From positions 1 through 41,029 of the forward strand of contig JADFDP010000014.1 of the NCBI GenBank assembly GCA_018262835.1: a stretch of 41,029 nt of DNA, in the 5' to 3' direction. Origin of the DNA: Candidatus Aminicenantota bacterium (lineage in GTDB: Bacteria; Acidobacteriota; Aminicenantia; UBA2199). Every line of letters starts with the position of its first letter. The first letter of the stretch is position 1. The translations under genes and the position numbers were made by a program. This document shows positions 1 to 41,029 of this stretch, piece by piece. The notes below the pieces were generated by a model. The model made no database searches, was not told where the DNA came from, and was given only the letters and a program-made list of their open reading frames with translations.

Positions 1-1331
1 TCTGCGGCTCATCATTCAAGAACAAGGGCGTGCGCCTGCTGCTCGACGCGGTGGTGGATTACCTGCCCTCGCCCATCGACCGCGGCATCGCCGTGGGCTG
101 CGATATCCACGACGCCGGCAAGGCGATCTCGCGCAAGCCGTCGGGCAAGGAGCCTTTCGCCGCCCTGGCCTTCAAGATCATCAACGACGCCTTCGTCGGC
201 CAGCAGACCTTCATCCGCGTCTACTCGGGGGAGCTGCCGGCCGGGAGCTACATCTATAACCCGGTCAAGGACAAGCGCGAACGCATCGGCCGCATCCTGC
301 GCATTCACGCCGACAGCCGCGTCGAGATCGAGTCGGTGGGCGCCGGCGACATCGCCGCCCTGATCGGCACCAAGTTCACCACCACCGGCGACACCCTGTG
401 CAGCGAAAAGGAGCCGATGCTGCTGGAGAACATCCATTACCCGGAGACGGTCATCGACCTGAAGATCGAGCCGCCGTCGGCCAAGGAACGCGACAAGCTG
501 TCGGCGGCCCTGCACAAGCTGTCCCTGGAAGACCCGTCCTTCAAGGTGCATTTCGACGACGAAACCGAGGAGACCGTGATCTCGGGCATGGGCGAGCTGC
601 ACCTGGAGATCATCGTCGACCGCCTGAAAACCGAGCACCGCGTCGACGTCCAGGTCGGCAAGCCGGCCGTGGCCTTCCGCGAAGCCATCACCCAGGAAGC
701 CGAAAGCAACTACAAGTTCAAGAAGCAGACCGGCGGCAAGGGCCAGTTCGCCCACATCGAAATGCGCATCGAGCCCAATCCCGGCTTGGGGTTGGAGTTC
801 CTGAACCACATCAAGGGCGGCAACATCCCCAAGGAGTTCATCCCGGCCATCGAAAAGGGCTTCCGCGCCTCCATGGAAAAGGGCCCTTACTCCGGCTACC
901 CCATGGTGGATGTCAAATTCGTCCTGCTCGACGGCAGCTTCCACGCCGTGGACTCCAGCGAGCAGGCCTTCAAGACCTGCGCCCAGCTGGCCATCAAGGA
1001 AGCCATAAAAAAAGCGGCACCGCACGTGCTGGAACCGATCATGAAGATCGAGGTCAATACCCCCGACGAGTATATGGGCGAGATCATCGGCGACATCAAC
1101 CGCCGCCGCGGCCGCATCGACAGCATGCGCCGTTTCCGCAAGGGCTCGCAGAAGATCAACGGCAGCATCCCGCTCATGGAGATGTTCGGCTACGCTTCGG
1201 TGCTGCGCACCGTTTCCAGCGGCCGGGCCAGCCACTCCATCGAATTTTTACAGTATTCGCCCCTGCCCAAGTCGATCGAGGAAAAGCTCCTGGAAGATCT
1301 GCGCGCGAAAAAGGCCGCCGAGAACCGATAA
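1..1331 (+). CDS. fusA: Elongation factor G, C-terminal part (5' end outside window)
   Basis: The frame is open from the window edge (first full codon at 3) and encodes about 442 residues, so the GTPase domain is mostly missing. The first residues read CGSSFKNKG, which matches the end of the EF-G G domain. They are followed by domain II, then domains III-V with GMGELHLEI, GQFAHIEM, GGNIPKEFIPAIEKGF, DGSFHAVDSSE and MGEIIGDINRRRGRI, and a C-terminal SGRASHSIEFLQYSPLP. EF-G drives tRNA/mRNA translocation on the ribosome and, with RRF, ribosome recycling. Many bacteria of this type carry more than one EF-G, and I cannot tell from this part whether it is the main copy or a paralog. The gene converges on accA, with 46 bases between the two stops. 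No internal start needs to be invoked; the GTG at 30 is simply a valine codon. Confidence 0.95.
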   Translation, partial: CGSSFKNKGVRLLLDAVVDYLPSPIDRGIAVGCDIHDAGKAISRKPSGKEPFAALAFKIINDAFVGQQTFIRVYSGELPAGSYIYNPVKDKRERIGRILRIHADSRVEIESVGAGDIAALIGTKFTTTGDTLCSEKEPMLLENIHYPETVIDLKIEPPSAKERDKLSAALHKLSLEDPSFKVHFDDETEETVISGMGELHLEIIVDRLKTEHRVDVQVGKPAVAFREAITQEAESNYKFKKQTGGKGQFAHIEMRIEPNPGLGLEFLNHIKGGNIPKEFIPAIEKGFRASMEKGPYSGYPMVDVKFVLLDGSFHAVDSSEQAFKTCAQLAIKEAIKKAAPHVLEPIMKIEVNTPDEYMGEIIGDINRRRGRIDSMRRFRKGSQKINGSIPLMEMFGYASVLRTVSSGRASHSIEFLQYSPLPKSIEEKLLEDLRAKKAAENR

Positions 1332-1377
1332 GCGGCTGCGGGCGCGGCCTGCCGGGCAGGGCAAAAGCGTTCGGCCT

Positions 1378-2199
1378 CTAGATCAGCTCGCTGAAGCCGT
1401 CGTCCAGGGTAAACGCGCCCAGGCGGCGGAATTTGTCATAACGGCGCTGCACCAGGGTCTCCGCGTCCAGAACCAGCAGTTCTTGCAAGGCTGCGGCGAT
1501 CGCCTTGCGGACGTGGCTCATGGTTTCGCCCGGATGCTCGTGCGCCCCCTCGCCGGGCTCGGCGACGATGCCGTCTATTACTCCCAGCTCTTTCAGGTCG
1601 ACGGCGCGCAGGCGCAGGGCTTCGGCCGCAGCCGGGGCTTTACCGGCGTCCTTCCAGAGGATGGAGGCGCAACCTTCCGGGGAGATGACCGAGTAGATGG
1701 CATTGGCCAGCATGTAGACGCGGTCGGCCACGCCGATGCCCAGGGCGCCGCCCGAGCCCCCTTCTCCCGTCACCAGCGCAACGATCGGAACCCGCAGCCC
1801 GGACATCTCGTACAGGTTCGTGGCGATGGCTTCGGCCTGGCCGCGCTCCTCGGCGCCGATGCCGGGGTAGGCGCCGGGAGTATCGATCAGGGTGATCACC
1901 GGCCGGCCGAAACGCTCGGCCTGCTTCATCAAACGCAGGGCCTTGCGATAGCCCTCGGGGTGGGCCATGCCGAAGTGGCGGCGGATGTTCTCCTTGACGT
2001 TGCGTCCCTTCTGGTGTCCCAGGATGGTCACCGGAATAGAATCGAAGAAGCCGATGCCGCCAATGATGGCCGGGTCGTCGGCGAAACGGCGGTCGCCGTG
2101 CAATTCCACGAAGTCGCGCACCAGGTACTCGATGAAATCCCGGCTGGTCGGACGCTTGGGGTGCCGGGCCAGCCTGACGACGTCAATGGCGGGTTTCAT
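1378..2199 (-). CDS. accA: Acetyl-CoA carboxylase carboxyltransferase subunit alpha
   Basis: AccA pairs with AccD to move the carboxyl group from carboxybiotin-BCCP to acetyl-CoA, giving malonyl-CoA for fatty acid synthesis in the cytoplasm. The 273-aa protein shows the crotonase-fold carboxyltransferase signatures [52 protein letters not shown] and [18 protein letters not shown] chose the ATG at 2199, preceded by AAAGGAG. Longer reading upstream would run through the accD 3' end and gives a proline/arginine-rich stretch unlike AccA. With this start the protein lacks part of the N-terminal helical region that makes E. coli AccA about 320 residues. It is the last gene of accB-accC-accD-accA, 52 bases after the accD stop. 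Confidence 0.95.
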
Positions 2200-2251
2200 G
2201 ACCAGTTCATCTCCTTTGCCGGACGGACGGCTACCAGCGCGGCCGGGGCGT

Positions 2252-3061
2252 TCACTCGTCCCCGCGCCGGCGGACGGGATAGGGCCGGGTCCGGTGTATT
2301 TTAAGGATGGTGACCAGGGTGGCGCGCAGGTTCTTGCGCGGCACAACAATGTCCAGCATGCCCTTTTCCAGTAGGAACTCGGCGGTTTGGAAGCCCGGGG
2401 GGAGTTTCTGGCCTATGGTTTGCTGGATCACGCGCGGGCCGGCAAAGCCGATCAGCGCTCCGGTCTCTGCGATGCTGACGTCGCCGAGCATGGCAAAGGA
2501 GGCGGTGACGCCGCCGGTGGTGGGATCGGTGAGGACGGTGATCAGCGGCTGGCGCTTGCCGTGCAGCCGGCGGACGGCCGCAGCCGTCTTGGCCATCTGC
2601 ATCAGGGAGAGAATGCCTTCCTGCATGCGCGCTCCGCCCGAGCAGATGACCATCACCACCGGCAAACCCCGGTCAGCTGCGTACTCCAGCAGCCGGGCGA
2701 TCTTCTCCCCGACCACCGATCCCATCGACGCCATGATGAAGCCGGGATCCATGACCGCCAGGGCCACCGGCATGTCGCCGATCTCGGCGGTGCCGGTAAC
2801 CACCGCTTCCCAGCCGCTCGCCGTCCGCTCCGCCACGTCGAGCTTCTCCCGGTACTGGGGGAACCCCAACGGATCCAGGCTCTTCAGGTTGGCGAACAGG
2901 GAGCGGAACGTCCCCCGGTTGCAAAGCTGCTTGATCCAGCGGGGAGGATCAAGCCGGGAGTGGTGGCCGCAGCGCGAACAGACATAGTCGGCGCTCTTGA
3001 AGAACGAGATGAAATGGGTGGTTTGGCACTGCGGGCATTGGACAAACAGCCGGGTCAGCAT
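2252..3061 (-). CDS. accD: Acetyl-CoA carboxylase carboxyltransferase subunit beta
   Basis: The 269-aa beta subunit of the carboxyltransferase begins with the diagnostic zinc ribbon: Cys9-x2-Cys12 and Cys28-x2-Cys31. Next come [71 protein letters not shown] and [18 protein letters not shown], all typical of AccD. The zinc ribbon is a known feature of bacterial AccD and can bind nucleic acid in E. coli. The start at 3061 overlaps the accC stop in the sequence ATGCTGA, implying translational coupling. Reading further upstream would give an arginine-rich shadow of accC. Confidence 0.95.
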
Positions 3062-4419
3062 ACGCCTTCTCCATCGGCGGCCGTGATTTTTCTGATCAGA
3101 TCGGTCGTGTACATACCGCTGTGAAACTCCGGGTGCTGGATGATCTTTTGGTGGAAAGGAATGGTGGTCGCCACTCCCTCGATGATGAATTCTCCCAATG
3201 CCCGCTTCATCCTGGCGATGGCTTCCTTGCGCGTTTCGCCCCAGACCACCAGCTTGGCGATCAGCGAATCGTAGAAAGGCGGGATGGCATAGCCGGGATA
3301 GACCCCGGCGTCGACGCGCACGCCGGGGCCGCCGGGGACGATGTACTGACGCAGCGTCCCGGTCTGCGGCAGGAATCCCTTTTGCGGATCCTCGGCATTG
3401 ATGCGGCACTCGATGGCGTGTCCCGTCTTGCGGATCTCCGGCTGGCCCAGGGGCAGCTTGTCGCCGGCGGCCACCATGATCTGGCTTTTGACCAGGTCCA
3501 CGCCGGTGATCATCTCAGTGATCGGGTGCTCCACCTGGATGCGCGTGTTCATCTCGATAAAATAGTACTGGTTGGTCCGGCCATCGTAGATGAATTCGAT
3601 GGTGCCGACCGAGTCGTAGCGCACCGACCGGGCCGCCGCCACGGCGATCCGCCCCATGGCCTCGCGCGTGGATTCATCAAGCACGGGAGACGGGGCCTCC
3701 TCTAAAAGCTTCTGGTAGCGCCGCTGGATCGAGCAGTCACGCTCGAACAGGTGCACTGCCTGGCCGTGCTTGTCCCCCAAGACCTGGATCTCGATGTGCT
3801 TGGGGTCGCGGATGAATTTTTCCAGGTAGACGCCGGCCTCGCCGAACGCCTGCCTGGCTTCGTTGACCGCAGCGCTGAACGCATTCTCTAACTCCTTTTT
3901 CTCGTTGACGATCCGCATGCCGCGGCCGCCGCCTCCAGCCGTCGCTTTGATCACCACCGGGTAACCGATCTCGTCGGCCAGCGCCCGGGCAACGGCCGCC
4001 GACTCGAGCACTCCATCCGAACCGGGCACGGTCGGCACGCCGGCGTCCTTCATCAGTCTCTTGGCCGTGGCCTTGTCTCCCATCTTGCGAATTGCCTGCG
4101 GATTGGGGCCGATGAAAATGACATTGACGGCGCGGCAGGCTTCGGCAAAAAGGGCGTTTTCCGAAAGGAAGCCGTATCCGGGATGGATGGCGTCGGCACT
4201 GGTGGACTTGGCCGCCGCCAGGATGTTCTGATAAAAAAGGTAACTCTCGGAAAGGGGGGGCGGTCCGATGCAGACCGCCTGGTCGGCATAGCGAACAAAG
4301 AGGGCGTCGCGGTCAGCCTCGGAAAAGACGGCGACGGCTTTCATTCCCAGCTCATGGGCAGCGCGGATGATCCGCACGGCGATCTCCCCTCGGTTGGCGA
4401 TCAGAAGCTTGCGGATCAT
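3055..4419 (-). CDS. accC: Acetyl-CoA carboxylase, biotin carboxylase subunit
   Basis: The 454-aa ATP-grasp enzyme carboxylates the biotin on AccB using bicarbonate and ATP. Visible landmarks are the N-terminal IANRGEIAVRII (7-18), the glycine-rich loop KATAGGGGRGM (158-168), the bicarbonate/biotin region around FIEMNTRIQVEHPITE (287-302) and the C-terminal ECRINAEDPQKGFLP. Length is close to the usual 449. One substitution stands out: the segment usually read RRHQK is RRYQK (Tyr235). Propionyl-CoA carboxylases also vary at this site, so activity is still expected. The start at 4419 begins MIRKLLIANRGE and lies four bases after the accB stop, overlapping accD at its other end. Confidence 0.96.
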   Translation of the reverse strand: MIRKLLIANRGEIAVRIIRAAHELGMKAVAVFSEADRDALFVRYADQAVCIGPPPLSESYLFYQNILAAAKSTSADAIHPGYGFLSENALFAEACRAVNVIFIGPNPQAIRKMGDKATAKRLMKDAGVPTVPGSDGVLESAAVARALADEIGYPVVIKATAGGGGRGMRIVNEKKELENAFSAAVNEARQAFGEAGVYLEKFIRDPKHIEIQVLGDKHGQAVHLFERDCSIQRRYQKLLEEAPSPVLDESTREAMGRIAVAAARSVRYDSVGTIEFIYDGRTNQYYFIEMNTRIQVEHPITEMITGVDLVKSQIMVAAGDKLPLGQPEIRKTGHAIECRINAEDPQKGFLPQTGTLRQYIVPGGPGVRVDAGVYPGYAIPPFYDSLIAKLVVWGETRKEAIARMKRALGEFIIEGVATTIPFHQKIIQHPEFHSGMYTTDLIRKITAADGEGVC

Positions 4420-4423
4420 GCCG

Positions 4424-4900
4424 CTATTCCTGCTCCTCGATGCGAAAAAGGACCTGGCCGAATTCCACGGTGGTCTTGTTCTTGGCACAAACTTCACGCA
4501 CGACGCCGCGCACGGGGCTCTCGATCTCATTCATGATCTTCATGGCCTCTACGATGCACAACTTGTCGTTGACCTCAACGCGGTCCCCTTCCTCAACGAA
4601 AGGTTCAGCGTCGGGCGCCGGCGACCGGTAGAAGGTTCCGACCAGCGGTGCCTTCACCTCGTGTAAACCAGCCTCCTCCGGAACAGCCGCCGGGGCAATG
4701 GTCGTCTCATTTTCCCGGGCCGGGGCGATGGGAGCGACGGCTTCGTCAATGCCCAAAAGCGGCTGGCGGGGGAACGAGGCCACCTGAGATTCCTTCTTCA
4801 GCGTGACCTGGAATTTCCCATCCTTGACCGTCAGCTCGGTCAAGCCGTACTTCTTCAGCCATTCCAGCAAATGTTCAATATCCATGCACTTGCCTTTCAT
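4424..4900 (-). CDS. accB: Biotin carboxyl carrier protein of acetyl-CoA carboxylase
   Basis: The 158-aa carrier shuttles carboxybiotin between AccC and the AccAD carboxyltransferase. It has an N-terminal helix (MDIEHLLEWLKKYGL), a variable Pro/Ala-rich linker (about 40-78), and a C-terminal biotinyl domain with VEAMKIMNEIESPV, in which Lys121 is the biotinylation site. The thumb segment APLVGTFYRSPAPDAEPFV marks it as a BCCP rather than a lipoyl domain. I chose the ATG at 4900 because GGAGG lies just upstream (spacer of four). The ATG at 4885 (MDIEHLL) is an equally reasonable start with a weaker AAAGG. It is the first gene of the accBCDA operon; the 134 bases upstream hold its likely promoter. 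Confidence 0.94.
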   Translation of the reverse strand: MKGKCMDIEHLLEWLKKYGLTELTVKDGKFQVTLKKESQVASFPRQPLLGIDEAVAPIAPARENETTIAPAAVPEEAGLHEVKAPLVGTFYRSPAPDAEPFVEEGDRVEVNDKLCIVEAMKIMNEIESPVRGVVREVCAKNKTTVEFGQVLFRIEEQE

Positions 4901-5004
4901 CACGCCTCCTGAAGTCAACCACGGCCGGTGCTTATAACACGGGCGCCGCTCTTAACCTTACAACTATTTGAAGTGACTGAATCGCAACGAAGTTATCGGG
5001 CAAT

Positions 5005-5010
5005 ATTATA
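5005..5010 (-). promoter_or_regulatory. Possible -10 box for accBCDA
   Basis: A perfect TATAAT on the minus strand lies in the AT-rich stretch between the methyltransferase stop and accB. It would give a leader of about 100 bases. The hexamer 17 bases upstream (GTTTAT) is a poor -35, so this is a candidate only. I see no stem-loop or known riboswitch in the leader. Confidence 0.35.
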
Positions 5011-5052
5011 TACTATATCGCGCAGGAATAAACCCATATCGTTAATTTTTAC

Positions 5053-5643
5053 TTAATTTTTTTTGGCGGCCCCATTGCCCGCGTCCGGGTTCCATACCAC
5101 GACCGCCCGGCTGAAACGGATCCCGGGTTCTTCCAGAACCGCGAGGCCGGCTTGCTTCATCTTGCGGATCGACTCCAGGAACTCGCTTTGCGAAACATGC
5201 CATTTCGGCTCGACGATCAGAACCTTGCCCTGCGGCTTCAGCAGCGCCCTGATTTCATTAAATAAATTCAATTGCTCGGGCACTTCATGCAGCATATAGA
5301 AAACCAGGATAAAATCGCACTTTTCCGTCAACCCGATCCCTTCGGGCCGGCACAAATGGAGTTTGACGACATCGGCCATGGCGCTATCTTGGGTTTTTTT
5401 CCTTACGATGGCGAGCATCCCTTCCTGCAGGTCGGCCGCGATCACCGTGCCCGTTTTGCCGACCCGCCGGGCCATTTCCATGGTAAAAAAACCCGGCCCG
5501 CAGCCCAGGTCCAGGACGGTCATCCCTTCATTGACGTAGGGTCGCAGCATTTTTCTCGGATTCTGGACCAGCTTGCGAATATTGAAATCCAACGCTCCCG
5601 CCCGCTCGACCGGGCAAATGCTGTGCTTCTTTTCCGTGCTCAT
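5053..5643 (-). CDS. Class I SAM-dependent methyltransferase
   Basis: The 196-aa protein has motif I VLDLGCGPGFFTMEMA (43-58), the acidic adenosine-binding segment TVIAADLQEGML, motif II around KCDFILVFYMLHEVPE and motif III LLKPQGKVLIVEP. This is a typical Methyltransf_11/UbiE-like Rossmann fold. The substrate cannot be read from the sequence. The C-terminal half has no extra domain. The ATG at 5643 overlaps the stop of the upstream membrane-protein gene as ATGA, so the two are translationally coupled and probably work together or are at least made together. Downstream the strand is AT-rich up to accB. Confidence 0.85.
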   Translation of the reverse strand: MSTEKKHSICPVERAGALDFNIRKLVQNPRKMLRPYVNEGMTVLDLGCGPGFFTMEMARRVGKTGTVIAADLQEGMLAIVRKKTQDSAMADVVKLHLCRPEGIGLTEKCDFILVFYMLHEVPEQLNLFNEIRALLKPQGKVLIVEPKWHVSQSEFLESIRKMKQAGLAVLEEPGIRFSRAVVVWNPDAGNGAAKKN

Positions 5644-6395
5644 TTTTTCTCTGCGGCCAGGCGGAAAAGCCGCAGCGCAAACAGGGCCATCCAGGCCATG
5701 GCCAGCAGCCCGCCGGGCATGGCCAGCGCCACGGCGAATTTGTCCGCGCCGGCGATGAAGGTGACCAGGACGAAATAGACGAGGAGGAGCAGGTTGCCGG
5801 CGATGCCGAGAACCGCGGTCGCCTTGCTGAAGACCTTTTCCGGGAACATCGCCCAGGACATCATCAGGCCGGCAAAGGTCGGCAGCAAGAAGGCCAGCAG
5901 GGCACCGGCGCTGCCGTGCGCTCCCCTGGCCAGCAGGGCCTCGCCCGCGGCGGCTATCATCGGTTTGTCCGCGGCAGCCGCTGCGGCGTACTTGTGGCTG
6001 AGGTCGAGCATGGGCAAGGCGGCGTTGCCGGCGATGAACAGCGTGGTGCCAGCGATGAAAAATATCAGCGCCAGGCCGGCCCAGGAGCGGTTCGCCTTGC
6101 GCAGGGCAGCATATAGCGCCCAATAAACCGGCAATAAAACGATCTGGACGACCAGGTTCAGCAGATCATGGTTATAGAGCCCAAGCAGCCAGTTCTCGTT
6201 GAACTGCTGCAGGCGTCCCGCTGCGGTCGCCGGGATCCTGGAAATGTCGCCGCCCAACATGTTGCTGATGGCGATATCCAGCACCAGAAGCACCAACGCC
6301 ACTACTGTGGCCGCGCCTCCCCAGAAATAGACCCTGCGCCACTTGGCCTGCGGATCCAGATCTTCACCCGCTCGCATCGTTTCATTCACGGACAT
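5640..6395 (-). CDS. Multi-pass membrane protein (DUF4386-like)
   Basis: The 251-aa hydrophobic protein has about six predicted membrane segments: residues ~24-46, 78-98, 104-126, 165-185, 190-215 and 223-245. A short charged N-terminus (SVNETMRAGEDLDPQAKWRR) precedes the first helix, and a KK tail ends the protein. The pattern resembles the uncharacterised DUF4386-type membrane proteins; that family call is from general appearance, not a search. The ATG at 6395 has AAAGGAGG upstream. It is the first gene of a two-gene unit with the methyltransferase at 5053-5643, overlapping it by four bases. Confidence 0.75.
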   Translation of the reverse strand: MSVNETMRAGEDLDPQAKWRRVYFWGGAATVVALVLLVLDIAISNMLGGDISRIPATAAGRLQQFNENWLLGLYNHDLLNLVVQIVLLPVYWALYAALRKANRSWAGLALIFFIAGTTLFIAGNAALPMLDLSHKYAAAAAADKPMIAAAGEALLARGAHGSAGALLAFLLPTFAGLMMSWAMFPEKVFSKATAVLGIAGNLLLLVYFVLVTFIAGADKFAVALAMPGGLLAMAWMALFALRLFRLAAEKK

Positions 6396-6449
6396 GCATC
6401 CTCCTTTTCATCATCGGGACCATTGAGCAGTGAATTATCTTTTCCGGTC

Positions 6450-6455
6450 ATTATA
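6450..6455 (-). promoter_or_regulatory. Extended -10 promoter for the 6395-5053 unit
   Basis: TGCTATAAT on the minus strand gives an extended -10 with a perfect hexamer, 55 bases before the ATG. There is no convincing -35 at 17 bases, which is tolerated when the TGn extension is present. The same TGC-TATAAT form is seen before purB at 16304. Confidence 0.5.
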
Positions 6456-6481
6456 GCAGAATGGACCGGCGGCGGCACTCC

Positions 6482-7291
6482 TTACTTTTTCGCCGCGACC
6501 TTGATGCTGGCGATAGCGCCGAGCGCCGCCTTGATCTCCTCGCGCGACAATGTCTTCGCTTCCTCGGGGAAGTCGGCCCACAGGTCGACCGGGACGCGAT
6601 CCTCGGCGACGATCTCCACCTGGCCAAACCCGGCCTTGCCGATGGCGTCCAGGTAGTCAGCGCGCTTCAGGGCGCCGCCGATGCAGCCGGTGTAGGCGGC
6701 GACCGATTCCTTCACCCGCTCGGGGAGCTCGCCGTCGAGCACGATGTCGGAGACCATCATGCGGCCGCCGGGCCTCAGCACGCGATAGACTTCGCGGAAG
6801 ACCCGCTCCTTGTCGGGGGAGAGGTTGATGACGCAGTTGGAGATGACGGCATCGACCGTGCCGTCCTCCAGCGGCAGGTTCTCGATCTCGCCCTGGCGGA
6901 ACTCGACGTTCTTCAGGCCGCTCTTTTCGGCGTTCTCGCGGGCCAGGCGGATCATCTCCTCGGTCATGTCCACGCCGATCACCCGCCCCTGCGGCCCCAC
7001 CTTGCGGGCGGCCAGAAAGCAGTCGATGCCGCCGCCCGAGCCCAGGTCGAGCACCGTCTCGCCGGCGTTCAACGATGCCAGGGCCACGGGGTTGCCGCAG
7101 CCCAGGCCCAGGTTGGCCCCCTCAGGGATCGAAGCCAGCTCTTTAATCGAGTAGCCGACCCCAGTGCTCAGTTCTTCGGCAGTTGGGACCGCTCCGCAGC
7201 AGCCCGCCTTGGCGGATCCGCAGCATGAGCCCGACGATTCGGCGATCTGGCCGTACTTCTTCTTGACTTCCCTTTGTATGTCCTTTTTCAT
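6482..7291 (-). CDS. arsM: Arsenite methyltransferase
   Basis: The 269-aa enzyme transfers methyl groups from SAM to As(III), giving methylated and volatile arsenicals in the cytoplasm. The SAM site is VLDLGSGGGIDCFLAA (80-95) with IGVDMTEEM as the acidic loop. The three arsenic-ligand cysteines expected for ArsM are present: Cys65 (LGLGCGNP), Cys153 (SNCVINLS) and Cys203 (YTGCIGGA). The N-terminus carries two Cys-Cys pairs (23-24 and 31-32), common in bacterial ArsM. The ATG at 7291 has AGGAGG upstream. It lies 68 bases after the small AbrB-like gene at 7360-7620 and most likely shares its promoter. Confidence 0.93.
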   Translation of the reverse strand: MKKDIQREVKKKYGQIAESSGSCCGSAKAGCCGAVPTAEELSTGVGYSIKELASIPEGANLGLGCGNPVALASLNAGETVLDLGSGGGIDCFLAARKVGPQGRVIGVDMTEEMIRLARENAEKSGLKNVEFRQGEIENLPLEDGTVDAVISNCVINLSPDKERVFREVYRVLRPGGRMMVSDIVLDGELPERVKESVAAYTGCIGGALKRADYLDAIGKAGFGQVEIVAEDRVPVDLWADFPEEAKTLSREEIKAALGAIASIKVAAKK

Positions 7292-7359
7292 GTTGGCAAC
7301 CTCCTGTTTATTTCCACTTTTTTCATGATGCCCGATCCGACTCGGCCGGCGGCCGGAAG

Positions 7360-7620
7360 CTACCCCTGGACCAGGCCGGCCATTACCGGACCCAGCTTGT
7401 CCTTGACCAGGCCGGCGAGTTCGTCGGCCTTGATCAGGGTCAGGCAGCAGAACACACCGTCCTTTTCCCAGGCGACCAGGGCCAGCTTGTCGCCCGCCTG
7501 GATGCCCGCCCGTTCGCGGATCTCCTTGGGCAGGATCATCTGCCCGCGCTCGTCCACGCTCACCAGCGACGTCACCTGGCAGCAGCTGCCGCCCGTTCCG
7601 CCTTCCTTTTTCTTGGTCAT
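7360..7620 (-). CDS. AbrB/MazE-like small protein with two Cys-Cys pairs
   Basis: The 86-aa protein has a swapped-hairpin AbrB-type DNA-binding core: SLVSVDERGQMILPKEIRER (18-37) followed by AGIQAGDKLALVAWEKDG. Such proteins are dimeric transcription regulators. Unusually, one Cys-Cys pair sits just before the domain (13-14) and a second within it (58-59, FCCLTLIK). It resembles small AbrB-fold proteins annotated from memory as HgcAB-associated (HgcC), but no hgcA or hgcB is in this window. Its place directly before arsM and behind a palindrome suggests a regulator of arsenic or metal response; that is inference. The ATG at 7620 has a GGAG 9 bases upstream. Confidence 0.8.
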   Translation of the reverse strand: MTKKKEGGTGGSCCQVTSLVSVDERGQMILPKEIRERAGIQAGDKLALVAWEKDGVFCCLTLIKADELAGLVKDKLGPVMAGLVQG

Positions 7621-7635
7621 CGGCGCTTCTCCATT

Positions 7636-7651
7636 AACTGATTAATCAGTT
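7636..7651. promoter_or_regulatory. 16-bp perfect palindrome, candidate operator
   Basis: AACTGATTAATCAGTT is a perfect inverted repeat lying just downstream of the expected transcription start and 16 bases before the ATG at 7620. Extra half-sites with the core CTGAT or ATCAG lie next to it (7656-7660 and 7665-7669). A repressor bound here would block transcription of the AbrB-arsM pair. The binding protein is not known; the AbrB-like product or an ArsR-type protein encoded elsewhere are candidates. Confidence 0.55.
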
Positions 7652-7670
7652 TAATCTGATATTGCTGATT

Positions 7671-7699
7671 ATTATAATATCGAATTCCCGTTTTGTCAA
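7671..7699 (-). promoter_or_regulatory. Consensus sigma-70 promoter for the AbrB-arsM operon
   Basis: On the minus strand TTGACA (7694-7699) and TATAAT (7671-7676) are both perfect and are spaced by exactly 17 bases. The start of transcription should fall near 7664. So strong a promoter normally needs a repressor, which fits the palindrome just downstream. Confidence 0.8.
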
Positions 7700-7794
7700 C
7701 AATAAATATAGGAGTTAAAATTATCAGGCAACCGATCTTCAAGATCCCAATATCGAGACCGCCCCAAATCCAACGTGATTCCAACCGTTTTATT

Positions 7795-8544
7795 TTATTC
7801 CTCGCAAGGATGTATGATTGTTTTTCCAGTCCAAACCCCATTGTTTTTTTCGACGACAAGCAAGCCTGAGCACGAACCATCCAATGCTGCGATCAAATCA
7901 CCTTGACTTGTCCAGAATGCGGTTTTGCCACCGGCCTCAAGGCCCCATGATTTCCCGCAATAGTTTGCCAGCAAAACATTCATTGAATATTTCATGGCAT
8001 AGCCGCGCAGCAAATCGTGAGCCGTTGCGATACCCTTGGGAGTATAAAAGATGCTCGCCATATAAGTCGTGCTCCGGTTTTTCCAGGCATTTTCCGGATG
8101 CAGGGGAATGTCAATATCGGCGCAAATCGCCAGGGAAATCTTTTCGCCGTCAAGCTCGATTGACGGATTATAGTCAAATGACGATTTGAAAAATTTCTCT
8201 TCGCCCGAATGCAGGAATTGTTTGGCGTAAATCGAAACAGAACCGTCGGGATAAAGAATAAATGAACCGATATGCAGGCCGGAATTCAGCATGATCGGCG
8301 CCCCGGCCACAATGATCAGCTTGTGATCGCCCGCCAGTTTTCTTAATTCATCAAGGCGGGAATCGTTTTTGCTAAACGACAGCTCGCACGCCTTTTCACG
8401 TTCGTAACCGCTGATCGACATTTCCGGAAATACAAGCAGGTTCGCGCCTTCGGCATGAGCCATTTCGCACAGCCGATAGTGGTCGATCAAATTTCCGGAA
8501 ATGTCCCCCTGTTTGGGCTTGGTTTGTGCCGCGGCCAAAATCAT
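7795..8544 (-). CDS. Carbon-nitrogen hydrolase (nitrilase superfamily)
   Basis: The 249-aa protein has the three catalytic residues of the nitrilase superfamily: Glu41 in LLVFPEMSISGYE, Lys108 in SIYAKQFLH and Cys141 in SLAICADIDIP. These enzymes cleave amide or nitrile carbon-nitrogen bonds; the substrate cannot be told from sequence. The motif around Cys141 lacks the usual CxD(L/R)xxPE form, so it belongs to a less-studied branch. The ATG at 8544 follows AGAGGAAAA. The gene has visibly lower GC than the acc or pur genes around it, like its next two neighbours. It is separated from the upstream gene by 145 bases in which I find no clear promoter. Confidence 0.85.
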   Translation of the reverse strand: MILAAAQTKPKQGDISGNLIDHYRLCEMAHAEGANLLVFPEMSISGYEREKACELSFSKNDSRLDELRKLAGDHKLIIVAGAPIMLNSGLHIGSFILYPDGSVSIYAKQFLHSGEEKFFKSSFDYNPSIELDGEKISLAICADIDIPLHPENAWKNRSTTYMASIFYTPKGIATAHDLLRGYAMKYSMNVLLANYCGKSWGLEAGGKTAFWTSQGDLIAALDGSCSGLLVVEKNNGVWTGKTIIHPCEE

Positions 8545-8689
8545 TTTTCCTCTTTAATCAACGGATGTCCCACAAGGCTGGCTTTGACAGCGGGGCAGGG
8601 CGTGCATGCGGACGTGCCAGGCGGCGCACGGCAGACATCCGCTTCCACCCCGGCCGCGGATCTTGCACGCTCACCTTTGCCATGGCCTT

Positions 8690-9436
8690 TTAATCATTCC
8701 TTTTGCTTGTCACTTTGATTTTATCGGTTAAGATCTTTCTCATCCGTTGGTTCTCTTTCATTATGTCTTTTTTGTAAATTATATCTCCATGGCCCGGAAC
8801 AAGAATGTCGACTTTCAATTCCGCTATTTTCTCTAAAGATTTCATCCATGAATTCAACATTTTAATATTGCCCTCTTCTATATTCGGCAAATACCCTTGC
8901 AAGACGCAATCCCCGCAGTAGAGAACCTTGTCTTGCTCACAGTAAATCGAAATATTCGTATCCGTATGCCCGGTTGTCATCAGGACCTTCGCTGTAGTTC
9001 CTCCCAAGTCAAAATCAACTTCTTTTTCCAACTTGCAATTCGGATTCACTATTTCTGTTTTTTCAAACGCAATCGCTCCCTCATTGGCATGCCTTCTCAT
9101 TTCCTCCGGGATTCCCCTGTTGATTTCAACGATCCAATTTTCCAAATCTTCCTGCTTCCTGTTTACTAAATAATGCCCGAATATGTCAACATTATTTTCT
9201 CGAAAGAAACCGTTGCCGCCGATATGGTCCAAATGCTTTTCCGTATTGATCACCATCATTTCATTGCCTGGCTTTGCTGTTTTTGCATACCCGTAAACAG
9301 TTCGGGCCGAAATATAACTGCTTCCGGAATCAATTACAAGCGTTTTTTTATCCCCGACAATAAATCCCGCGTTCACACTATGGGGCGTCACGCAATACAG
9401 TCCGGTTATGGCAAAACAATTATTCGCTATTTTCAT
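8690..9436 (-). CDS. Metallo-beta-lactamase-fold hydrolase with altered first metal motif
   Basis: The 248-aa protein has the MBL fold: TLVIDSG, the metal motif, TTGHTDTNISIY, VLYCGDCVLQGYLPN and ILVPGHGD. The canonical HxHxDH motif reads EKHLDH here (NTEKHLDHIGGNGFF); the codon is GAA, so the first histidine is truly replaced by glutamate. The rest of the zinc ligands are in place. The class covers lactamases, lactonases and glyoxalase II-like thioester hydrolases, and the DHIGGN context is close to lactamase-like members. I chose the ATG at 9436 because GGGAG lies eight bases upstream; reading from 9490 adds an unlikely 18-residue tail. The coding sequence is AT-richer than the flanking operons. 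Confidence 0.85.
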   Translation of the reverse strand: MKIANNCFAITGLYCVTPHSVNAGFIVGDKKTLVIDSGSSYISARTVYGYAKTAKPGNEMMVINTEKHLDHIGGNGFFRENNVDIFGHYLVNRKQEDLENWIVEINRGIPEEMRRHANEGAIAFEKTEIVNPNCKLEKEVDFDLGGTTAKVLMTTGHTDTNISIYCEQDKVLYCGDCVLQGYLPNIEEGNIKMLNSWMKSLEKIAELKVDILVPGHGDIIYKKDIMKENQRMRKILTDKIKVTSKRND

Positions 9437-9570
9437 TTTTATACTCCCTAGATCATTTGCTCGGACTGCATTTCTCCCAACATCCAACACATCTCCATTC
9501 CCGCAGCATCACCAATCGCATTATTTATGGCTATATTTGCTACATTTTATCTGGCCCATTTGATTATATA

Positions 9571-10119
9571 TTAGAACAAAAATGGAATAAACCTTTTGGT
9601 TCCCCGCATGTAGCCATGATATGCGTCGCCGAAATGCTCCAGGCACTCGGCCTCGTCCCGCATGGCCGTGAGGAACAGGAAAAGCGCAGAGGATAAAACC
9701 AACAGCAAGCCGGGCCAGGAAAGGTATTTGAGAAAAATTCCCCAGGCCAGGAACAGCAGGGATGAATAAAGCGGATGACGGATATATTTATACACTCCGA
9801 TCGTGACCAGGGTGGACGTTTTTTCAAAGGCGATCAGCTTGTCATCGACCCGCTCCCGGTTCGGCTTGCCTATCTTCTTCAGCAAAAGCACGCCAGACGC
9901 CACCAGGAACAATGAAATGCAAAGCAAAAACCATGAAGCAATCTGTTGCAACGAAAGCGGCTCTCTGAACCAATAGGAAACATTGATCATCGCCAGGGCC
10001 AGCATGCACTCCCAGGCAAAGAAGCGGTAGAACCCGTGCGCGCCAGGATGCAAAACAGATTTCCTGGAAATATAAATGATGAGAATTGAAGCTATGACAA
10101 AAACAATCACGCGCGTCAT
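9571..10119 (-). CDS. Isoprenylcysteine carboxyl methyltransferase-like membrane protein
   Basis: The 182-aa integral membrane protein has about five hydrophobic segments (2-16, 32-48, 60-80, 121-150). Its C-terminal region is the ICMT/phospholipid N-methyltransferase signature: GVYKYIRHPLYSSLL, then RDEAECLEHFGDAYHGYMR. In this family the region binds SAM at the membrane surface and methylates small hydrophobic or thiol substrates; the bacterial substrate is usually unknown. The ATG at 10119 follows GGGAGG. It is alone in its orientation block, 80 bases before the MBL gene, with a REP-like hairpin (10258-10280) upstream. Confidence 0.82.
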   Translation of the reverse strand: MTRVIVFVIASILIIYISRKSVLHPGAHGFYRFFAWECMLALAMINVSYWFREPLSLQQIASWFLLCISLFLVASGVLLLKKIGKPNRERVDDKLIAFEKTSTLVTIGVYKYIRHPLYSSLLFLAWGIFLKYLSWPGLLLVLSSALFLFLTAMRDEAECLEHFGDAYHGYMRGTKRFIPFLF

Positions 10120-10257
10120 TTCATGTTCCTCCCAGGCATATTTGAATTCTCAGGATACATAAAGCGTGATTATCTCATGTTGGCATATAGGCAAACAAAT
10201 TCATGTTTTCATGACCCATCCCAATGTCTCCGGTATTCCTGGATAACCAAATCCTTA

Positions 10258-10280
10258 GGGCGGGAATACCCCGCCCCTAC
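10258..10280 (-). repeat. REP-like hairpin with GTAG foot, copy 1
   Basis: GGGCGGG (10258-10264) pairs with CCCGCCC (10270-10276) around a five-base loop, followed by CTAC, which is GTAG on the minus strand. It lies 22 bases beyond the purL stop and matches the element at 27931-27955. It may also act as a 3' end stabiliser for purL mRNA. Confidence 0.7.
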
Positions 10281-10301
10281 CTCTATCCGAAACGTGAACA
10301 A

Positions 10302-13300
10302 TTATTTGAAATATCTCACTCCGGAGGCGAACAGCTTCTGGTCCTTGTCGCCGGGGATGTTCTGCAGGACGTGGTCGCTGATGCGGTCGCTGTGGCCCAT
10401 CTTGCCCAGGATGCGGCCGTCGGGGCTGGTGATGCCCTCAATGGCCAGCATGGAGCCGTTGGGGTTGAAGAAGGAATCGGCGCTGGGTTTGCCTTCGAAG
10501 TCGACGTACTGCGTGGCCACCTGGCCGATGGAGAAGAGAAGCTCGATGGTCGCCGCCGGCGCCACGAAGCGACCTTCGCCGTGCGCCACCGGGATGGTAT
10601 GGATGTCGCCGGCCCGGCACTGGCTGAACCATGGCGACAAGGTCGAGACCACCTTGGTGCGGATGGGGCGCGACACCAGGCGGCCGATGAGGTTGAAGGT
10701 GAGGGTGGGCGAGTCGGGCGTCAGGTCGCGGATTTCGCCGTGCGGCAGCAGCCCCAGCTTGAGCAGGGCCTGGAAGCCGTTGCAGATACCCAGGATCAAG
10801 CCGTCCCTTTTGCCGACCAAATCGTGGACCGCGTCGCGCAGGCGGGGATGGCGGAAGGCCGCGGCGATGAATTTGCCCGAGCCGTCGGGCTCGTCGCCGG
10901 CGCTGAAGCCGCCGGGGATGACCAGGATCTGCGAGCTGCGGATCCGCCTCGCCAGTTCGACGCTCGCAGCCTCGATATCGGCGGCGCTGAGGTTGCGGAA
11001 AACAAATGTCTCGGGCTTGCCTCCGGCCTTGGCGAAGGCCCGGGCCACGTCATATTCGTTGTTGGTTCCGGGAAACACCGTGATCAGCGCCCGCGGCCGG
11101 GCCATGGACCGCCCCTGCCTTTTTCCGGCCCGCTCCGGAGACAACGGCCGGGCGTATCCCGGATCGGAGGCCGGCGTGCTATTTCGCGAAGCGACCCGGG
11201 TGGGGAAAACGTCTTCCAGGGGCTTTTCCCATTGCTCCTGCAAAGATGGAACGGAGAGTTCCAGGCCGTTGACATGGATCGCCGCCCGGGGCAGCGTTCT
11301 TCCCAGATCACGGTAAACCAGCCCGGAAAACAGCTTTTCAACATCTTCGCCGGCCGGGACCTCCAGGACCAGCGAGCCGATGGCCGGGGTAAACAATTCG
11401 TCATGAGTCATCGTCTCGGCGAAGGCCATGCCCACCCGGTTGCCGAAGCACATCTTGCTGACCGCCTCGACCAGGCCGCCGCCGTGCAGCGACTGGGCGG
11501 CCAGGATCTTCCCCTTTTGGATCAACCCATGCACCCGGGCACAATTCTTTTGCAAAACCGTGAAATCGGGCATTTCCCACTCGTCCCGGGGCAAAGACAG
11601 CAGCAGCACCCGGCTGCGCGCCCGCTTGAATTCCGGAGATACCACCCGCCGCACGTCCACGGTCGTCACGGCGAAGGCGACCAGGGTCGGCGGCACGTCC
11701 AGGTCATGGAAAGAGCCCGACATGCTGTCCTTGCCGCCGATGGCGGGTATTTCCAACCGCTGCTGGGCGGTGAAGGCGCCCAGCAGGGCGGCAAACGGCA
11801 GGCCCCAGCGGCGCGGATCGCGGCCGGGCTTGGGGAAATATTCCTGCAGGCTCAGGCGCATGCGGCGGCAATCGCCGCCGGCGGCCGCCACCCGGGACAC
11901 GGCTTCGATCACGGCGTACAGGCCGCCGTGAAAAGGGCTCCAAGCGGACAGCCCGGGGTTGAAGCCGAAGCCCATGATCGTGCCGCTGCGCGTCTCGCCG
12001 CCGAGCAGAGGAATCTTGGCGACCATGACGTCGGCCGGCGTGGCCTGGTATTTGCCCCCGAAAGGCGACAGGACGGTGGCCGCGCCGACGGAGCTGTCAA
12101 ACCGCTCCCCCAGGCCTTTTTGCGAGCAGACATTCAGATCGGCCAGCACGGACGTCCAGGCGGCCGGCAGGCCGGGGACGGGCAGGGACTTGAAAAAATC
12201 CTCGCCCGCAGCCGGGCAGGCGACCTCCACTGCCGCCTGGCGTTCGGCGCCGTGGCTGTCAAGGAAATCGCGGCCGAGATCCACGATGGTCCGGCCGCGC
12301 CACTTCATCTGCAAACGCTTCCGGGCGCTGACCCGGGCGATCACGGTCGCTTCGAGGTTTTCCCCGGCGGCCAGCTTTTGAAAGCGACGGGCCTGGGCGG
12401 CCGCCACGACCACGGCCATGCGCTCCTGCGATTCGGACAGGGCGAGCTCGCTGCCGTCGAGCCCGGCGTATTTCTTGGGCACCTGGTCCAGGTCGATCTC
12501 CAGTCCCGGCGCCAACTCTCCGACGGCCACGGCCACGCCGCCGGCGCCGAAATCGTTGCAGCGCTTGATCAGCCGGCTGGCGCGCGGGTCGCGAAACAGC
12601 CGCTGCAGCTTTCTTTCCGTGGGCGGATTGCCTTTCTGCACTTCCGCCCCGCAGGTCAGCAGGGACGATTCGCTGTGGGCTTTCGAAGAACCGGTGGCGC
12701 CGCCGATGCCGTCGCGGCCGGTGCGGCCGCCCACCAGCAAAACCACATCCCCGGGCCGCGGCGCCCGGCGCACGACGTTTTTCCTGGGCGCAGCGCCGAT
12801 GACGGCCCCGATCTCCATGCGCTTGGCCACGTAGCCGGGGTGATAGACCTCGCTGACCTGCCCCGTGGCCAGCCCCACCTGGTTGCCGTAGGAGCTGAAG
12901 CCCTGGGCCGCCTCCATGGTGATCTTGCGCTGGGGGAGTTTCCCCGGCAGGGTAAGGGCCACGGCCTGGCGGGGATCGCCGCTGCCGGTCACGCGCATGG
13001 CCTGGTAAACGAACGCCCGGCCGGACAATGGGTCGCGGATGGCGCCGCCCAGGCAGGTGGCCGCGCCGCCGTACGGTTCGATCTCGGTGGGATGGTTGTG
13101 GGTTTCATTCTTGAACATGACCAGCCACTCTTCGCTCTTGCTGTCGGCATCGATATCGGCCGCCATGCTGCAGGCGTTGATCTCCTCGGAAAACTCCACG
13201 TCCGCCAGGCGCCCCTTTTCACGCAGTTCCCTCATGGCCAGCAGGGCCAGGTCCATCAGGCAGGTCCCCTGCCGCTGCGCCGTCGCCACGCGGCTCCGGG

Positions 13301-14078
13301 TTGCCAGGAAATTCTCATAGGCCCGGCGCATGGGCTCGTTCCAGCGTCCGGCGCGGATGTCCACCCGGGTGATGGCGGTCAAAAACGTGGAGTGGCGGCA
13401 GTGGTCCGACCAATAGGTGTCGAGCAGGCGGATCTCGGTCAAGGTCGGGTCGCGCCGCTCCTGCTCGCGGAAATAAGCCTGGCAATGAAGCAGATCGGCC
13501 GCGTCCATGGCCAATCCCAATTCCCTGCCCAGGCGGTGCAATTCCGGCCCGGAGAGGGAAACGAATCCTTTCAGGACGGGAACATGGGCCGGCCGGGCCC
13601 CCGGCAGCGCCAGCGAGCGTGGCTTGCCCATGGCGGCCTGGCGCGAATCGACCGGATTGATGCAGTATTGCCTGATTTTTTCCAGATCTCCGGCAAGCAG
13701 CTTGCCTTTGAGGACCAAGACCCTGGCCGAGGCCACCTGCGGCCGGCTGCCCGGAGTGAGCAGCTGCAGGCACTGGGAGGCGGAATCGGCCCGCTGGTCA
13801 TACTGGCCGGGCAGGTACTCGACGGCGAATGCCGTTTCCGCGTCGGCCAGGGGGAAATCCTCGTCGTATATTTCATCCACCGGCGGCTCGGAAAAAATCG
13901 CCTGCCGCGCCCGGGCCATTTCCCGGAAGCCGATCCCCGAAACATCATAACGGTTGAGCAGGCGCAGCCCCGCGAGGCTTTTTATGCCCAGATTTTCACG
14001 AAGGTCCAGCAGCAGAGTTCGTGCTTCGATGTCGTATCCCGCTTTTTTTTCCACAAAAATCCGTCGGATCACGGCCAT
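10302..14078 (-). CDS. purL: Phosphoribosylformylglycinamidine synthase, single-chain
   Basis: The 1258-aa enzyme converts FGAR, ATP and glutamine to FGAM in purine synthesis. The order is an N-terminal PurS-like region (MAVIRRIFVEKKAGYDIEA), linker, two AIR-synthase-like halves (TYWSDHCRHSTFL, NETHNHPTEIEPYGGAATC, VGGRTGRDGIGGAT) and a C-terminal class I glutaminase. It resembles the clostridial-type large PurL rather than the E. coli form. In the glutaminase domain the nucleophile is Cys1099 (LGICNGFQALL). The C-terminal His-x-Glu reads GHSDRI, giving His1229 and Asp1231, so the usual Glu is Asp. The ATG at 14078 has AGGAG upstream. It ends the purB-HEAT-purL operon, 34 bases after the HEAT gene. 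Confidence 0.96.
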   Translation of the reverse strand: MAVIRRIFVEKKAGYDIEARTLLLDLRENLGIKSLAGLRLLNRYDVSGIGFREMARARQAIFSEPPVDEIYDEDFPLADAETAFAVEYLPGQYDQRADSASQCLQLLTPGSRPQVASARVLVLKGKLLAGDLEKIRQYCINPVDSRQAAMGKPRSLALPGARPAHVPVLKGFVSLSGPELHRLGRELGLAMDAADLLHCQAYFREQERRDPTLTEIRLLDTYWSDHCRHSTFLTAITRVDIRAGRWNEPMRRAYENFLATRSRVATAQRQGTCLMDLALLAMRELREKGRLADVEFSEEINACSMAADIDADSKSEEWLVMFKNETHNHPTEIEPYGGAATCLGGAIRDPLSGRAFVYQAMRVTGSGDPRQAVALTLPGKLPQRKITMEAAQGFSSYGNQVGLATGQVSEVYHPGYVAKRMEIGAVIGAAPRKNVVRRAPRPGDVVLLVGGRTGRDGIGGATGSSKAHSESSLLTCGAEVQKGNPPTERKLQRLFRDPRASRLIKRCNDFGAGGVAVAVGELAPGLEIDLDQVPKKYAGLDGSELALSESQERMAVVVAAAQARRFQKLAAGENLEATVIARVSARKRLQMKWRGRTIVDLGRDFLDSHGAERQAAVEVACPAAGEDFFKSLPVPGLPAAWTSVLADLNVCSQKGLGERFDSSVGAATVLSPFGGKYQATPADVMVAKIPLLGGETRSGTIMGFGFNPGLSAWSPFHGGLYAVIEAVSRVAAAGGDCRRMRLSLQEYFPKPGRDPRRWGLPFAALLGAFTAQQRLEIPAIGGKDSMSGSFHDLDVPPTLVAFAVTTVDVRRVVSPEFKRARSRVLLLSLPRDEWEMPDFTVLQKNCARVHGLIQKGKILAAQSLHGGGLVEAVSKMCFGNRVGMAFAETMTHDELFTPAIGSLVLEVPAGEDVEKLFSGLVYRDLGRTLPRAAIHVNGLELSVPSLQEQWEKPLEDVFPTRVASRNSTPASDPGYARPLSPERAGKRQGRSMARPRALITVFPGTNNEYDVARAFAKAGGKPETFVFRNLSAADIEAASVELARRIRSSQILVIPGGFSAGDEPDGSGKFIAAAFRHPRLRDAVHDLVGKRDGLILGICNGFQALLKLGLLPHGEIRDLTPDSPTLTFNLIGRLVSRPIRTKVVSTLSPWFSQCRAGDIHTIPVAHGEGRFVAPAATIELLFSIGQVATQYVDFEGKPSADSFFNPNGSMLAIEGITSPDGRILGKMGHSDRISDHVLQNIPGDKDQKLFASGVRYFK

Positions 14079-14112
14079 GCTCAGGCTCCTTGTCCAGCCG
14101 CAAGAAAGGTCA

Positions 14113-14976
14113 TCATGGCGCCCCCTCCCCCTTTTCCAGGTCGTCCAGCAGCGCAACCAGCAGCCTTCCCCAAAGGCTTCTGCCGGCCCGACCGCGCAGG
14201 GCGGTGATGTCCGGCCGCAGCTGGGGGAAGAAATCGGGGTAGCGATTCAGGTATTCATGCAGGGCGGCGATCAGCTTCGACAGGGCTTCGGCGTTCTCCG
14301 GCTGGCTCAAGGTCCCCATCAAGCCGCGGCTGCGCTCGCGGAAAAATTCACTGATGAAAAAAAACACCGATTCGTTCCCCCGGCAGCACAGGATTTCGAA
14401 CGATCCCGCGGCCACCAGGGGATCTTGGTGCTGCAAATAGGAGATAAAGCCCTTGGCGTCGTCCGGGCTGAGTATCTTCTTGAAAACCTTCAGGGTGATG
14501 GAAAAAAAATCGCTGTTTTTGCTGCCGTGCAGAAACCGGGGCAGCATCAGCAGCAGCGGGTTGTTGTGCTTGATGCGGGTGATGGCCTGGGTGATCGTCT
14601 CCTGCAGCCGCTTGTTTTTGTTTTTTTCCAGGGCCCGGGCCAGGATATCCAGGGCACGGTGATCGTTGTACTTGGAGACGCTGATGATGGCCCCTTCCCG
14701 CAGCCGGTCGTTCTCACCCAGTTCGATGACTTTGTTCAACGGCACCAAAAAGGCCGTACTGCGGATGTAGCCCGCCATGCGCACCAGGTTCAGCCGGGTG
14801 GGCAGGCTGACATAGGTGCCGGTGATATACTGGGCAATGGCATTTTCGGTGTCCCTGCCCCCTTTCTTGACCAGATCTTCCAGGCGCAGGCGGAAGCGCA
14901 GATCGTCATATTCGTCGGCATGCCTGACCAGTTCGTCAATCTGCTCCAGGTAGGAATTGATCGTTGCCAGGGCCAT
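14113..14976 (-). CDS. HEAT-repeat-like helical protein between purB and purL
   Basis: The 287-aa protein is almost all helix. Repeating segments such as PTRLNLVRMAGYIRSTAFLVPL, DRLREGAIISVSKYNDHRALDIL, and KRLQETITQAITRIKHNN fit HEAT or armadillo-type repeats, which act as protein-binding scaffolds. There are no catalytic motifs, signal peptide or membrane segment. I do not recognise the family. It lies 8 bases after purB and 34 before purL, so it must be co-transcribed with them. The ATG at 14976 has no clear Shine-Dalgarno sequence, so it may depend on translation of purB. A role linked to purine synthesis is only a guess from position. Confidence 0.75.
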   Translation of the reverse strand: MALATINSYLEQIDELVRHADEYDDLRFRLRLEDLVKKGGRDTENAIAQYITGTYVSLPTRLNLVRMAGYIRSTAFLVPLNKVIELGENDRLREGAIISVSKYNDHRALDILARALEKNKNKRLQETITQAITRIKHNNPLLLMLPRFLHGSKNSDFFSITLKVFKKILSPDDAKGFISYLQHQDPLVAAGSFEILCCRGNESVFFFISEFFRERSRGLMGTLSQPENAEALSKLIAALHEYLNRYPDFFPQLRPDITALRGRAGRSLWGRLLVALLDDLEKGEGAP

Positions 14977-14984
14977 GGCCGGCT

Positions 14985-16283
14985 TTATTTTTCCCCGGCG
15001 AAGCGCCCGAATATTTCCCCGATTCCCGACAGCAGTTCCGCCAGGGAGAAAGCCTTCTCCAGCTCGGCCGCCGAGCAGGCGGCGCGGATGGCCGGATCGG
15101 CCATGACCAGCTCGCGGAAACTGCGTTTTTCCTGCCAGGATCGCAGCGCCTGCTTCTGCACCAGTTCATAGGCTTGCTGGCGGGCCAGGCCCTTGTCCAC
15201 CAGCAGGGTCAGCACCTTCTGAGAAAAGCAAACCTCGTGGGTCAGTTCCAGGTTGCGGCGGATGTTTTCCGGATACACGGCCAGGTTTTTCAATATGTCG
15301 GCCATGTCGTCGAGCATGAATGCGGCCAGGTGAAAGGAATCGGGGAAAATGATCCGTTCGGCCGAGGAATGGGAAATGTCGCGCTCATGCCAGAGGATGT
15401 TGTTTTCCAGGGCCACGGCCGCATGGCCGCGCAAGATCCGGGCCAGGCCGGAGATGCGCTCGCAGCGGACCGGGTTGCGCTTGTGCGGCATGGAGGAAGA
15501 CCCCTTCTGCCCATGGCTGAAAGGCTCTTCGACCTCGAGCACTTCGGTCTTCTGCAGGTGCCGGATTTCCACGGCGATCTTTTCCAGACCGCTCCCCAAA
15601 ATGGCCAGGGCCCAAAGGACTTCGGCGTGGCGGTCGCGCTGGATGATCTGCGAAGAAACCCGGCAGGCCCGCAACCCCAGTTTCTGCAGGGCTTTTTCCT
15701 CGCCGCTGGCGGGGAAATGGATGTATGTCCCCACCGAACCGGAAATCTTCCCCACCGCCGTGATCTCCCTGGCCCTGAGCAGCCGCTGGCGGTTGCGCGC
15801 CATCTCCTCGTACCAGATCAAAAACCTGCAGCCGAAGGCGACGGGCTCGGCATGGATGCCATGGGTGCGGCCGATGGCCGGCAGGTCTTTGTAGGCAAAG
15901 GCCTTTTCCAGGAGGATCTTTTCCAGGGCCGTGACTTTCTCCAGAACGATGGCCAGCGATTCCTGGATGAGCATGGACAATGCGGTATCGACCACGTCAT
16001 AAGAGGTGATGCCCTTGTGGACATAAGCGGAATCCTTGCCAATGGACTCCTCCAAGGACGTCAGAAAAGCGATGACGTCATGTTTTACTTTTTTTTCAAT
16101 TTCCAGGATGCGGGCCGGGTCAACCGCGGCATTCTCCCTGATATTCTTCAAGCTCGCCGCGGGCACTTCGCCCATCTCCGCCCAGGTTTCGGTGATCGCC
16201 AGTTCCACGTCCAGCCATCTGCGGAACTTGTTCTCTTCGCTCCATATGCGGGCGATTTCCGCCGCTTCATACCTGTCTATCAC
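14985..16283 (-). CDS. purB: Adenylosuccinate lyase
   Basis: The 432-aa lyase acts twice in purine synthesis, splitting SAICAR to AICAR and adenylosuccinate to AMP, with release of fumarate. The fumarase/aspartase superfamily signature GSSSMPHKRNP is at 261-271. RTHGIHAEP (139-147) carries the catalytic histidine region and VHKGITSYDVVDTA (88-101) the substrate-binding segment. The length matches the short, Bacillus/Thermotoga-type PurB. The start is GTG at 16283, with GAGGAG six bases upstream. It heads the operon with the HEAT-like gene and purL. Confidence 0.96.
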   Translation of the reverse strand: MIDRYEAAEIARIWSEENKFRRWLDVELAITETWAEMGEVPAASLKNIRENAAVDPARILEIEKKVKHDVIAFLTSLEESIGKDSAYVHKGITSYDVVDTALSMLIQESLAIVLEKVTALEKILLEKAFAYKDLPAIGRTHGIHAEPVAFGCRFLIWYEEMARNRQRLLRAREITAVGKISGSVGTYIHFPASGEEKALQKLGLRACRVSSQIIQRDRHAEVLWALAILGSGLEKIAVEIRHLQKTEVLEVEEPFSHGQKGSSSMPHKRNPVRCERISGLARILRGHAAVALENNILWHERDISHSSAERIIFPDSFHLAAFMLDDMADILKNLAVYPENIRRNLELTHEVCFSQKVLTLLVDKGLARQQAYELVQKQALRSWQEKRSFRELVMADPAIRAACSAAELEKAFSLAELLSGIGEIFGRFAGEK

Positions 16284-16303
16284 GTGCGTCTCCTCAATTT
16301 TGG

Positions 16304-16332
16304 ATTATAGCAATATTCCCAAACCTTGTACA
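16304..16332 (-). promoter_or_regulatory. Promoter of purB-HEAT-purL
   Basis: On the minus strand an extended -10 TGCTATAAT (hexamer 16304-16309) is preceded at 17 bases by TGTACA (16327-16332), four of six matches to the -35 consensus. Transcription should begin near 16297, giving a leader of about 13 bases that contains the Shine-Dalgarno sequence. The space is too short for a purine riboswitch between this promoter and purB. Confidence 0.6.
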
Positions 16333-16435
16333 GTTGACCGATTCCCGAGCGCACAATTTAAAAGGCCGGATTCATTCCGGAGATTAGCGAATATGACCCG
16401 GCGCGTTCCCTGGGGAGGGCATGGAACCGACCCGT

Positions 16436-18031
16436 TCACCTCACTTCGGCCTGCAGCATGTCCGTAGCGCTGCGTCCGGTGAGCAAATCGCTTACATCGA
16501 CAAGGAAAAAATACTTTCCCGGCTTCAAAAAAGCAAAATCGACCGCCAGCGACATCCTGGCTTCTTTGGCGGCCAGCGAACGGCTCTGATCGTATAGAAT
16601 CCGGTTTTGCTCGTCGCGGATACCGATGGCCACACGCAATTGTCCACTTTTCTTGGCCTTGGCTTCCGCCATCTTGAACGATGATATCTCCAGCTGCAGC
16701 CGGCGTCCGGCCAGGGAAATCCGGTCCAGCTGCAGAGTGGGATCCTCGTCTTTCTTTTTTTTCAGGTAGGCGGCGATATGGTCGGAACGGACCTGGTCAT
16801 CGTAAAACAGCCGGCAGCGCGGATTGCTGAGCTCAATTCTCACCTTCCCCGTCCGCTCCCTGTTTTTTGGTTCATAGGTCAGCACATAGTACACATCTTC
16901 TTTCTCTTCGATGGCGTGCAAGGCCGAGCCGATATTGCCGGAAAAAACGACCTCCCCGCCCGAACTCTTGGTGATCTCGCGCAGCGTATTCTCCAAATCG
17001 CTGGCCACCTTTTTATATTCCAAATCCTCGGACGGCCCTTCGCGCGCCACGCCGCTGATAAAGCAATGGTAGGTCGTGCCCACGCGGATCAGCATCTTGC
17101 CGATCTGCTCGGCCGGAAATTCACCGGCTGCATTCAAGGCGCGGTCAATCGCTTCCAGCGAGCGGCTGATCACCTTGGCAAACTGCTCGGCTGAACCTCC
17201 GTTATCGGTCATTTCGTCTACAAGTCGATCGATTTGCTGGCGAATGGAGCCGCTGATTCTCATTTTCGGGAAAACCTCGATCTGATAAAAGCTCAGCACC
17301 CATTTTTCGGCCTTGACCTTTTGCAGGTGGCGGGCAAAATTGTAGAATTTATCCAGATCGGGAAGCAAATACTTTTTTTTGAACTCCTGCCAAATACTCA
17401 AATAGTTTTCCAGGAATTGGATGATCAGCGGAATAGTAAAGTTCTGCCTGCTGTTTTCCACCAAAACGCGCAGCTGGGTCTGGTCAATATCCTGCCGTAC
17501 TCGCAGGGAATACGCTTCCAGTTCCTGGCGTGCCTTGAGGGCTTCTTCTCGTAAAACCTGTTCCAGGATCTCCCGGCGCTTGACCTGCCAGACATCCTGA
17601 TTCAGGAGAAGCGTGCGCTCATTGACCAGGACCAGCAATTGATCCTGCTCACGCAAAACATGCTGAAAGAAGTAGTCCATCCCTTGGCGCAGCGGGTCGT
17701 TGAAATCATTGATGCGGAAACACAGGACAAAATAGCGAGGCGGGATCAGCGATGCATTCTGCTCGGCTGCCAGCCTGACCTGCTGGGCATTCATTTTTTT
17801 CCGGCGCTGGTAAAAACCATTGATGGCTTGCTCTTCATTATCCTCAAAAATCCGGAAATCGTCTTTCGTCAAATCGGCGAGCGGGATCCCATCCAGGAAA
17901 ACCCGCACGGGGACTTCGACGTTGACCACGGCGATCTGTTCCTTTTGCACCAGTTCCTGCGGACTCGCAGCGGCAATCCCGGCGTTCAGCAGGAAAATTG
18001 CCGCCAGGCAAATGAGAAATAATTTATGCAT
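16436..18031 (-). CDS. Secreted acidobacterial VWFA-related protein, copy B
   Basis: The 531-aa protein has a signal peptide (residues 1-23, HKLFLICLAAIFLLNAGIAA) and then the N-terminal signature of the acidobacterial VWFA-related family (TIGR03436 type): VVNVEVPVRVFLDGIPLADL and KDDFRIFEDNEEQAINGF. The region where a von Willebrand A MIDAS (DxSxS) should begin reads RYFVLCFRINDFN, so the metal site is not intact. A GGEVVFSGNIGSALHAIEEK segment and an EDVYYVLTYEP strand follow, and the C-terminal 120 residues look like a beta-sandwich. It is a close paralog of the protein encoded at 18060-19643, 28 bases upstream. Function is unknown; it is exported. Confidence 0.85.
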   Translation of the reverse strand: MHKLFLICLAAIFLLNAGIAAASPQELVQKEQIAVVNVEVPVRVFLDGIPLADLTKDDFRIFEDNEEQAINGFYQRRKKMNAQQVRLAAEQNASLIPPRYFVLCFRINDFNDPLRQGMDYFFQHVLREQDQLLVLVNERTLLLNQDVWQVKRREILEQVLREEALKARQELEAYSLRVRQDIDQTQLRVLVENSRQNFTIPLIIQFLENYLSIWQEFKKKYLLPDLDKFYNFARHLQKVKAEKWVLSFYQIEVFPKMRISGSIRQQIDRLVDEMTDNGGSAEQFAKVISRSLEAIDRALNAAGEFPAEQIGKMLIRVGTTYHCFISGVAREGPSEDLEYKKVASDLENTLREITKSSGGEVVFSGNIGSALHAIEEKEDVYYVLTYEPKNRERTGKVRIELSNPRCRLFYDDQVRSDHIAAYLKKKKDEDPTLQLDRISLAGRRLQLEISSFKMAEAKAKKSGQLRVAIGIRDEQNRILYDQSRSLAAKEARMSLAVDFAFLKPGKYFFLVDVSDLLTGRSATDMLQAEVR

Positions 18032-18059
18032 GGACTTCCGCTCGCCCCGGGGCCAGGCC

Positions 18060-19643
18060 TCACTTCACATCCGCCTGCAGGATATCCATGGCGGTCTTGC
18101 CGGTCAGCAAATCGTGCGCTTCGACGACGAACAGGTACCTGCCCGGCGCGAGAAAGGCAAAATCTATGGCCAGGTCCACCTGGGGCTCCTTGGCGCCGAA
18201 ATTGCGGTTCTGGTAATAAAGCTGCTGGTTCTGACCGTCGCGGATGCGGACCGCAACATTCAGCTGTCCGCCTTTTCCTTTTGCCATCTCGATCATTTTG
18301 AACTGAGATATTTTCATTTGCAAACGCCGTCCTTTCAAGCTCAAGCTCTCGAGCAGCAGCGAAGGATCCTCGGACTTTTTCTTCAGCAAATATTCGCCGA
18401 TGTAGTCGGCACGGATATTGTCATCGTAAAACAGCCGGCAGCCCGGATTGCCGGGCAGCTCTATTTTCACTTTTCCCTTGCGGTCCGGATAGGACGGCTC
18501 ATAGGTCAGCACATAATAAACATCCTCTTTTTCCTCGATCGAGTGCAAGGCCGAACCGATATTCCCGGAAAAAATCACTTCGCCGCCCGACCGTCTGGTT
18601 ATTTCGCGCAGCGAGTTCTCGATGTCGCTGGCGACTTTTTTGTACTCCAGGTCTTCGGATTGGCTTTCCCGCTGCGCGTTCATGATGAAGCAGTGATAGG
18701 TCGTATCTACCTTGACCAGCATCTTGCTGACTTCCTCGATCGGGAAGCTGTCGGCTACATTCAATTCGCGGTCAATGCGTTCCAGGAGCTGGGATATGAT
18801 CTGGCCGTGCAAGGCGTCCTCGCTGCGGGCAACCATCAGCTGGCCGACCAAATCCTCAATCTGCTGGTGGATCGGTCCGCTGATTTTCATGTTGGGAAAC
18901 ATCTCGATCTGGTAGAAAGTGAGCACCCACTTTTCTTCGCTGATCCTTTCCAGGTGCCGGGCGAAGTTATAGAATTTGTCCAAATCGGGTATCAGGTATT
19001 TGGTTTTGAATTCATCCCAGGTTCGCAGATAGCGTTCAAGAAAATCGATGATGCGCGGGGCGTAGAAGCTGCTGTCCCTTTCCAGCAGCATGCGCAGCTT
19101 GGTCTGATCCAGATCCTTCTGCACCGTAAAAAAGAATTGTTCCAGCTTTTGCCGGGCCTTGAGCGCCTCTTCTTTCAGGAGCTGGCCCAATATTTCCCGG
19201 CGCTTGACCTGCCAGATATCCTGGTTGAGCAACAGGGTGCGGTCATTGACCAGGACCAGCAATTTGTCGTCTTCCCCCAGCAACTGATCGAAAATATAGC
19301 GTACGCCTTTTTCCATCTGCTCATTGTAGTCGAAGATGCGGAACACCAGGACAAAATACCGGGATGGCGGTGCCGTGCTTCCGGCCTGCAGTTGGATATG
19401 GCGCACGTTCATTTTTTTTTTGCGGACATAGAACCCATTGATGGTCTGCGGCTCCTTGCCCTCGCTCAGGCGAAAATCATCTTTGCCCAGACCGCTGACC
19501 GGGATGCCGTCGCGGAAAACCCGCACCGGCACTTCGATGTTGACCACTTCGACTTTTTCTTTCAACTCGTCCCGCGGTTCGCTTGCCAGCGGGAGATTGC
19601 CAAGCAAAAAAAAGACCGGGACCAGAAAAATTATTTTTTTCAT
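18060..19643 (-). CDS. Secreted acidobacterial VWFA-related protein, copy A
   Basis: The 527-aa paralog of copy B aligns over its full length: signal peptide (KKIIFLVPVFFLLGNLPLA), VVNIEVPVRVFRDGIPVSGL, KDDFRLSEGKEPQTINGFY, then LVNDRTLLLNQDIWQVKRRE, SGNIGSALHSIEEKEDVYYV and a matching C-terminus ending in TGKTAMDILQADVK. Here too the MIDAS position (RYFVLVFRIFDYN) lacks DxSxS. The tandem pair arose by duplication. The ATG at 19643 has no Shine-Dalgarno sequence and lies seven bases beyond a -10 box, so the transcript may be leaderless. It is divergent from the BNR-repeat gene at 19727. Confidence 0.85.
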   Translation of the reverse strand: MKKIIFLVPVFFLLGNLPLASEPRDELKEKVEVVNIEVPVRVFRDGIPVSGLGKDDFRLSEGKEPQTINGFYVRKKKMNVRHIQLQAGSTAPPSRYFVLVFRIFDYNEQMEKGVRYIFDQLLGEDDKLLVLVNDRTLLLNQDIWQVKRREILGQLLKEEALKARQKLEQFFFTVQKDLDQTKLRMLLERDSSFYAPRIIDFLERYLRTWDEFKTKYLIPDLDKFYNFARHLERISEEKWVLTFYQIEMFPNMKISGPIHQQIEDLVGQLMVARSEDALHGQIISQLLERIDRELNVADSFPIEEVSKMLVKVDTTYHCFIMNAQRESQSEDLEYKKVASDIENSLREITRRSGGEVIFSGNIGSALHSIEEKEDVYYVLTYEPSYPDRKGKVKIELPGNPGCRLFYDDNIRADYIGEYLLKKKSEDPSLLLESLSLKGRRLQMKISQFKMIEMAKGKGGQLNVAVRIRDGQNQQLYYQNRNFGAKEPQVDLAIDFAFLAPGRYLFVVEAHDLLTGKTAMDILQADVK

Positions 19644-19650
19644 TGCTGAT

Positions 19651-19656
19651 ATTTTA
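19651..19656 (-). promoter_or_regulatory. Extended -10 box right before the copy A start
   Basis: TGCTAAAAT on the minus strand places the -10 hexamer seven bases upstream of the ATG at 19643, so transcription would start at or within a base or two of that ATG. A weak TTGGCA lies 19 bases upstream of the hexamer. Confidence 0.4.
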
Positions 19657-19686
19657 GCACAGGCCGCATTTTTTTTGCCAATCGAC

Positions 19687-19692
19687 TATAAT
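19687..19692 (+). promoter_or_regulatory. -10 box for the BNR-repeat gene
   Basis: A perfect TATAAT lies 34 bases before the ATG at 19727. No good -35 is present at 16-18 bases. The 83-base region between the two divergent starts therefore holds both -10 elements. Confidence 0.45.
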
Positions 19693-19726
19693 ATGCCTTT
19701 CCGCCGCAACCGTTCGCAGGTGCATC

Positions 19727-22294
19727 ATGACAGTAAAGAAAAAGTTGCTTTTCGTTCTGCCGGGCTTGCTGTTCCTGGGATTTTCCGGGATCGACGCGGA
19801 AAAGAACGGCCCGTACGGGTTTTCCCGGGCCCTTTCCCTGCGCCGCGACTCTCCTTTTCGTGACCTGCGCTGGCAAAACATCGGTCCCGCTTTTTGCGGC
19901 GGCCGCGTGGTGGATATCGAAGCTTACGATCTCCGGCCCGGGAAATTCCTGGCAGCCGCCGCCACCGGCGGGGTGTGGCTGACCGAAGACCGGGGCCGGA
20001 CCTGGCGGTCCCTTTTCAACCGGGAAGCCACCTCATCGATCGGCGATATCGCCGTAAGCCAGCGTGATGAAAACCTGGTTTGGCTGGGCAGCGGCGAGAG
20101 CAATGCCCAAACCTACTCGTTTCCCGGCTGCGGCGTGTTTAAAAGCACGGACGGGGGCACAAGCTGGCAGCACATGGGGCTGGCCGCGACCCGGCACATC
20201 GCCCGCATCGTGATCGATCCGCAGGAAACCGACACGGTTTATGCGGCAGCCGCCGGCAATCTCTATGCCGCCAGTGCCGAGCGCGGGGTTTTCAAGACCA
20301 TGGACGGCGGCAAAACCTGGAAAAAGGCACTTTTCATCAGTGAAAAAACCGGAGTCATCGACCTGGCCATGGATCCGCGCCACAGGAATATCCTGTACGC
20401 CGCCGCCTGGCAGAGGGAAAGAAAGCCCTGGAATTTCAGCGGCAGCGGGCCGGAAAGCGGCATATACAAAACTGTCGACGGCGGCAGGACCTGGGCAAGA
20501 TTGAGATCCGGCTTTCCCGATAGCCGCCATATCGGCCGCATCGGACTGGCCGTCAGCCCCGCCAACCCGGCCGTGGTCTATGCCCTGCTCGACATCCAGG
20601 AAGCCAAAACCACGGGCCGCTCGCCGGCCGGGGGAAAAAGAAGCGGCTTGACCTTGGCCGGACTGGAAGAAATGGATATGGAAGCCTTTCTCAGCCTTGC
20701 CGACGAACGCCTGGCCCTTTTCCTGGAAGAAAACCTGGCCCCGAAGGTCTTCAGCCCGGCTGCTTTGAAAAGCTTCGTCCGTTCCGGGCGCATCACCCCG
20801 CAGCGCATTGTCCAGATGCTCTTCGACGCCAACGATCGCCGTTTGAATCCGAACACGGTAGGGGCCGAGGTTTACCGCAGCCATGACGCCGGGCAAAGCT
20901 GGCAAAAAGTCAACCAGGACTATATCGAGGACATGTATTACACCTACGGTTTTTATTTCGGCCAGATCCGCGCGGCCCCCGACGATGAAAACCGCATTTA
21001 TATCCTGGGCGTATCCGCACAGGTTTCCGCGGACGGCGGCCGGACCTATAAAAAGATCGGGGCCGAGCAGCACCCTTACGCCGATGCCCTGGTCCACCGC
21101 GACCACCACGCAATGTGGATTGATCCGAAAAATCCGCGCCGCCTTATCTTGGGCAACGACGGCGGCATCAACCTTTCCGACGATGGCGGACAAAACTGGA
21201 GCAAGATCACCAATCTTTCCATCAGCCAATGCTATACGGTCACGGCGGACGATGAACGCCCGGCGCATATTTTCATCGGCACCCAGGATAACGGCGTGCT
21301 GGTCTCCCGGCCCGCCCTGGATGCCACGGGGGGGGCGCCACCCGGGCGTATGCTACTCGAAGGCGAAGGCGCCAATGCGGCGCCGCTCGCAACGTACGGC
21401 GTCGGCAACCCACAGCCATGGCGCATGCTGCTCGGCGGCGACGGCGCTTTCGTCGCACCGCGACCCGGCCTGCCGCCGATGCTTTTTGCCGCCGCCCAGT
21501 TTGGGACACTGGTCCGCATCGAGGCCGGAAAAAACAAACCGTCGGCCATCAAGCCTGAATCGCCCCAAAGCCTGGAGCCTTACCGCTTCAATTGGCTTTC
21601 GCCCCTGCTGGTTTCCCGGCGGCCGGCGGGGGAAATTTATTTCGGCGCCAACAAGGTGTTGCGCACTTCCGACAACGGCGATTCCTGGACCGAGATCTCT
21701 CCCGACCTCAGTGAACGGCAAAACATCACCGGCAACACGCCATTCGCCGCCATAACCGCACTGGCCGAATCCGGGCTCAAGCCGGGCATGCTGTACGCCG
21801 GGACCGACGACGGCAACGTATGGCTGCGGGCCGCAAGCGGGTCGCCCTGGCAAAAAATAAGCCAGCCGCTGCCGAAAAAATGGGTCAGCCGCATTGTGGC
21901 CTCCGGCCACCATGCCGAAAAAGTCTATGTGGCCATGAACGGCAGCCGGGACGACGATCCGCGGGCTTACCTCTTCGTATCGGAAAATTCTGGCCTGGAT
22001 TGGGAGTCGCTGGCGGACCCTCTCCCGGCCGAACCCCTGAACGTGCTGGCTGAAGATCCGGATAAAGAAAGCATCCTTTACCTGGGCAGCGACCGCGGCC
22101 CTTTCATCAGCCTGGACGCCGGCGCTTCTTGGCATTCCCTGCAGGGTGATCTGCCCACGGTCCCGATTTTCGATCTGTTCATTCACCGCCGCGACGGGAT
22201 CATGATCCTGGCCACTTATGGCCGCGGCGTCTATGTTCTCCCCTTGTCCGAGATCAGGAAACGACTGCCCGCCGCCGGGAATTCAATAAAATAA
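19727..22294 (+). CDS. Secreted sortilin/VPS10-type BNR-repeat protein
   Basis: The 855-aa exported protein has a signal peptide (about 1-24) and beta-propeller repeats marked by ten or so Asp-box motifs (SxDxGxTW): TEDRGRTW, STDGGTSW, TMDGGKTW, TVDGGRTW, SHDAGQSW, SADGGRTY, SDDGGQNW, TSDNGDSW, SENSGLDW and SLDAGASW. This is the layout of the large VPS10/sortilin-like 'glycosyl hydrolase' family of Acidobacteria and Bacteroidetes. Known functions are few; binding of peptides or glycans outside the cell is the usual assumption. No sialidase catalytic set (FRIP, paired Tyr/Glu) is visible, so enzyme activity is doubtful. The ATG at 19727 has a weak AGGTG upstream. It converges on the DDAH gene, 20 bases away. 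Confidence 0.87.
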   Translation: MTVKKKLLFVLPGLLFLGFSGIDAEKNGPYGFSRALSLRRDSPFRDLRWQNIGPAFCGGRVVDIEAYDLRPGKFLAAAATGGVWLTEDRGRTWRSLFNREATSSIGDIAVSQRDENLVWLGSGESNAQTYSFPGCGVFKSTDGGTSWQHMGLAATRHIARIVIDPQETDTVYAAAAGNLYAASAERGVFKTMDGGKTWKKALFISEKTGVIDLAMDPRHRNILYAAAWQRERKPWNFSGSGPESGIYKTVDGGRTWARLRSGFPDSRHIGRIGLAVSPANPAVVYALLDIQEAKTTGRSPAGGKRSGLTLAGLEEMDMEAFLSLADERLALFLEENLAPKVFSPAALKSFVRSGRITPQRIVQMLFDANDRRLNPNTVGAEVYRSHDAGQSWQKVNQDYIEDMYYTYGFYFGQIRAAPDDENRIYILGVSAQVSADGGRTYKKIGAEQHPYADALVHRDHHAMWIDPKNPRRLILGNDGGINLSDDGGQNWSKITNLSISQCYTVTADDERPAHIFIGTQDNGVLVSRPALDATGGAPPGRMLLEGEGANAAPLATYGVGNPQPWRMLLGGDGAFVAPRPGLPPMLFAAAQFGTLVRIEAGKNKPSAIKPESPQSLEPYRFNWLSPLLVSRRPAGEIYFGANKVLRTSDNGDSWTEISPDLSERQNITGNTPFAAITALAESGLKPGMLYAGTDDGNVWLRAASGSPWQKISQPLPKKWVSRIVASGHHAEKVYVAMNGSRDDDPRAYLFVSENSGLDWESLADPLPAEPLNVLAEDPDKESILYLGSDRGPFISLDAGASWHSLQGDLPTVPIFDLFIHRRDGIMILATYGRGVYVLPLSEIRKRLPAAGNSIK

Positions 22295-22314
22295 TATCCA
22301 TCCAGTACGAGAAA

Positions 22315-23082
22315 TTAAAAACGCAGGGACAGGCAGCTCACGCCGCCGTCCAGTTTGCGGAATTCGGATACATCCACGGGCACGGCTTCATATCCCAGCT
22401 TTGCGATAGCTTGCCTGGCCTTGGGGAAGCCGGCGGGAACCAAAACGCGGCCGTTGATCCAGACGGAATTGGCGGCATAGGCCTCGGCCGCGGGCACCGG
22501 GACGATCTCGAAACCGGCCAACAGCGGGTGATCCATGAATTCGCCGCAAGCCAGCAGGCGGTTGCTCTCAAGGTAGGCCACGCCCGTCTTCAGGTGCAGG
22601 ACATGGCGCAGGGGAACGGCGGTCGCTTTATAGCCGTGCTTTTGCAAAATCATGGCCAGCTGTCGGGCCCCTGCCGGGTTGGTGCGCGCCGAAATGCCGA
22701 TAAAGAAATGGTCTCCGGCTTTGAATACGTCCCCGCCCTCCAAAGTTCCCGGAGCGGTGATGGCCTCCAGCCGGGGATAGCGAGACAGCAGGGCTGCGGC
22801 CACCGAGCGTTCCTCACCCAGACGGCTGGGCGCGCCGGGACGGGTGATGACGGCGGCTTTTTCACTCAGCACGGCGGTATCCTCGATGAACACCGAGTCC
22901 GGGTATTCTTCATCGGCCGGCAGCACGGTGACATCCAGGCCGCAACGCTGCAGGACGCCAACGTAGGCGGCGTGCTGGGCCAACGCCTTATTATAATCGG
23001 GCTTGCCCAGAACCGCCGAGGAAAGACCGTGCACCAAGTTGCGGCAAGGCGTGCGCACCAACGCGTACTTGAACATGGCCAT
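22315..23082 (-). CDS. ddaH: Dimethylarginine dimethylaminohydrolase
   Basis: The 255-aa amidinotransferase-fold enzyme hydrolyses methylated arginine to citrulline and methylamines. The catalytic residues are in place: Glu115 in TLEGGDVF, His163 in VLHLKTGVAYL and Cys250 in DGGVSCLSLRF near the C-terminus. Substrate-binding FIEDTAV (65-71) is also present. Length and positions almost match Pseudomonas DDAH. Arginine deiminases are longer, which makes them less likely. I chose the ATG at 23082 with AGGAG upstream; ATG 23076 is a close alternative. It is transcribed away from the homocysteine operon, and the two share a 300-base regulatory region. Confidence 0.92.
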   Translation of the reverse strand: MAMFKYALVRTPCRNLVHGLSSAVLGKPDYNKALAQHAAYVGVLQRCGLDVTVLPADEEYPDSVFIEDTAVLSEKAAVITRPGAPSRLGEERSVAAALLSRYPRLEAITAPGTLEGGDVFKAGDHFFIGISARTNPAGARQLAMILQKHGYKATAVPLRHVLHLKTGVAYLESNRLLACGEFMDHPLLAGFEIVPVPAAEAYAANSVWINGRVLVPAGFPKARQAIAKLGYEAVPVDVSEFRKLDGGVSCLSLRF

Positions 23083-23150
23083 AAATGACTCCTGACAAAA
23101 TGCGAGCGAAATTTTCAGCGCCGATTTCATGTAACACGCTTTCCCGATAA

Positions 23151-23179
23151 ATTCAACGGGTGCAGGCATATTCCGTCAA
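23151..23179 (-). promoter_or_regulatory. Candidate promoter for the DDAH gene
   Basis: On the minus strand TTGACG (23174-23179) and TTGAAT (23151-23156) are spaced by 17 bases. The -35 is good and the -10 moderate. Its -35 lies inside the left arm of an inverted repeat whose right arm covers the -35 of the divergent operon. Confidence 0.45.
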
Positions 23180-23213
23180 CCCAAGCGATTTTTTTGAACT
23201 GACTCGGGTTGAC
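23175..23213. promoter_or_regulatory. Inverted repeat over both divergent -35 elements
   Basis: GTCAACCC (23175-23182) and GGGTTGAC (23206-23213) are perfect inverted copies, with centres 31 bases apart, about three helical turns. Each arm contains the TTGAC core of one -35 element. The arrangement could be a shared operator, or simply two similar promoters back to back. Confidence 0.4.
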
Positions 23214-23237
23214 AGGCAGGAGGGATTGTTGTAGAAT
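23209..23237 (+). promoter_or_regulatory. Strong promoter of the homocysteine operon
   Basis: TTGACA (23209-23214) and TAGAAT (23232-23237) are separated by exactly 17 bases. Transcription should start near 23244, giving a leader of about 139 bases before the ATG at 23383. Confidence 0.7.
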
Positions 23238-23252
23238 TCCCCGCAGATAGCC

Positions 23253-23321
23253 ATGTGCAAAAATAACTTTTTCACGCACATCATGATCATGCCCGGCCCG
23301 GACTCAGCGCTTTTGGTCTAA
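23253..23321 (+). CDS. Possible 22-codon leader ORF
   Basis: An ATG at 23253 opens a frame that ends with TAA at 23319-23321. The peptide begins MCKNNFFTHIMIMPG and is rich in residues of the aspartate family (Lys, Asn, Thr, Ile, Met). Its stop lies inside the hairpin at 23297-23336, so a ribosome reading to the end would open that structure. There is no good Shine-Dalgarno sequence, so translation is not assured. The arrangement resembles an attenuation leader, but this is a hypothesis only. Confidence 0.3.
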   Translation: MCKNNFFTHIMIMPGPDSALLV

Positions 23322-23336
23322 AAGCGCGAGTTCGGG
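23297..23336 (+). promoter_or_regulatory. Long stem-loop in the operon leader
   Basis: The RNA can form a 17-bp stem: eight pairs GCGCUUUU/AAAAGCGC around loop GGUCU, then a bulged A at 23306, then nine more pairs (one G-U) down to 23297/23336. No U-run follows, so it is not an intrinsic terminator. I do not recognise a SAM, SAH or other known riboswitch core. The Shine-Dalgarno sequence (CGGAGG, about 23370) lies outside it. Confidence 0.6.
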
Positions 23337-23382
23337 AAACCTCAACCCCTAAAATCCCCAAATTAAAAAACGGAGGCATATC

Positions 23383-24756
23383 ATGTCCAAGACTATCAAG
23401 GAAATCAATCGCAAAATCCTGGATGGAACCGTGCGCGTGGTCACGGCCGCCGAGATGCCGGCGATCGTGGAGGAACTGGGCGCCGAGCGGGCGGCAGCGG
23501 AGATCGACGTGGTCACCACCGGAACCTTCGGAGCCATGTGCTCATCGGGGGTGTGGCTGAATTTCGGCCACAGCGAGCCGCCGATGAAAATGACCCGCGT
23601 CTGGCTCAACGACGTCGAGGCCTATGCCGGCGTGGCCGCAGTGGATGCCTACCTGGGCGTCACTCAAGCCTCAGAGACCCTGGGCATGGAGTACGCGGGC
23701 GCCCACGTCATCGAGGACCTGCTTCTGGGCAGGCCGGTGGTGCTGCGCGCCGTATCCCGTGGCAGCGAATGCTACCCAAGAAAAGCGATCCTTACCGAGA
23801 TCACCCTGGCCGGCCTGAACCAGGCGATCATGAGCAATCCACGCAACGCCTATCAGCGCTACAACGCCGCCGCCAATTCCGGAGATGGCGTTCTGCAAAC
23901 GTACATGGGCAAGCTGCTGCCCGGCTGCGGCAACGTCACTTTTTCCGGCGCCGGCGAGATGTCGCCCCTGATGAATGACCCCGACCTTGAAACCATCGGT
24001 ATCGGCACGCGCATCTTCCTGGGCGGCGGCATCGGCACCATCACCGGCTCCGGCACCCAGCACAACCCGGGCGCCCAGTTCGCCACCCTGATGGTGCAGG
24101 GCGACCTGAAACAAATGTCGGCTGAATTCCTCCGCGCCGCCCTGTTTCACGGCTACGGCAGTTCCCTGTATGTCGGCATCGGCATCCCCATTCCGGTCCT
24201 CCATGCCGGCATCGCGCAAAAGACCGCCATCCGCGACCGGGATATCGAAACCGACATCATCGACTACGCCGTCCCTTCACGCCAACGGCCGGTCGTAGGC
24301 CGCTGCAACTATGAGCAGCTGAAATCGGGTTCAGTACTGCTCCAAAGGCGGCGCGTGCCTGCCTCGCCCCTGGCCAGCTTTCGCATGGCCGGCCGCATCG
24401 CCGCCGCGCTGAAGCGCTGGATCCAGCGCGGCGAATTCTTTCTTAGCGTGCCGGCGGCCGCATTGCCCTCCCGCGGATCGTCCGCGCCACTGGCAATAAA
24501 GCCGCCGCAGCAGCGGCTGAAGCTCTTTTACCGGCGACCGGCGGAGATCCTCCCCCGTCCCGCCGGCCTGCGGATAACCTGGGACGCAGAACGCTGCTTT
24601 TCATGCGGCCAGTGCCTGGGCATTTGCCGCGCGGGCGTCTTCGCCAAAGACGGCGAGTGGCGGGTAACGGCGGATACGGGACGCTGCCGGGGCTGCGGCC
24701 TCTGCGTTCAACTCTGCCCGGCAGGGGCCATTGCCGGAGAAAAAAATGGACGCTGA
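23383..24756 (+). CDS. Homocysteine biosynthesis protein: DUF39 (COG1900) fused to a 2[4Fe-4S] ferredoxin
   Basis: The 457-aa protein has an N-terminal DUF39 domain (about 1-360) with VVTTGTFGAMCSSGVWLNFGH, VTQASET, AVSRGSECYPRK, GGGIGTITGSGTQHNPG and the closing helix FRMAGRIAAALKRWIQRGEF. Cys53 and Cys130 sit where, from memory, the functional cysteine pair lies in the Methanosarcina protein MA1821. A ferredoxin domain is fused at 400-450: CFSCGQCLGIC (405-415) and CRGCGLCVQLCP (435-446), two CxxCxxCxxxC sets. In known systems DUF39 and a separate ferredoxin make homocysteine from aspartate semialdehyde and sulfide; here they are one chain. The ATG at 23383 follows GGAGG. It overlaps the next gene by 11 bases. 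Confidence 0.9.
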   Translation: MSKTIKEINRKILDGTVRVVTAAEMPAIVEELGAERAAAEIDVVTTGTFGAMCSSGVWLNFGHSEPPMKMTRVWLNDVEAYAGVAAVDAYLGVTQASETLGMEYAGAHVIEDLLLGRPVVLRAVSRGSECYPRKAILTEITLAGLNQAIMSNPRNAYQRYNAAANSGDGVLQTYMGKLLPGCGNVTFSGAGEMSPLMNDPDLETIGIGTRIFLGGGIGTITGSGTQHNPGAQFATLMVQGDLKQMSAEFLRAALFHGYGSSLYVGIGIPIPVLHAGIAQKTAIRDRDIETDIIDYAVPSRQRPVVGRCNYEQLKSGSVLLQRRRVPASPLASFRMAGRIAAALKRWIQRGEFFLSVPAAALPSRGSSAPLAIKPPQQRLKLFYRRPAEILPRPAGLRITWDAERCFSCGQCLGICRAGVFAKDGEWRVTADTGRCRGCGLCVQLCPAGAIAGEKNGR

Positions 24757-25471
24757 CCTGGCACGGCGTCAGATCCACTGCCAGGAGACCCATGCCACGG
24801 TGATCGCCGCGCAGCGCTACATGGAGCTGGCGGAGCGCACGATCGCAGCGGCCCGCGCCGACATCGAGGCAACCATCGCCACGCAGCCGCGCTTTCTCAC
24901 CGAGCTGGAGCCGCTGCCCATCGACATGGCGGCACCGCCAGTCGCGCGGCGCATGGCCGCTGCCGCCGCTCTCGCCGGTGTCGGCCCCATGGCCGCAGTG
25001 GCCGGCGCCATCGCCCAGGTCACGGTGGAAGCACTGGTCGCGGCCGGCTGCCGGCATGTCATCGTCGACAACGGCGGGGACATCGTGCTTTTCATTGACC
25101 GTCCCGTGATGATCGGGATATTCACGGGACCGGCAGCGATCCGTGATATCGCGTTGCGCTTCGAACCCCGTCCCGATATTTTTTCCGTCTGCACCTCATC
25201 TGGGACCGTGGGCCATTCGCTCTCCTTCGGCTGCGCCGACGCCGCCGTGGCCGTCGCCGACAACGGCTGCCTGGCCGACGCCGCGGCCACCGCCCTGGGC
25301 AATCGCGTCCTGGACGCGAGCGAGACGGCGGTCGAGCGGGCCATCCGCGCTACCCTAACGGAGGGGATCGAGGGGCTGCTGGTTGTGGCCGGGCAGCACC
25401 TGGGCCGGGGTGGCGCCCTGCCCGCGATCGTCCGGGTTCCGGTGACCGTGCCCATGATCAGCAAAGGATAA
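24746..25471 (+). CDS. UPF0280/COG2122 ApbE-like protein (homocysteine pathway)
   Basis: The 241-aa protein belongs to the UPF0280 family, distantly related to ApbE. Its marks are MAAPPVARRMAAAAALAG, AGAIAQVTVEALVAAG, HVIVDNGGDIVLF, FSVCTSSGTVGHSLSFG and DAAVAVADNGCLADAAATAL. Genetic studies in Desulfovibrio have linked this family, with DUF39 and a NIL/ferredoxin protein, to homocysteine formation; its chemical role is not settled. The ATG at 24746 (GGAG upstream) lies inside the end of the DUF39 gene, in another frame, so the two are coupled. The gene is followed by asd after nine bases. Confidence 0.88.
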   Translation: MDADLARRQIHCQETHATVIAAQRYMELAERTIAAARADIEATIATQPRFLTELEPLPIDMAAPPVARRMAAAAALAGVGPMAAVAGAIAQVTVEALVAAGCRHVIVDNGGDIVLFIDRPVMIGIFTGPAAIRDIALRFEPRPDIFSVCTSSGTVGHSLSFGCADAAVAVADNGCLADAAATALGNRVLDASETAVERAIRATLTEGIEGLLVVAGQHLGRGGALPAIVRVPVTVPMISKG

Positions 25472-25480
25472 GGAGAAAAC

Positions 25481-26560
25481 ATGAAAAAGATCAGGACCGC
25501 CATATTGGGATGCACTGGGCTGGTCGGACGGCAGTTTATCCGTCTGCTGGACGATCATCCCTATTTCGAGTTGTCGTTTTTATCGGCTTCGCCGCGCTCC
25601 GTCGGCAAGCGTTACGGTGATGCGATCGCCGACGGATTGCCAGCGGACATCAGTGAAAAGACCGCTTCCCTGGGAATCGGAGAACCGACGGCCGCCGCGA
25701 TCGCGGGCAGCGGCGCCCGGGTCGTTTTTTCGGCCCTGCCTGCCGGCATCGCCGGTGGGCTGGAGCTGGAGCTGCGCCAAAACGGGTTGGTTGTCTTTTC
25801 CAATGCCAGTTCGCACCGCATGGACGAAAGGGTGCCGCTGCTGATCCCGGAAGTGAACGCCCCCCACCTGGAGCTGGCCAGGGAGCAGCTGCGGGTGCAT
25901 CCCGGCTTCATCGTCACCAACCCCAATTGCGTGGTTTCGGGGCTGGCTATGGCCCTGAAGCCATTGACCGCCTTCGCTGCGCGTGCCGCGACCGTCACCA
26001 CTTTCCAGGCCGTTTCCGGGGGCGGGAGACACGGCGTCGCCGCCTGGGACATCCTGGGCAACGTGATTCCTTATATCAAAAATGAAGAGGAAAAGGTCGT
26101 GGGCGAAACCAAAAAGATACTGGGGACACTGGCAGGTAAGCGGATCAGGGAGCATGGCCTGGAAATCTTCCCCTCCTGCAGCCGGGTAGCGGTGAAGGAA
26201 GGTCATCTGCAAAGCGTTAGCGTGGAATTTTCCAAACCGGCCAATGAAGCCGAAATCGCCGGCGCGCTGTCCGCTTTTGCAGCGGAGCCGCAACGACTGG
26301 CCCTGCCAACCGCGCCGCGGCACCCTATCCTGGTGCAGGAATACGCCGACCGTCCCCAACCGCTTCTCGATGTTCATGCCGGAGAGCCGGCCGCGGCCCG
26401 GGGCATGGCCGTGACTGTGGGCCGGCTGCGCTGCCGGGGGAGCCGTTGCAGTTTTTTCCTGCTGGTGCACAACACGGTGCGCGGAGCGGCCGGCGGCTCG
26501 GTCCTGAACGCGGAGCTGGCGGTAAGCCAGGGCCTGCTGGCCGGGGTGGACCGTGGTTAG
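25481..26560 (+). CDS. asd: Aspartate-semialdehyde dehydrogenase, archaeal/fungal type
   Basis: The 359-aa enzyme reduces aspartyl phosphate to aspartate semialdehyde with NADPH. The nucleotide-binding loop is ILGCTGLVGRQFIRLL (8-23). The catalytic cysteine is Cys150 in IVTNPNCVVSGLAMALK and the acid/base histidine is His242 in SRVAVKEGHLQSV. The wording of these motifs fits the archaeal and fungal ASADH branch (TIGR00978 type) rather than E. coli Asd. In this operon the product would be the carbon substrate of the DUF39 system. The ATG at 25481 follows AAGGAGAAAAC. Its stop overlaps the start of the aspartate kinase gene by eight bases. Confidence 0.93.
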   Translation: MKKIRTAILGCTGLVGRQFIRLLDDHPYFELSFLSASPRSVGKRYGDAIADGLPADISEKTASLGIGEPTAAAIAGSGARVVFSALPAGIAGGLELELRQNGLVVFSNASSHRMDERVPLLIPEVNAPHLELAREQLRVHPGFIVTNPNCVVSGLAMALKPLTAFAARAATVTTFQAVSGGGRHGVAAWDILGNVIPYIKNEEEKVVGETKKILGTLAGKRIREHGLEIFPSCSRVAVKEGHLQSVSVEFSKPANEAEIAGALSAFAAEPQRLALPTAPRHPILVQEYADRPQPLLDVHAGEPAAARGMAVTVGRLRCRGSRCSFFLLVHNTVRGAAGGSVLNAELAVSQGLLAGVDRG

Positions 26561-27920
26561 GGTGATGAAGTTCGGCGGCGGCTGCCTGCGCGACGGCTGC
26601 ACTTTTTCTCAAAGTTGCGCGATGATCGGCGGGAACAAGCGGACTGCGGTCGTGGTGTCGGCCGTTTCCGGCGTGACCGAGCAGCTCCTGGCCGCTATCG
26701 AGCAGGCCAGGCGCCATGAAAGGAATATTCCCGTTGTCCTGGCCGGCCTGGCCGCCAAACACCGGGCGATCATCGAAGAGCTGTGCCCGGCCGGCCGGCA
26801 GAAAAAAAAGGTCCGGGAAGCGATCGCCTCCCAGCTGGTTCAGGTCCGCCGCCTGCTGACCGGCATCGCCTGCCACGGCGACCTGACGCCGGCGGTGCGG
26901 GCACGGCTGTTGAGCTACGGCGAGCGGCTGGCGGCGCGGCTGCTGGCCGGGATACTGAACGGCCGCGGGGTGAAGGCCAAGGCACTGGACGCCCATCTGG
27001 CCGGCATCCGCACCGACGAAAGCTTTGAAAGCGCCAGCATCGACCGCGAGCTGACCCGCAAGATCCTTGGCGCCAGGGTCAGGCCCCTGCTGCGCAAGGG
27101 CATTGTCCCGGTCATCGGCGGCTTCTTCGGCCGTGGCCCCCTTGGGGCCATCACCCTGCTGGGCCGCAACGGCTCCGATTACAGCGCCGCCGCCGTGGCC
27201 TACGCGCTGCAGGCAAACCGTCTGGAGATCTGGAAGGACGTGGACGGCTTCATGAGCGCCGACCCCTCGCTGGTGGCCACGGCGCGCCGCCTGGAGCGGA
27301 TCTCGTTCGCCGAAGCCGCCGAGCTCTCCTATTTCGGCGCCAAGATCCTGCACCCGCGCACCGTAGAGCCGCTCTCCGGGACAAAGACCCGGGTTTTCAT
27401 CCGCAGCCTGAAGGAGCCGGAAAGCCCGGGCAGCGAGATCGTCGCCGGCAGGTCGGGGCGCGAGGAGGCCGTGGCCAGCATCACGGCCAACAAGCGGCTG
27501 GCCAACATCCGCGTCCACGGCGCCGGCATCGGCTCCAAGCCGGGGCTGCTCTCAGGCATCAGCTCGCTGCTGGGAAACGAGGGCATCAACATTCATTCGG
27601 TGCTGACTTCGCAGACGTGCATCAACCTGCTCCTCGATCCGGACGACGGCCGCCGGAGCATGAAAAAGATCAGGGCCCTGGCCAATGGCATCATCAAGCG
27701 GATCGAATTCGAGGAGCACATTGCCCTGGTCGGGGTGGTGGGCGACCGCATCATGGAGAAGGAAGGCATCTACGCGCGGATATTCACCGCCGTGGCGCGC
27801 GAGAAGATCAACGTGGAGATGGCCGCGGCCGGCGCCTCGCCCGTGGCCTGCTATTTCATCGTCAAGCGTGCCGACCTGGACCGCGCCGTGCGCGCCGTCC
27901 ACGACGAGTTCTTTCCCTGA
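26553..27920 (+). CDS. lysC: Aspartate kinase
   Basis: The 455-aa kinase phosphorylates aspartate, the first step towards Met, Thr and Lys. The N-terminal kinase domain shows VMKFGGGCLRD (4-14, in place of the usual KFGGTS), ARLLSYGERLAARLLA, IPVIGGFFGR-like VPVIGGFFGRGPLGAI, LLGRNGSDYSAAAVAYAL and DVDGFMSADPSL. Two ACT domains follow (about 315-455) with HGAGIGSKPGLLSGISSLL and VGVVGDRIMEKEGIYARIF, the place where end-product amino acids bind. I chose the GTG at 26553, after GGGGTGG; the ATG at 26565 is an alternative. It ends the homocysteine operon and is followed by a REP-like hairpin. Symbol lysC is used for the family; the copy may be specific to this pathway. Confidence 0.92.
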   Translation: MVRVMKFGGGCLRDGCTFSQSCAMIGGNKRTAVVVSAVSGVTEQLLAAIEQARRHERNIPVVLAGLAAKHRAIIEELCPAGRQKKKVREAIASQLVQVRRLLTGIACHGDLTPAVRARLLSYGERLAARLLAGILNGRGVKAKALDAHLAGIRTDESFESASIDRELTRKILGARVRPLLRKGIVPVIGGFFGRGPLGAITLLGRNGSDYSAAAVAYALQANRLEIWKDVDGFMSADPSLVATARRLERISFAEAAELSYFGAKILHPRTVEPLSGTKTRVFIRSLKEPESPGSEIVAGRSGREEAVASITANKRLANIRVHGAGIGSKPGLLSGISSLLGNEGINIHSVLTSQTCINLLLDPDDGRRSMKKIRALANGIIKRIEFEEHIALVGVVGDRIMEKEGIYARIFTAVAREKINVEMAAAGASPVACYFIVKRADLDRAVRAVHDEFFP

Positions 27921-27930
27921 AAATCAAAAA

Positions 27931-27955
27931 GGGCGGAGGCAAGCCCCGCCCCTAC
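27931..27955 (-). repeat. REP-like hairpin with GTAG foot, copy 2
   Basis: GGGCGG pairs with CCGCCC around GAGGCAAGCC-type centre, followed by CTAC (GTAG on the minus strand). It begins ten bases after the aspartate kinase stop and may act as an mRNA 3' stabiliser. It shares its core with copy 1 (10258) and copy 4 (28967). Confidence 0.7.
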
Positions 27956-27997
27956 ATTTAAATACAATTGCTTGAAAATATAATTCAACTAAAAATT

Positions 27998-28510
27998 TTA
28001 TTTATTACCTGTTTTTATTAATTTAATTAGTTTTTTAAATAATGCATGTTTTTTTTCAATTCGCTTGAGTGTTGCAATTACTGCATCATACAAATTCATA
28101 AGATATTGTTCGTAATTTATGTCAAATTTTTCACAATAGAAACTTATAACTTTTGCATACTTTTTATGAAAACTACTGTCTCTGGATACAATCACAGGGT
28201 TTTTTACCATTTCAAATTGATCTGCGGTAATATCAATAATAATTCCATCATGTTCTAGCCAACGATGAAGTGCAAAAGGACCTTTTTCATCATCTATATG
28301 AGCATGTACTTCTAAAAGGGGTTCTAATTTATATTCATTAGTTAAATAAGCTCCCAAAATACTGCATATATGAGTACAACTTTCAACTGGAAATTTTTTC
28401 ATCCGAAGATTAGCTTCTCTGCCGACTTTTTTTTCAGAAAAGTCAGTTTTTTCAATTGCATATCTAAATTTTTGAGCAATTTTAAAAAGCTGAACTTCAT
28501 CTAACTTCAT
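27998..28510 (-). CDS. AT-rich gene of unknown function, possible Cys-His-Asp fold
   Basis: The 170-aa protein is lysine- and isoleucine-rich, and its gene is strikingly AT-rich beside GC-rich neighbours, so it was probably acquired. I do not recognise a named family. The pattern FPVESCTHICSIL (Cys45/Cys49), ALHRWLEHDGIIIDITADQF (His82, Asp93) fits the order Cys ... His-x-Trp ... Asp found in papain-like and transglutaminase-like folds, which include peptidases and deamidases. That is a suggestion from motif order only. There is no signal peptide. The ATG at 28510 overlaps the end of the transposase gene by 14 bases and has no clear Shine-Dalgarno sequence. It could be a passenger or a domesticated partner of the transposase. 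Confidence 0.65.
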   Translation of the reverse strand: MKLDEVQLFKIAQKFRYAIEKTDFSEKKVGREANLRMKKFPVESCTHICSILGAYLTNEYKLEPLLEVHAHIDDEKGPFALHRWLEHDGIIIDITADQFEMVKNPVIVSRDSSFHKKYAKVISFYCEKFDINYEQYLMNLYDAVIATLKRIEKKHALFKKLIKLIKTGNK

Positions 28511-29126
28511 TGTGGTGTTTTTTCTTTAATGTTGGGAGCCCTGTTCTTTGATCGTTTTCAATATTAATCGGATTGTCTTCGTCCTCGAACCATTTGGCTG
28601 GATTCTCCAGAATGTAGTGCCGGATCTGGTTTAACTCTTTTTCATCCCGAATGATGTGTTCATAGTAATTACGCTGCCAGATTTTCCATATTTCTTCATC
28701 ATTTTCTTTAAGGCAACATTTCATATATTCAACAACACATTTTGATTTGAAGGATCCGACAATTTGTCCCAATGTAGGGGCTCCCCTCGCGGGCGCCCCG
28801 CCTCTTTCGTTTCCAATCAAAATCCCATGAATATGGTTAGGCATGATAATAAAATCATCTACCGTGATGTGATTATATTTGATCGCAATATCCCGCCAAT
28901 TTTTTTCTATGATTTTTCCGACCTCGGTTAATTGAAAAATTGGAAATGAATCGGGGACAGATATCTGGGCAGGGGCAAGCCCTGCCCCTACGCCCGAATA
29001 AAATTCTGCAAAAATACATTCCCGGTTTCTTGAACAGATCGTTACGAAATAATATCCAACCTTCGAATAATCATATCCCTTTAGCCGAACCGATCTCCGA
29101 TGGAATCTCTCATGATTGAAGGTCAT
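28497..29126 (-). CDS. REP-associated tyrosine transposase (RAYT, IS200/Y1 type)
   Basis: The 209-aa single-domain HUH transposase has RSVRLKGYDYSKVGYYFVTI at the N-terminus, the metal-binding His-x-His in MPNHIHGIL (His98, His100) and the nucleophile tyrosine region WQRNYYEHIIRDEKE (Tyr154/155). RAYTs cut and join single-stranded REP hairpins that carry a GTAG foot and are usually not autonomous. Two REP-like hairpins lie inside this gene in frame, encoding GVGAGLAPAQ (45-54) and GGAPARGAPT (109-118), both in loops between conserved segments. The frame is intact. The ATG at 29126 has no good Shine-Dalgarno sequence, and another REP copy lies ten bases upstream. Confidence 0.9.
   Translation of the reverse strand: MTFNHERFHRRSVRLKGYDYSKVGYYFVTICSRNRECIFAEFYSGVGAGLAPAQISVPDSFPIFQLTEVGKIIEKNWRDIAIKYNHITVDDFIIMPNHIHGILIGNERGGAPARGAPTLGQIVGSFKSKCVVEYMKCCLKENDEEIWKIWQRNYYEHIIRDEKELNQIRHYILENPAKWFEDEDNPINIENDQRTGLPTLKKKHHNEVR
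28774..28802 (+). repeat. REP-like hairpin with GTAG foot, copy 3, inside RAYT
   Basis: GTAG (28774-28777) leads into GGGGC, a CG-rich centre and GCCCC. It closely matches copy 5 at 29136. It lies within the transposase coding region and is read in frame as a Gly/Ala/Pro-rich loop. Confidence 0.72.
28967..28991 (-). repeat. REP-like hairpin with GTAG foot, copy 4, inside RAYT
   Basis: GGGCAGGG pairs with CCCTGCCC around GCAAG, and CTAC (28988-28991) gives the GTAG foot on the minus strand. It is read in frame within the transposase as GVGAGLAPA. Confidence 0.75.
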
Positions 29127-29135
29127 TCGTCTTTT

Positions 29136-29161
29136 GTAGGGGCACCCCTTGCGGGCGCCCC
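29136..29161 (+). repeat. REP-like hairpin with GTAG foot, copy 5
   Basis: GTAG (29136-29139) is followed by GGGGC ... GCGCCCC. It lies between the RAYT start and the TPM-domain gene stop and differs from copy 3 at only a few positions. Confidence 0.72.
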
Positions 29162-29171
29162 TCAGCGGCAG

Positions 29172-29627
29172 TCACTCTTTATTGCCGAAATCAATACCGT
29201 CAGGAAGCTCGTTGACGTCCTTCTCGCCCTGGTAGGGAAAGTGAACGGCGAGCAGGCGGCCGCACTCATCAATGCCTCGCACCAGCCCCTCGTTGAACTT
29301 CCCTTCCTTGAAGTCGCCGGAAATAGCAACGACCAGTTTGTCCCAGAAATCCTGGCTAACTTTCCGGTGAATGCCCTCGTCGCCGATGATGGCAAAGGCG
29401 CGCCGGGAAGGGACAATGAAGAACAGGATGCCGTTGCGGTCTTTGGTGGTGCGCATGCCCAGGCGCGTGAAAGCTTTGTGGGCAGCGTGTTGGATATTGC
29501 CCCAGAAGAACCGTGAGACCGACACGCGTATTTCCCCGGAAGTCAGCTTCTCGGCCGCGACGATGGCCGCCTTGATCCGGTTGTCGTCAATGATCTCAAG
29601 CAGCTTTCGCTGGCTGATTAACGCCAT
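29172..29627 (-). CDS. TPM-domain protein, cytoplasmic-like
   Basis: The 151-aa protein has a TPM fold (TLP18.3/Psb32/MOLO-1): LTSGEIRVSVSRFFWGN, AHKAFTRLGMRTTKDRNGIL, FFIVPSRRAFAIIGDEGIH and a C-terminal AISGDFKEGKFNEGLVRGID. It lacks the signal peptide and membrane anchor of its neighbour. In this family the domain is thought to bind metals or act in protein repair, but the bacterial role is unclear. The ATG at 29627 follows AAGGAGG. It is the third gene after lemA and the longer TPM protein, with ten bases between genes. Confidence 0.85.
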   Translation of the reverse strand: MALISQRKLLEIIDDNRIKAAIVAAEKLTSGEIRVSVSRFFWGNIQHAAHKAFTRLGMRTTKDRNGILFFIVPSRRAFAIIGDEGIHRKVSQDFWDKLVVAISGDFKEGKFNEGLVRGIDECGRLLAVHFPYQGEKDVNELPDGIDFGNKE

Positions 29628-29637
29628 GGATCCCTCC

Positions 29638-30378
29638 TTACCACGAACCCGAGGCGCCACCGCCACCGGATCTGCCGCCACCCCCGGAAAATCCGCCCCG
29701 GCCTCCACCGCCGCGCCCGCCCGACAGGATGGTGAACAGCAGGTACAGGGCCAGGGAGGGATTGGTGATCAGCAGGATCAAAAATCCCAGTATGGCCATG
29801 CCGACGAGGATCTTTTGGAACCAGGTCAAGGGAGGTGATGCCGGCGGCGGCACCTGCCCGCCGCCGGTTGCGCCGCTGTCGCCGGAAATTACGGCGAGCA
29901 GGCGGTCGACCGCCGCGGCCACCGCCCCGTCGCTGTCACCCTGCTGCAGCCTGGGCACCATCTCATCGTTGATGATGCGCGAGGCGACGGCATCGGGGAC
30001 CTGGCCCTCCAACCCGTAACCGACTTCGATACGGACACGGTGGTCTTCGGCCATGACGAACATGACCAGACCGTCATCGAGGCCCTTGCGGCCGACCCGC
30101 CAAGACTCAAAAGCCTTGACGCCCCAATCTTCGATGGGGATGCCGCCAGTGGTTTTGCCGATGTAAACGACGACCTGGCGGCCGCTGGACTGTTCGTAGG
30201 CCTGCAGCCTGGCATCCAGCTGCTCCGCCACCTGCGGCGAGAGCATACCCGCCGCATCGGTGAGCCAGCGCTGCGGCGGGGCGGGGATGGGGGTCCCGGA
30301 CTGGGCCTGCACTCCCGCCGCCAAGGCAAGGAGTAGCAGGCCGGCCAGCGCCGTCGAAAAATAAATCCGCGATTTCAC
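29638..30378 (-). CDS. Membrane-anchored TPM-domain protein (YgcG family)
   Basis: The 246-aa protein has a signal peptide (about 1-25, ending VQAQ), a TPM domain (about 35-160: WLTDAAGMLSPQVAEQLDAR, GRQVVVYIGKTTGGIPIEDW, DDGLVMFVMAEDHRVRIEVG), a membrane segment (WFQKILVGMAILGFLILLI) and a Gly/Ser-rich tail with SGGGGRSGGGGASGSW. This is the usual partner of LemA and is placed on the outer face of the inner membrane. The start is GTG at 30378, three bases after the lemA stop. The initiator has no strong Shine-Dalgarno sequence, in keeping with coupling to lemA. Confidence 0.9.
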   Translation of the reverse strand: MKSRIYFSTALAGLLLLALAAGVQAQSGTPIPAPPQRWLTDAAGMLSPQVAEQLDARLQAYEQSSGRQVVVYIGKTTGGIPIEDWGVKAFESWRVGRKGLDDGLVMFVMAEDHRVRIEVGYGLEGQVPDAVASRIINDEMVPRLQQGDSDGAVAAAVDRLLAVISGDSGATGGGQVPPPASPPLTWFQKILVGMAILGFLILLITNPSLALYLLFTILSGGRGGGGRGGFSGGGGRSGGGGASGSW

Positions 30379-30381
30379 TGA

Positions 30382-30990
30382 CTAGAATTGGACCTTGGGC
30401 GCGGTTTCAGCCCCGGCCTGGGCTTTGAAATAGGCCTTCTCCTGATAGCGCGTGCCCAGGAAATTGGCGATGATCACGGTGGGGAAGCGCATCCTCTTGG
30501 TGTTGAAGGCTTGCGCCGCCTCGTTGAAGCGCATACGCTCGACGGTGATGCGGTTTTCCGTGCTTTCCAGCTGGACCTGCAAGTCGCGGAAATTCTGCGT
30601 GGCCTTGAGCTCGGGATATTTTTCCACTACCACCAGCAAACGGGACAAGGCCGAAGACAAGCCGTCCTGGGCCTGCTGGAACTTGGCAAATGCTTCGGGA
30701 TTGGCGGCCGGATTCGCTCCGCCGCCCAGTGAAACCTGGCCCACCTTGGCCCGGGCTTCGGTCACGGCGGTGAAGGTGTCTTTTTCAAAGGCCGCCGCAC
30801 CTTTGACGGTTTCCACCAGGTTGGGAACCAGGTCGGCCCGGCGCTGGTAGACATTCTCCACTTGCGCCCACTGCGAGAGCGCCTTCTGGTCCAGAGAGAC
30901 CAGGCCGTTGTAGGCGCTCATCACCCACAGACCCAGGACCACCACCAGACCAATCAGAATACCTACAGGACCCAATAAAAACTTTTTCAT
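30382..30990 (-). CDS. lemA: LemA family protein
   Basis: The 202-aa protein has an N-terminal membrane anchor (LLGPVGILIGLVVVLGLWVM) and the LemA helical bundle: YNGLVSLDQKALSQWAQVEN, YQRRADLVPNLVETVKG and VVVEKYPELKATQNFRDLQ, then LESTENRITVERMRFNEAAQ. LemA proteins are widespread, and their exact job is not settled. The lemA-YgcG-TPM gene order is common. The ATG at 30990 follows AAGGAG, and a good promoter lies 55 bases upstream. Confidence 0.93.
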   Translation of the reverse strand: MKKFLLGPVGILIGLVVVLGLWVMSAYNGLVSLDQKALSQWAQVENVYQRRADLVPNLVETVKGAAAFEKDTFTAVTEARAKVGQVSLGGGANPAANPEAFAKFQQAQDGLSSALSRLLVVVEKYPELKATQNFRDLQVQLESTENRITVERMRFNEAAQAFNTKRMRFPTVIIANFLGTRYQEKAYFKAQAGAETAPKVQF

Positions 30991-31044
30991 TTTCTACTCC
31001 TTTATGCGAGCGATGGATCAAAGCAAATCGATTCGCCCGGGAAT

Positions 31045-31073
31045 ATTGTAACCTCTTCGCGCCACCAATGCAA
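31045..31073 (-). promoter_or_regulatory. Promoter of the lemA-TPM operon
   Basis: On the minus strand TTGCAT (31068-31073) and TACAAT (31045-31050) are 17 bases apart. The transcript would begin near 31038, about 48 bases before lemA. Confidence 0.65.
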
Positions 31074-31088
31074 GGGAAGGGCCGCCGG

Positions 31089-32276
31089 TCAGGAAAGGAC
31101 GCCGATACCCCGGTGCTTTTCGGCGATCACCGCCGCCAGCTGCTCCAGGGCCTGGAAGTCCTTTTCCTTGGGGGCCCCCTTGGCCAGGACCGGCTCCAGC
31201 AGCTCGACCTTGAGGTTGCCTAAGGAGGCCAGCAGGTTTTCCACCGTCCGCCCGCCCCAGCCATAAGAACCGATGATGGAGGCGAATTTCAGCTTGGGAC
31301 GCAAGGCGTTGACCAGAAAGGCCGCGTGGGCAACGGCCGGGTGCGCCCCGCCCAGGACCGTGGGCGTGGCCAGGACCACCGTGGACGCGTCCACCAGCTC
31401 GTTGGCCAGTTCGCCGATATCGGTGTGAATCAGGTTGAAGGGGATGACGGTGATGTCCTGGCGGATCAGCGCCCCGGTCAGGTACTCCACCATTTCCCGG
31501 GTGCTGCCGTGCATGGAAACGAAAGGGACCAGCACCAGGTTGCGCGTGCGGTCGGAAACCCATTCGTCGTAGGCGTCGAGGATGAACGCCGGCCGCGGGT
31601 AGACCACGCCGTGGCTGGGGGCGATCATCTCGATCTCCATCCCCCTCAGCTTTTCCAGGTGCTTGCGGATCGGCAGCCGGAACGGCATCATGATCTCGGC
31701 GAAATAGCGCTTGGCCGAGCGCAGGCTGCGGCCTTCGTCGCTGAGCATGGGCCGGCTCTGCGCCAGATGGGCGCCCAAGAAATCACAGCTGAAAAGTATC
31801 TTGTCCTCACGCAGATAGGTGAGCATGGTCTCGGGCCAGTGCACCCAGGGCGCGAAAATGAATTCCAGGGTCTTGCCGCCCAGTTCCAGCGTCTGGCCGT
31901 CGCTTACGCTCTGGAATTTTATTTCGGGAAGCAGGAGCAGATCCATGAGCATGGACTTGCATTTCTCGTTGGTCACCACCACGGCCTGGGGATATATCTC
32001 CAGAATATCGCCGATGGAGCCGGAATGATCCTGCTCGGCGTGCTGGCAGACGATGTAGTCGAGGCGGGTCACCCCGGCTTCCTGCAGGTTCTCCAGCAAT
32101 TCACCGGTCTTGCTCGGATCGACCGTGTCGATCAGGGCGGTCTTTTCACTGCCCCGGACCAAGTAGGCGTTGTAGGACGTGCCGTCAGGCAAAGGGATCA
32201 GTTCATCGAAAAGGCGCCGGTCCCAATCCAGCGCTCCCACCCAGGTAATGCCTTTTTTTATTTCCGTTGCCGCCAT
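31089..32276 (-). CDS. FprA-type flavodiiron protein
   Basis: The 395-aa A-type flavoprotein joins a metallo-beta-lactamase-like diiron domain and a flavodoxin domain. It reduces oxygen to water and/or nitric oxide to nitrous oxide in the cytoplasm of anaerobes. The diiron ligands appear as HAEQDH (79-84: His79, Glu81, Asp83, His84), WVHWPET (His146), FSCDFLGAH (Asp165) and APSHGVVYP. The FMN loop is SMHGSTREM, and ATPTVLGGAHP and IGSYGWGGRT also match flavodoxin sites. The ATG at 32276 follows GGAGG. Rubredoxin, its usual electron donor, is encoded 82 bases upstream in the same direction. Confidence 0.93.
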   Translation of the reverse strand: MAATEIKKGITWVGALDWDRRLFDELIPLPDGTSYNAYLVRGSEKTALIDTVDPSKTGELLENLQEAGVTRLDYIVCQHAEQDHSGSIGDILEIYPQAVVVTNEKCKSMLMDLLLLPEIKFQSVSDGQTLELGGKTLEFIFAPWVHWPETMLTYLREDKILFSCDFLGAHLAQSRPMLSDEGRSLRSAKRYFAEIMMPFRLPIRKHLEKLRGMEIEMIAPSHGVVYPRPAFILDAYDEWVSDRTRNLVLVPFVSMHGSTREMVEYLTGALIRQDITVIPFNLIHTDIGELANELVDASTVVLATPTVLGGAHPAVAHAAFLVNALRPKLKFASIIGSYGWGGRTVENLLASLGNLKVELLEPVLAKGAPKEKDFQALEQLAAVIAEKHRGIGVLS

Positions 32277-32358
32277 GTTTCCTCCGGTTTCAAACAGGGT
32301 TTTCAAACTACGTGCGTTTCAAGGCCGGGCAAGCATTTCGATCCGGGAGGAACCGCAT

Positions 32359-32520
32359 TCACTCCATGACTTCAAAGGCATCCTTGCCGGCACCGCAGAC
32401 CGGGCAGACCCAGTCTTCGGGAATATCTTCAAACGCGGTTCCGGGCTTGATCCCCGAATCGGGATCTCCATCAGCGGGGTTGTACACATATCCGCAAACG
32501 TTGCAAACAAATTTTTTCAT
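32359..32520 (-). CDS. Rubredoxin
   Basis: This 53-aa protein has the rubredoxin fold with two CxxCG knuckles, [11 protein letters not shown] (Cys6, Cys9) and [15 protein letters not shown] (Cys39, Cys42). They bind one iron. The acidic middle ([18 protein letters not shown]) is standard. The start has AAGGAGG with a five-base spacer. It passes electrons to the flavodiiron protein encoded just downstream; together they make an oxygen or NO detoxifying pair. Confidence 0.97.
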
Positions 32521-32580
32521 GCCATCCTCCTTGCACTTTCAAATACGAAAATCACGCCCGCTCCGTTTCTCGTCCATTAA

Positions 32581-32609
32581 ATTATAAAAACAAAACCGCC
32601 AAAAGTCAA
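32581..32609 (-). promoter_or_regulatory. Promoter of the rubredoxin-flavodiiron operon
   Basis: On the minus strand TTGACT (32604-32609) and a perfect TATAAT (32581-32586) are separated by 17 bases. The start of transcription is near 32574. The -35 begins ten bases after the end of the TPR lipoprotein gene, so the two units are separately driven. Confidence 0.75.
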
Positions 32610-32618
32610 CGCCGTCCT

Positions 32619-33389
32619 TCAGCCGCCTTCCAGCATTTTGATCATTTTGTTGATCTCCGCTTTCTGGGCCGCATCCCGGGCTTTGCCCAGCGCCAGCTCC
32701 AGATTGTCCAGGGCTTTTTTCTTGTCTCCCAGCTTGGCCAGGACCCTGGCGCTGTTGATCAGGTAGCCGGGATCGGGAATGGTGATCATGGCCAGCGCCT
32801 TATCGTAGTTTTCCAGCGCTTCGTTGAGCTTGTTCAGGTTTTCCAAGGCCAATCCCTTCAGATTGTAGAGCGGGGCGAAGCGCCGGTTCATCAGCAGCCC
32901 TTTTTCCGCATAGCGCAGGGCCGCGTCGAATTTTTCAAATTTGATCTCCAGCACGGCCAGGTTGGCAAAGGCATTTTCCGGGGTCAGGTACTCCTCGGCG
33001 TTGGCGGCCACCAGGAATTTGTCCTTGGCCAGTTCATATTTGCCCTGCTCCGTGTAAATGGTTCCCAGCAGGTTATAGGCGTCATAGAACTGCGGGCTGA
33101 CCTGGAGCAGGCGGTTCAACGTATCAATGGCTTTGACAAATTCACGCCGGTAGACATACACCAGCCCCAGGGCGTTCAGGGCCGGCACCAGGCGCGGATT
33201 TTTCTGCAGCGCGGCCAGCAGCGATTTTTCAGCCAGATCCAGCTTGCCATCGTTGAGATGCCTCACTCCTTCATTGGCCAGGTATTCGGCCGAACCGGGC
33301 TGCATCTGGCCGGGGGCCGTGCGCGGCTTGCCGCCGCCGCAGGCCAGGAATGCGACCATGATCAGCAGACAAAAATATATCTTTTTCAT
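32619..33389 (-). CDS. TPR-repeat lipoprotein
   Basis: The 256-aa protein has a lipobox, VAFLAC with Cys17, so it is likely a lipid-anchored periplasmic protein. Several TPR units follow (about 36-245): GVRHLNDGKLDLAEKSLLAA, NPRLVPALNALGLVYVYRRE, SPQFYDAYNLLGTIYTEQGK, and FAPLYNLKGLALENLNKLNE. This resembles PilF/PilW-type pilotins, but TPR lipoproteins are diverse, so I do not assign a role. The ATG overlaps the stop of the FHA/GAF/cyclase gene as ATGA. It is the last gene of the thpR operon. Confidence 0.85.
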   Translation of the reverse strand: MKKIYFCLLIMVAFLACGGGKPRTAPGQMQPGSAEYLANEGVRHLNDGKLDLAEKSLLAALQKNPRLVPALNALGLVYVYRREFVKAIDTLNRLLQVSPQFYDAYNLLGTIYTEQGKYELAKDKFLVAANAEEYLTPENAFANLAVLEIKFEKFDAALRYAEKGLLMNRRFAPLYNLKGLALENLNKLNEALENYDKALAMITIPDPGYLINSARVLAKLGDKKKALDNLELALGKARDAAQKAEINKMIKMLEGG

Positions 33390-34945
33390 GTTGCCCCCTT
33401 GGCGCCTTTCACCCGGTACACTTTCACCGGTCTGGATAAGCCCGTCAATTTTTTTTCTCCCAGGGATTCAAAAGCGAACAGCTCGCGGGTCGCCTGATAG
33501 GTATGTTCGGACACCACGACCTCATCGGCACCCGCCACCGCCGATTCCAGGCGGGAAGCGATATTGACCGTATTGCCCAAAACGGTGTATTCCAGCCTCT
33601 TGGGCGAACCGAAGTCACCGGAGATCAGCTTGCCGGAGTGGATGCCGATGCGCACCTTGATCTGGCTGTCAGCCGCCATCTGCGCATTGAGGGTGCGCAG
33701 TTTCTGTATCATTTCCAGGGCGGTGACGATGGCCATTTCCGCATGGTTGACAAATTCCAGGGGAATGCCAAAAACGGCCATGACCGCGTCGCCGATGAAC
33801 TTGTCCAGGGTACCGTTGTGCTTGAAGATAATCTCGGTCATTTCGCTGAAAAAATTATTGAGGAACATGCCCACTTCAATCGGGGTCATTTTTTCCGCCC
33901 GCGAAGTGAACTTGACGATATCCATGAACAGGACCGAAGCTTCCGACTCCCGGTACGGCATGAGTTCGCCGGTGTTGCTGTCCTGGAATTCCATCAGCCG
34001 CGAAACTACGGCCGGGGAGTGGTACCTTTCCAGGCGCGAACGCAGCCGGCGCTCACGGTTCAATTTTTCCAGGCTGTTGATCCCCTCGATGGAGAAGCCG
34101 GCGAAATTGGCGATAATGGACATGATCTCAAGATCCTTTTCACTGAACACCTGGGAAAAACTCGTCGTATCGACGTAGATCAGTCCATAGATGGAATCCT
34201 TGGTCCAGATAGGGACCGATACAGCCGAATTGATGCCGTACATGATGACGCTGTTGGAGCTGTCGAAGCGGGAGTCGCTGCGGGTGTTGGATGAAAGGAT
34301 GGCCACTTTCCCGTGGATGGCTTTCAGGGCGATGGTCTTGGAAATATTGACGATATCGTCTTTTTGCGCCTGCCGGAAATACGTATATTTGAGATGGATA
34401 TCGTTTTGTTTTTCATCATAGTAAAAAATGAATATTTTTTCGGGGTGGACGAATTTGAATATCAGATCCCCCAGTTTCTGAAAGCTCTCCTCAATGTCCT
34501 GCGAAGCGATCAGGCTCTTGCCCAGTGCGGTCAGGGAAGCCAGAAAATTCGGCTCCTCGCTTTTCAGTTTTGGCTTTTTTTCGGCCATGAGCAATTCGTC
34601 CAGGGGGACCATCAGGGAGATCTTCTGGTCATCGGAATCGCGGTAGCTCTCCCCTTTGCTGACCGCCAGAAAACTGAGGATGGTCCGGCCGATGGTGACC
34701 TTGTCGCCGACCTCCAGCAATTTGGACTGAACGCGCCGGCCATTGACATAGCAGCCATTGGTGCTGTTCATGTCGGCCAGCTTGTAGCTCTTGCCCGAAC
34801 GCTGCAAGCGGCAGTGCTGACGGGACACCGTGTTGTCCTTCAACTCAATGTCGTTTTCGGGAAGCTTGCCGAGGATCACCAGGTCTTTGGTCAGGTAAAA
34901 GACCTTCGGCTCATCATCGGCCATGTATTCTAATTTATATTCCAT
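33386..34945 (-). CDS. FHA-GAF-class III nucleotidyl cyclase
   Basis: The 519-aa signalling protein has an FHA domain (about 1-95: LGKLPENDIELKDNTVSRQH, NSTNGCYVNGRRVQSKLLEVGD split over its strands), a GAF domain (about 145-310: SAVSVPIWTKDSIYGLIYVD) and a class III cyclase domain (about 340-505). The cyclase metal site is LFMDIVKFTSR, with GTLDKFIGDAVMAVFG and VLGNTVNIASRLES. The Lys in DKFIGD and Thr in GNTVN suggest ATP use (class IIIb style). It should sense a phosphopeptide and a small ligand and make cAMP. The ATG at 34945 follows GAAGGA. It overlaps gpsA by 16 bases. Confidence 0.9.
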   Translation of the reverse strand: MEYKLEYMADDEPKVFYLTKDLVILGKLPENDIELKDNTVSRQHCRLQRSGKSYKLADMNSTNGCYVNGRRVQSKLLEVGDKVTIGRTILSFLAVSKGESYRDSDDQKISLMVPLDELLMAEKKPKLKSEEPNFLASLTALGKSLIASQDIEESFQKLGDLIFKFVHPEKIFIFYYDEKQNDIHLKYTYFRQAQKDDIVNISKTIALKAIHGKVAILSSNTRSDSRFDSSNSVIMYGINSAVSVPIWTKDSIYGLIYVDTTSFSQVFSEKDLEIMSIIANFAGFSIEGINSLEKLNRERRLRSRLERYHSPAVVSRLMEFQDSNTGELMPYRESEASVLFMDIVKFTSRAEKMTPIEVGMFLNNFFSEMTEIIFKHNGTLDKFIGDAVMAVFGIPLEFVNHAEMAIVTALEMIQKLRTLNAQMAADSQIKVRIGIHSGKLISGDFGSPKRLEYTVLGNTVNIASRLESAVAGADEVVVSEHTYQATRELFAFESLGEKKLTGLSRPVKVYRVKGAKGAT

Positions 34946-35940
34946 TCGTCCTTCAGGCTCCTTTTCATCAGATCGCGGATGGCCAGGCGCACGTCCTTGC
35001 CGGCAAAAAGCACCTGATGCACCTCCCGGGAGATGGGCATGTCGATGGCCAGTTTTTCGGCAAGCGTATGCACCGCTTTGGTGGTCTCGACGCCCTCGGC
35101 TACCATGGGCGTTGATTTTTCAACCAAAGCCAGCGACTCGCCCAGGGCGATTTTCCTTCCCAGCTGGAAATTGCGCGACAAGCTGCCGAAACAGGTAAGC
35201 ATCAGGTCCCCGATGCCGCCCAGGCCCCAGAACGTTTCCGCTTTGGCCCCCAGGCGGACACCCAGGCGCGATATTTCCATGTTGGCCCGGGTAACCAGCG
35301 ACGCCGTGGTATTGAACCCGTAATCCAGGCCGTTGATCATGCCGGAAGCGATGGCCATCACGTTTTTCAGGGCCCCGGCGACTTCCAGGCCGAGCAGGTC
35401 GCCGGAGCGGTAAATGCGCAGGGTCGATGATGAAAACCGGCTTTGCATCCGCTTCAGCAGCTCTTTGTCGCCGGAGGCGGCCACCACAGCCGTGGGATGC
35501 CGTTTGGCCAGTTCGCGGGCGAAAGAAGGCCCGGAAAGGGTGAGCCACTGCCGCAAGATCGCCGGAGTAAAAACCTCCGCCGCCACCTGGGAAATGGTTT
35601 TCAGGGAATCGGATTCAAAACCCTTGGATAAATTGATCAGGACGTGTTCAGGACGCAGGACGGGTTTCAGGCTCTGCATGATCGCGCGGATGAATTTTGA
35701 CGGAACGGCCAGGATCAGGACGTCGGCCCAAACCGCCTCTTTCTCGAGATCGGCGCAGGCTTCCAGGTTTTCCGCCAGCACAACTCCAGGCAGGAAGACC
35801 TTGTTCTCGCGGTCAGAATTGATGGCGGCGATGACTTCCTTTTCCCTGATCCAGATCCTGACTTTTTTTTCCTGGCGCGCCAGGTAGTCGGCAAAAGCCG
35901 TGCCCCAGGAGCCGCCGCCGACGACCAATATGTTATCCAT
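34930..35940 (-). CDS. gpsA: Glycerol-3-phosphate dehydrogenase [NAD(P)+]
   Basis: The 336-aa enzyme reduces dihydroxyacetone phosphate to sn-glycerol 3-phosphate, the backbone for phospholipids. The NAD(P) site is ILVVGGGSWGTAFADYLA (4-21). INLSKGFESDSL, LSGPSFARELAKRHPTAVV, EVAGALKNVMAIASGM (with the catalytic lysine) and GLGGIGDLMLTC also match the family. It sits directly after plsY, whose product uses the glycerol 3-phosphate, overlapping it by eight bases. Confidence 0.95.
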   Translation of the reverse strand: MDNILVVGGGSWGTAFADYLARQEKKVRIWIREKEVIAAINSDRENKVFLPGVVLAENLEACADLEKEAVWADVLILAVPSKFIRAIMQSLKPVLRPEHVLINLSKGFESDSLKTISQVAAEVFTPAILRQWLTLSGPSFARELAKRHPTAVVAASGDKELLKRMQSRFSSSTLRIYRSGDLLGLEVAGALKNVMAIASGMINGLDYGFNTTASLVTRANMEISRLGVRLGAKAETFWGLGGIGDLMLTCFGSLSRNFQLGRKIALGESLALVEKSTPMVAEGVETTKAVHTLAEKLAIDMPISREVHQVLFAGKDVRLAIRDLMKRSLKDEWNIN

Positions 35941-36532
35941 TTTTACGGAAGCTGAATTGGTTCTCGCTGCCCGCCAGCAGCCGCAGGATGTTGGAGCGGT
36001 GACGGAACACGATCAGCAGCAACATGAGAAACACCACCAGCGACGCTTCCACCACCTGGGTGAACAGGATGCAAATGAACAGCGCCGCCGAGCCCAGCAG
36101 CGAACCGAGAGACACGTAACGGGTCAGGCGGAGGGTCAGGAAAAAAACAGCCAGAAATGCCAGCAGGGCAGGATAATAAAAAACCAGAAAAACGCCGACC
36201 AACGAACCCACGCCCTTGCCGCCGCGGAATTTCAGGAAAACCGGGAAGACATGGCCCAGCAGCACGGCCAGCCCGCCCAGCAGAACGATCCAGGGCAGGT
36301 CAAAATGGATGCGTCCGTAGACGATGGGCAGGGCGCCTTTTAGAATATCCAGCGCCAAGGTCGCCAGTCCGGCCAGCTTGCCCTTGCTGCGCAGCAGGTT
36401 GGTGGCGCCGATATTGCCGCTGCCCATGGTACGGATGTCTTTGCCCTCGCTGAAATAAAAAATCAGGTAGCCGAAAGGGATGGAGCCCAGCAGATAGGAA
36501 CAGAGGACGAAAAAAATTTCATGACTGGACAA
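35933..36532 (-). CDS. plsY: Glycerol-3-phosphate acyltransferase PlsY
   Basis: The 199-aa integral membrane enzyme acylates glycerol 3-phosphate from acyl phosphate. Family motifs are YLLGSIPFGYLI, GSGNIGATNLLRSKGKLAG, LAVLLGHVFPVFLKFRGGKGV and LLLIVFRHRSNILRLLAGSE. There are about five membrane segments. The start is TTG at 36532, preceded by GGAG at eight bases; no ATG is available near it. It overlaps thpR upstream and gpsA downstream. Confidence 0.95.
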   Translation of the reverse strand: MSSHEIFFVLCSYLLGSIPFGYLIFYFSEGKDIRTMGSGNIGATNLLRSKGKLAGLATLALDILKGALPIVYGRIHFDLPWIVLLGGLAVLLGHVFPVFLKFRGGKGVGSLVGVFLVFYYPALLAFLAVFFLTLRLTRYVSLGSLLGSAALFICILFTQVVEASLVVFLMLLLIVFRHRSNILRLLAGSENQFSFRKNG

Positions 36533-37079
36533 GGGTTATCTCCTTGAATACGGAATAGACGGGACCGGCTGCAGTCAGGCGGCTGGAAAAAAGCTGGAAC
36601 GCGGCCACCCGCATTTCGGCCAGGAAGAGATCTTGTTTCTCGGCTATCCGGGCAAAAAACGCCTTGAAATTGTACTTGGCCCGGTTGCGGCCCAGGGTCA
36701 GGTGCGGATGGAAAGGGCGCTCATCCCGGGCTATGCCCAGGGGCAAAATCGCTGTTTCGATGCCGGAAAACAAGGCCTGCAGTTCCGGATTGCCTTCCAC
36801 GCCGGCCCAGAAAACATGCAGGTCTTCGCCGGCGGGAAATTTGCCGAAACCGCTGATGCGCAAGTTGAAAGGGGCAACGGCAATCTTTGCCGCCGCCAAG
36901 GCCCCGGCAATTCGCTCCGCCATGGCCCCATCCACTTCGCCGATGAATTTCAGCGTCAAATGGAAGTTGCCGTTTTCGATCCAGCGGATAGAAGTGCCGG
37001 CTTTTTTGAAGGGCTTCAATTCCTTGGCGATTTTATCCCTCACCGCATCATCCAGTTTCACTCCGGTAAAAATTCTCAT
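36519..37079 (-). CDS. thpR: RNA 2',3'-cyclic phosphodiesterase
   Basis: The 186-aa 2H-family enzyme opens 2',3'-cyclic phosphates of RNA. The two HxTx motifs are NFHLTLKFIGEV (His40, Thr42) and HPHLTLGRN (His126, Thr128). The start at 37079 begins MRIFTGVKLDDAV. It has no Shine-Dalgarno sequence and lies seven bases beyond a -10 box, so the message may be leaderless. It heads a five-gene overlapping operon with plsY, gpsA, the cyclase and the TPR lipoprotein. Confidence 0.92.
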   Translation of the reverse strand: MRIFTGVKLDDAVRDKIAKELKPFKKAGTSIRWIENGNFHLTLKFIGEVDGAMAERIAGALAAAKIAVAPFNLRISGFGKFPAGEDLHVFWAGVEGNPELQALFSGIETAILPLGIARDERPFHPHLTLGRNRAKYNFKAFFARIAEKQDLFLAEMRVAAFQLFSSRLTAAGPVYSVFKEITLVQS

Positions 37080-37086
37080 CAAGGCA

Positions 37087-37115
37087 ATTATAATTGAACT
37101 CTCTCCCTGAGTAAA
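37087..37115 (-). promoter_or_regulatory. Promoter of the thpR-plsY-gpsA operon
   Basis: On the minus strand TTTACT (37110-37115) and a perfect TATAAT (37087-37092) are 17 bases apart. The predicted start, near 37080, coincides with the thpR ATG at 37079. Confidence 0.6.
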
Positions 37116-37189
37116 TAGCGCGGCCGGATTTCTAAAAACGGGAGTGCGCCGGGTCCGCGGGTGAGATAGCAAACGGATTCGGAATATTA

Positions 37190-37195
37190 TATAAT
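37190..37195 (+). promoter_or_regulatory. -10 box for the lipoprotein gene at 37226
   Basis: A perfect TATAAT lies 30 bases before the ATG at 37226. TAGCAA (37167-37172) at 17 bases is a weak -35. Confidence 0.5.
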
Positions 37196-37225
37196 GGCAA
37201 AGCGATTCCGGCTCTGGAGGCGGGA

Positions 37226-38152
37226 ATGAAAAAAACCAGATGGATCTTTGTTTTGACGGCCTTGGTACTCTTTTTATCCTGCAAGCAGGAAACCCGGGAA
37301 AACGAGCCGCCAGACGACAACGACCCGCCGCCGGCAACGGCGGCTTCCACCATCATCGACCACACCTGCACCGATCTGGCCAAGGTTCCCTCTTCCTGGA
37401 TCCAGCAGGCTCGGGGCAGCCTGCGCGTCGGCTACGGGCACACCTCGCACGGCAGCCAGCCCGTCAGCGGCATGATGGCCTTCCGGGGTGAGAGCGGATC
37501 GGCTTTTTATTTCAGCTATTCGGACTGGGGGCTGCAGCCGGGAATATTTCTGAACGATTACTGGGGCAATGACGGCGGCGCCGACGATCTCGGTTACGAA
37601 GGCGACCTGGGCTGGCGTGCGGCCACCATCGATATGCTCGCCCGCTCCGGCAACGATCGCAACGTGGTCGTTTGGTCCTGGTGCGGCGGGGTAAGCGAGA
37701 ACAGCGAAAACGGGATCAACGCCTATTTGGACGCCATGGCCGGATTGGAAAAAGACTATCCGGCGGTCAAATTCATCTACATGACCGGCCACCTGGACGG
37801 CAGCGGCAGCGGCGGCAACCTGAATCGGCGCAACGAGCAGATCCGTGCCTACTGCCGCACAAACAAAAAATATCTCTTCGACTTCGCTGACATAGAAAGC
37901 TATTCACCGGACGGCGGAACCAATTACATGGCGCTGATGGCCAACGACAACTGCGATTATGACAGCAACGGCAACGGCGCGGTGGACCGCAACTGGGCCG
38001 CGGACTGGATCGCGGCCAACCCCGCCAGCGAGCTGGCCGGACTCGCCGCCGATTGCGGCGAATGCCAGCACTCACAAAACTTGAACTGTGTGCTCAAAGG
38101 CCGCGCTTTTTGGTGGCTGTTGGCCCGCTTGGCAGGCTGGGACGGAAACTGA
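37226..38152 (+). CDS. Secreted lipoprotein of unknown function, SGNH-like motifs
   Basis: The 308-aa protein has a signal peptide with a lipobox, LVLFLSC (Cys19), then a low-complexity acidic/proline linker (20-41) and a globular domain. The domain has GYGHTSHGSQPVSGMMAF, NVVVWSWCGGVSENSENG, VKFIYMTGHLDGSGSGG and an Asp/Asn-rich segment NDNCDYDSNGNGAVDRNW that looks like a calcium-binding loop. The SHGSQ and TGHLDG motifs recall SGNH-type esterases, but the fit is loose and I would not assign activity. The six cysteines after the lipobox may form disulfides. The ATG at 37226 follows GGAGGCGGGA. It stands alone. Confidence 0.8.
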   Translation: MKKTRWIFVLTALVLFLSCKQETRENEPPDDNDPPPATAASTIIDHTCTDLAKVPSSWIQQARGSLRVGYGHTSHGSQPVSGMMAFRGESGSAFYFSYSDWGLQPGIFLNDYWGNDGGADDLGYEGDLGWRAATIDMLARSGNDRNVVVWSWCGGVSENSENGINAYLDAMAGLEKDYPAVKFIYMTGHLDGSGSGGNLNRRNEQIRAYCRTNKKYLFDFADIESYSPDGGTNYMALMANDNCDYDSNGNGAVDRNWAADWIAANPASELAGLAADCGECQHSQNLNCVLKGRAFWWLLARLAGWDGN

Positions 38153-38162
38153 TCTGCTTCTG

Positions 38163-38191
38163 TTGACTAAAACGGGCATCTATAATAAGAT
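38163..38191 (+). promoter_or_regulatory. Promoter of the mobB-AOR operon
   Basis: TTGACT (38163-38168) and TAAGAT (38186-38191) are 17 bases apart; a perfect TATAAT (38181-38186) overlaps it. Either places the start of transcription 2-7 bases before the mobB ATG at 38200. Confidence 0.5.
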
Positions 38192-38199
38192 GATTGCCC

Positions 38200-38685
38200 A
38201 TGAAGATTTTTTCAATCGTCGGCTGGTCTGGCAGCGGCAAAACTTTGCTTATCACTCGCCTGGTCGAACATTTTTCGGCCGCCGGTAAACGGGTGATCGC
38301 AGTCAAGAGCACGCATGCCGGCTATGCCTTGCAGCCGGAAGGCAAGGACACCGCCCGTTACCTGCAAGCCGGGGCCCGGGAAGCCTACCTGCTGGCCGAA
38401 GGCCAGATGCTGCGCATGACCCGGCTGGGCTCTGCCGACGAGCTGCTGGCGGAATTCCGTCAGCGCCTGGGGCCCGCGGACATCGTCCTACTGGAAGGCA
38501 TGACCGCGGCGGGCATCCCGGTGATCGAAGTGGCGGACCCGCGACGGGAGAAAGCCTTGAAATTCGCGCCGGAAAAGCTGGCGGCCGTGGTCACCCCGGA
38601 CGGCAGCGCCTGTAAGCGGCCCTGTTTCCATCCCGATGACATCGCGGCCATCAGCGCTTTTATGGAGGCTTACCATGAAAAATAA
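38200..38685 (+). CDS. mobB: Molybdopterin-guanine dinucleotide biosynthesis protein MobB
   Basis: The 161-aa GTP-binding protein has the P-loop KIFSIVGWSGSGKTLLITRL (2-21), VIAVKSTHAGYALQPEGKDT and DIVLLEGMTAAGIPVIEV, the MobB layout. It helps attach a nucleotide to molybdopterin. As the first gene of an operon with an aldehyde ferredoxin oxidoreductase, it is likely tied to the tungsten/molybdenum cofactor of that enzyme, although AOR cofactor is normally not nucleotide-linked. The ATG at 38200 lacks a clear Shine-Dalgarno sequence. Confidence 0.9.
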   Translation: MKIFSIVGWSGSGKTLLITRLVEHFSAAGKRVIAVKSTHAGYALQPEGKDTARYLQAGAREAYLLAEGQMLRMTRLGSADELLAEFRQRLGPADIVLLEGMTAAGIPVIEVADPRREKALKFAPEKLAAVVTPDGSACKRPCFHPDDIAAISAFMEAYHEK

Positions 38686-38839
38686 GATCGAGATCAAGGT
38701 CAACGGCACGGTCATCGCCCTGAACCCGTTCGTGCAAAAGATCTTCAGCAACATCGTCCTGGGTGCAGTCCAGTCCCTGGACAAGGTCCCCCAGCCCTGG
38801 GAGAAGATCGAGATCACCCTGCAAACGGAAAAAAAGTAA
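38675..38839 (+). CDS. 54-aa conserved-looking protein of the AOR operon
   Basis: The small protein starts MKNKIEIKVNGTVIALNPFV and continues with LGAVQSLDKVPQPWEKIEI. It has no cysteines, signal or membrane segment and appears as a small beta-alpha-beta unit. The ATG at 38675 has a good TGGAGG seven bases upstream and overlaps the mobB stop by 11 bases, so it is very likely real. I do not know its function; by position it may be a chaperone or small subunit for the oxidoreductase. Confidence 0.75.
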   Translation: MKNKIEIKVNGTVIALNPFVQKIFSNIVLGAVQSLDKVPQPWEKIEITLQTEKK

Positions 38840-38858
38840 GGAGGTCACCGCATCCGAC

Positions 38859-39251
38859 ATGAAATACCTGAAAACCTTTGCCGAAAAATGCAACGGCTGT
38901 AACACCTGCATGAGCGTTTGTTCGCAACTTTATTTTAAAGTGGACGATCCCGAAAAATCGGCGATCCAGGTGGCGACGGCCGGCAAAAACGCTTATACGC
39001 TGAGCGTCTGCGACCAGTGCCGAAGATGCGTGGCCGAGTGCCCCACCCAGGCCATCACGGTCAACAAGCTGGGCGTGGTGCTGATCAACAAGGCCTTGTG
39101 CATCAATTGCCTGGCCTGCGTGGCCGCTTGCCCGACCGCGACCATGATGACCTGGCGCGGCGGCCTGGTGCCATTCAAGTGCATCGCCTGCGACGCCTGC
39201 GCCAAGCAATGCCCCACTGGCGCCCTGAAGATTGAAACCAAGGAGGATTGA
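38859..39251 (+). CDS. Four-cluster [4Fe-4S] ferredoxin of the AOR operon
   Basis: The 130-aa protein has four CxxCxxCxxxC sets: CNGCNTCMSVC, CDQCRRCVAECP, CINCLACVAACP and CIACDACAKQCP, 16 cysteines in all. It should carry up to four [4Fe-4S] clusters and pass electrons to or from the oxidoreductase encoded three bases downstream, as in AorB/BamC-type partners. The ATG at 38859 lies 13 bases beyond GGAGGT, longer than usual, with no nearer start in frame. Confidence 0.92.
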   Translation: MKYLKTFAEKCNGCNTCMSVCSQLYFKVDDPEKSAIQVATAGKNAYTLSVCDQCRRCVAECPTQAITVNKLGVVLINKALCINCLACVAACPTATMMTWRGGLVPFKCIACDACAKQCPTGALKIETKED

Positions 39252-39254
39252 GCC

Positions 39255-41029
39255 ATGAGTGCCAACGAAAGCAAGTACGATATCGAAAAGATCAGAAAAG
39301 CCCATAAAGTCCTGAAGGAATTCACCTATGAACTGAAGCCGGTGGTCAGGGGCTACAACGACCGCACCCTGTACATCAACCTGGCCACTTTGGAGATCAA
39401 GATCAAGCCGGTGCCGGCCGAGATGAAGAAAAAGTTCATCGGCGGCAAGGGCTACGACCTCAAGCTGCTGTGGGACGCGGTCGGCGGCGACACGCGCTGG
39501 GACTCGCCCGAGAACGAAATCTGCATCGCCACCGGCCCCATCGCCGGCAACACCAACTACCCCGGGTCGGGGAAATCGCTGGTCACGACCATCTCGCCCC
39601 AGACCGGCATTCCCATCGACAGCAACGTCGGCGGCCACTTCGGCCCCTACCTGAAGTTTTCCGGCTTCGACGCCATGGAGATCCAGGGCAAGTCGGAGCG
39701 CGATGTCCTCATCTACATCGACGGCAACCAGGGCAAGGTCCAGATCATGGAGGCGCCGCTGGAGGCGGTCGACTCGCACGTGGTGGCCGAGCAGCTGCAC
39801 GAGATGTTCGCCGCCAGCGAGCGCGAGAAGCAGCACGTGTCGGTGGTCTCGGCCGGGCGCGGCTCGGAGCATGCCTGGATCGGCTGCCTTAACTTCTCCT
39901 ATTGGGACAAGCGCCGCAAGCTTCCCCGCCTGAAACAAGCGGGACGCGGCGGCATCGGCACGGTCTTCCGCAACAAGAAGATCAAGGCCATGGTGGTCAA
40001 GTACTCGGGCCTGACCGGCAAGTCCAACAACCCGGTGGACATGGAGACGCTGCAGAAGACCGGCCTGAAGCTGCACAAGGAGATCATCAGCCTCGACGAC
40101 AAGCAGTGCCAGATGCGCACCATCGGCACCGCCCACCTGGTCGAGATCATGAACGACTACGACCTGCTGCCGACGAAGAACTTCCGCTTCGGCAGCCATC
40201 CCGAGGCGGTGAAGCTGGCTTCCTGGGTCTGGAAGGGGCTCTTCACCCAGAACGTCCCCGACGGCTGCTGGTTCGGCTGCACCATGTCCTGCGCCCACGC
40301 CGTGGACAACTTCGAGCTGAAGACCGGGCCCTACAAGGGACAGAAGGTCATGGTCGACGGCCCCGAGTACGAGACGGTCGGCGGCTGCGGCTCCAACCCG
40401 GCCATCTTCGACCCGGCGGCCGTGCTGGAGATCAACTTCTACTGCGACACCTACGGCCTCGACACCATCTCCTTCGGCACCATGACCGCCTTCATCATGG
40501 ACTGCTACGAGAACGGCATCCTGAACCAGGAGCGCTGCGGCGGCCTGGAGATGACCTGGGGCAACTGGCAGGCGGCGCTGGAGATGATGCACCAGATCGC
40601 GCGCGGCGAGAAGTTCGGCCTGATCGCCGGCAAGGGCATCAAGTTCATGCAGGAGTATTTCGCCAGGGAATACGGCGCCGACGCCCAGTTCCTCAAGGAC
40701 ATCGGCATGCACGGCAAGGGGCTGGAGCAGTCGGAATACCAGTCCAAGGAATCACTGGCCCAGCAGGGCGGCTACTACCTGACCAACAAGGGGCCGCAGC
40801 ACGACGAGGCCTGGCTGATATTTATGGACATGGTCAACAACCAGATCCCCACCTTCGAGAAGAAGGCCGAGGCCCTGCACTACTTCCCGATGTTCCGCAC
40901 CTGGTTCGGGCTGATGGGGTTGTGCAAACTGCCCTGGAACGACGTCGAGCCGGCCGACAACGCCAAGCACGCCGAGCCCAACAAGGTGCCCGAGCACGTG
41001 CAGAACTACGTCGATATCTACGGTGCCAT
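39255..41029 (+). CDS. Aldehyde ferredoxin oxidoreductase family protein (3' end outside window)
   Basis: The first 591 residues are present and the frame is open at the window edge. After a 32-residue extension comes the usual AOR start, RGYNDRTLYINLATLEIKI, then KKKFIGGKGYDLKLLWDAV, NYPGSGKSLVTTISPQTG, GGHFGPYLKFSGFDAMEI and AGRGGIGTVFRNKKIKAM. The [4Fe-4S] site reads GCWFGCTMSC (Cys338, Cys342, Cys346), spaced CxxxCxxxC instead of CxxCxxxC, with the distal cysteine in MGLCKLPW (Cys557). Family members oxidise aldehydes to acids, or reduce acids, with a tungsto- or molybdo-bispterin. The altered spacing recalls BamB-type relatives, so the substrate is open. GGAGG precedes the ATG. Confidence 0.93.
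   Translation, partial: MSANESKYDIEKIRKAHKVLKEFTYELKPVVRGYNDRTLYINLATLEIKIKPVPAEMKKKFIGGKGYDLKLLWDAVGGDTRWDSPENEICIATGPIAGNTNYPGSGKSLVTTISPQTGIPIDSNVGGHFGPYLKFSGFDAMEIQGKSERDVLIYIDGNQGKVQIMEAPLEAVDSHVVAEQLHEMFAASEREKQHVSVVSAGRGSEHAWIGCLNFSYWDKRRKLPRLKQAGRGGIGTVFRNKKIKAMVVKYSGLTGKSNNPVDMETLQKTGLKLHKEIISLDDKQCQMRTIGTAHLVEIMNDYDLLPTKNFRFGSHPEAVKLASWVWKGLFTQNVPDGCWFGCTMSCAHAVDNFELKTGPYKGQKVMVDGPEYETVGGCGSNPAIFDPAAVLEINFYCDTYGLDTISFGTMTAFIMDCYENGILNQERCGGLEMTWGNWQAALEMMHQIARGEKFGLIAGKGIKFMQEYFAREYGADAQFLKDIGMHGKGLEQSEYQSKESLAQQGGYYLTNKGPQHDEAWLIFMDMVNNQIPTFEKKAEALHYFPMFRTWFGLMGLCKLPWNDVEPADNAKHAEPNKVPEHVQNYVDIYGA

Follow-up and report, generated by a model that had tools for sequence, protein, structure and literature searches.

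A RAYT gene that appears to carry its own type of REP hairpin in frame, compared with homologues from many phyla

In-frame REPs within tnpA-REP genes, generally located between HuH and Y, are the hallmark of subclass 2.4 in the main text of Quentin et al. 2018 (PMC6006769), a subclass that corresponds to RAYT group 4 (Bertels et al. 2017). In-frame GTAG palindromes that are translated have also been described in unrelated genes, many of which are involved in DNA repair (PMC3733652), and the Rickettsia palindromic elements (Ogata et al., cited in PMC3733652) are likewise in-frame coding palindromes, with RPE-4 and RPE-6 listed among the CGTC-tagged repeats. In Pseudomonas and E. coli, RAYT-associated REPs form inverted pairs known as REPINs or BIMEs. 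TnpA-REP proteins other than the one studied here bind single-stranded GTAG-footed REPs strand-specifically and cut them at CT or CA (PMC8266576). The present comparison bears on whether RAYT enzymes continue to mobilize REPs and on the reason for which gene and substrate remain together; our search of the literature returned no later treatment of in-gene REPs.

Here, we analyzed a RAYT locus of Candidatus Aminicenantota bacterium; the window hereafter is the whole stretch of DNA analyzed, 41,029 nucleotides in length. The initial annotation had described five GTAG-footed hairpins in it, two of them in frame within the RAYT gene, and hairpin detection with a shuffle control located all five at the places given. 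Each starts with GTAGGGGC and has a stem of 7-9 bp with at most one mismatch. The gene had been assigned to positions 28497-29161, and the RAYT ORF indeed occupies most of this span (28497-29126); its start is at 29126, and the hairpin at 29136-29162 is a 5' flanking REP outside the gene. The features of the locus are as follows.

29172-29708: upstream neighbour gene
29136..29162, plus strand: type B REP on the 5' side, separated by 9 bases each from the RAYT start codon and from the upstream gene's stop
28497..29126, minus strand: RAYT / TnpA-REP gene, intact, 209 aa (ORF call; REP_Tyr_transpos match, AlphaFold pLDDT 82, Foldseek 4er8)
28967..28991, minus strand: internal REP at site 1 (before HUH), stem type A (GGGCAGGGCTTGCCCCTGCCC), foot on the coding strand, residues 46-54
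28774..28799, plus strand: site-2 internal REP, between HUH and helix alpha-C, stem type B (GGGCTCCCCTCGCGGGCGCCC), foot on the non-coding strand, residues 110-118
27998..28510, minus strand: ORF170, a 170-aa protein with no assigned family, within the REP-bounded block, overlapping the RAYT end by 14 bases
27929..27955, minus strand: type A-like REP on the 3' side, in the gap that separates ORF170 from the aspartate kinase gene's end
10258..10280, minus strand: solitary GTAG hairpin with a different stem (GGGCGGGGTATTCCCGCCC), distant from RAYT

Read along the gene strand, REPs of type B (opposite), A (coding, site 1), B (opposite, site 2), and A (coding) thus follow one another, the middle two within RAYT and the last after ORF170. 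The two flanking REPs (29136-29162 and 27929-27955) are oppositely oriented, and the gene is accordingly flanked by GTAG-footed REPs as in a REPtron. The 5' flanking REP differs from the site-2 REP at 2 bases, and the 3' flanking REP shows 3 mismatches to the site-1 REP. The internal REPs lie ~170 bases apart in opposite orientations, with the HUH-coding segment between them, and both are read as Gly/Ala/Pro loops, as had been claimed: VGAGLAPAQ (residues 46-54) at site 1 and GAPARGAPT (110-118) at site 2. Positions 27921-29170 contain 4 footed hairpins versus 0.005 expected (200 dinucleotide shuffles), and the whole window contains 13 GT[AG]G-footed hairpins versus 3.9 +/- 2.2 in dinucleotide shuffles. 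A chance origin of the hairpins is ruled out by the shuffles of the window and of the homologues and by the GTAGGG-anchored test described below.

The RAYT protein has the HUH motif NHIH at residues 97-100 (H98/H100), W150-Q151, and the catalytic Tyr in Y171..N175. All of these are invariant or nearly invariant in 73 aligned homologues, and the HxH and Tyr motifs are therefore intact and conserved, in agreement with the initial annotation. NCBIfam NF047646 (REP_Tyr_transpos) matches the protein with E 3.5e-17 and 62.6 bits, under the 80-bit cut-off, and with 69.2 bits once the loops are removed; for Pfam Y1_Tnp (cut-off, 23), the score is 15.6 bits intact and 24.9 without the loops. The practical effect is that RAYT genes with inserted loops are under-annotated, because the loops drop them below the thresholds of the family profiles. 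An AlphaFold model based on the 73 homologues (mean pLDDT 82, pTM 0.78) places the site-1 loop, modelled with low confidence at residues 44-62, between strands 40-43 and 63-66, and the site-2 loop (106-118) as coil between strand 98-105 and helix 119-138. A sequence search of the PDB with RAYT returned nothing useful, whereas the fold search succeeded: Foldseek matched the model to 4er8, the structure of E. coli TnpA-REP together with a REP hairpin, with an E-value of about 5e-7 (5.6e-7), and the fold also matches the ISDra2 and IS608 TnpA proteins. With its HUH motif, single catalytic Tyr, and Y1 fold, RAYT is a Y1 HUH transposase.

The motifs given for subclass 2.4 in the main text of Quentin et al. 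are NH[IFV]H, WQ, and YIxNNP; the window protein has NHIH and WQ, and its YILENP is one position off. That text places REPs generally between HuH and Y, and the window adds to this a second site, before HUH and between two strands. As a gene with in-frame REPs, the window RAYT belongs with the published in-gene-REP kind, and it is not the first of that kind, since the in-frame REPs of subclass 2.4 were already reported in 2018 (PMC6006769). The main text of that paper was not found to describe the pre-HUH site, counts of matches to a gene's own flanks, or the density contrast given below. The intragenic REPs of PMC3733652 resemble those of the window in being in-frame GTAG palindromes that are translated, but their hosts are unrelated genes, whereas here the REPs sit in the gene for the presumed REP-processing enzyme itself. 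The Rickettsia elements, although also in-frame coding palindromes, are not associated with their own transposase. Classical REPINs are extragenic, whereas the internal REPs of the window are intragenic with the HUH-coding segment between them.

The REP-bounded block differs from its surroundings in composition, with a GC content of 24-43% at ~27950-29130 versus 57-71% around it. In three related genomes (G002, G003, and G004), the upstream gene and the aspartate kinase gene are 277-381 bases apart, with neither RAYT nor ORF170 between them. In a fourth (G006), the same two neighbours are separated by 830 bases, in which other small ORFs occur and a double-foot REP immediately follows the upstream stop codon. 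The RAYT-ORF170 block was most likely gained in the lineage of the window, or else lost in the relatives, with gain favoured because of the drop in GC. At the G006 locus (L211), which lacks RAYT, the double-foot GTAG REP occupies bases 1958-1981 after the stop of the upstream gene and is followed by what has the appearance of a small toxin-antitoxin-like gene pair. Empty loci with the same two neighbours (L207 and L212) carry, at the same intergenic place, long inverted repeats of the ACGGCGTACGGC type, a different palindromic repeat. ORF170 had no family match and no homologue among 34 related genomes, and a role as a widespread RAYT partner is unsupported on this count. It is AT-rich, and its C45, H81, and D93 are among the residues in a weak match (E 0.2, far under the cut-off) to lasso-peptide B2, which is cysteine-peptidase-like.

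The initial annotation had named a lack of GTAG hairpin enrichment in the genome as a refutation, and the outcome was mixed. Enrichment was not seen in this genome, where pattern searches gave 23 matches versus 18 in the reversed control, i.e., the hairpins are not abundant, but it was seen in RAYT-rich genomes of the same genus. Across 16 genomes, RAYT matches and the REP/control ratio gave a Spearman coefficient of 0.95, the RAYT counts being match rows, to which some genes contribute two. The present genome (81% complete) has one RAYT, and pattern searches found the two stem types of the window in 2 and 3 copies, four of those five at the RAYT locus. A high-copy REP family was not found in this genome, the few copies sitting mostly at the locus and not dispersed; such near-confinement is as expected of a recent arrival. 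In two other genomes (G034 and G045), the internal REP belongs to the genome's own family, with dozens of matches.

The first scan of genomes, made with the intact protein, uncovered no relatives, whereas a loop-free alignment recovered them. The homologue set, taken from related genomes and from public genomes scanned with the loop-free profile, comprises 113 intact ORFs from many phyla. A footed hairpin lies between HUH and the conserved Trp in 88 of the 113 (codon-shuffle null, 1.75), mostly starting 8-20 residues past HUH. The coding strand alone bears it in 42 genes and the opposite strand in 16; another 26 have an opposite-orientation pair, i.e., a coding-strand REP followed by an opposite-strand REP within the gene, much like the inverted pairs of REPINs and BIMEs, 4 have other patterns, and 25 have none. 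Every internal foot is GTAG without exception, and unrelated repeats are thereby ruled out as the internal hairpins. When the word GTAGGG was used as an anchor with no hairpin required, it occurred in the HUH-Trp segment of 97 of the 113 genes, and an anchored hairpin was present at 150 of its 172 sites, versus 1-7% for control words. By the criterion of the initial annotation, close relatives encoding the same loops without palindromes would refute the embedding; in alignment, the nearest relatives have palindromes at the same two sites, and the embedding stands. In-frame REPs are thus the rule among relatives across many phyla and not unique to the window.

The REP before HUH is rarer, occurring in 7 genes of the set. 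The window gene and three others (L018, L126, and L128) fall within a five-gene set with 97% support and have this REP at the same site and in the same orientation, and the fifth gene (L129) has a pre-HUH hairpin with a GCAG foot. L018 carries opposite-orientation REPs at each of the two sites, whereas the window has one REP per site.

At the HUH-Trp loop, coding-strand feet were found in phase 0 (n = 50) and phase 1 (n = 24) and never in phase 2, which would give an in-frame TAG, and opposite-strand feet were found in all three phases. Because the same loop thus shows five combinations of orientation and codon phase, each with a different peptide, the internal REPs imply several independent insertions. 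A quick tree, rough and with many weak branches, required 12 phase changes when genes bearing a coding-strand REP were considered and 20 changes in the presence of any REP. No clean pair of near-identical genes that differ by the presence of an insert was found among the homologues; the closest near-pairs are L045 and L056 (84% identical core), which differ in REP number, and L052 versus L044, with a further insert in the REP.

In the 66 genes with both internal and flanking REPs, the similarity of internal stems was 0.74 to the gene's own flank and 0.26 to the flanks of other genes (best of 5000 permutations, 0.37), where a REP outside the core but still within the reading frame may count as a flank. 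The own flank was unbeaten by that of any other gene in 39 of the 66, and 15 of the 66 internal REPs were closer to the flanks of at least 10 other genes; a cognate match of internal and flanking REPs is, by this measure, the majority pattern and not a rule. For example, L045 and L056 have CACGGC...GCCGTG both inside and outside the gene, and in L044 and L063 one asymmetric pair is repeated upstream, inside, and downstream. Stems vary among genes while pairing is kept, and a variable column may take as many as four Watson-Crick types, mispairs being rare. Because this table was built from detected hairpins and leans to pairing, the GTAGGG-anchored test, unselected for hairpins, was added. These patterns suggest that the hairpins are renewed as DNA and not preserved as peptide.

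We consider it likely that the window protein is a TnpA-REP of the REPs-in-gene subclass, and that REPs of its own kind entered two exposed loops without introducing a stop, so that translation yields disordered Gly/Ala/Pro loops. The in-frame embedding of a RAYT's own REP type is supported by both the sequences and the structural model; the position, frame, intact active site, internal/flank stem match, stem covariation, and orientation/phase combinations were observed directly. Because single-stranded REP DNA is the enzyme's substrate, as judged from the binding and cleavage described in PMC8266576, the enzyme, or recombination among REP copies, may repeatedly insert or replace REPs within its own gene and nearby. 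Survivors would be limited to in-frame events at the two tolerant loops, and the embedded copies would travel along when the gene is transferred. Binding or cutting of the RAYT gene by its own enzyme is plausible, and these data do not distinguish selection for the hairpin from its turnover through fresh copies. More tentatively, the embedded REPs may be a maintained donor or seed copy on which the enzyme acts, making enzyme and substrate inseparable on transfer and letting internal and flanking stems change in concert; in the clade of the window, the HUH-coding segment lies between the two internal copies, which are oppositely oriented.

It is unlikely that REPs strike genes at random and that the loops of this protein merely survive as neutral insertions. 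The loops are predicted by AlphaFold to be exposed and disordered, in-frame REPs are known in unrelated genes (PMC3733652), and the main text of Quentin et al. (PMC6006769) suggests little effect on activity. However, REP density is 4.5/kb in the HUH-Trp segment, which is ~60-fold that of neighbouring ORFs (0.077/kb) and also above that of flanks outside ORFs (1.2/kb). Moreover, random strikes would not resemble the gene's own flanking REPs, and old neutral inserts would lose their pairing, whereas the observed stems keep it. The simple tolerated insertion offered by the initial annotation is thus too weak a description, because the sites are recurrent and cognate.

Still less probable is that the hairpins are selected as an autoregulatory device, with the enzyme or folded mRNA at the REPs limiting expression. 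Their fixed place in distant homologues and the REP just before the RAYT start codon would agree with such regulation, but standard pairs outnumber G-U pairs by 1265 to 48, which hints at DNA over RNA (the scoring itself preferred Watson-Crick pairs), and about one-fifth of the homologues have no detectable hairpin in the segment. A function of the Gly/Ala/Pro loop in the protein, with an incidental palindrome, is scarcely credible: the reading frame is never closed and short peptides rich in Gly/Ala/Pro do recur, but the five readings of the same hairpins give different peptides, loop-free homologues exist (L013, L014, and L015), and stem columns covary as base pairs.

Should the hairpins of its own gene be a substrate of the enzyme, such genes would be a natural record of recent insertions, and mobility could be tested directly in a simple assay with the single strand of the gene and the enzyme. 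To the published anecdote, our data add numbers for a recurrent insertion at one loop that is cognate to the flanks and spread over many phyla.

With regard to the REP ends, a fixed cleavage dinucleotide was not seen among the single-foot internal REPs, 45 of 99 of which have CT at the stem end. In REPs of all loci, inside and outside genes, GTAG is almost always preceded by a pyrimidine, which is preferred, or by G (A, 1-3%), suggesting that the foot may be longer. In addition, a further palindromic in-frame insert (peptide STNHPPT...) lies inside the REP at site 2 of L018 and in the HUH-W segment of L052, as if REP loops were targeted by another element. Finally, a C-terminal REP adds a GAGL-type tail to the RAYT of L019, L016, and L067.
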